DNA from: a virus
IMG/VR virus record: IMGVR_UViG_3300030110_000121
Coordinates: 1 to 34,353 of that record
DNA: 34,353 nt
Reading direction: 5' to 3' (one strand)
A program made the translations under genes and the position numbers. The number at the start of each line of letters is the position of its first letter. The first letter of the stretch is position 1. Positions 1-34,353 of this stretch are shown in pieces. The notes under the pieces were generated by a model, which was not told the DNA's origin, did not search any database, and worked only from the letters and a program-made list of their open reading frames with translations.

Positions 1-645
1 ATCGACATTGGTTTTACCCGCATTGTAGGCGCGTAAAGCATCATCAACTTCAGTATATTGATTTAACATTGCGTCAAGATATTGATTACCAAGTTCGACA
101 TTTACATCAGGTAAAAACAATAAACGCTTTAAAGTTTCGTCAGAGGTGTCGTTAAAAACGTAGCCAAGTCTGTCAGCGATCTCAAAAGCGTTCTCTACAC
201 CAAAGCCCGGATCGCGGGCCGTGGGAAGCATGATCTGCATCAAGCCAATTGCTCCGTCTGGACTAACAGCATTGGGATCACCATTGCTTTCTGTCATCAT
301 TACGGCATTTCGTAATCCCTCAATCTCAACTTTATCTCTCGCAGTGGCTGCGCCGCCTTCAGCAAACTGTTGATAAGATCCTATGCCCCGTGGGCCGCGG
401 TACATGTCACGAGCCGTGTCACTAAGGGATCCAATGCCTTGAACGGATCCGCCCATTGCCATGCTAAACGGAATGCCATACTGGTTTTCAAGTATACGTT
501 TTAAAGAACTTATATTGGAATCAATCTTGTTTTGACTAAGCCCTTCTTTCATACCTTTATTAAATTCGTCCAGTAAGGCTAAACGCATCATTTCGCGTTT
601 TCGATCGTCTTGGTCTTTTAGAGATTGGCGAAGGGCATCAGACAT
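1..645 (-). CDS. Virion lytic transglycosylase (SLT domain), C-terminus cut by window edge
   Basis: The reading frame is open from an ATG at 645 to the window edge (215 codons), so the C-terminus is missing. Residues 105-215 carry the soluble lytic transglycosylase signature: the catalytic-glutamate context MMTESNGDP with Glu119, GLMQI at 134-138 and AYNAG at 206-210. Enzymes of this family cut the MurNAc-GlcNAc bond of peptidoglycan. At the end of an ejection-protein series, the likely role is local wall digestion during DNA entry rather than lysis, since a separate endolysin lies at 32106-32717. The start follows the upstream stop by 3 bases, with an AGGA ribosome site. Residues 94-98 read FAEGG, a motif shared with neighbouring virion proteins. 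The family call is firm; the virion role is inferred. Confidence 0.88.
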   Translation of the reverse strand, partial: MSDALRQSLKDQDDRKREMMRLALLDEFNKGMKEGLSQNKIDSNISSLKRILENQYGIPFSMAMGGSVQGIGSLSDTARDMYRGPRGIGSYQQFAEGGAATARDKVEIEGLRNAVMMTESNGDPNAVSPDGAIGLMQIMLPTARDPGFGVENAFEIADRLGYVFNDTSDETLKRLLFLPDVNVELGNQYLDAMLNQYTEVDDALRAYNAGKTNVD

Positions 646-648
646 TCT

Positions 649-1656
649 TTATCCTAGCGGCGGGAGCACAAGTGGATTTGTGGCGGGCGTGTAAGCGTCA
701 GGGGTAAACGCCGTAAATGTGTACGGTTGGATAGTTGAGGTGTTCGTGCTTGGTAATCCCGCTATACCTGCCGTGCTTATGTTTGCTGCGGGCACTATCG
801 GAGCGTATCCAGTATACGTTGCGGGGGCCGCGGGCACCATTGCGGTATCGTTTTGCGCTGTATTTAATGCCGGAGTTGTAGCGACATTACTAATAATATT
901 TGCACCAGGAGTTGTTGTTGCGATGTTATTTATATTACTAAGATTGTTTGCAGCAATCTGATTATTAAGCGTGTCTATGAGACCAGAATAATCTGTGCCC
1001 GTAGCGGTGCTCAAAGAAGTAAGAGCACTCACTCTGTCTGCGTCCGATAAACCAGATGTTGGGTCCAAAGCAACATTAGATAAATTATCGATTGCAAACT
1101 GTACGCCCGCACCATCGGCAACTCCTAAATTTGCTCCAAGAGATTGTGCAAACTCTAACTTTTGAGCCGCCGTCAAGTCATCTCTATTATTTACCATATT
1201 TATAATAGATTGATCTGCCACTCCAGAATTTAAAGTCATAATGCCGCTAGGATCAGTAAAACCCTCGGTGTCTGGGTTATTCACCCTTTCATCAAAGTCT
1301 GGTGGTGTAATTGCATCAAGTAACTTTTGTCGTTCAGCTTCCCGTCGTTGACGTTTAATTCTTCTTCCAAGACTTTCTTTACTGCGGCGTGAGGGAGGCA
1401 ATGCTGCGTCAACTAACATTTGATTTGGTTTTGATTGTGCCGCTTTAATATTATATTCAGGGTGTCCTGGAGGAGGTCCTGAGTTCGTCATACCTAAAGC
1501 ATCTTTCACAACCCCAACAGCCTTATTATATGCGTTTGATACGAAAGAACCTATGCCCCCGCCATTGGAAAACTCCATGGGAGCCGTGGCTAACGACGGA
1601 AGACCCCCGCCATTGCGGTAAGCCATAATCTGTTTGGGCATATCACTTCTCATCAT
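649..1656 (-). CDS. Putative internal virion protein, 335 aa
   Basis: I do not recognise a named family. The N-terminus has two glycine-rich motifs close together, YRNGGGL (about 13-19) and FSNGGGI (about 29-35). A strongly basic segment at about 89-110 is rich in Arg and Lys. A helical middle follows, and the last ~100 residues are a low-complexity Ala/Thr/Pro/Asn tail. The ATG overlaps the stop of the 1359-aa gene in an ATGATG junction, so translation is probably coupled; a second Met follows immediately and could be the true start. Its position between a giant internal protein and a lytic transglycosylase suggests it is a minor virion or ejection component. That role rests on context only. 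Confidence 0.6.
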   Translation of the reverse strand: MMRSDMPKQIMAYRNGGGLPSLATAPMEFSNGGGIGSFVSNAYNKAVGVVKDALGMTNSGPPPGHPEYNIKAAQSKPNQMLVDAALPPSRRSKESLGRRIKRQRREAERQKLLDAITPPDFDERVNNPDTEGFTDPSGIMTLNSGVADQSIINMVNNRDDLTAAQKLEFAQSLGANLGVADGAGVQFAIDNLSNVALDPTSGLSDADRVSALTSLSTATGTDYSGLIDTLNNQIAANNLSNINNIATTTPGANIISNVATTPALNTAQNDTAMVPAAPATYTGYAPIVPAANISTAGIAGLPSTNTSTIQPYTFTAFTPDAYTPATNPLVLPPLG

Positions 1657-4600
1657 ATCAGGCTTCCTATTCCTTCTCTGTTTTTAATCATACTCGAAAT
1701 CGGGTCGTTTGGAAATAAGGCGGCATACCTAGACTGGGTCGCGGGCTGCGAAACATTGTTTGGGACAACTGGCGCAGGGGCCGCGACCTGTCTAGGTTGA
1801 ACCACCTGACGGTTGGTGGGAGTTACCGCCGGGGGTATTAGGGATGCTCGTTGGTTAGTTACGGGAACGCTTGGGATTACTTGGGATTCTTTTTCGTTAG
1901 CTGGAAGCTCTTGTTCGACCTCTCGAAGCGATTCATCTCTGCTTGCGGTAAACCCTCTCATCGGAAGCACTACAAATCCTTTGTATTTTAGATAGTTTCC
2001 AAGGCTGTTTATAAGGCCTCTTTGATTTGATGGATCATCCGAATAACTTCTCATCATTCTTGCAAGAAGTTTTGGATCTTGAAGCAGTTGTGCAGTAAAA
2101 AGCATTTTTTGGCTTTCAGGGATACGCAAAGCAATATTGCGCATTGCCTCCGCACCTTTGCCCGCGGCAATGATTGACCCGGGACCCGCGTTTCCTCCTG
2201 TTATTAAACTTTGGGATCTCGTACCGATTGCCGATCCCGTAATGCTTAAAGCAAAATCTAGAATTGGTTTAGCTTCCGCAAGATCAACCGTTAGTCCCTC
2301 CATGGTATCAACCATATTTGCTTTAGCTAATTCTTTTAATGCAGTTTGTGCCGTATCGATATCCCTTTGAGTAAAGATACCTTTATTTTTTAAATATTCG
2401 GCTAAAGTTGTAGATCGTGGCCCACGCCGAGCAGAGGTCCTACCTTTAGCCGTATCAAATTTTCTTTCAAAAAGATTATTGTAAATGACCTCGGGTCTAA
2501 ATCCCCCTCTTTCGACGGTGGCGTCAGCACGAGGCGTAGGTCTTCCCAAAACAAAATATTCAAAAATAGAAGATTTTAATCCCTCAATCGCTTGTTCTCT
2601 ATCGACATTTATCGTTTGTTGGGTTTGTTTAAAGGTCCCTCCTGTGTCTTTTACTTTATCCAAATATTCTCTTGCAGATTTTCGGTCAAAAAAAGTTGAG
2701 GTTAACCCTGTTTCTTCGTTACTGACATAATAAATTGTAGCTTTAGTCTTTTGACCTTTTTTTGGAATCACGTTGACAAGAGCTTCAAGTCTTTCAAATT
2801 GATCTGCACCAGAGGCAAAAGCTTCCGCAACTGCATCTGTTGGATTTGACCTGATTTCTCCTTTAGCGTTTCGAAGTAGGGAAGTAAAGTTTACCTGTTT
2901 TTTTGCCTCTGCTAATGCACTACTGTCAAAATCTTCAGCTTCCTCTAGTAAACCCTTTTGTGTTTGAACGTTTCTAAGATCTTCAAAGATATCAGGGAAA
3001 GTTGCTTCTAAACGAGCATTACTATCCATCCAGTCTTGCAATTTTTTAGTGTCAATTCTTTTTGTTACGGGGTCAACAGAGGCTGCTCTCGCCGACCTAA
3101 TCATTCTATCAATAACTCCGTTTACTGAATCAACTCCTGCTTGAGCAGAAGAAAGATTATTATCTAAGGCAAATTGACCCGCAGCCTGTATATCTCCTAT
3201 CCTAACTGCGTTGAGATCTGCATTTGCGCCTAAAATATTTCCAAAAGATTCTAAGGCTAATCGGTAATCCCCTTGTTTACCTTGAGATAAAGCTTTTCCT
3301 AAATAACTTCTTAAGTAAACATCATAGAAAGCGCGAGAATAAGCGTTTGCACTTTTTAAAGCCCTTAACTTATTTTCATCGACTAAATCTGCCCCAAAGT
3401 CCTCCATGTTTTGTATGTCATCTTGAATAGCTTCGGCAAACATTCCCGCTAAACGTCTTGTTTCAGGTGATTTCGTACCATCTCTTGCAATGTTTAATGC
3501 CTCTTTCCGTCTTGTATTTAAGACCGATAAAGGCAAAGATTGAATTTTATCTTTACTTTGCGTTAGCTTTTGAGGGTTCCCAACAATATCTAAAAGAACA
3601 GAAGTTTCTTCTCTAAGACCTTCCGGCGTAAATTGGGATTTAACTTTATCTGTAAATTGAATTAAATTTTTTAAATCTTCTGCTACATCACTTTTGTCAA
3701 GAATACCTTCGTCTTCAAAAAATCTAACAAATTTTGGTGCTGTCGCTAAATTTCCATTTTCCTCATAAAACATGACATCTAAGTCACCAACTTTTTTGTA
3801 TAAAGTTTCTTGTTGGTTTCGGGCAATTTTTTTCTGAGCAACTTGAATGTCTTGTAGTTTTTCAGACAATAAAATTATGTCGGCATCATCTAAATCTTGT
3901 AAACCTCCCGGTGTTGGATCAGTCACTTCGACTCTTGTTCCAACAACAGACATGTCCGACACATCTCTACGTTTTGATTTAGCTAATTGGTTCACGGCAT
4001 CAAACAAATTTGTTTCAGCGTTTAAAAGCCTTGCCGATAGAAATTGATTATAAATTGACTCCTCTAATTGTGCAGCGGCAACTAAAGCGGCTTTCCCAAT
4101 CTCCGTGTCTTCATTTCGATACAAAGCATCCACGGCAGATTGTGCAATTCGTAATTCCGCCAACTTGGCTTCAACTTGAGCTTTATCAAGAAAATCAAAC
4201 TGTTTCTTTAATGTGTCTTCCATAGCCAACAAAACAGGGTTTTTTGTTGCTTGTGCTGCGGTTTGAGGAACGCCATTAATTGTGGCATTTTTATTTAATA
4301 AATTAATAAGGTTTTCAATATCTTCTGGTTCATCCAAACTTCCAAATTTTTCTAATTCTTTTTTGATTTCGGCAAAACCTCGTTGTGCTTTTCCAGTCCT
4401 AAATTTATCTGTAACCGCTTCTCCCGCACCTCGAAGCCCCCCATCCAATGCCCCGCGAAAAACATCAATTACAGGTGAAAAAACGTTTTTTAACACAACG
4501 CTCGATAATTCCCCAACTGCAAGAGGTGTAACAATGCTACCCCCTAACTCACCCGCTAATTCAAGTCCCCCAAATGGGTCCATTTCGGCAGCCTTACCTG

Positions 4601-5732
4601 TGCCAAGAGCAGCACCCCCTACAGCTAAAGCTTCATAAAAAGCAAATAATGGAAGATTATTTCGTTGATCTTTTGCAGATTTTTTTATTATTTGTTCTAA
4701 GGCATGAAGACGTAATAATGAACTTGGAGCGGTTTTACCTTGAAGAACTGCGGCAACACCTCTTTCAAACATATCGTTTACAATAGGGGGACCTTCGTAA
4801 GGTATGCCTTTACGGCGTCTTAATCCACCACTCATTGCACCTGTTATTTTTTTTGCGTCATTAAGCTGTCTTCGCAGACTTTTTTCCATAGAGTCTGAAA
4901 AATCAAAATCTCTTCCAAATAAAGTTTTGTCTTTTGAAAGACTGTTAACCAAGTAATCTTTTAAATTGTTATTTACGACTTTATCTGCACCTAAAATAAG
5001 AGGAGAAAATGAAACAACGTCTGCCGCTGCTTCTCCGGCTCGCATTTTTGAATACGTTTCTGGTGTCGGTAAAGCTTCCTCCCCGATTATAAAGTCGGTC
5101 GCCTCCTGCCCCAGAGGACTTGAGAGAACACTAGCAACTGTACCCGTCACGATAGGTGCAACGGCTTTAGCGCCTTCGTAAACAGCGCCAACTAAATCTA
5201 TGGGTTTAATGCCTGTGCGGGGGAATCTGGGTAATTTTTTTGTAAATTCAGAAGTTCCTTTTGCAGTAGCTGCAAACGCTGCAACAGAAGGTACGTTTTC
5301 TAAACTTCTTCGACCAAATGCTTCAAGAAAACCACGGTCTTCCATAGTAGTCATGGATTTTAAAATTTGATTATCCGTAAGTTTTATTCCTGGAGCAAAC
5401 TTTGAGGTCCCTTCAGTAAGTTCTTTGTATGTCCCAAACCCTGGGTACATTGCGGAAAACTGATCTGCGGCCTCAATGGCAAAAGCTTTTTCAGGTGTAA
5501 AGATTACGGATTGACCGTCTTGACCTTCTACTCTTCTTTTTTTTCCTTTTGAAGAGGTAAAAAGTCGCATAATTTGCTCATAATACTCCGGCGTGAAGTC
5601 AATAGGTTTAAATCCTGTGTAATCAAAACCTGATGTATCAAGTGTTAAAGGCTCCGTGGGTGGCGGCACAATCGGTTCGGCCTGCACTTCAGATGGACTC
5701 ATCTCTGGTAAAATTGTATTTTCTGTAACCAT
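1653..5732 (-). CDS. Giant internal virion / DNA-ejection protein, 1359 aa
   Basis: This is the largest gene in the window. It is mostly charged, helix-forming sequence, with glycine/alanine-rich hydrophobic stretches near 190-220 and 365-425 that could insert in a membrane. The C-terminus is a Pro/Gln/Val low-complexity linker followed by a short tail with SRYAALFPNDPISSMI and a final GIGSLI. Size, composition and position, just before a lytic transglycosylase and after other long helical proteins, fit the large ejection proteins of podoviruses (compare T7 gp15/gp16 or P22 gp16), but no residue-level homology is claimed. The start follows the upstream stop by one base, with a TGGAGA ribosome site. 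A tape-measure-like role is the main alternative. Confidence 0.7.
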   Translation of the reverse strand: MVTENTILPEMSPSEVQAEPIVPPPTEPLTLDTSGFDYTGFKPIDFTPEYYEQIMRLFTSSKGKKRRVEGQDGQSVIFTPEKAFAIEAADQFSAMYPGFGTYKELTEGTSKFAPGIKLTDNQILKSMTTMEDRGFLEAFGRRSLENVPSVAAFAATAKGTSEFTKKLPRFPRTGIKPIDLVGAVYEGAKAVAPIVTGTVASVLSSPLGQEATDFIIGEEALPTPETYSKMRAGEAAADVVSFSPLILGADKVVNNNLKDYLVNSLSKDKTLFGRDFDFSDSMEKSLRRQLNDAKKITGAMSGGLRRRKGIPYEGPPIVNDMFERGVAAVLQGKTAPSSLLRLHALEQIIKKSAKDQRNNLPLFAFYEALAVGGAALGTGKAAEMDPFGGLELAGELGGSIVTPLAVGELSSVVLKNVFSPVIDVFRGALDGGLRGAGEAVTDKFRTGKAQRGFAEIKKELEKFGSLDEPEDIENLINLLNKNATINGVPQTAAQATKNPVLLAMEDTLKKQFDFLDKAQVEAKLAELRIAQSAVDALYRNEDTEIGKAALVAAAQLEESIYNQFLSARLLNAETNLFDAVNQLAKSKRRDVSDMSVVGTRVEVTDPTPGGLQDLDDADIILLSEKLQDIQVAQKKIARNQQETLYKKVGDLDVMFYEENGNLATAPKFVRFFEDEGILDKSDVAEDLKNLIQFTDKVKSQFTPEGLREETSVLLDIVGNPQKLTQSKDKIQSLPLSVLNTRRKEALNIARDGTKSPETRRLAGMFAEAIQDDIQNMEDFGADLVDENKLRALKSANAYSRAFYDVYLRSYLGKALSQGKQGDYRLALESFGNILGANADLNAVRIGDIQAAGQFALDNNLSSAQAGVDSVNGVIDRMIRSARAASVDPVTKRIDTKKLQDWMDSNARLEATFPDIFEDLRNVQTQKGLLEEAEDFDSSALAEAKKQVNFTSLLRNAKGEIRSNPTDAVAEAFASGADQFERLEALVNVIPKKGQKTKATIYYVSNEETGLTSTFFDRKSAREYLDKVKDTGGTFKQTQQTINVDREQAIEGLKSSIFEYFVLGRPTPRADATVERGGFRPEVIYNNLFERKFDTAKGRTSARRGPRSTTLAEYLKNKGIFTQRDIDTAQTALKELAKANMVDTMEGLTVDLAEAKPILDFALSITGSAIGTRSQSLITGGNAGPGSIIAAGKGAEAMRNIALRIPESQKMLFTAQLLQDPKLLARMMRSYSDDPSNQRGLINSLGNYLKYKGFVVLPMRGFTASRDESLREVEQELPANEKESQVIPSVPVTNQRASLIPPAVTPTNRQVVQPRQVAAPAPVVPNNVSQPATQSRYAALFPNDPISSMIKNREGIGSLI

Positions 5733-5733
5733 T

Positions 5734-8373
5734 TTAATCTCCAGATTCGCTCTGAGCTTTTGGTTGGCTTATTTTACCCATTTTAAACATAAGATCTTCA
5801 AAAGTCGCACCTTCAGATTGCGGGTCATCTTGCTGCGTTTCTGTTGTTTTAACTCCGTCGGAGATATTAGACAAAATTTGGTAACCTGATTTTAGAGAAG
5901 CAAGCTCTTGAAGATTTTTATCTAACTTTGCGTATTCATCGCTATCCAATGGAATATTTTCATTATTTAATCGATCAACAATAATTTGTTCAGCATCCGC
6001 AATTCTTGAAACAAGCGCCTTGGCATAAGAAGCGGCTTCATCATCCCCCGTCCAAAAAGCACCGGGTTTTGGAACAAGTTCGTCCAACTTTTGTTGTTGA
6101 AAAACACTTTCCCTAATTTCTGCGGCTTGCGTGAAGAAAGTCATAAATTTATTGTTTAAGTTTTTAACGGCAACAGTTGCTTCTTTTGCCTCTTTTGCAG
6201 GGGATCCAAAAAATCCAAAACTAAGCGCCTCCACACCTTTATTATAAATATTTGCAAGGAAGGACGGAGATCCAAAAGCTTGCGAAGCATCTGTAACATC
6301 TTTAAATAAAATAGATTGTTCGTCTGCTGAAACTTCGTAAGGCACAGCTTCTTGAAGCCTTTTGCCTGTAACGTTTTCATAAAGCTCGTTAAATCTTTTT
6401 GTAGTTGAGTCTTTTAACTTATCCGTCAATTCGGTTGGTAAACGTAAACCGGGAGTAGAGACATATTGTTTTGTTTGATCATTCCATTCCCTGCCAGGAT
6501 CTGTGTATTTCAACAAACGACCCTCATAAAGTTCAGCGTTATCTAACGTTCCGTCAAGAAAGGCATCTATACGTTTTTTACCATCTTCCGTACTACCAAC
6601 TAAATACTCTAACAGATCATTGTTATTTTTTACTTCAAGCGATTTAAGTTTATTAATTTCAGCTTTCAAAGCTAAATCTTGATTTTTATAATCTTGATCG
6701 AAATACATTTTCAGTTTTTCTAAAGTAAGTTTTTCGTCGCCTTGAAGCAATCTATGTTCTTCAAATGCTTTTGTGATCATCATATCGGCATGTTTTAAAG
6801 CACGATCTTTATCTTCCGAAGCTAAATCAAGATTTTTAATTTTTTCCTCAAACTCTCTTCGTAAGACAGCTTCGTCTGATTTAAAATCTCTATCTTTTTG
6901 GTTTTCAAATTGAGTGGATATTCTTGCAAGTGAGTTTTGAGCCGCTTGAAAGTTTCTTTCACTTTGTGCAGCAACTCTATCAATACCTGCTTTTTTATCA
7001 ATAACCCCAAGTTCAAAATCTTGCGCGTTTTCGATTTTTGCTAATTCAAAATTATTTTTAACACCCAACACTTCTAATTTAGTGCTTAAATCTAATTGTG
7101 CATTTAATGTAGCCAACTCTTTTTGAGCCGACGCTAATCGATTAGCAGCAAGGACTTGTGCTTGCCTGTCTTTACTGTTTTCAGCAGCGGTTGCTGTAAT
7201 TTTTAAATTCGCTAATGTTTGTTCAAGATTTAATTTATCTTTTTGTAGTTCTCTTTTTAACTCAGCCTCTGACTTCGCAGCGTCTTTTCTTGCCCCTATT
7301 TCTACCCTTGTTAATTCAAGACGATTTAAATTTTCTTGTGCTAATTTATTCATCTCAAAGGCTCTGCCTTGAGCGCCCGCCAATTGTCTTTCGGCACTTT
7401 CAAGAGCACTTAAATCCATTTGTTGTTCTTGTTGTTTTTGCACATCTTTCATCTGTTGAAACTGTGCCGCCCGTTCACCGATTTTAGGAGCAAGTTGTGA
7501 TTGAGCCACCGCATTTGCCAGACGTTCAGCAACAGAACGCCCGTCAGTAGATCCTGCAAACTGTAAGCCTGCCTGCGCTATGTCAAACAACATCTGAGCT
7601 TGAGTTAATCGTTTTTGTTCTTCAAGTTGCGCTGCCCGTTCTTGAGGTGTTCCCAAGATCCCGCGTCGGATGCCCTGGGCCTCTTTATAATAAGGCATCA
7701 AAGACGTGCCTAAATCTAAAGCTACAGGCTTTTCATCCTTTGGCCCACCGGGAGGAGTACCCTTCTGAAACTTTCGGACCATGACAGGTCCACCTTGGTT
7801 AAAATTTACGGGTGGAGTGTTGCCCGCCCCCATTGCCATGAGTTCGCCAACGCCTTGGGACATCTGTTCCCCTTCAGCCATACCAACGTCTTGGACAAGA
7901 GACTGCATCAACTCGCCAATGCCGCTGTCTACCGCGCCCTCTTCTGTCATCATTATGGTCGGCTGCACCATTGCCAAAACACTTTCTGGCGTTTTATTTG
8001 CATCAGCTTCCCCGACATATCCTGCAAGTTCCGCGTACCGCGCTTCAAGGGGCTTCTCATTGCCTCTAAATGCGTCGATCAAACCCTTCGCATCATCAGC
8101 CCCGTCTATATTAGTAATCATTTCAGAGGCATAAGCCTGACCCAACTCTTCGCCTTGACCCATTGCAAGATCTTCCATGCCTTGCACCTGTGCCACCTGT
8201 TCAGGATTTACTTGCGGTGGTGCCATGCCCATCATTGGCGGAGCCGCAGGACCGCCCATTTGACGGAACAAAGGCCGATTCATTACGGACCCACCGCCGT
8301 AAAACTCTTCGGCTGCTTCTGGATCGATCTTTCTTTGCACGTACTCTGGTAGTGCCTGAAAACCTTTATTCAT
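5734..8373 (-). CDS. Long coiled-coil internal virion protein, 879 aa
   Basis: The N-terminal 200 residues are Met/Gly/Pro-rich, with the motifs YGGGSVMNRP (about 25-34) and FNQGGPVMVRKF (about 192-203). The middle, roughly 240-570, is a long Gln/Glu/Lys/Ala-rich coiled coil with heptad-like spacing and few prolines. The C-terminal third is more globular and ends in an acidic tail. The start codon overlaps the stop of the 376-aa gene as TAATG, and no clear Shine-Dalgarno sequence precedes it, so expression probably depends on reinitiation. Architecture and neighbours point to an ejected or internal-core virion protein; a tape-measure-like scaffold is possible. No enzymatic motif was seen. Confidence 0.68.
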   Translation of the reverse strand: MNKGFQALPEYVQRKIDPEAAEEFYGGGSVMNRPLFRQMGGPAAPPMMGMAPPQVNPEQVAQVQGMEDLAMGQGEELGQAYASEMITNIDGADDAKGLIDAFRGNEKPLEARYAELAGYVGEADANKTPESVLAMVQPTIMMTEEGAVDSGIGELMQSLVQDVGMAEGEQMSQGVGELMAMGAGNTPPVNFNQGGPVMVRKFQKGTPPGGPKDEKPVALDLGTSLMPYYKEAQGIRRGILGTPQERAAQLEEQKRLTQAQMLFDIAQAGLQFAGSTDGRSVAERLANAVAQSQLAPKIGERAAQFQQMKDVQKQQEQQMDLSALESAERQLAGAQGRAFEMNKLAQENLNRLELTRVEIGARKDAAKSEAELKRELQKDKLNLEQTLANLKITATAAENSKDRQAQVLAANRLASAQKELATLNAQLDLSTKLEVLGVKNNFELAKIENAQDFELGVIDKKAGIDRVAAQSERNFQAAQNSLARISTQFENQKDRDFKSDEAVLRREFEEKIKNLDLASEDKDRALKHADMMITKAFEEHRLLQGDEKLTLEKLKMYFDQDYKNQDLALKAEINKLKSLEVKNNNDLLEYLVGSTEDGKKRIDAFLDGTLDNAELYEGRLLKYTDPGREWNDQTKQYVSTPGLRLPTELTDKLKDSTTKRFNELYENVTGKRLQEAVPYEVSADEQSILFKDVTDASQAFGSPSFLANIYNKGVEALSFGFFGSPAKEAKEATVAVKNLNNKFMTFFTQAAEIRESVFQQQKLDELVPKPGAFWTGDDEAASYAKALVSRIADAEQIIVDRLNNENIPLDSDEYAKLDKNLQELASLKSGYQILSNISDGVKTTETQQDDPQSEGATFEDLMFKMGKISQPKAQSESGD

Positions 8374-9503
8374 TATAATAGCCCCGCTCTTGAAGCGCCC
8401 GCCGCGGCGCTAAGTCCTGATATACCCAACCCTAATGCGGTTTGGAAAGGTGAAACTTGTGGCGCAGATGACGCCGTTACCGTTGATTGTGAAGTCGGAA
8501 TGCCCGCATATATGTCGGACAAGAAACCAAACTGTTGATATGGATATTGCTGCGCCTGCACATTAGTCAATCTAGTTGCATCTAGACCCGCTTGTGCCAC
8601 ACCACGTTGGATGTTGCCCGCTTGCAATGCCGCATTGATTTGGTTCTGACGTATGTTTTGACCGATCTCGCCAATACCCGCCTGTTGAACGCCCAACTGA
8701 CCCAAGTTAGTACCAAAGTTACCATATTGCGCGGCTAACGATCCAAGGCCCTGACCAAGTGCAAGCTGCCTATCTGCAAGATCGCCAATTTGAGATACGT
8801 CCGCTTGACCCAGTTGTCCGTATTGTAGGCCAAGATTACCAAGTAACTGCGCTTCCTGTAAGCGTCTTGCCATTGAAGCATCAAATCCGGCCTGTCTAAG
8901 CTGACCAGAGGTTCTGCCCATTTGCTCTAATGCATTTCTAAATAACTCTTGTTCAGCCACGGCTTGACGGGATCCGCCAAAAGCACCTGACCCAACCGCC
9001 TGTGCTCTTACCCCTTGTTGCTGCAAACCTGCTTGTCTCGCAATGTCCCCAAGACTTCTTTGCACAACCTGCTCTTCAAACGGATTAAAAGCACCAATAC
9101 CTCTAGCTGTCTGTGCCGCAGCCTGTTGGTATGTGTAGGGCACCGCTCGCTGCGCCGCAGCAAGTTGAGCAGCTTGGTTTATAATGTCTTGAGTTTGTCC
9201 AGTGGTCGTTTCAGCCTGACGAAGGGAAGGAACCGCAGCACCTGTTACGATGTTCTGTCCACCTTGTATCGCCGCTTCTCCTGCCTGCAAAAACGGTTGA
9301 TACGCTCCAATGCCAGACTGAGCAGCACCTATAGCAGCACTTTCTGCCGGAGTCAAACCTGCAACTTGATAAGCCGTTTCTGGCGGCATACCTGCGGCAA
9401 CTTGATTTTTTACAAACTGTTGTACGTCTTTTAGTAAGCCTAAACGGTAAGCTTCAATTGCAGGATCCTGCCGTTGAATTTGAACTGTTGTATTTTCAAC
9501 CAT
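8373..9503 (-). CDS. Gln/Ala/Gly-rich internal virion protein, 376 aa
   Basis: The protein is strongly enriched in Gln, Ala and Gly. Loose periodic segments resemble QAGLQQQGVRAQAVG and LGNLGLQYGQLGQ, probably forming long amphipathic helices. The C-terminus (about 345-376) turns into a glycine/alanine hydrophobic stretch, which could associate with a membrane. No catalytic motif is visible. Its start overlaps the previous stop as TAATG, with GAGGAG about 10 bases upstream, and its own stop overlaps the next start the same way. Lying between a 559-aa and an 879-aa virion-type protein, it is best read as a member of the DNA-ejection or tail-interior set. This composition is common in marine phage virion proteins of unknown mechanism. 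Confidence 0.62.
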   Translation of the reverse strand: MVENTTVQIQRQDPAIEAYRLGLLKDVQQFVKNQVAAGMPPETAYQVAGLTPAESAAIGAAQSGIGAYQPFLQAGEAAIQGGQNIVTGAAVPSLRQAETTTGQTQDIINQAAQLAAAQRAVPYTYQQAAAQTARGIGAFNPFEEQVVQRSLGDIARQAGLQQQGVRAQAVGSGAFGGSRQAVAEQELFRNALEQMGRTSGQLRQAGFDASMARRLQEAQLLGNLGLQYGQLGQADVSQIGDLADRQLALGQGLGSLAAQYGNFGTNLGQLGVQQAGIGEIGQNIRQNQINAALQAGNIQRGVAQAGLDATRLTNVQAQQYPYQQFGFLSDIYAGIPTSQSTVTASSAPQVSPFQTALGLGISGLSAAAGASRAGLL

Positions 9504-11182
9504 TACGCTACCGCTCCTCCCTCAAAGGACCGCATGATGTCATACATCTTCCTAAAGCCCTTTTCTCGGCTACCGCCGCCTGCATTCTTCACAGCTTTTG
9601 CAGTCATTACAAATTCACCATCAGATAACATTGCAGGTATGTCATCAGACGTTTCAGTTCCCGGCCCCTCTATCTGGCCCGTGCGCCGCGGAAAATTCAT
9701 CGCGCCTCCTGATGCAGCGGTTCTAACTTCTTCATTAGAGCCAACAAACCGTGCAGGCATAATTACATCCGCAACATCATATGCCGACAAGACAGGTCTT
9801 CCTAAAGCATCTATTCCATAAAGTTCAGCAGGCGTCATACCTGTAAGGTCTGGATTAAATCCCGCTAACCTGACTTCAGCAATCTCTTCAGGAGTTGCTG
9901 TTGAGCCGCTCGTTGTAGCTGAAGGAGTAACTACGTTAGTGCCCGCTCCTGTAGGTACAAGATTAGAATAAATATTTGCTATAGTTCCTTGGTTTGATCC
10001 ATACAACGCGGATGACGGAACCATTGTATCAGCGAGATTAAAAAATCTTGTGGCACCGGGCTGTCCAACACTATAGGCACCCGGATTTTGGTTGTACACA
10101 TCTGTTGAAGACGCTAAAGGATTGGTTGACAAATCTTCTGTACCATCTCCTGACCCGCCTCCACCGACGTTAATACCCAAATCAGTAAGGTCAATGTCTT
10201 CTGCGGGAATTGGATCGAAACCTCCGGCAAGGGCCGTCGCCCCTAATCCAAGTCCGCCATACAACGCTGCTTTTCCTAAAGAAAACTTAGAACCTGCTGC
10301 TGATGCAGCATTCGCAATATTTTGAGAATTTTTAGCCAAATCCATAGCTTCCCCTGAAGGGATGCCCGCATCTACGTTTTTCAGATATTCTGCTCTCAAA
10401 TCAAAAGGTTCTGCCGCTGCTTTAGGCATAAGTGCTTCAAAACTTGAATCCATAGCGCGGCCTGTGCCTAAAGGATCAAGAAAACCTGGGGCGTTTTCGA
10501 TTTTAAAGCGATTTTGAAAAAATCCTACATCTTGAGAAGGTAAAGCACCTTTAAGACCTGTCATAAAGCCTTGACCAAGTGTTTGCTCTGTTCCAATCGA
10601 ACCTAGAGCGCCCGAAACGCCAGAGGCTATACCCGCAGTTATGCCCCCAAGGGCGGCGCTTTTTAACGCATCTCCAAAACTTTCACCCTGAATTAAACCT
10701 CCAATACCTGCACCAATCGCTCCTGATGCAATGGCACCCATACCCGGAAAGAAATAGTTAAGACCGACAGGAATGATTATCTTTGCCGCTTTCTTAAATA
10801 CTTTTTTAATGCCGCCAACTAATTTTTTAAGAAAAAACTCACGCTGCCCCGTCATCGGGTTGATAGAGTTACTAGCAGAACCCACGACATATGCTTCGGG
10901 GTCCGCGCCCTCCGCTGCGATAGCATCTTTTATTTGACCAACAAGTTCAGGATTGTTTTCTGCAACCTCGCGAGGCACCATGACCTCTTTTTCTGAAGCG
11001 TGTACAACAAAAGTGTCCCCTTCACGGCCCATCTTAGCCATGCGGTCTGCCACCTCTTTCATAGAGTTGATGCCGCCTGCGTTACCAAACATCAGGACGT
11101 TGTCGTCAATCTCGTCCATATTAGAAGTAAAGAAGCTACCCAGTCCCCCTTCGGGCATTGTGATTGTTTCATACTCCTGCAT
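9503..11182 (-). CDS. Tape-measure/ejection-like virion protein with GEFVM motif, 559 aa
   Basis: I place the start at 11182, where ATG overlaps the preceding stop as TAATG; the frame stays open to 11275, but the extra 31 residues overlap the upstream gene and are not protein-like. Residues 1-40 carry glycine motifs (PEGGLGSFF, FGNAGGINS). Residues 55-117 form a conserved-looking block with HASEKEVMVPREV and INPMTGQREFF. Residues ~120-200 are a basic patch followed by a glycine/alanine hydrophobic region that may contact membrane. The C-terminus (511-559) contains SDDIPAMLSDGEFVM and ends FEGGAVA. A DxxPAxLxxGEFV segment is frequent in phage tape-measure and internal proteins. A role in DNA delivery is inferred. 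Confidence 0.7.
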   Translation of the reverse strand: MQEYETITMPEGGLGSFFTSNMDEIDDNVLMFGNAGGINSMKEVADRMAKMGREGDTFVVHASEKEVMVPREVAENNPELVGQIKDAIAAEGADPEAYVVGSASNSINPMTGQREFFLKKLVGGIKKVFKKAAKIIIPVGLNYFFPGMGAIASGAIGAGIGGLIQGESFGDALKSAALGGITAGIASGVSGALGSIGTEQTLGQGFMTGLKGALPSQDVGFFQNRFKIENAPGFLDPLGTGRAMDSSFEALMPKAAAEPFDLRAEYLKNVDAGIPSGEAMDLAKNSQNIANAASAAGSKFSLGKAALYGGLGLGATALAGGFDPIPAEDIDLTDLGINVGGGGSGDGTEDLSTNPLASSTDVYNQNPGAYSVGQPGATRFFNLADTMVPSSALYGSNQGTIANIYSNLVPTGAGTNVVTPSATTSGSTATPEEIAEVRLAGFNPDLTGMTPAELYGIDALGRPVLSAYDVADVIMPARFVGSNEEVRTAASGGAMNFPRRTGQIEGPGTETSDDIPAMLSDGEFVMTAKAVKNAGGGSREKGFRKMYDIMRSFEGGAVA

Positions 11183-11412
11183 TAGGCTTCTCCTGAGATT
11201 GCTTCGGGGGCAGTTACGGTTATAGAGGTACTGCGTCGCTCTGCGCCTGTCCACGATTCGCCACAATCTGGGCAACTACCATCCGGGTAACTCGCGACCT
11301 CTGCGGGGGTGTCAACTGCATTATCACAGTGTACACAATGCACTATATCAGAACTTGTCGCAGGTTTCCACTTAGAACCGTTTGACATTATTAAAATTGT
11401 GTCATCACTCAT
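11182..11412 (-). CDS. Zinc-ribbon mini-protein, 76 aa
   Basis: Two CxxC knuckles, Cys26/Cys29 (CVHC) and Cys47/Cys50 (CPDC), are separated by 17 residues, the classic geometry of a four-cysteine zinc ribbon. The rest is a short polar N-terminus and a Ser/Thr/Ala-rich tail. The ATG overlaps the stop of the 98-aa gene as ATGA, and its stop overlaps the next start as TAATG, so it is embedded in a coupled structural operon. Zinc ribbons often bind nucleic acid or stabilise small folds; the function here could be regulatory, structural or assembly-related. The gene and its metal-site pattern are well supported; the role is unknown. Confidence 0.75.
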   Translation of the reverse strand: MSDDTILIMSNGSKWKPATSSDIVHCVHCDNAVDTPAEVASYPDGSCPDCGESWTGAERRSTSITVTAPEAISGEA

Positions 11413-11705
11413 GTCGTTGTCACCGTAACTGTTCCTACCGCACCTGTTGCATTGGAGCCGCGCACATGCGGTTTATTTAATAATGCTATCTTAACAAAAC
11501 CATCCTGTTGAAACAATGCTCCATTTTCTAGACCCGAATCGTCCGTTTGTAAGTCCGTAAGGGTCAGTCTTGTTGCCCTTTCTTCGCCCGGATTCTGTTG
11601 TTGCTCCATATATATGGCGAAACTTCGCGTGAGGTTCGCGAAGTATTGTTGATCGTACTGCGTCGGAGGTACAGCAAAGAAGGGTAGAATGAGGTTTCTT
11701 GACAC
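11409..11705 (-). CDS. Conserved phage structural protein, 98 aa, GTG start
   Basis: The start codon is GTG, overlapping the stop of the 636-aa gene in a TAGTG junction; the stop overlaps the next ATG as ATGA. The N-terminus reads LILPFFAVPPTQYDQQYF, a pattern I associate with small neck or tail proteins in marine phages. It then has a helical segment mentioning NPGEERA and a beta-like C-terminus ending in repeated Val/Thr. There is no membrane segment or catalytic motif. Position directly after the probable stabilisation protein suggests a small neck/tail accessory subunit or the trimeric base of a fibre. Assignment is by context and general resemblance only. Confidence 0.6.
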   Translation of the reverse strand: MSRNLILPFFAVPPTQYDQQYFANLTRSFAIYMEQQQNPGEERATRLTLTDLQTDDSGLENGALFQQDGFVKIALLNKPHVRGSNATGAVGTVTVTTT

Positions 11706-13615
11706 TATCTTCTCCCATCAGGCCGTATATCCAACCGTGGTGAGCCAAGCCGCCATCCAACCCCCGTTGCTGTCGACTCAACCCTTACTGCAAAACTTCT
11801 ACCCCGTAAGCGCAAATGCACTTGATCCGTAAACTGCTCGACAGGTACGGATGCCGACTTTGTTACAGCACTTGAAGTAGACTGTAAGTAGTTGCCCCCA
11901 GGGAAATTTCTTGTTTTTACTGTTATGTTTGCAGAAGGACTGCCCGCAGTAGATCCTCGAAAGGTTAAATCTGGTATCATGCGACGGATAAAAGAAAACT
12001 GCTCTCCATCTCCAATGTCCATTTGGCTTGATTCAATATATGCAGTAAGTGCAGACCCATCGTCATCAAATCCAGATTCTTGAGTGTAGAGATAGTTGTT
12101 TGGCCCTGCTGCAATAGGGTTGTCGAAGATACCACGATCCATCCAAAAGCTTCTTGCAAGTGCGCCATAATACCAAACCTGTTGCTCATAGTTGTATATT
12201 ACATATCTATCATTTGTATCACTGCTTGCAGATGGATAGAACCACCAAACCTCAGAAAAAGCTGTATTAGTTGCAGCGACAACCTTTTCTCTCTGTAAGA
12301 GATTAAAATCATCGAATACAAAGTCCCTGACAGAACAAGGCAGTCTTTGCACCGTACCACCGTAAACATAGAACTCTTTTAATCCCATCCAGAACACGTT
12401 GTCTTCTACGGCTACGGCACACAACGGCCCCATGGTTGTAATGTTCTCTGATACAAGGTTTACACCAAAGGTAAACGGTGGCCCTAAAAACTGCATGGCA
12501 TACAAAGATTCGTCGGTGTACACCAAGATCTGCTGCCTTGTTTCCACAGCCGTCACAATCTCTGAACCAGACCCAAGTCGTAACTCTCCTGCTGTGTTTG
12601 TCGCTGTTGACGCCCAATCGGTTAAGGACTCTTGTGATGAAAAACGTATTACAAGCGGATCTTGTACACCCGCATTAGCTTCTGGATCACAACCAAACGC
12701 TATAATATGCCTGTCTCTATCTGAAACCATAATCTGCTTTGCAATAGATGGTGCGCTCGTTGATCCGGCAAGAGATCCAAGATTAACCGCTCTCGTTGCA
12801 AAACCACCTGTTTTGTCCCAATAGTATACACCACCGTTACGCACGTTTATAAGAAGATCTTCACCAAAATTATCGTGGGACCAAATACGCAGGGTGTTTG
12901 TAACAATCGGCGTAGTTGCCGCTTGACCCCAACCATTACGTCCCCAAGTACCAACACCCCAACCTGCACCTGTTGCAGTTGTGTCTAGCCCAACACTAAC
13001 TTGATACGCTCCTACCACAGAACTGCCACCGTTGCCGGAATCCGATCCACTTGCAGTAACTAAACTAGGAACCAGAGCACCGTTTACAGTTATACTAGCT
13101 AAAGTTGTGCCTGCGGCACGAGCAGAGATCTTATAACTGTTATCATTGATTATTTCAGTAATGTTGTACTCTTGGTTTAATACGGTTGCGGTTATGTTAC
13201 CACCAAGACTTGCAGCCCCACTAAACGTTACAAAATCATTTACCACCGCGCCATGATTTGTATCTGTTACTGTAATTACTGATGACCCATTGGTCGCAGA
13301 AAAAGTCACATCACCCGCTGCTGTTGTATTTCTAATCGGTGTTATGTCATTAAAGGCACCACCATCTTGGTTGATATAATACTTTAGTGAGGTTCCAATG
13401 CCGATCAGTCGGCTGTTGTCTAAGGCCACCCAAGGGTGCATGGCTCTTGCTGTGCCTAAGTACGATGCCGTCGTGAACTTTAACCAACCACCAATCTTCT
13501 CAGGCATACCAAAACGAAAACGTACCTTGTCTACATCAAACCAACCGCCCTCATTGGTGTAAGAGGTAGTCTCTCGATTGACACCTGGTTTGAACTGAAG
13601 TTTGGTTAGTGGCAT
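11705..13615 (-). CDS. Probable tail/packaged-DNA-stabilisation protein (P22 gp10-like), 636 aa
   Basis: This is a beta-rich protein with many aromatic, Gly and Asn residues and repeated strand-turn patterns over residues ~50-520. The N-terminus (QFKPGVNRETTSYTNEGGW) and the layout resemble a group of phage proteins usually annotated as packaged-DNA stabilisation or tail-hub proteins (P22 gp10-like). In P22, such proteins plug the portal below the gp4 adaptor. An internal tryptophan motif, GWGVGTWGRNGWG at 218-230, interrupts the fold and recurs in the 306-aa protein at 21282-22202. The gene starts just after the 117-aa gene and overlaps the next by TAGTG. An alternative is a propeller-like tail-tube or fibre-base protein. 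Confidence 0.6.
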   Translation of the reverse strand: MPLTKLQFKPGVNRETTSYTNEGGWFDVDKVRFRFGMPEKIGGWLKFTTASYLGTARAMHPWVALDNSRLIGIGTSLKYYINQDGGAFNDITPIRNTTAAGDVTFSATNGSSVITVTDTNHGAVVNDFVTFSGAASLGGNITATVLNQEYNITEIINDNSYKISARAAGTTLASITVNGALVPSLVTASGSDSGNGGSSVVGAYQVSVGLDTTATGAGWGVGTWGRNGWGQAATTPIVTNTLRIWSHDNFGEDLLINVRNGGVYYWDKTGGFATRAVNLGSLAGSTSAPSIAKQIMVSDRDRHIIAFGCDPEANAGVQDPLVIRFSSQESLTDWASTATNTAGELRLGSGSEIVTAVETRQQILVYTDESLYAMQFLGPPFTFGVNLVSENITTMGPLCAVAVEDNVFWMGLKEFYVYGGTVQRLPCSVRDFVFDDFNLLQREKVVAATNTAFSEVWWFYPSASSDTNDRYVIYNYEQQVWYYGALARSFWMDRGIFDNPIAAGPNNYLYTQESGFDDDGSALTAYIESSQMDIGDGEQFSFIRRMIPDLTFRGSTAGSPSANITVKTRNFPGGNYLQSTSSAVTKSASVPVEQFTDQVHLRLRGRSFAVRVESTATGVGWRLGSPRLDIRPDGRR

Positions 13616-13623
13616 CTAGCATC

Positions 13624-13977
13624 CTATGCGTTAAGTGCGTCTAAATCATCCCAAACACGTTTTGCATGTGCAGCAGCGTCAAACGCTGTTGTTGCATTTG
13701 GGTCTTCATCTGTTGGAGCAGGGTCTGTCCAACCACCCGCTGATGCCTGTGCAGCAAGATATGTTTGTAAATCAGACTGAGAAGCTACTTCTTCTATCGC
13801 ACCAGATATATCTGCACCATCGTCTGATATGCCGATCATAATCCAATCTTTAGGACTAGCTGTACCACTATCTGCAACTGGATACATACCGCCTGTTGAC
13901 TGTGATACCCCAAACTTTAACCAAGTTGGAATCGTACCATCTGATTCAAGTCTATACTTTACTACTTTGTGTGCCAT
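13624..13977 (-). CDS. Small tail-region protein of unknown function, 117 aa
   Basis: The N-terminal half is beta-like with Gly/Ser turns (KVVKYRLESDGTIPTWLKF). The C-terminal half is acidic and alanine-rich, ending in a helix with AAHAKRVWDDLDAL. The start overlaps the end of the 288-aa gene by 26 bases, in a different frame, which is the longest overlap I accept in the window. The start is fixed by an ATG followed at once by protein-like sequence. No catalytic, metal or membrane motif is seen. It follows the fibre block, so an accessory tail or fibre-assembly role is plausible but not shown. Confidence 0.6.
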   Translation of the reverse strand: MAHKVVKYRLESDGTIPTWLKFGVSQSTGGMYPVADSGTASPKDWIMIGISDDGADISGAIEEVASQSDLQTYLAAQASAGGWTDPAPTDEDPNATTAFDAAAHAKRVWDDLDALNA

Positions 13978-14818
13978 CTGTCTTGTCCTCTAGCTGTGGA
14001 GTGTTAGTCAAAGATGTTTTGTCCATGATATCAAAACCACGACTGTTTGCAAAGTCTGTTGGGCAGTGCGCCCACTTTTCTGCACAAGCCTCTAACCACT
14101 GCACTGTGTGGTGATGCTCTGGTGCTTTACCTTCTTTAATAATAGAGTTTTCCCACTGCAAATACGAGAAGACTTCTGCTTGTGCTTGTGCTGCATTTAT
14201 CCCTAAATCAAAGATGTAGATAAGATTACCCTCATCTATCTGACCGTTACGACTTCTAGCCGCGTTTAATGCCTGCTTCATGCAAGTCATAATGTGGTAC
14301 TTAACTTCTTCTAGTTCATAGTCTTCTTCAGTAAGCTCATCCTTACCGATCTTCTTCATCAGGTTGTCATACTGATTGGTAAAGAAGTTTAGCTTTCTTA
14401 CTGCACCTTCTACATAGCCACGAGAGCTTGCCGCCTGTGCTTGCTTTTCGTTTATCTTTACCTCAAGCATTTCACGTTCAAGATCGTCTGTCTCTGTTTC
14501 TAACTTACGCTCTAGCTTTTTGAGCTTTACTTCTTCTTTCTTCATCTTGAAGTAGCCCTCTTGCAAGGCTGCTTTAGTCTTCTCAATCTCAGCTAAACTG
14601 TGCTTGATAGAACGGATAGGAGTAATAGCCGTAACATCAAGTGTAACGCTCATCATCTGGGAGTGTGACTTGTAAAAGTTACTAGATGCCTTTGCAATTA
14701 CAGGAGCTTTTTCCTGTATGTTTGCCAACATAGATTTGTATTCAGGCTTCGCTTGTGGAAGCTGAATGTTTATGTCAGGCGTAGTAAGTGCTACTTCTTG
14801 TGTTGTGTCTTTAGGCAT
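13952..14818 (-). CDS. Coiled-coil tail-region protein, 288 aa
   Basis: I choose the ATG at 14818, which overlaps the stop of the 172-aa gene as TAATG; the longer frame to 14905 would overlap that gene by 88 bases and adds a non-protein-like leader. Residues ~75-145 are a dense Lys/Glu/Leu coiled coil (KLKKLERKLETETDDLERE). The remaining sequence is helical with scattered aromatic residues and several cysteines near the C-terminus (MTCMK, LEACAEKW). No known domain is recognised. The protein could be an assembly chaperone or a structural spacer acting with the fibre proteins encoded just before it. Confidence 0.62.
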   Translation of the reverse strand: MPKDTTQEVALTTPDINIQLPQAKPEYKSMLANIQEKAPVIAKASSNFYKSHSQMMSVTLDVTAITPIRSIKHSLAEIEKTKAALQEGYFKMKKEEVKLKKLERKLETETDDLEREMLEVKINEKQAQAASSRGYVEGAVRKLNFFTNQYDNLMKKIGKDELTEEDYELEEVKYHIMTCMKQALNAARSRNGQIDEGNLIYIFDLGINAAQAQAEVFSYLQWENSIIKEGKAPEHHHTVQWLEACAEKWAHCPTDFANSRGFDIMDKTSLTNTPQLEDKTDGTQSSKV

Positions 14819-15336
14819 TATGAAGGCTTCGTTGGCATGGTGTGAGTATGAGGCCATCCTGATGCAGTTGGCAAATCTCTGAGTGCTTGACGATATGTAA
14901 CCCACTCAGCTTTCTTTTCTGTAGTCAAAGCGGTATCAGCCATTTGAGTCCAATCAGATTCTGCCAACAGGGTTGTTCGAGTAGACCTTTGGGCTTCAGC
15001 CGCATCAGCATCAACACGAGCACGGTACGCTGTGGTTTGTGCGTCAACCGATTGTACGTTGCCATCATCGTCTGTAAATTCGGTAAACACTGGCCCAACA
15101 GAATTGACTGTCATCCAGTTGCCATCAGAATCCTGCGCTACACCAGAGCGAAAACTATACTCGTAAGGTGGCGTTGTGTCGGCTTGAGCACTTTCCATAA
15201 CAGCATCTGCACCAAGACCATTTAGGCGTTCTGCTGTGAGCGTTGGCTCTAGAACAGGTCGAGTTTTCTTGTGCATCGTGCGGAAGGTTATTTCCGTCAC
15301 TACCTCTTCCGTGTCTCTTATTCTTATTAGTCCCAT
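14818..15336 (-). CDS. Tail fibre assembly-chaperone-like protein, 172 aa
   Basis: The C-terminal third carries the pattern LLAESDWTQMADTAL (about 123-137) followed by WVTYRQALRDLP and a WP near the end. This combination is typical of the Phage_tail_APC / tail-fibre-assembly group, in which a short C-terminal module (SDWTQ...W..YRQALRD) recurs across many phages. The N-terminal 100 residues are a separate, strand-rich region with acidic turns. The gene lies directly downstream of the large LamG fibre-type gene, where fibre chaperones are normally found. Start: ATG 15 bases after the previous stop with AAGGAG upstream. Whether it remains in the virion is unknown. Confidence 0.7.
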   Translation of the reverse strand: MGLIRIRDTEEVVTEITFRTMHKKTRPVLEPTLTAERLNGLGADAVMESAQADTTPPYEYSFRSGVAQDSDGNWMTVNSVGPVFTEFTDDDGNVQSVDAQTTAYRARVDADAAEAQRSTRTTLLAESDWTQMADTALTTEKKAEWVTYRQALRDLPTASGWPHTHTMPTKPS

Positions 15337-15351
15337 GACTAAACTCCTTTC

Positions 15352-18042
15352 TTATGCGATTGCGTAAAAGATGTATGTACCGCCATTAATGCTAATTGGA
15401 TTAGCTCCTTGTTGAGTTAGCTGAAAACCAGAACTATGAGGTTCTATATTGTTTGTGTTAGTGACTCCTGCATCAGTCGTATCTAACAACAAGTATGGGT
15501 CATCTGCTGAACTATTTATTCCTCTAACACTATCGTAAAGGTACCAACTTCCTGCTGCATCAGTACGTTTGCAAATAACTAGACGAGCACCTGCGCTAAA
15601 TCCACAATCAACTGTAACAACGCCTGAACTTGATCCAGTATAGCTTCCAACCTTGGATACACCTGCGACTGTCGCAAATAAGTAATTCATGAAGGTTCCA
15701 CCAGACTGATTAGTTCTATGTTGTGTGCCTACAGTAAAAACACTACTAGTTGGCGTTGTACTATCCCAAGCACCAGTGCCAGTTGCTTCTGCGTCAGTGT
15801 TTTCTAATGCAAGATACTTTGTATTGCCTATATCTTTATGATAAACATACCAACCATAACTAGTATCTCTACGTTTTACCCACATCATCTCTGGCACTAC
15901 ACCAAGGTTGTGACTTACATTGTGTGTACTTCCTGTACCTGTGTAAGCAACTACATCGAAATAGCTAGGTGCACGCTTCCACATCCAACTCATAGCATTA
16001 GAATCGCCCCAAAGCGCATCAATATGACCGTCCATAAAATCAAAACCAGCCTCACTTGCATTAGCTTCAGCAGCCGTTGAATCTGTATATAAAGTTTTTT
16101 CTCCTAATAACCTTGAATAAACAAACCAACTACTAGAAGCAGTTGTTAACTTAACAAGACCCATATCAACAATATGAGTACTGTCAAAGTAAGGGGCGCT
16201 ACTTCCTATATAATCTATGCTAAAAACCTGAGTCCCTGCGGTAGGTGCAGCTAGTGGGCCAGCCCTGATTGCCATGTAGATTATCGTTGCATTTGTTATA
16301 CCAGAGCCAACTCCGTTGCCATCAAAACCAGTAGCAGTTGGAGCGCCAAGATAAGTATTACTACCCCAACTTGTTGTTTCTGCCGCAGCCGCATTAGCCT
16401 CAAGAGGTTTTGTACCTGTTTTTGAGTACTCACGCATATCGTCCAAAAGAAACCAAGATGTTGAACTTGTAGCAGATTTTAAGAGTACAAACTCTGGCTC
16501 AAACCCAAGATCTACAGAAGGGAAAATACCTGTTCCATCCGTTGTAAACGAACCACACTTGATAATATCATCGCTTCCAGTAGGGCCGAACCCACCGTCA
16601 TTATTATTGTGTGCGAATAAGTAGGCTACATAGCTGTCACCGTTATTATTAACATTACCATTTGTTTCAACAGTAAACTGAGTAGCAGTAGGCGCTGTTT
16701 GCCAATGATCACTTTGAGTTACCACCGCTGCTGTATCATCTAGATTAAGAAACTTTCCTGTTCCTAAACTTCTATGATATACAGACCACCTTGTTGTGCT
16801 ACCTGCATATTTCTTTACAATCATCATTCCAGGCACTGAGCCTAGATTGTGATTTATTTGACGGTCTGCATTTCCATCCCCCGTATATGTTACGATGTCA
16901 AGAAATTTAGCCTGTTTCCTGAATGTCCACGAGACTTTACTGTTTCCAGAACTATTTTCTGCACCTAATGAACCTAAAGTAAAACCAGAAGAAGTAAAAG
17001 CTGTCAAACCGTTAGATCGAGTTTGATTTACATCTGTTGTGTTTGATTTTATCGCATAATACGCACCACGAGCAGTATCGTAGAGCATATGTGAGTTAGA
17101 GCCACTATCTCTATCTTTAATCCAAACCAACCCACCTTCGCCATTTGCGGTTGTATCTAAAGGAAGTGCTGCATTAGGTGGGGTGAAATTACCAGTATAT
17201 CTAGCGGAGCCATTAGTTATTCGCCAATCATCTATGTACCCTGTGAAAGTATAATTTGAATCCCAGTGAGTACCTATCTCTAAATCATCCATAACAAAGT
17301 TATAACCTGATACATCTGTACCACTTGTAACAGCCGTACCATTTACATATAATTTTAATGTGTTGTCATATCTTACTATTGCGACATGATGCCAAGTGCT
17401 ATTTGAGATAGCTCCACCAGTAGAAGTAATTGTTCCAGAGGGTGTACCATCAACCCCATTTTTAAAATTGAAAACGTACTCACTTCCAGCATGATATAAA
17501 GCCAAACTATAGTTGCTAGTGGTGCTTCCATCCCAAAGATGAAAAATACCTTTTGTTGTACTTGCGTCTGCATAATATGCCCAAAACTCAAGAGTAAAGT
17601 CCGTTGTACCTAAAATATAAGTGCCACTACTTGTTCGTAAATAATCACCACTTCCGTCAAAGTATATTGAGCCTGTTCCATATTTTTTAGTTGTAGTATT
17701 GACAGAGGTATTTCCAACCGCTGTTACAGTGTGGCTGAAAGGAGAGCTATCATTAAGTGAATCTCCTGTTAAATGAAGTACAGTGTTTTCCGTTGCCCAA
17801 GTACCAAGATTAATATTATTTTCGATAGCCTGTGAAGAGCCGTTTCCCTCATATAAGAATGTTGAAAAAACATTTTCCACATTAGTAGCAACATTCCCCA
17901 CCGTGGGCCATTTTTCTTTCTTCTGTAGCTCTACAACTTCGTCTATTGACCACACCCCTGGAGCGGAGGTTACTTCTAAATTATTAGCAGGCTCAACAGC
18001 CGTGGCTCTAATTATATTTGCCTCGTATCGTTTATCTGACAT
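15352..18042 (-). CDS. LamG-domain tail/receptor-binding protein with modular C-terminus, 896 aa
   Basis: After a short N-terminal anchor with GVWSIDEVVELQ (29-40), residues ~87-295 form a concanavalin A-like LamG jelly-roll: GSIYFDGSGDYL, FTLEFWAYY, WHHVAIVRYDNTLKLYVNG and GYIDDWRI are its usual strands. From ~300 to the end the sequence is a chain of ~95-residue modules (VTYTG..., HNLGSVPGMMIVKK, SVYHRSLG, YLFAHNN and variants) of a type I believe corresponds to DUF7483-like regions of marine phage tail proteins. LamG folds bind glycans, so host-surface recognition is the likely job. The start overlaps the previous stop as TAATG, with GGAGGA upstream. It is followed by a fibre-chaperone-like gene, consistent with a fibre or spike. 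Confidence 0.82.
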   Translation of the reverse strand: MSDKRYEANIIRATAVEPANNLEVTSAPGVWSIDEVVELQKKEKWPTVGNVATNVENVFSTFLYEGNGSSQAIENNINLGTWATENTVLHLTGDSLNDSSPFSHTVTAVGNTSVNTTTKKYGTGSIYFDGSGDYLRTSSGTYILGTTDFTLEFWAYYADASTTKGIFHLWDGSTTSNYSLALYHAGSEYVFNFKNGVDGTPSGTITSTGGAISNSTWHHVAIVRYDNTLKLYVNGTAVTSGTDVSGYNFVMDDLEIGTHWDSNYTFTGYIDDWRITNGSARYTGNFTPPNAALPLDTTANGEGGLVWIKDRDSGSNSHMLYDTARGAYYAIKSNTTDVNQTRSNGLTAFTSSGFTLGSLGAENSSGNSKVSWTFRKQAKFLDIVTYTGDGNADRQINHNLGSVPGMMIVKKYAGSTTRWSVYHRSLGTGKFLNLDDTAAVVTQSDHWQTAPTATQFTVETNGNVNNNGDSYVAYLFAHNNNDGGFGPTGSDDIIKCGSFTTDGTGIFPSVDLGFEPEFVLLKSATSSTSWFLLDDMREYSKTGTKPLEANAAAAETTSWGSNTYLGAPTATGFDGNGVGSGITNATIIYMAIRAGPLAAPTAGTQVFSIDYIGSSAPYFDSTHIVDMGLVKLTTASSSWFVYSRLLGEKTLYTDSTAAEANASEAGFDFMDGHIDALWGDSNAMSWMWKRAPSYFDVVAYTGTGSTHNVSHNLGVVPEMMWVKRRDTSYGWYVYHKDIGNTKYLALENTDAEATGTGAWDSTTPTSSVFTVGTQHRTNQSGGTFMNYLFATVAGVSKVGSYTGSSSGVVTVDCGFSAGARLVICKRTDAAGSWYLYDSVRGINSSADDPYLLLDTTDAGVTNTNNIEPHSSGFQLTQQGANPISINGGTYIFYAIA

Positions 18043-18986
18043 TAAGCTATTCCTCCATGACCGTTAGAACACCCACCAAAGTTAGATACTTCAGCAGTAA
18101 GATCTCCAAAATCAGAAGCATTGCCCGTAGAAGCTATAGTGACCTTATCAATCTGGTTGCCTCTACCACTGCCTGACCCATCAAATCCACCCGCAAATAC
18201 AGCTAGTATTTTATTTGAGTTAGACGCACAATCGCTCACAGCAACTGTAAGATCACCAAAATCTGTGGCGTTTCCTGTGGAAGCTATCGTTACATACGCT
18301 ATTACATTTTGCCTTCCACTATTACCCCCTGCAAACAAGGCTCTTGTATTAGAAGCTGCGCCTGCGGGATGGTTGGAAGTAGCAACTGTAAGATCACCAA
18401 AATCTTGGGAATTTCCTGTTGAAGCTATAGTTATATACTGTATTACATTACTAAGCCCTGGAGATGTGGCATAGCCCCCTGCAAACAAACCTCTTGTTGG
18501 AGATGACGTAGAGCCAAGACTATTTACAGGCGAAAGCAAATCTCCAAAATCTGTTGCATTACCTGTTGAAGCTATAGTTATATATTCAATTACGTCTGTT
18601 CGTGCTGAAGTATAACCACCACCAACAACCCCTCTGGTTGAGCTAGAATGTGCAGCATTCAATCTTGTTGCCGTAGTTAAATCTCCAAAATCAGAAGCAT
18701 TGCCTGCACTAGCAAAAGTAACATAATCCATTATATTTGAAGCTGAACCGCGTTCTCCACCAAGCCATACACCCCTAGTCGTTGATCCGCAGGCAGCAGG
18801 GGTTTCACCTCCTGATGTTAAATCTCCAAAATCAATGGCATTTCCACTTGACCCCATTAAGAGTTGCTGAATTACATTTGAGTTACCATTACCACCCCCA
18901 AATAAAGCTATTGTGGGGCCAACAGGCCAACCTGAAACATTCTGCATCTGCGTTGTGAGCGACCATACACCTTGATAATTTGGCAT
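18042..18986 (-). CDS. Six-repeat propeller-like tail protein, 314 aa
   Basis: I choose the start at 18986 (TAATG overlap, GGAGGA upstream); the frame extends to 19016, but those 10 residues overlap the previous gene. After an anchor-like N-terminus (GVWSLTTQMQ, similar to GVWSIDEVVELQ in the next gene), six tandem units of ~45-50 residues follow. Each reads roughly TRGVFAGGY..., NVIxYITIASTGNATDFGDL, then a variable stretch. The layout of one four-strand-like unit per ~48 residues, six times, suggests a six-bladed beta-propeller of the Kelch type; the fold is inferred. It ends GCSNGHGGIA. It is a close paralogue of the next upstream gene, probably a receptor-binding or fibre-tip subunit. Confidence 0.75.
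   Translation of the reverse strand: MPNYQGVWSLTTQMQNVSGWPVGPTIALFGGGNGNSNVIQQLLMGSSGNAIDFGDLTSGGETPAACGSTTRGVWLGGERGSASNIMDYVTFASAGNASDFGDLTTATRLNAAHSSSTRGVVGGGYTSARTDVIEYITIASTGNATDFGDLLSPVNSLGSTSSPTRGLFAGGYATSPGLSNVIQYITIASTGNSQDFGDLTVATSNHPAGAASNTRALFAGGNSGRQNVIAYVTIASTGNATDFGDLTVAVSDCASNSNKILAVFAGGFDGSGSGRGNQIDKVTIASTGNASDFGDLTAEVSNFGGCSNGHGGIA
18045..18917 (-). repeat. Six tandem ~145-base coding repeats (second fibre paralogue)
   Basis: Six in-frame units encode the STGNATDFGDL-type repeat. On the plus strand the most conserved core resembles 'ccaaaatctgtggcgtt', near 18105, 18255, 18400, 18547, 18690 and 18826. Between cores the units diverge, mainly in the segment coding for the presumed surface loop. 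Confidence 0.85.
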
Positions 18987-20176
18987 TATGCAAGTCCTCC
19001 GTGCACATTGGAGCATCCTGCACCTTCATACCTTGCAAGAGTAAGATCTCCAAAATCTGTGGAGTTTCCAGTGTTTGCTATAGTAATATATTCAATCCTA
19101 TTAGACACCCCACCGCCATCATAACCCCCTGCAAAAGTACCTCTTGTTTTACTTGATGCTGCCATAAGATTAGAAGTTCCTGTGCTTAGATTACCAAAAT
19201 CTGTAGCATTACCTGTAGAAGCAGTGGTTACATAATCTATTTCATCTTTAGCACTAGCGGCATAACCACCACCAAAAACTGCTCTTGTAGATGACGAACA
19301 TCCTGCTAAACCATCTCTAGCCACTGTTAAATCTCCAAAATCTGTAGCATTACCTGTGCTTGCTATAGTCACATAATCCATAATGTTATATCTTGTGAAT
19401 GGAGATCCCCCTACTCTACCACCTGCCATCACAGCCCTAGTAGTATTACCTGCGGAAGCAGGTAGAACACGAGCTTGAGTTGAGTCACCAAAATCTGTGG
19501 AGTTACCTGTAGAAGCTATAGTTACATATTCTATTACATTAGAGTCTGAACCTGCATTACCGTTACAAAATAAACCTCTAGTTTCATTTGAAACACCAGA
19601 GCCTTGAGTTGTATTTGTTAATAAATCACCAAATGTGGAGGCATTTCCTGTAGAAGCTATTGTAATATACTGTATTAAATTACTTGGACTAGTCGCACCT
19701 CCTCCAACAACACCTCTTGTTGATGAGCCAAAAGCACCACGAAAGTTTTCTCTATTTTGATCAAGATCTCCAAAGTCAGTAGCATTGCCAGTGCTTGATA
19801 TTGTAATATAGTCTATAACATTTGATCCAGAGGTTCCTTGTCCTGCAAAAAATATACCTCTAGGATTAGTAGGACTAACACTCCCACTCGCATCACTAGG
19901 CGCAGAATATCCAAACGCATTGATTGCCCATACGTTAAATGTATAGGTCGTTCCATTAGAAAGACCTGTGACATTAATCGGAGAAGAAGTTCCAGAAGCA
20001 CCTACGCCAGTATTTGACTGCGCTCTATAGCCCGTTATTGCCGAACCGCCGACATCAGTTGGTGCAGTAAAGCTTACCGTTGCCTGTGCATTACCTGCGG
20101 AAGCACTAACACTTGTAGGGCTATCTGGTGCATTCAGCCCGTCTTGACCTATAAAGCCGCCTCTACCTCTAGCCAT
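18986..20176 (-). CDS. FN3 plus six-repeat propeller-like tail protein, 396 aa
   Basis: Residues ~14-104 are a fibronectin type III domain: APDSPTSVSASAGNAQATVS, ITGYRAQS, VTGLSNGTTYTFNVWAIN and a final SAPSDASGSVS. From residue 105, six tandem ~45-50-residue repeats follow (TRGVFGGG..., YVTIASTGNATDFGDL), the same type and number as in the next gene, and both proteins finish with GCSN-x-HGG-x-A. The FN3 domain replaces the GVWSL anchor of the paralogue, so the two may occupy different positions on one fibre or be alternatives. An RBS (AGGAG) precedes the ATG. A host-contact role is inferred from the repeat fold and location in the fibre block. Confidence 0.77.
   Translation of the reverse strand: MARGRGGFIGQDGLNAPDSPTSVSASAGNAQATVSFTAPTDVGGSAITGYRAQSNTGVGASGTSSPINVTGLSNGTTYTFNVWAINAFGYSAPSDASGSVSPTNPRGIFFAGQGTSGSNVIDYITISSTGNATDFGDLDQNRENFRGAFGSSTRGVVGGGATSPSNLIQYITIASTGNASTFGDLLTNTTQGSGVSNETRGLFCNGNAGSDSNVIEYVTIASTGNSTDFGDSTQARVLPASAGNTTRAVMAGGRVGGSPFTRYNIMDYVTIASTGNATDFGDLTVARDGLAGCSSSTRAVFGGGYAASAKDEIDYVTTASTGNATDFGNLSTGTSNLMAASSKTRGTFAGGYDGGGVSNRIEYITIANTGNSTDFGDLTLARYEGAGCSNVHGGLA
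18989..19864 (-). repeat. Six tandem ~145-base coding repeats (first fibre paralogue)
   Basis: Six in-frame units follow the FN3 domain. The core 'tctgtagcattacctgt' or close variants appear on the plus strand around 19045, 19200, 19340, 19493, 19640 and 19778. Together with the adjacent gene this gives twelve similar units within 1.9 kb, an obvious substrate for unequal recombination. Confidence 0.85.
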
Positions 20177-20188
20177 GTGCGACTCCTA

Positions 20189-20566
20189 TTAGTCGGTGAT
20201 TTGCTCGTAGCTTACAATTACTTCTAAATCGCTTGCAGTACCCGCAGTTGCAGTTATCGAAGTATTCTCTTCGAGATATATCGCGGTGCTCTTATCCAAC
20301 ACAATCAATGATGCGTCAGCAGGTACAGACACGGTTGCAACAAGCGAGTATGCTGTGCCGCCTCCTGATGCTGCGCTGTGTACATCTATAGTAATATCAC
20401 AAGCATTTGTGCCATCTACGTTTGCAACTTGGATCATATTCACTTTTAAAACATCATCACTCGATGCCGCGTTACTTAGAAGTGTAGTCTGTGATGTTGA
20501 ACTCAATGCAACCACTGCGGTTTTTCCTAGTATTGAGCTTACATTTACAATATTCGGTGCAGCCAT
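20189..20566 (-). CDS. Small beta-rich virion protein, 125 aa
   Basis: The sequence is made of Ser/Thr/Ala/Val strands with Gly/Asp turns (MAAPNIVNVSSILGKTAVV; IDVHSAASGGG; SLVATVSVPADASLIVLDK). There is no membrane segment or catalytic motif. Proteins with this start and a predicted beta-sandwich composition are common among marine phage structural proteins, but I know no defined role. It sits between a fibre-type gene and the FN3/propeller gene, with a GGAGGCTAAGATATG start region. A trimeric fibre-connector or decoration subunit is a reasonable guess. Confidence 0.65.
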   Translation of the reverse strand: MAAPNIVNVSSILGKTAVVALSSTSQTTLLSNAASSDDVLKVNMIQVANVDGTNACDITIDVHSAASGGGTAYSLVATVSVPADASLIVLDKSTAIYLEENTSITATAGTASDLEVIVSYEQITD

Positions 20567-20579
20567 ATCTTAGCCTCCT

Positions 20580-21269
20580 TTAACCAAAAACAATAGCCAT
20601 AGCTATGGCTTTACCAGTTCCAATTCCAGCACTACCAAAACTAATAGTGCCACTACCATTTGTAACCAACGCTTGCCCGTTAGTCCCATCTGAAGTCGGG
20701 AGGGTAAGAGCCGTTACAAAAGACTGTAGGTTTGCGTCATATGCCAACACGTTTGACCCAATCGCAACCCCTAAATTTGTTCTAGATGTCCCCGCATTCG
20801 CCACATCTGACAAGTTGTTCGCAGCTAGTAAGCCGCCTGTGACAGGCACAGAAGCAAAGGTAGATGTAAGATCTACCACCGCTGCGCCAGATCCTGCGCC
20901 ATCAGCGTATATAATCGCAGACTTGCCGTTTGTTACGCTTACATTAGCACCAGATCCTTGAGAGAATGTGGCTGTTTGACCTGAGTTATTCTTTACAAGA
21001 TACAATCTTTTCGTATCATTTGGGCTAATTGTAATTGTATTTGTACCAGAGGGCGAACCACCTAACACAAGAACATGATACTGACCATCTGATGCGGAGC
21101 CATCTGACGTAGTCAATGTATGAGTTGTTCCTGAGAGTGTTACGTCTCCAACACCTACCGCCAAGCGGTCAATGATATCAAAGTTTGTATTGGTTGACGT
21201 ACCCCATGTTCCAGATTCATCACCTGTCGCAATCTTTTTGATACCGCCATTTGTTGTATAGGTTGCCAT
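20580..21269 (-). CDS. Tail fibre-like protein, 229 aa
   Basis: The N-terminus MATYTTNGGIKKIATGDESG followed by TWGTSTNTNFDIID is a pattern I know from phage tail fibres, where it precedes the shaft. Mid-protein, strand-rich Thr/Ser/Gly sequence is followed by LLAANNLSDVANAGTSRTNL (about 148-167), the widespread short phage-fibre repeat normally located near a trimeric shaft. The C-terminus is glycine- and alanine-rich, ending AIAMAIVFG. At 229 aa it is short for a complete receptor-binding fibre, so it may be a stub or proximal segment that later proteins attach to. Confidence 0.72.
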   Translation of the reverse strand: MATYTTNGGIKKIATGDESGTWGTSTNTNFDIIDRLAVGVGDVTLSGTTHTLTTSDGSASDGQYHVLVLGGSPSGTNTITISPNDTKRLYLVKNNSGQTATFSQGSGANVSVTNGKSAIIYADGAGSGAAVVDLTSTFASVPVTGGLLAANNLSDVANAGTSRTNLGVAIGSNVLAYDANLQSFVTALTLPTSDGTNGQALVTNGSGTISFGSAGIGTGKAIAMAIVFG

Positions 21270-21281
21270 TTTTCCCTACCT

Positions 21282-22202
21282 TTACGCTGCTATTTCTGTC
21301 CAAGTTGTGCTTGGATTAGGCTGTTCCTCTGTCCATGTACTACCCGGATTTGGAGAAACACCTGTCCAACTTGTACCTGGAGCAGGAATTATATTACCGT
21401 AAACTAACACAGATCCTACGGTTGCGCTAGTGCTTAAACCTGTAACAGTTACAGAGGATGGTGCAACGATTGTTACACTACCAACTTGACCTGTTGCAGT
21501 CATATCTCCTGCAAACACAGGAACTCTTTGAAAGGTATTAAGTGTAACTGACCCAACAGATGCAGTTGCTGCAATACCTGTGACAGCCACATTCGGTGCA
21601 TCTCCTGAAACAGTCGGTCCTGTTAACTCCCCTGTCGCCGCAATACCTGTCGGCGTAACATCAACACCAACACCTTCGCTAATCGTAACAGAACCTACAC
21701 CACCCGTAGCTGCAATACCTGTCGGCGGTACGTTCACACCAATTATTATACTTGTGCCGGATCCAACCGCAGATGTTGCAGATACCCCTGTTGTGGTTAC
21801 AACAACACCGCCACCCTGAATAACAGTAGCCGTTCCTACAAAACCCTGACCCTGTAATCCTGTAACTGGAACATTCTGTTCTGTGACCAGACTTACGTCA
21901 CCAACGCCACCTGTGGCGGCTATACCTGTAAGATCAATACTATTGTTACCTTGAACCGTAACACTGCCAAGACCTGAAGTTGCCGCTAGTCCTGTAACGG
22001 ATACAGATATATCTTCTCGAACAACAGCAGTGCCAACTTGACCCTGCATGGCTGAAAGAGTAGACTTCTCACCGCCCCAAGCGGTTACACCAAATCCTTC
22101 TTCACCCCAACCGTTGAGAGTATGACCAACACGGACAGGGACCGCTTCACCCCAAGCGCCCTCGCTCCATGTTCCACGACCCCAACCGTTGATGTTCGCC
22201 AT
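21282..22202 (-). CDS. Repetitive beta protein with VTGIAATGxVGSVT repeats, 306 aa
   Basis: Three repeat classes are visible. Residues 6-43 contain tryptophan-glycine motifs (GWGRGTWSEGAWG; NGWGEEGFGVTAWG). Residues ~66-268 hold nine copies of a ~23-residue unit whose core is VTGIAATGGVGSVTV, with a weaker tenth copy at ~49-61. Residues 276-304 hold three short units of the form PNPGSTWTEE. This composition predicts a long, regular beta structure. The same 23-residue unit occurs twice in the 155-aa protein at 24266-24733, and the GWG motif recurs in the 636-aa protein at 11705-13615. A filamentous tail or capsid-surface component is likely; the exact role is unknown. Confidence 0.68.
   Translation of the reverse strand: MANINGWGRGTWSEGAWGEAVPVRVGHTLNGWGEEGFGVTAWGGEKSTLSAMQGQVGTAVVREDISVSVTGLAATSGLGSVTVQGNNSIDLTGIAATGGVGDVSLVTEQNVPVTGLQGQGFVGTATVIQGGGVVVTTTGVSATSAVGSGTSIIIGVNVPPTGIAATGGVGSVTISEGVGVDVTPTGIAATGELTGPTVSGDAPNVAVTGIAATASVGSVTLNTFQRVPVFAGDMTATGQVGSVTIVAPSSVTVTGLSTSATVGSVLVYGNIIPAPGTSWTGVSPNPGSTWTEEQPNPSTTWTEIAA
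21399..22007 (-). repeat. Nine in-frame ~69-base repeats
   Basis: Units begin at about residues 70, 92, 114, 138, 161, 185, 208, 231 and 254 of the 306-aa protein, a spacing of 22-24 residues. The best-conserved copies encode TGIAATGGVGSVT. The regular spacing argues for one structural turn per unit. Confidence 0.8.
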
Positions 22203-22212
22203 AGCGAAAGCC

Positions 22213-22659
22213 TTACGCTATACGAATAATCGCGTTAGATGCGTCAGCAGTTGGAAAAACAATTTGAAAGTCACCAGATGTAGAAGACTTATCTGATCCA
22301 AAGTCTAACACAACCACTGTGTTTGTCGTGCCAGAACCACCTCCTGTTTGGGTATTATAAATCAACGCACCACGAGCGGTGATTGTTGCAGAAGTGTATG
22401 TCTTATCCGCAAAGTCTGTAAGAGCAGTCGTGCCAGAACTTGTAGGTGTTACATTGGTCAACGCCCCTCCACCCGCAGTATACGAACCAGAAGCTGAAAC
22501 TTCGTTTGAGGTTGTGTATGCTGTAGTGGCAGCAGTGAAAGAGGCACTGTTAGTATATAAAGCAAGTTTGTAAACGTCTTGCCCATTAGTAAAATCGTGC
22601 TTTCCTTCCAAAAGTTCTTTTTTGAAAGAAGTACACATTGCGTTTCCAGTAAAGGCCAT
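22213..22659 (-). CDS. Conserved phage structural protein, 148 aa
   Basis: The N-terminus has CTSFKKELLEGKHDF, then DVYKLALYTNSASF and YTTSNEVSASGSYTAGG, and the rest alternates strands and Gly/Thr loops (ARGALIYNTQ; VVVLDFGSDKSSTSGDF). I recognise this order from a common small phage virion protein with a beta-sandwich appearance, usually unnamed and located among neck/tail genes. It lies just after the 98-aa gene, with AAGGAGA upstream of the ATG. It is probably a tail or neck decoration subunit. No catalytic residues are evident. Confidence 0.66.
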   Translation of the reverse strand: MAFTGNAMCTSFKKELLEGKHDFTNGQDVYKLALYTNSASFTAATTAYTTSNEVSASGSYTAGGGALTNVTPTSSGTTALTDFADKTYTSATITARGALIYNTQTGGGSGTTNTVVVLDFGSDKSSTSGDFQIVFPTADASNAIIRIA

Positions 22660-22660
22660 G

Positions 22661-22957
22661 TCAAAGTCTCCTTATAAGTTCAGCCAGTTGGGGATGACCT
22701 GCATCTTTTATTGCATTGCATACAGTGGTGCGGTCACTACGAATAGCCTGTCTCATATAGTATTCGACGAGCTTTTCAACGTGCTTTGAGAAAGCACGAG
22801 CTTGATCTCTTATACCAGGATGGGCGCTATCAGAGATCGAAATTACTTTTTCTACGCATTGTTGCGCTAATTCTTCAGGCGTAAAACCTCGATTCTCCGT
22901 TGTTCTAACTCCTACAACAGGTTCATCTTTTGGTACGCTTATATCCATTTTAAACAT
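22661..22957 (-). CDS. Small helical protein of the neck region, 98 aa
   Basis: The sequence is helical with a mix of basic and acidic residues. The middle (ELAQQCVEKVISISDSAHPG) and the end (CNAIKDAGHPQLAELIRRL) are the most distinctive parts. The ATG overlaps the adaptor-like gene's stop as TAATG, so it is probably made in step with that protein. No domain, membrane segment or metal site is recognised. The placement suggests a small assembly partner for the neck, but this is not shown by sequence. Confidence 0.6.
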   Translation of the reverse strand: MFKMDISVPKDEPVVGVRTTENRGFTPEELAQQCVEKVISISDSAHPGIRDQARAFSKHVEKLVEYYMRQAIRSDRTTVCNAIKDAGHPQLAELIRRL

Positions 22958-23607
22958 TATTGTTTTGCCCTAATAACTTTTCCTGTGCGATATTCATCTG
23001 TTACTTCTTTTGATTCACCCATCATTTTAAGAGGTAATAAACTTTCTTGAAATCTTTTATCATAGTAACCCATCATATCCTGTTCACCTTTCATATACAA
23101 ATATGCCTCCACCAAAGCACCGTATAAAAGTGTTAACTCTGCATTTTCGCTTAACCAAGTTGTACCACTACTGGATCCGGCAGTTAGACTTGCAGGACGA
23201 TAAAAGTAATGAAGCTCTGCGGTAAATGTGGTGTTAGGGGTTGGAGCCAATATAAAATTATCTACGTCAAAAACAGCATAATATCTTGGAGAACCAGTGG
23301 TTGTAGAATCTGGTGTGTAAGTCTGTATGAAACTTGGATCTTTAAAATCTATGAAAAATTTGTCTCCATCTGTCCCTGCAAGGCTTAAAGAAAACGGAGC
23401 TAAAAAATCACTTGGGCAAGCTAAAAATTTATTACTTGCCGTGCATGACGCTGTCGCGTTTTTACGAAACAAACTTAACTGCACATTTTTTAAAATACGT
23501 TCCTCTGATAATCTAATAAATGTAGGAAGATTATTGACGAAAGTTGTTTCGTCATTTTCCGTGTAGTCTTGAATTGCAGTTTTCAGTTGATCGTATGTAA
23601 AGCTCAT
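22957..23607 (-). CDS. Head-tail adaptor-like protein (SU10-adaptor type), 216 aa
   Basis: The N-terminus is helical (YDQLKTAIQDYTEND; FVNNLPTFIRLSEERIL). It is followed by a strand-rich middle containing LACPSDFLAPFSLSL and a PRYYAVFDVDNFILAPTP strand-turn, then a helical C-terminus with LLYGALVEAYLYMKGE. This helix-strand-helix layout with a 'P.Y......I...P.P' segment fits phage adaptor proteins that form a ring below the portal (I compare it to the SU10 adaptor family). It is the second adaptor-type gene in the block, after the gp4-like gene at 24733-25401. Ring stoichiometry and order in the neck are not readable from sequence. Confidence 0.7.
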   Translation of the reverse strand: MSFTYDQLKTAIQDYTENDETTFVNNLPTFIRLSEERILKNVQLSLFRKNATASCTASNKFLACPSDFLAPFSLSLAGTDGDKFFIDFKDPSFIQTYTPDSTTTGSPRYYAVFDVDNFILAPTPNTTFTAELHYFYRPASLTAGSSSGTTWLSENAELTLLYGALVEAYLYMKGEQDMMGYYDKRFQESLLPLKMMGESKEVTDEYRTGKVIRAKQ

Positions 23608-23611
23608 ATCA

Positions 23612-24262
23612 TCACACTATTGTTATGTTTCCTACCATAGCACTATGGTTAGTGCATTGATATACTAGAGATGTATCACTTGGTTCATGGGGTACAATAA
23701 ACTGCGTCAAACCCGTAGTTGAATTAAAGTTTTCTGTTACCCCTGTAGTAAAAGCAGAGCCGCCATCAGACGTCCTTATTTGTAGAGGATGACTACTTAC
23801 ATTTGCGGTATTGTCTATAAGATAGGTGTGACCCTTATAAAAAGTAAAGTTTGGATTATTACCCGCAGTAGCCCCAGGACCAGTGAAAGTGTAAGCAGAT
23901 GAACCACTTGTCCCTGCTGTGTATTTTGTTACGGGGCCAGTTGTTTCATCATTTAGTCTGAGCCACGCACCACCGTGCGCGAAATAAAGTCCCCCAGTCG
24001 CATGTACATGTGCTACAGCGCCATGATATGTAGAAGCACTTGGAAGATCGCTCAAGGCCGCGTAATAAAAAACAATTTTGTTTGCACCAGAACTGACATC
24101 AAATAAACCGTTTGAGTCAATTATATCAGTTAAAGTTGTGCCATTTCCAAGAGCATCATATACCTCATTAAAGTTATCGTTTATCTTATCCGCTCCTGCA
24201 CGAAGAGTATCTCCTGACCCGTCGTTTGCAGATGAACCAATACCTACCGTTTGTTTTGCCAT
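23612..24262 (-). CDS. Virion protein with C-terminal cupredoxin-like domain, 216 aa
   Basis: Residues 1-40 (VGIGSSANDGSGDTL; DKINDNFNEVYDALG) match an N-terminal module common in marine phage tail and baseplate proteins. Residues ~113-216 look like a small beta-barrel: YTFTGPG, PNFTFYKGHTYLIDN, SHPLQI, TQFIVPHEP and LVYQCTNHSAMVG. The last segments supply His158, Cys203, His206 and Met209, arranged like the H-C-H-M ligands of type-1 copper sites, with Cys-x2-His-x2-Met spacing as in amicyanin. Similar Y-C-x-x-H-S-x-M endings recur in phage proteins, so this is a known fold family in viruses, but copper binding is untested. The start has GAGGGA upstream. Confidence 0.72.
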   Translation of the reverse strand: MAKQTVGIGSSANDGSGDTLRAGADKINDNFNEVYDALGNGTTLTDIIDSNGLFDVSSGANKIVFYYAALSDLPSASTYHGAVAHVHATGGLYFAHGGAWLRLNDETTGPVTKYTAGTSGSSAYTFTGPGATAGNNPNFTFYKGHTYLIDNTANVSSHPLQIRTSDGGSAFTTGVTENFNSTTGLTQFIVPHEPSDTSLVYQCTNHSAMVGNITIV

Positions 24263-24265
24263 ATT

Positions 24266-24733
24266 CTATCCCTCGTCAAATGTGTCTGTTGTCGAATCTA
24301 AAGTTACAGAGGTGCTATCAAATCTTGGCACAGAGCTTGTAACAGACACTGTAACGCTTCCCACTGAACCTATTGCTGAGACACCCGTCACAAGGTCTGC
24401 TGAATCGGTAGGGTTAACAACGACTGAGCCGACTTGTCCCAAAGCAATTAAATTATTAGCAGGAGTAATTCCCTCTATTTCTTTAAAACCAACAGGCATA
24501 AAACCATACTGTATAGCTCTTTCAGATGCCACGTCTTGTGGTGGACGAGCATCCTGTAGAGCTTGAGCGTCAATAACCTTACGAAAAGGACCTAACTGAG
24601 GCTGTTTTCTTTCAAACTCATCCTTACCAACTAATGCCCCGTTCCATTCTCGACGCATATCTTGGTATCGATACCTAAAACCAGACCGATCTGATATAGC
24701 GTAAGCGTTTTTTCCAGAGGCAAACTTGGTCAT
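24266..24733 (-). CDS. Virion protein with two TG-repeat units, 155 aa
   Basis: The N-terminal 65 residues carry AISDRSGFRYRYQDMRREWN followed by an EFERKQPQL segment and DAQALQDARP, an arrangement I have seen in small marine phage structural proteins. Residues ~92-130 contain two copies of the ~23-residue repeat (NNLIALGQVGSVVV, VTGVSAIGSVGSVTV) found nine times in the 306-aa protein. The C-terminus is Ser/Thr/Asp-rich. The start overlaps the gp4-like stop as ATGA. It may bind the same partner as the 306-aa protein through the shared repeat; the N-terminal part would then be the neck anchor. Confidence 0.63.
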   Translation of the reverse strand: MTKFASGKNAYAISDRSGFRYRYQDMRREWNGALVGKDEFERKQPQLGPFRKVIDAQALQDARPPQDVASERAIQYGFMPVGFKEIEGITPANNLIALGQVGSVVVNPTDSADLVTGVSAIGSVGSVTVSVTSSVPRFDSTSVTLDSTTDTFDEG

Positions 24734-25401
24734 CAGGTTGTCCTAAAATACTGAAATTGCGGCACCACATTAAAAGAAGCTCTGTCTCGATCCTCCGCCA
24801 TGGCTCTTTCGAACTCTTCTTCATAAACAGCCTTTAAAAGCTGAAGACGATTTGGTGCTCTTTTAAGTGCAATGTAATACGCTAATCCCGCCGCAAGACA
24901 CGGATAGAACCTAAAAGGCATGTCTAAAGTATTTACTTGAGCGTCAGCATCGTCCATGCGGGTAAGGGCGTCATACACAATCACATCTGTGCTATTGTCA
25001 GGGACAGGCCATACCTTCAGATTTGGAGTAATTTGCCTGTCAAGAAAAAACTGGGACGGTCTTCCCTGAGTTGTTTTTACAGGAATAGACAAAAAAGTAT
25101 CTCTACTGACTCGAGTTAAAGCAAAATCTGTATTGTCCCTTCGAACGACCAAAGATAAAACATCTATTACATCTGTGCCAAGATCATATTCACCGTCAGC
25201 TTGCGTAACTGTTTGAGTCCGTTGTTTGATAGTCCATTGGTTTAAACCTCTGTTTGCCCATTCGGCAAGCATAAGATTTAAAGATCTTTTTGCTGTTTTT
25301 AGATCATACCCTGTTCGAACCTCAAGACCGCAACGCTCAAAAGCTTCTTCAATGTATTCTGCTACATCTAACTCAAAATCTTTTGATCCTGATACAGTCA
25401 T
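24733..25401 (-). CDS. P22 gp4-like head-tail connector / adaptor, 222 aa
   Basis: The protein starts with an acidic helix (VAEYIEEAFERCGLEVRTGY), then DLKTAKRSLNLMLAEWANRG and a beta segment. Later it has GRPSQFFLDRQI, LKVWPVPD and a C-terminal helical part with MPFRFYPCLAAGLAYYIALK. This order is characteristic of gp4-like tail accessory factors, which bind the portal ring and extend the DNA channel in podoviruses. Length is near that expected for this group. It is followed by two structural genes and the second adaptor-type protein. The portal itself is not in the window. The start has GAGGAT upstream. Confidence 0.82.
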   Translation of the reverse strand: MTVSGSKDFELDVAEYIEEAFERCGLEVRTGYDLKTAKRSLNLMLAEWANRGLNQWTIKQRTQTVTQADGEYDLGTDVIDVLSLVVRRDNTDFALTRVSRDTFLSIPVKTTQGRPSQFFLDRQITPNLKVWPVPDNSTDVIVYDALTRMDDADAQVNTLDMPFRFYPCLAAGLAYYIALKRAPNRLQLLKAVYEEEFERAMAEDRDRASFNVVPQFQYFRTT

Positions 25402-25403
25402 GT

Positions 25404-26078
25404 TTAATCCTCGTTGTACAGGTTATCGAAAACCCTGTTTACATCTAGTGTATAGTCTAAATCACTTTTTGAATAGTGTATATGTTGTGACGGTTTAAAG
25501 TCTGGCGCACCCTCTCCTGTGGCAAACCATGCGGGATGTGTAACTCGTACTCTGTTATTTGGTAATGCAACTATATTTCCTGTCCACTCTCCTGCATCAA
25601 GAAGCTGTAAAACATGACTTTGTTTATGTTGAGCAGGATCATCTGCAATTTCGCTTTCTGAGTAATCCACAGTAAACAAATACTTTGCAGGGTGCATGTT
25701 GCCATCAATCTTTGCAAGCCAAGGACACGGCGTTGCACGATCCATCACAAAAACAGAATGATGATAAGACGCGCAATCCCACGGTTGAGCGTCGTAAGTT
25801 TCCATTGGTTCAGGCCACTCTTCAAGTGGTATATCTGCAACAAGCGCCGTCAACGGCATTCTCGCCCACATCGCGCCTCCATGTACAGTATCCTCTTCAT
25901 CCCCTTCAGCTTCACTTCCAGTAAATATAACTTGAAAACTAAGACATCTATTAGGCATCGTGGTTACCCCAATAACCATCGCATGTAAAAATTCGCCGTG
26001 GTACTTCTCGTGGTTATGAGTGTATTCACGGCGAACCCATGCCTTAAAGTAAGGCACATTCGAATGTAAATACGCCAT
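25404..26078 (-). CDS. Conserved marine phage protein of unknown function, 224 aa
   Basis: The protein is rich in His, Trp, Tyr and acidic residues, with NHEKYHGEFLHAMVIGVTT, VHGGAMWARMPLTAL, CASYHHSVFVMD and DFKPSQHIHYSKSDLDY as distinct segments. It appears globular with alternating strands, lacks membrane segments and low-complexity tracts, and so differs in composition from the basic cassette that precedes it. The ATG overlaps the previous stop as TAATG. I recognise similar proteins only as unnamed genes near the neck block of marine phages. Several conserved-looking histidines could bind metal, but no known motif is present. Confidence 0.62.
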   Translation of the reverse strand: MAYLHSNVPYFKAWVRREYTHNHEKYHGEFLHAMVIGVTTMPNRCLSFQVIFTGSEAEGDEEDTVHGGAMWARMPLTALVADIPLEEWPEPMETYDAQPWDCASYHHSVFVMDRATPCPWLAKIDGNMHPAKYLFTVDYSESEIADDPAQHKQSHVLQLLDAGEWTGNIVALPNNRVRVTHPAWFATGEGAPDFKPSQHIHYSKSDLDYTLDVNRVFDNLYNED

Positions 26079-26323
26079 TATTTTTTCTTCTTCGCGGCTC
26101 CGCCTTTGGCTTTCTTCATCGGGCTAAGTGTCATACCCTTTTGTTTTGCTGCGCTTCGTAGTTGTGCCATCGTCATAGCACCGCCGCCCATCATCATTTT
26201 TGTGGGCATCTTACCACCCATGGCACCGCCTTTAGCTCGACGTTTTACACCGCCCATTGCGCCGCCTTTAGCTCGACGTTTAATTTTGCCACCTGATCGG
26301 TAACCTTTTTTCTTCATTGCCAT
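26078..26323 (-). CDS. Lys/Gly/Met-rich basic protein with internal repeats, 81 aa
   Basis: Nearly every residue is Lys, Arg, Gly, Ala or Met. Residues 15-38 are a perfect-to-near-perfect 12-residue tandem repeat, KRRAKGGAMGGV / KRRAKGGAMGGK, followed by a Met/Gly patch, a short helix-like segment (AQLRSAAKQKGMTL) and a terminal AKGGAAKKKK. An AAGGAGA site precedes ATGGCAATG. The composition predicts a disordered, strongly cationic protein that could bind DNA or RNA, like a small H1- or protamine-type protein. It is the last of the basic cassette and is coupled to the 224-aa gene by TAATG. Function is inferred from charge only. Confidence 0.72.
   Translation of the reverse strand: MAMKKKGYRSGGKIKRRAKGGAMGGVKRRAKGGAMGGKMPTKMMMGGGAMTMAQLRSAAKQKGMTLSPMKKAKGGAAKKKK
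26210..26281 (-). repeat. 36-base tandem duplication
   Basis: Two adjacent 36-base units encode the KRRAKGGAMGG repeat. The 20-base core ccgcctttagctcgacgttt is present identically at 26226-26245 and 26262-26281 on the plus strand, so the duplication is recent enough to be visible at DNA level. Confidence 0.88.
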
Positions 26324-26341
26324 CCTTTTCTCCTTCCTGAG

Positions 26342-26725
26342 TTATGCAGATACAGAACCAGTGGTTCTTTTTCTGCGGTTTGACAATACTGCACCACAGC
26401 CTCTAGCTACGATTCCTTTTTTACCTTTTTTGTTTTTGGGGGACGGCCTCTTGGCTTCTTGCCTTTCGATTGCACCGCCGTTGCTTGCAAACTTGACTTC
26501 TGCTTCTTTTGTGTTTTTGACAAAGGTTTTGCCCTTGCTACCTTCGCTTTTCTTTTTTCTGGCAGTGGCTGCTCTTTCGGCTTTCGAAAGACTATTCGCT
26601 TTAGACCTTGGAAGACACCTGTCAGGATTCTTTTTATCCTTTGAAGTGCCGCACTTACCTTTGATTTCACCATCAGAACCAATCCTTACCCAGTCTTGTT
26701 TCAACCATTTTTTTAGTTCACCCAT
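26342..26725 (-). CDS. Lys/Arg-rich basic protein, 127 aa
   Basis: The first 55 residues hold LKQDWVRIGSDGEIKGKCG, then KNPDRCLPRSKANSLSKAE, giving two Cys spaced by about 12 residues. The remainder is Lys/Arg/Ser-rich with FASNGGAIERQEAKR and a C-terminal GCGAVLSNRRKRTTG. A third Cys lies near the C-terminus. I associate the DKKNPDRCLP...SKAERAA pattern with a group of basic proteins seen in marine phages and some host genomes; I give no accession. The start has only a weak purine-rich site (AAAGGTAA) and follows the 39-aa gene by four bases. A DNA- or RNA-binding role is inferred from charge and cysteines. Confidence 0.7.
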   Translation of the reverse strand: MGELKKWLKQDWVRIGSDGEIKGKCGTSKDKKNPDRCLPRSKANSLSKAERAATARKKKSEGSKGKTFVKNTKEAEVKFASNGGAIERQEAKRPSPKNKKGKKGIVARGCGAVLSNRRKRTTGSVSA

Positions 26726-26729
26726 AAAA

Positions 26730-26849
26730 TTACCTTTTATTTTTGATAACTTTTTTAATACTTTTCGCTTGTCTAGAATGTGTTTTGGAAGCTTTGTTTA
26801 AGCCTCTCATAACTTTTTTAAGGGTTGCTGTTTGTTTTTTATTTACCAT
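26730..26849 (-). CDS. Basic mini-protein, 39 aa
   Basis: This small gene is too short for usual length filters. The ATG at 26849 overlaps the preceding stop as TAATG with GGGAAGG just upstream; the stop is at 26730. The peptide, from MVNKKQTATLKKVMRG to its end KKVIKNKR, is about one-third Lys/Arg, has almost no acidic residues, and can form an amphipathic helix. It fills the gap between two other basic genes exactly, which supports it being real. Composition suggests nucleic-acid contact or an antimicrobial-like helix; neither is shown. Confidence 0.62.
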   Translation of the reverse strand: MVNKKQTATLKKVMRGLNKASKTHSRQAKSIKKVIKNKR

Positions 26850-27073
26850 TACCTTCCCTTTCTTTTGCCGCCTTTTGATTTTTTTGCGTAGTTCGGGTCT
26901 TTACAATACTTTGAGGCGGCTAAGTTTGCATACGCGGAGGGATATGTATCAAAAGTTCTTTTAGCCCAAGCTTTTCCCTCTGGACAAATCTTACTTCCTT
27001 TAGATTTTTTTGACGCACCACCACCGTTTTTGTAATAAGTAAGTCCTTTTGGAGTTTTTCTTACCTTTGCCAT
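26849..27073 (-). CDS. Basic cysteine-containing protein, 74 aa
   Basis: I start this gene at 27073, at ATG GCA AAG GTA, which overlaps the previous stop as TAATG. The frame is open to 27127, but that extension would overlap a real upstream gene. The sequence has YYKNGGGASKKSKG, then a patch with ICPEGKAWAKRTFDTYPSAY and NLAASKYCKDPNYAKK, and a basic tail. The CPxGKxWAKRTF...YPSAYAN...C pattern is one I have met in small cationic marine phage proteins. Two cysteines ~28 residues apart may bind metal or form a disulfide. It also shares the YKNGGG motif with the ejection proteins. Confidence 0.7.
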   Translation of the reverse strand: MAKVRKTPKGLTYYKNGGGASKKSKGSKICPEGKAWAKRTFDTYPSAYANLAASKYCKDPNYAKKSKGGKRKGR

Positions 27074-27231
27074 TATAAAAGTTTCCCCGCTACTGCCGTT
27101 GCTATAATTAATACCGCTATACCCCATAGCCTCATATCAAGCTTATCAAGCTGTTTATCTATTTTTTTGTACCGCTCATTGCATTCTTCTTCATGTTTTT
27201 CTAAAAGTTTTAAAAGATCCTCAGTATTCAT
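27073..27231 (-). CDS. One-helix membrane peptide with coiled-coil N-terminus, 52 aa
   Basis: The ATG overlaps the stop of the 106-aa gene as TAATG, and the stop overlaps the next ATG as TAATG. Residues 1-33 are a charged amphipathic helix (LLKLLEKHEEECNERYKKID) with heptad-like leucines; residues ~36-50 are a hydrophobic helix (WGIAVLIIATAVAG). This layout resembles small phage membrane proteins of the XhlA/hemolysin-accessory type, but no homology is claimed. Its location between two basic genes, far from the lysis block, is unusual. The gene was hidden because a longer overlapping frame covers its 3' end. Confidence 0.68.
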   Translation of the reverse strand: MNTEDLLKLLEKHEEECNERYKKIDKQLDKLDMRLWGIAVLIIATAVAGKLL

Positions 27232-27551
27232 TAGCATTTCCATCTTTTTCTAGCTTGTCTCAAACGTGAATTAGGATCTTTCGCCGCCTTTGGAAATTTT
27301 TTCATTTGTCCCGCTGAACGAGCACAAAATGATTTACGACGTTTATCGTCCTTACTACCTTTTTTTACTTTTCCTGTAACAGCAGTTTTAAGTTTTGAAC
27401 CAGGATTTTTTCTTCTATAGGCTTTAACCCCTGCTTCAGTCATTCCCGCCCCTTTTTCTGTAGGGCGGAAATTCTTTTTGTTACGCTTCGGCATACTGTC
27501 GCTTTTGCGTTTCTTCTCTTTAGACGACTTTGTTTTTACCTTAGACGCCAT
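27231..27551 (-). CDS. Lys/Arg-rich basic protein, 106 aa
   Basis: About 40 percent of residues are Lys or Arg. After a disordered basic N-terminus, GAGMTEAGVKAYRRKNPGSK, then SFCARSAGQMKKFPKAAKDP and NSRLRQARKRWKC form a recognisable block with Cys at the end. I know this Gx-GMT-x-x-GV...YRRKNPGSKL...SFCARS...RWxC pattern from a family of unnamed proteins in marine phages. The ATG follows AAGGTGA, and the stop overlaps the next start as TAATG. Strong charge and paired cysteines suggest nucleic-acid binding, perhaps with zinc. It opens the basic cassette. Confidence 0.73.
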   Translation of the reverse strand: MASKVKTKSSKEKKRKSDSMPKRNKKNFRPTEKGAGMTEAGVKAYRRKNPGSKLKTAVTGKVKKGSKDDKRRKSFCARSAGQMKKFPKAAKDPNSRLRQARKRWKC

Positions 27552-27560
27552 AGGGTCACC

Positions 27561-27836
27561 TTAACTATGGAAGATAGTCAATGCGGTGACGTTAGTAGCC
27601 ACTGAAATATGCACGTCGCTTGTAAATAAAATACCTTCGTCAGGAATGTTCACCGAATGAGTTTCGGATGCAGAAAAATCAATATCTAAAACTGTTGAAC
27701 CGCCATTTCCGTCAGTAAGGGTAAGTCTACCCGCGCCTCCGCCTGTAAGAACCTGTATCTGCCGTAAACGTGCGCGACCCACTGAGGCCGCGCCTGTCCC
27801 CGTCAGACGCTTTGCTTTTACGTCTGAATTAGCCAT
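27561..27836 (-). CDS. Small beta-rich virion protein, 91 aa
   Basis: After a basic N-terminus (VKAKRLTGTGAASVGRARLR), the sequence alternates strands and tight turns (QIQVLTGGGAGRLTLTDGNG; VLDIDFSASETHSVNIPDEG) and ends VTALTIFHS. It contains no membrane or catalytic motif. AAAGGAGG lies at good distance before the ATG. The composition and location after the capsid gene suggest a decoration or neck protein, perhaps a partner of the 153-aa protein encoded just upstream. Unnamed relatives are common in marine phages. Confidence 0.62.
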   Translation of the reverse strand: MANSDVKAKRLTGTGAASVGRARLRQIQVLTGGGAGRLTLTDGNGGSTVLDIDFSASETHSVNIPDEGILFTSDVHISVATNVTALTIFHS

Positions 27837-27847
27837 TTAAGCCTCCT

Positions 27848-28309
27848 TTAACCGAGGTTATTGTTTTGAGCATACAAAATGGTAATACGAATCTCACCTG
27901 CTGATGTTGCAGCGGAATTAGTTACAGTCAAACGAATGTCTGCTGTTCCTGTATCTTCCCATGCTAATGCGCCACCCGATTCGGTTGTTGGATATTTACG
28001 TCCGGCAGTTGTTCCAATTCCAAATGTATTAACAAGTGTTGCAGCACCACCAACAGTGTCTCCAACACTTATATTTGTGGCCCCACTTGCTGCTGTAATC
28101 ACGTCGAGCACACAATCAATAATCTGAGAGTTTGCGGGGATGACAACGTTTGTTACAGATGCAGCCAAAGCACCGCCAGATAAATCTGCTGCAAATGTCT
28201 GAGACATTACAACTTGACCAGTGTTTTTAATATTTGTGCCGAGACTTGTGCCCGTAGTTTCTTTAATGGTTCCTGCTTTAATAGGACCAGAGAAAGTTGT
28301 AGTACCCAT
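27848..28309 (-). CDS. Beta-rich head or tail decoration-like protein, 153 aa
   Basis: The sequence is Ser/Thr/Ala/Gly-rich with hydrophobic strands (FSGPIKAGTIKETTG; VTNVVIPANSQIIDCVLDVI; IRLTVTNSAATSAGEIRI) and one internal Cys. The strand order and the PANSQIID..LDVITAA segment resemble unnamed virion proteins from marine phages. It is the first gene after the terminator-promoter pair (28381-28413 and 28367-28375) and has a strong AGGAGA site. That placement suggests it needs its own expression level, consistent with a structural protein made in many copies. The role is not established. Confidence 0.64.
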   Translation of the reverse strand: MGTTTFSGPIKAGTIKETTGTSLGTNIKNTGQVVMSQTFAADLSGGALAASVTNVVIPANSQIIDCVLDVITAASGATNISVGDTVGGAATLVNTFGIGTTAGRKYPTTESGGALAWEDTGTADIRLTVTNSAATSAGEIRITILYAQNNNLG

Positions 28310-28366
28310 GTAGATCTCCTGTCTTGGGTTAAGTCAGCAGCCCCATGCCGCTGTCAGGGATAATTC

Positions 28367-28375
28367 ACTATAACA
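28367..28375 (-). promoter_or_regulatory. Possible extended -10 promoter downstream of the MCP terminator
   Basis: On the minus strand, TGTTATAGT gives a TATAGT hexamer (28367-28372) with a TG one base upstream, the extended -10 form. The -35 region would lie within the terminator T-tract and matches consensus poorly. It would drive the genes from 28309 onwards, about 50 bases downstream, and would restart transcription after the terminator. Only the short sequence supports it. Confidence 0.4.
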
Positions 28376-28380
28376 CATCA

Positions 28381-28413
28381 AATAAAAAAAGAAAGAGCCG
28401 CAAAAGCGGCTCA
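28381..28413 (-). terminator. Rho-independent terminator after the major capsid gene
   Basis: On the minus strand, GAGCCGC TTTT GCGGCTC forms a perfect 7-bp GC-rich stem with a 4-base loop (28396-28413), followed by the T-rich run TTTCTTTTTTTATTT. It starts 24 bases after the MCP stop. Partial termination here would make MCP and the upstream head genes more abundant than the distal genes. It is the only clear intrinsic terminator seen in the window. Confidence 0.9.
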
Positions 28414-28436
28414 ATCCAATTAAATTGTATTGAAAC

Positions 28437-29348
28437 TTAGGCTGCGCCTGGAGTTCCAAAAACTGTACGCCAGTCGGATACACCGAAGCTGTAACGCTCA
28501 CGAGCTTTAAATCGCATGTTACCTGTATCAAAATCACCTTCCATGGCTGTTTTGATTGGGGCACGATTAAAGTACTTAAACCCGTTAGGTGCGTCTGTCT
28601 TTATGAAATACGCATCTGTGTCTGTAAGGAAGTGGTTAACAACAGCGCCTTGAGGAATCATTCCCATGTTCTTCATTGCGTTTGCGTCATTATCCGCTGT
28701 TCCCGGACGTAGGTTTGAGTTTAACACTCGCTCTGCAATAAACTGCAATTCTTTTGGTATGATTAGTTTCGTACCGCTTACTGCAATTTTAAGACCACGC
28801 TCATCAGTAAAACCTGCAATATCGATGAGCATTTGCTCTAATGAGGTTTCATTGAGGTCTGCCGCAGTTGCCAAAATATTGGTTTGGTTACCTGACAGAG
28901 ATGGGTGGGCGTTTGAGCATAATGCTGCGCCGTCCCCAATCGCGTTTGCACCAGTGTTGAACGCATTGTTCAAGATAGATGCAGCTTTGATTTGCTTTGT
29001 TTGAGCCATAGAACGTGCAAGAGCTTTCGTATAACGAGAAGCCAGACGATCATATAGATTGTCCTCAATCGCTTCCTCGGTAATTGAGAAAGCCAAAGCA
29101 ATGGTTTCGTGAGTGTAACGAGCAGTGTATGTTTCTTTTGCATCGTCAAAACTGATGGCTCCGCCTTCAGATTTTACAGGTGCAGTTGAGAAACCACCAA
29201 GCATTACTTCTTCTTCGAAAGCACGGTCAGATGACTCTTCTTCAAAGATTTCAGAATGCTCGTTCTCGTAACGATTATATTCTAACCCAAACAATGCATT
29301 TAGGCCAGGTTCTAGCTCTTTCGCTAGTTGTGCGCGTGATATAGCCAT
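28437..29348 (-). CDS. Major capsid protein, HK97-fold (gpT-like), 303 aa
   Basis: The order of elements fits HK97-type major capsid proteins of the Mu gpT-like group: a helical N-arm with YNRYENEHSEIFEEE, then TYTARYTHETIALAFSITEE, the long spine helix DRLASRYTKALARSMAQTKQ, and FNTGANAIGDGAALCSNAHP. The P-domain/A-domain transition has LIIPKELQFIAERVLNSNLR, and the end reads KARERYSFGVSDWRTVFGTP. The length suits an unprocessed capsid subunit. It follows a scaffold gene and a co-chaperonin, carries a strong AAGGAGA site and is followed by a terminator, all expected for the most abundant virion protein. No cleavage site or protease gene was seen in the window. Confidence 0.88.
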   Translation of the reverse strand: MAISRAQLAKELEPGLNALFGLEYNRYENEHSEIFEEESSDRAFEEEVMLGGFSTAPVKSEGGAISFDDAKETYTARYTHETIALAFSITEEAIEDNLYDRLASRYTKALARSMAQTKQIKAASILNNAFNTGANAIGDGAALCSNAHPSLSGNQTNILATAADLNETSLEQMLIDIAGFTDERGLKIAVSGTKLIIPKELQFIAERVLNSNLRPGTADNDANAMKNMGMIPQGAVVNHFLTDTDAYFIKTDAPNGFKYFNRAPIKTAMEGDFDTGNMRFKARERYSFGVSDWRTVFGTPGAA

Positions 29349-29360
29349 ACTACGCTCTCC

Positions 29361-30011
29361 TTATACGCCTGTTGATGTCGCGTTGGTCTGAGAATCAAAC
29401 CGCGACGTGGTTGCATTGAAATGAGCATTGATTCTTACAATCAATGGAATACCCGCAGCAGCAAAATCGCTGTTTGCTTCGTCATCCATTATACCGACAA
29501 TACGCAACGGAAGTGTTGCAGTAGTGTTGATTGAAGACACGCTCAGTGCTGAGTTTGAATTACCCGTATTGGTAGAACCAGTACGTGCAGATGTGCCTAA
29601 AGACGCATTTGCAAAAACAGCCGTTAGGGCTGTCGCACGATCTGTGATCGTTGCGTCAGTTGCTACTTTGAACAACTGATTTGGATTGTCAGCTACAAAA
29701 GCTTTAACAGGGTGGTTAGTATCCACGCTGACATTGTTCGAACCGGGCCAATAACTTACAAAGGTCGGTTTTTTCGAAACTGAGTCAACATATTCTACGC
29801 CCATCAGAACACCAAGAGCAGGAGTTGTACCCCCACTTGTAGCTCCCGCATGATCTATTACGCCTGCCGCAGTTGGCACACATAAAGAGTATTGGAAGAT
29901 CGGATTGGTGTTGTTAGAAGCGATTTCATACTGAGTTACCCCAGTAGAATTTACACCGTTTCCAACAAGCCCGATAGGACGTAAACCGAAGGCAGTATTT
30001 TGATTTGCCAT
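29361..30011 (-). CDS. Probable head structural/decoration protein, 216 aa
   Basis: The N-terminus NTAFGLRPIGLVGNGVNSTG is followed by alternating strands and Ser/Thr/Asn-rich loops. Segments include ALGVLMGVEYVDSVSKKP, VKAFVADNPNQLFKVAT and LPLRIVGIMDDEANSDF. A low-complexity Thr/Asn/Ser stretch lies at about 140-165. No catalytic or membrane motif is seen. It sits between scaffold-associated genes and the MCP and has an AGGAG site, which makes a capsid-associated or decoration protein the likely role. I recognise the pattern as common in marine phages but without an experimentally assigned role. Confidence 0.68.
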   Translation of the reverse strand: MANQNTAFGLRPIGLVGNGVNSTGVTQYEIASNNTNPIFQYSLCVPTAAGVIDHAGATSGGTTPALGVLMGVEYVDSVSKKPTFVSYWPGSNNVSVDTNHPVKAFVADNPNQLFKVATDATITDRATALTAVFANASLGTSARTGSTNTGNSNSALSVSSINTTATLPLRIVGIMDDEANSDFAAAGIPLIVRINAHFNATTSRFDSQTNATSTGV

Positions 30012-30037
30012 TTTAGTTTTCTCCTAATGGGGCGACC

Positions 30038-30517
30038 CTAACTTTTACGAGGGCCACCGAAGGTTACACGAGACTGACGATTGGCTTTTTCAATCGTCAT
30101 GGTTGAATGTTGATTCTCTCTCATCATATCGTAGTCAACTGCATCCATTTGATCTCTAGATTTACTATTAAAGTAATTAGTTCTCTCCTGAACCGTCTCA
30201 ACGGGAATCCGAGCGAGTATCAGTCCGCCTACTCCAAACACACCTTCATATTTACCTGATTCTACGACGGGAGCTTCAAAGTCAGGATATTCGTCCTTAC
30301 GAACTAGTTCCCAACCCTCCCGCATTTTAGCACTGATGTTTTTTGTATCATCAAATCCTCGCGTTTCGGCTCGAATCCAACGATGCGCAAACCCATCAGG
30401 GGCAGGCGGTGCATCTAACATTGACGGGGGTGCCCACGGACGCCTTTGCGCCGTTTTTTCCCTTGTTTGATTAGCGCGAGAAGTACGCTTGATTGAATCG
30501 TTTGTGCTATCAGTCAT
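30038..30517 (-). CDS. Conserved head-region protein, 159 aa
   Basis: The N-terminal 25 residues are basic and disordered. The middle holds RRPWAPPSMLDAPPAPDGF, then HRWIRAETRGFDDTKNIS and MREGWELVRKDEYPDF, followed by GVFGVGGLILARIPVETV. The C-terminus is helical and polar (YDMMRENQHSTMTIEKANRQ). The proline/tryptophan-rich segment followed by HRWIR is a pattern I have seen in head regions of marine phages, always without a named function. The gene is between the scaffold and the 216-aa protein, with AAGGAG before the ATG. A prohead component or assembly factor is possible. Confidence 0.66.
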   Translation of the reverse strand: MTDSTNDSIKRTSRANQTREKTAQRRPWAPPSMLDAPPAPDGFAHRWIRAETRGFDDTKNISAKMREGWELVRKDEYPDFEAPVVESGKYEGVFGVGGLILARIPVETVQERTNYFNSKSRDQMDAVDYDMMRENQHSTMTIEKANRQSRVTFGGPRKS

Positions 30518-30521
30518 TGTG

Positions 30522-31391
30522 TTACTCCTTCACGTATTTCGCATATTCTTCTAGCGGCACACCCAATTTTTTCGCGATTGCGACTTGGCTAGGGGTGAGT
30601 CTAACCTTTTTCCCACTGCTGCGCCCAGAATTGGATCTTGATACGCCTGCAACCGTCTGAGCGGGTCGTTTGCTTGCGTTCTTCGCTTCACCTCCGAATG
30701 TGTCAGAAATGCGGCGATCAAGTTCAGTATAGTACTCATCGCTCGTGGGGTCAAACCCTTCGTCTTCCACGAGCTTTTTGTGTATGCCAAAAGCGGCAAA
30801 TGTTTTGGCTTCATCCTGTCCAAACCACTCATTACGAGACGCCCAATCTTGGGCTTTTGGATCAGGACGTTTGATCTGTTGCTGCGGTGCGGCTTGAGTT
30901 TGCTGCGGTGCCGCAACCTGCTGTTCAGCCTGCTGTTGTTGCCTTTCTTGAGCTAATTTAGCTTGATTAGCCCTTTCATTTTCCGCAGACAAAGCAATCA
31001 TTTTCTTATTAGCCTCAACAACGGCGGCTGTATCGCCCAACTCCATAGCTCTAGCTAATTCTTTTTCAGTTTGCTCCATCTGAGTAGAGACACGATTTGA
31101 GTACTCGGTAACATAATTGCTATCTAAGGCACTAAATCTTTGCTTTAATTGCGTAGCCTCGTCTTGAACCTGTTTTGCGTAATTAATCGCCTCTTCTTCA
31201 CGGCGTTGAGCCTCACGCATTTTCTTTGTAAGACGGTCAATCCTTTTTTGAGTTGCACTTTCAGCTTTATCAAACTGATCCTCTTGTACAACTTCAACTT
31301 TTTCTGATTCCGTTTCTTCCTCTGGAGTTTCAACCTCTACTTCTGTATCGGCCTCCATCTCCATTTCTAATTGTGCCTGTTCTTCTGCCAT
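30522..31391 (-). CDS. Capsid scaffolding-type protein, 289 aa
   Basis: The first 45 residues are very acidic (MEMEADTEVEVETPEEETES). Residues ~50-150 are a continuous helix/coiled coil (RIDRLTKKMREAQRREEEAI). A Gln/Ala/Pro-rich linker follows (~155-185), and the C-terminus has a basic segment and a small helical module, VRLTPSQVAIAKKLGVPLEE. Acidic N-terminus, long helix, flexible linker and a basic C-terminal helix-turn-helix that contacts the coat are the usual layout of podovirus scaffolding proteins. Its place two genes before the MCP supports this. A strong AGGAGG site precedes the ATG. Confidence 0.83.
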   Translation of the reverse strand: MAEEQAQLEMEMEADTEVEVETPEEETESEKVEVVQEDQFDKAESATQKRIDRLTKKMREAQRREEEAINYAKQVQDEATQLKQRFSALDSNYVTEYSNRVSTQMEQTEKELARAMELGDTAAVVEANKKMIALSAENERANQAKLAQERQQQQAEQQVAAPQQTQAAPQQQIKRPDPKAQDWASRNEWFGQDEAKTFAAFGIHKKLVEDEGFDPTSDEYYTELDRRISDTFGGEAKNASKRPAQTVAGVSRSNSGRSSGKKVRLTPSQVAIAKKLGVPLEEYAKYVKE

Positions 31392-31400
31392 TTAACCCTC

Positions 31401-31853
31401 CTAGTAATGCAAAATGTCTTCTGGATCGTTAATTCGAGCCAAAATCTCGTCATCATTTAAAATACGAACTTCTCCGCCATCAATAGCAAAGCGTGATCCC
31501 GCATATCTTGCAAACATCACCCATTCTTTCTCCGCGCACCAAGGGCCAGAAGGAAACTTTTCCTGATCTTGGTATGCCAACGGTCCGACTTTCAATACAT
31601 AGCCGACTTGCGTTGAAATTTGCTGTTGTTCTACAGCAGAATCGGGCAATAATATGCCCCCTTCAGTCTTCCCCTTACCGCGGTAGGGTAAAACTAAAAT
31701 TCTCCATCCTGTGGGGTTGGGCATTCTATCTAGAAGTGACCCGCCTATGGCTTCTGGGTCTAAAACTTTAACTGTTGGCTCTTTGTAAGCATCTCCAAGA
31801 CTTGCTACAGCCTCTTTTACTTCAGTTAAATTAACTTTTGCGCTCTCAGTCAT
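31401..31853 (-). CDS. GroES/Cpn10-like co-chaperonin, 150 aa
   Basis: Residues ~47-145 follow the Cpn10 beta-barrel: PTGWRILVLPYRGKGKTEGG, ILLPDSAVEQQQ, VGYVLKVGPLAYQD, KEWVMFARYAGSRFAIDGGE and VRILNDDEILARI. The segment RGKGKTEGGILLPD corresponds to the mobile-loop region that contacts GroEL. At 150 aa it is longer than cellular GroES (about 97 aa); an N-terminal extension of ~45 residues and a short C-terminal tail account for the difference. A phage co-chaperonin beside scaffold and MCP genes most likely adapts host GroEL to fold the coat protein (as T4 gp31 does). The start overlaps the 65-aa gene by 8 bases. Confidence 0.86.
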   Translation of the reverse strand: MTESAKVNLTEVKEAVASLGDAYKEPTVKVLDPEAIGGSLLDRMPNPTGWRILVLPYRGKGKTEGGILLPDSAVEQQQISTQVGYVLKVGPLAYQDQEKFPSGPWCAEKEWVMFARYAGSRFAIDGGEVRILNDDEILARINDPEDILHY

Positions 31854-32043
31854 TACTTCGCTCCTGTTTATCTAGCAGGCCCTTGAGTTCCTGTTCCACG
31901 TGATTCAGGGCTTCAAGATTCCCCATAAGCTCACGATATTGCTCCATCGACGAAACGTTGCCAAACTGCATCAGGTCAACAACGCCCTGTCTTCTGTCTT
32001 TTATAATGCGAAAAACAGCCTCCGCAACATATATCTCATCCAT
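31846..32043 (-). CDS. Small helical protein near the head block, 65 aa
   Basis: The protein is a short helical, mostly acidic sequence (DEIYVAEAVFRIIKDRRQGV; ALNHVEQELKGLLDKQERSN) with one hydrophobic face, no cysteine and no membrane segment. Its stop overlaps the co-chaperonin start by 8 bases (ATGACTGA), so the pair is likely translated together. Small unnamed helical proteins of this type often occur next to portal or head genes in marine phages, but no role is known. The 62 bases before it (32044-32105) are AT-rich. Confidence 0.62.
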   Translation of the reverse strand: MDEIYVAEAVFRIIKDRRQGVVDLMQFGNVSSMEQYRELMGNLEALNHVEQELKGLLDKQERSND

Positions 32044-32105
32044 TCTTAGATATTCCCACCTTTTCTTATATGAGAGATCCTAAGATATTTTGAGATAATA
32101 TGCAA

Positions 32106-32717
32106 TTATATATTAAGCCACTTATATATTTTATAAGTTTCTTCTTTACGGTGCTTCAAACCGTTGTAACCACCGTTTACTCTTTTGGTTATTGTTTTAA
32201 TCGTATCTTCATCGACTCCGTTATCACAAATTTCCCACAACTTGTTCCTGTGAAAGAACCAAATTGCACTTTCCATAGGAAATTTTGAGGAAACAAGATC
32301 AGGATCTTCCATTACTTCAGGTAAATCCATGTCCGCTGCAAACTGAGAATAATTATTTTTGCCAGTGCATTGTAAAAATCCACGACCTCGCCACAGATAG
32401 CCCTGTCCCTCATTGCCCATTCTGTCACCATACACCCGGTCTGCTAAGGCTTGTGGGTTACGAGCACAACTTTCAGCATCGCTCTCAGATCTGAAGTATT
32501 TTCCAAAGACTGCCAGTATAGATTCTTTACTATAGTTAAGATTTTCTTGGGTATAACGAAAAGTTCCGCTTTCATGCACGAGTTGACCAAGAAAATGTGC
32601 TCCACGCTCTGGGTTCAAGGCATAATGGTTACAAATCTTCTTTGCAGTATTAGGACCAAATGCACCATCTGGTGAAGATCCAATCTTTTCTTGCAAAGTT
32701 TTTAGTGCTTCACTCAT
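32106..32717 (-). CDS. Endolysin, GH19 chitinase-like lysozyme, 203 aa
   Basis: Residues 4-30 resemble a short peptidoglycan-binding repeat (LQEKIGSSPDGAFGPNT). The catalytic domain (about 38-203) has FLGQLVHESGTFRYTQENLN with the proposed catalytic Glu49, then GDRMGNEGQGYLWRGRGFLQ, TGKNNY and VNGGYNGLKHRKEE, which together mark the GH19 chitinase-like phage lysozyme group. Such enzymes cleave glycan strands of peptidoglycan. No signal peptide is visible, so export must depend on a holin. The start overlaps the 64-aa membrane gene as ATGA, linking lysis functions. The gene is complete. Confidence 0.87.
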   Translation of the reverse strand: MSEALKTLQEKIGSSPDGAFGPNTAKKICNHYALNPERGAHFLGQLVHESGTFRYTQENLNYSKESILAVFGKYFRSESDAESCARNPQALADRVYGDRMGNEGQGYLWRGRGFLQCTGKNNYSQFAADMDLPEVMEDPDLVSSKFPMESAIWFFHRNKLWEICDNGVDEDTIKTITKRVNGGYNGLKHRKEETYKIYKWLNI

Positions 32718-32908
32718 TTTATCTTCGCTTTCATAAATAAAACCAAGCCGTAAACAGTAAGTGCAAAAACAGTAGCAACTCCTACGTCCAATAAATGTTC
32801 TCGCATATGATATATAAACTCAATCCCCGCTTGAACATCCCCTTGACTGGACATTGAGGTAATCTCAACGTTTTTTGTACCAGTAAAGTTTTCAATAGTT
32901 TGTTCCAT
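32714..32908 (-). CDS. One-helix membrane protein beside the endolysin, 64 aa
   Basis: A polar N-terminal half (1-39) is followed by a single hydrophobic helix at ~40-59 (LDVGVATVFALTVYGLVLFM) and a basic end (KAKIK), the charge pattern of an N-out or N-in single-span protein. The stop overlaps the endolysin ATG. It could be a holin, antiholin or spanin-like partner; there is no lipobox. With a holin-like gene immediately upstream, it is best described as a lysis-associated membrane protein. Confidence 0.68.
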   Translation of the reverse strand: MEQTIENFTGTKNVEITSMSSQGDVQAGIEFIYHMREHLLDVGVATVFALTVYGLVLFMKAKIK

Positions 32909-32909
32909 G

Positions 32910-33290
32910 TCACCTCTTAAAGAATTTTTGTACGCCTCTTACACCAAATGATGCAGAGATTGCTATACCCAAGCTATAAAAATACCAGTCTGGTGCCTTG
33001 GAAAGCTGTTCAAAGCCTTTATCTACCCAACCCTCAGTGCCTGGAATGAACGCTAAAACAAGCGGTATAGACAGGACAATGACAAACCATTCGTCTTTCC
33101 AACTTGATTGAGAACCCTGCGCCATGATGCGCTCCCAATCCGCAACCGAAGTCTCTTTACTCAGCATAATCTTTGCTTTGGCTTCGGCCTCTGTAAGTTT
33201 TAGCTTTGCACTTGCAGCCTGTGCTTGAGACTTTGCATCAAGCCAACTGCCCGCCAGACCCGCTATCGGACCAATAATCGATTGTAGCAT
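32910..33290 (-). CDS. Holin-like membrane protein, 126 aa
   Basis: The layout is a short hydrophobic N-terminal segment (SIIGPIAGLAGSWL, ~4-17), a charged helix (~20-65, LKLTEAEAKAKIMLSKE) and two further hydrophobic spans (~69-84 and ~103-117). It ends in a basic tail (FFKR). This resembles the three-span holins found in gene transfer agents and marine phages, in which an N-terminal segment and two C-terminal spans flank a long charged helix. The start overlaps the EF-hand gene as ATGA, and the 64-aa membrane gene and endolysin follow. Pore formation is inferred. Confidence 0.72.
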   Translation of the reverse strand: MLQSIIGPIAGLAGSWLDAKSQAQAASAKLKLTEAEAKAKIMLSKETSVADWERIMAQGSQSSWKDEWFVIVLSIPLVLAFIPGTEGWVDKGFEQLSKAPDWYFYSLGIAISASFGVRGVQKFFKR

Positions 33291-33637
33291 CAGTTTTCCT
33301 CCATCTGAATACTTGTTTTCTTTTTATCAGCTTTTGCACTGTATGCATTAAAGCCCATAAAAGCTGCAACCACCCCGGAAGCAGCTATCACGTATACACT
33401 TGCAATATCTGTGATAAGACTCGCCGCCTTGTCAAAACCCAGAACACTAGCCAAAAGTATGATAAACGGGTAAATCAACATTCCTGCCAAAGCAAAACCT
33501 GTAAACCTGCGCTCTGCATTGCGCTTTAAATCTCGATCAACCATTTCAAGTCTACGGTCTTCAAGAGCGAGTTTATTCCATTCTGCTTTTTCAATAACAC
33601 CGTTATTATTTAAATCAGCTTTGTCAAATTCCGTCAT
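33290..33637 (-). CDS. EF-hand membrane protein, 115 aa
   Basis: Residues 8-19 form a canonical EF-hand loop: Asp8, Asn10, Asn12, Gly13, Ile15, Glu16 and Glu19 in DLNNNGVIEKAE. A charged helical linker follows (ALEDRRLEMVDRDLKRNAE), then two membrane spans, ~46-67 (FTGFALAGMLIYPFIILLAS) and ~78-95, and a Lys-rich tail. The single EF-hand near a membrane protein suggests calcium-dependent behaviour, perhaps in timing lysis, but nothing in the sequence proves this. The start is coupled to a 37-aa gene (ATGA), and its stop overlaps the holin-like start. Confidence 0.74.
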   Translation of the reverse strand: MTEFDKADLNNNGVIEKAEWNKLALEDRRLEMVDRDLKRNAERRFTGFALAGMLIYPFIILLASVLGFDKAASLITDIASVYVIAASGVVAAFMGFNAYSAKADKKKTSIQMEEN

Positions 33638-33747
33638 TTAGTCGCCCTCGCATACGCAATTGCTATTCTTTTTTCCCGGGTGATTATAACAACTTTCCAG
33701 TTTTTGTCATATATAATGTATTTTCCACGCCATTCTTTGAGTATCAC
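33634..33747 (-). CDS. Very small coupled protein, 37 aa, GTG start
   Basis: The start is GTG at 33747, overlapping the previous TGA as GTGA; the stop overlaps the next ATG as ATGA. The peptide begins with ILKEWRGKYIIYDKNWKVVI, is basic and strand-forming, and fits exactly between its neighbours, which is the main evidence for it. No motif is known. A random frame of this length would not be expected to match both junctions so precisely. Confidence 0.55.
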   Translation of the reverse strand: MILKEWRGKYIIYDKNWKVVIITREKRIAIAYARATK

Positions 33748-33905
33748 CGTTCTATTTTAATACACACAACTTTGGAATTTTGGTTCGTAACCAAAACTTT
33801 AGCTTCTTTTTGAGCCATTTTGCAGGCTTCTTCGCTAGAATAACTTCCCACGTGATAGTGGTCAAAGTTACCGCTTATAACCTGTAACCAAAGCAACACC
33901 CACAT
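33744..33905 (-). CDS. Small exported-type protein, 53 aa
   Basis: The ATG follows the previous TAA immediately. The first ~11 residues are hydrophobic (MWVLLWLQVIS), like a short signal or anchor. The rest contains YSSEEACKMAQKEAKVLV with one Cys, and a second Cys near the end (VVCIKIE), so an intramolecular disulfide is possible outside the cytoplasm. The stop overlaps the next start as GTGA. I recognise no family. A periplasmic accessory factor for the neighbouring membrane/lysis proteins is one possibility. Confidence 0.57.
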   Translation of the reverse strand: MWVLLWLQVISGNFDHYHVGSYSSEEACKMAQKEAKVLVTNQNSKVVCIKIER

Positions 33906-33986
33906 TTAAATACTCGCTACAAGCATGTATACAAATGGAAACGCTGCCACGAACATCAAAAACAAAATACCAAGCACCAATTTCAT
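33906..33986 (-). CDS. Membrane micropeptide, 26 aa
   Basis: GGAGGT lies four bases before the ATG at 33986, one of the best ribosome sites in the window, and the ATG overlaps the preceding stop as TAATG. After MKLV, almost the whole peptide is a hydrophobic helix (VLGILFLMFVAAFPFVYML), with a Pro in the middle and a short polar end. It is a plausible single-span membrane peptide. The strong site and exact fit support translation; the function is unknown. Confidence 0.6.
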   Translation of the reverse strand: MKLVLGILFLMFVAAFPFVYMLVASI

Positions 33987-34353
33987 TACCACCTCCCTTG
34001 CCATTTTCCTAAAAAATAAAACAAAACAAATAATATCCCACCACTTACAACAAAGATAAAAGCCCCAATGGCAAAATTTATTGCAGCATCCATCTGTTCC
34101 TGCTTACGGTAAAGCTCGTCCTTACGCTGCTTACGCATTTGTGCCTCAATCGCCAAAACTTCTTTCCAAGCACTCGGCCCATAGGTCCAAGATATGTGGT
34201 CCTTGATCTCGGCCCTCATTTGCTCCATCTTTTTCTTTTGAGCAAATATCTCCAAAGCAGTCTCTTCGTCAGACCCCTTGAACGTCTTTTTCCAAAACGG
34301 AGGATTCTTCTCCCGCTCTTCAAGGTTTGTAAAATCAGAGAAAGCTTTGCCCC
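33986..34353 (-). CDS. Single-span membrane protein, N-terminus cut by window edge
   Basis: The frame remains open without a stop to position 34353, so the gene starts outside the window; a TTG at 34255 is not needed as start because the upstream sequence (NPPFWKKTFKGSDEE) is protein-like. At least 121 residues remain. The soluble part is a long charged helix (FAQKKKMEQMRAEIKDHISW; LAIEAQMRKQRKDELYRKQE), followed by a hydrophobic C-terminal span of about 20 residues (FAIGAFIFVVSGGILFVLFY) and a basic end (GKWQGRW). It may anchor a coiled coil to the membrane near the lysis genes. No family is recognised. Confidence 0.65.
   Translation of the reverse strand, partial: GKAFSDFTNLEEREKNPPFWKKTFKGSDEETALEIFAQKKKMEQMRAEIKDHISWTYGPSAWKEVLAIEAQMRKQRKDELYRKQEQMDAAINFAIGAFIFVVSGGILFVLFYFLGKWQGRW

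Follow-up and report, generated by a model that had tools for sequence, protein, structure and literature searches.

The window analyzed here is a stretch of 34,353 nucleotides from a virus (IMG/VR record IMGVR_UViG_3300030110_000121) in which two adjoining genes on the minus strand, termed P1 and P2, each encode six units of about 48 residues. This locus raises the question of what these units form and of how they come to vary. A reading of the sequence alone had proposed that both genes encode six-bladed propellers, produced by gene duplication, whose twelve DNA repeats can recombine and reshuffle receptor-contact loops. Both open reading frames and all 12 copies were confirmed. P1 and P2 each contained six copies of S-T-G-N-x-x-D-F-G-D-L at a spacing of 47 to 51 amino acids (repeats of ~47.7 residues), a DNA repeat finder placed 12 of 12 copies from the window in register, and the ending GCSN-x-HGG-x-A described for both proteins was present as GCSNVHGGLA in P1 and GCSNGHGGIA in P2.

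The N termini were also as first described, with an FN3 domain in one protein and a GVWSL anchor in the other. P1 (positions 18986 to 20176, minus strand, 396 amino acids), a putative fibre-tip protein defined by its ORF, Pfam, AlphaFold2 and Foldseek, starts with the anchor MARGRGGFIGQDG (20123 to 20176, minus), conserved in A-type homologues, followed by an FN3 domain at residues 19 to 96 (19889 to 20122, minus; Pfam PF00041, E value of 6e-8, 33.2 bits against a cut-off of 25) and by the propeller (18989 to 19861, minus; repeat positions and DSSP strands). P2 (18042 to 18986, minus, 314 amino acids; homologue starts, AlphaFold2 and Foldseek) consists of the short anchor MPNYQGVWSLTTQMQNVSGWPV (18921 to 18986, minus) and a propeller of six blades (18045 to 18914, minus; repeat positions and AlphaFold2). 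The listed ORF of P2 extends from 18042 to 19016, a start 10 codons too early; homologues open at MPNYQGVW, and the true start is, judged on these homologues, the one at 18986. The stop codon of P1 and the ATG of P2 therefore have one base in common (18984 to 18988, minus; ORF coordinates). Overlaps of this TAATG type recurred at the joints of swapped relatives, and the P1/P2 overlap would represent both translational coupling and the end of an exchanged module. The repeats of P1 and P2 were covered by no family in a Pfam search, and scattered weak Pfam matches on the repeats of 60 family members were read as spurious. Two PHROG profiles, phrog_26444 and phrog_19111, matched the same repeats at weak to moderate levels, yet covered only part of them and have no assigned function.

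The genes lie within a tail module. Three anchor types were used to name the gene slots, with FN3 anchors defining slot A (P1), GVWSL anchors slot B (P2) and KRYxxNII-GVWS anchors slot C. The slot C gene of the window (15352 to 18042, minus; Pfam, PHROG and sequence) is coupled to P2 through TAATG and carries the anchor MSDKRYEANII...GVWS, but a LamG domain and DUF7483 occupy the position of the propeller; in relatives, this anchor type often bears a propeller. The B and C anchors have a GVWS...W motif in common, which may be a common docking peptide. The gene order runs from P1 and P2 through the LamG/DUF7483 gene to a tail fibre assembly chaperone of the Phage_tail_APC family (14818 to 15336, minus; PF16778, E value of 5.8e-18; PHROG tail fibre assembly), a DNA ejection protein and a transglycosylase-bearing protein. 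Upstream of slot A is a conserved gene (MAAPNIVN..., 20189 to 20566, minus), utilized as a backbone marker in this analysis, and SU10-type adaptor and fibre connector genes are located on one side of the module. This gene content suggests a short-tailed phage, which is probably marine. Two distinct genes of the window, at 22957 to 23607 and 24733 to 25401, both matched the SU10 adaptor family PF24175. Other genes of the window encode a protein with repeated VTGIAATxxVGSVT-like units and without a family match (21282 to 22202) and a GroES-like co-chaperonin (31401 to 31853; phrog_3188, E value of 1.5e-16).

Structure prediction and Foldseek searches of both proteins supported the proposed six-bladed propellers. 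AlphaFold2 models, built from 58 to 60 aligned sequences, had a mean pLDDT of 91.6 for P1 and 94.2 for P2, and the predicted beta-propeller was evident from the DSSP strands of these models, from Foldseek and from blade counts in multiples of six. The best PDB matches of both proteins were six-bladed Kelch domains, including KLHL12 (6v7o; E values of 5e-18 and 5e-19); the designed protein SAKe6 (7on7) matched with a TM-score of about 0.9, and a search against viral proteins detected a set of Kelch-annotated phage proteins. In sequence register, the DSSP strand order opened with one N-terminal strand b, continued through five c-d-a-b units and ended in c-d-a. In Keap1, blade 1 is closed by a C-terminal strand, and the modeled strand order fits closure of this type, with C-terminal strand a completing blade 1. 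As neighboring strands are antiparallel, this order would bring the b-c and d-a loops together on one face of the ring, whereas both termini would share the other face with the a-b and c-d turns. The predicted rings resemble the Kelch propellers of KLHL12, KEAP1 and SAKe6 in having six four-stranded blades, a GG after strand b, a closure-consistent strand order and Foldseek E values of 1e-15 to 1e-19, but differ from them in having 11 to 17% identity and in being phage modules on anchors. Among the Kelch hallmarks, GG and a tyrosine are conserved in the family, whereas the tryptophan is replaced by the phenylalanine of DFG. The Pfam Kelch models PF01344 (E value of 0.21) and PF13418 (0.028) each matched only 1 of 60 members, the family as a whole lacking a Pfam Kelch match.

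Sequence variation was concentrated between the conserved strands, as first noted from the two genes and as confirmed over 1,872 blades: column entropies averaged about 3.2 bits for the d-a and b-c loops, against about 1.4 bits for the a-b and c-d turns. The ratio of dN to dS was higher in loops than in the core in all five comparisons (0.54 and 0.13, 1.4 and 0.17, 0.88 and 0.35, 0.27 and 0.11, and 0.40 and 0.14). A loop value above 1 was obtained in one of these five comparisons and involved few changes; positive selection is, therefore, unproven. The loop variability and dN/dS ratios lend indirect support to the suggestion that the loops are a receptor-contact surface.

The combination of tail position, anchors, chaperone and a variable face makes receptor binding the most likely role of these rings. 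P1 and P2 are encoded beside fibre genes and a chaperone, the same ring was found at the end of a gpJ-like tail protein of a cultured strain of Desulfobacter vibrioformis (phrog_31, E value of 1.5e-85; contig L165, 450 to 4232), and it was present on other fibre N termini in contigs L139 and L177. Propellers of phages and cells can be enzymes, and that of phiKZ gp131C has been discussed as a binder or an enzyme (PMC4901313), which raises the alternative that the rings are glycan-degrading enzymes or structural spacers of the tail rather than receptor binders. This alternative appears unlikely, as the variable loops showed no conserved cluster of polar residues that would suggest a catalytic site, conservation being located in turns and strands, and as the pattern of variation and the exchange between slots described below fit adhesion better.

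Other phage propellers occur in putative receptor-binding proteins, namely, phi11 Gp45 (five blades), PRD1 P2 and phiKZ gp131C (seven blades) (PMC4901313). P1 and P2 are similar to these in that the propeller is part of a putative receptor-binding protein but differ in having six blades, no detected sequence relation and an exchange of rings among three anchor slots. Giant phages encode Kelch-like proteins, e.g., CBB_552 (PMC5259590), and a Kelch-like protein of BcepSaruman was matched in BFVD. These have the same six-bladed Kelch fold, and one of them is a virion protein, but identity was about 18% or less and a slot system is undescribed there. Distant Alteromonas phages share host recognition modules (PMC10579305), a comparable case in which unrelated marine phages exchange receptor-binding modules horizontally; in that system the whole fibre moves with its chaperone, whereas here the ring alone moves and the anchor stays.

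Relatives of the two genes were abundant in viral contigs, and blade number was examined by running a repeat profile over all ORFs of the fetched loci. Among 385 complete and distinct relatives, 309 had six blades and 60 had twelve, such that 369 of 385 were multiples of six. The twelve-blade genes were arranged as 6 + 6, with a longer gap between the halves (~60 residues versus 48). The other 16 included 2 + 4 split pairs, two truncated remnants and a few genes in which blades were probably missed by the profile. Genes fetched with a four-blade query gave the same pattern of counts, and slot C genes, which were never used as a query, had six (n = 45), twelve (n = 17) or two (n = 3) blades. 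No ORF, whole or cut by a contig end, had more than twelve blades. As counts were almost always 6 or 12, this strict counting in sixes supports a closed ring and is well explained only by ring closure. Apparent seven-blade genes were an artifact in which the N-terminal closing strand had scored as a repeat. L161 (11 blades) and L162 (5 blades, with X) were also discarded as exceptions, as both look like missed blades, and L166 was set aside as a divergent protein encoded by a bacterial MAG. The truncated remnants (L102, 3994 to 4194, and L106, 5977 to 6384), with one and three blades, were perhaps generated by deletions or assembly errors. A 652-amino-acid slot A protein of L133 (4043 to 6001) weakly matched a seven-bladed lactonase propeller in addition to having the six blades.

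The family was detected almost exclusively in uncultured phages. A tblastn search of isolate phages with P1 and P2 detected nothing at 1e-5, a search with a more typical relative yielded no more than Synechococcus phage S-SKS1 (33.5%) and a single weak match, and the matches of a PDB sequence search were confined to the FN3 part, besides a few weak overlaps. These proteins represent a large putative receptor-binding family without a Pfam model. The literature searched contained no comparable Kelch-type system for receptor binding, although this does not prove absence; the family, its six-blade rule, ring exchange among slots and split heads (see below) are apparently undescribed.

Comparisons between relatives detected rings with 78 to 97% DNA identity whose anchor was of the FN3 type in one phage and of the GVWS type in the other. 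Slot B of L014 and slot A of L147 carried rings that were 96.5% identical over 887 nt, with identity beginning at the first strand and stopping at TAATG, while the other long aligned stretch of these contigs was about 77% identical. In the two pairs that were aligned at the junction, the ring ended at the stop/start overlap. For L248 and L257, whose flanks were 95.5% (left) and 90.7% (right) identical, the ring present in slot A of one occurred in slot B of the other (93.6%). L245 and L260 were highly similar in the left flank (97.3%), A ring (99.6%) and C anchor (95.9%) but had B rings of only 60.9% identity. Of 114 pairs whose backbones were close, 109 had A rings with <60% amino acid identity, and 51 of 52 had B rings below this value (background median, 47%). 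Contig G001 was 99.66% identical to the window over 8,565 nt, left it within the P2 anchor (at about 18938) and then carried a different slot B ring; as this switch lies at the contig end, it is suggestive only. Slot labels changed 83 times on a ring tree versus 107 with shuffled labels, indicating that slots were weakly tracked, although this parsimony count was obtained from a fast, weakly resolved tree and is of supporting use only. A caveat is that metagenome assemblies may be chimeric in repeats. The best reading of these sequence data is that the unit exchanged is the whole propeller and not the single blade.

Three other sources of diversity were considered. Rings that kept their slot and only mutated quickly would fit the faster evolution of loops than of the core; but ring identity in close pairs was bimodal, being <60% or near-identical with only 3 of 114 pairs between, the rings with 78 to 97% identity occupied different slots between flanks that were less similar or rearranged, and identity stopped at the domain boundary in two such pairs. 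Fast divergence in place is, therefore, very unlikely. Only marginally less credible is mutual recombination among the twelve DNA repeats permuting single blades, as put forward in the sequence-only reading. The window repeats do have exact matches of up to 25 nt, L114 contains several near-identical blades within and between genes, and the remnants of one and three blades in L102 and L106 could be products of such events. Against this, all 141 near-identical blade pairs between contigs (≥88% DNA identity) were at the same ring position, including 26 across anchor classes, and none was at a different one; in whole-ring alignments, the in-register alignment beat the five rotations far more often than the expected 1 in 6 and always did so above 75% identity; blade number was almost always a multiple of six; and P1 was unchanged in the near-identical contig L006. 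Blade-by-blade reshuffling is therefore unsupported and largely refuted. L114 (3875 to 8783) was the only contig with near-identical blades inside a genome, which looks like recent blade homogenization. The strong loop variation at fixed positions would also fit mutation by a diversity-generating retroelement, but a reverse transcriptase (PF00078) was absent from the window and from 14 related contigs (up to 65 kb in length), records that may be incomplete, and this explanation is the least plausible of all.

Whole-ring exchange also bears on the proposed gene duplication. P1 and P2 are paralogous in the broad sense, but a P1-like propeller sits on a B anchor in L024, and the rings therefore look to have been drawn from a shared pool and not to have arisen by recent duplication in the window phage. 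Taken with the results above, the locus is quite probably a multislot receptor-binding cassette whose closed, Kelch-like heads are swapped by recombination, with binding itself deduced from context. P1 and P2 would be receptor-binding heads of the phage tail, each a closed six-bladed Kelch-like propeller on a conserved anchor, with slot C bearing a LamG/DUF7483 head in this phage. Because both termini are on the opposite, conserved face, the variable face would point away from the anchor and toward the host. Diversity would derive from substitution in the loops and, above all, from recombination that exchanges entire propellers among phages and among slots, with one cut at the first strand or the linker and the other at the stop/start overlap.

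In five contigs, the ring was distributed over two adjoining genes, with blades 1 and 2 on the anchor and blades 3 to 6 separate: L018 (6597 to 7639), L037 (3799 to 4778), L078 (3729 to 4811), L170 (4485 to 5701) and L130 (5971 to 6972 and, as a second case that runs off the contig, 6917 to 7462). The split was always after blade 2 and occurred on all three anchor types, with the stop and start overlapping or within a few bases. Junction sequences differed between contigs, making sequencing error an unlikely cause. The four-blade parts of L018, L037, L078 and L170, which follow anchors C, B, C and A, respectively, were 56 to 77% identical. The natural reading of a split pair is a putative two-chain ring. 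A wider proposal, which we advance tentatively and at slightly less than even confidence, is that many uncultured, largely marine phages have a socket system in which three coupled genes with fixed anchors acquire their six-bladed heads out of a common pool, through recombination exactly at the domain borders, and in which some heads are two-chain rings encoded by two genes (blades 1 and 2 on the anchor plus blades 3 to 6) and traded between slots A, B and C.

In this family, the unit of evolution appears to be the whole ring rather than the blade, and a natural test of propeller closure is provided by the strict count of six blades and by the rings encoded in two genes. Should binding be confirmed, a single recombination event could alter the host range of these phages without affecting the remainder of the genome, and hosts should be predicted from the ring instead of the backbone.
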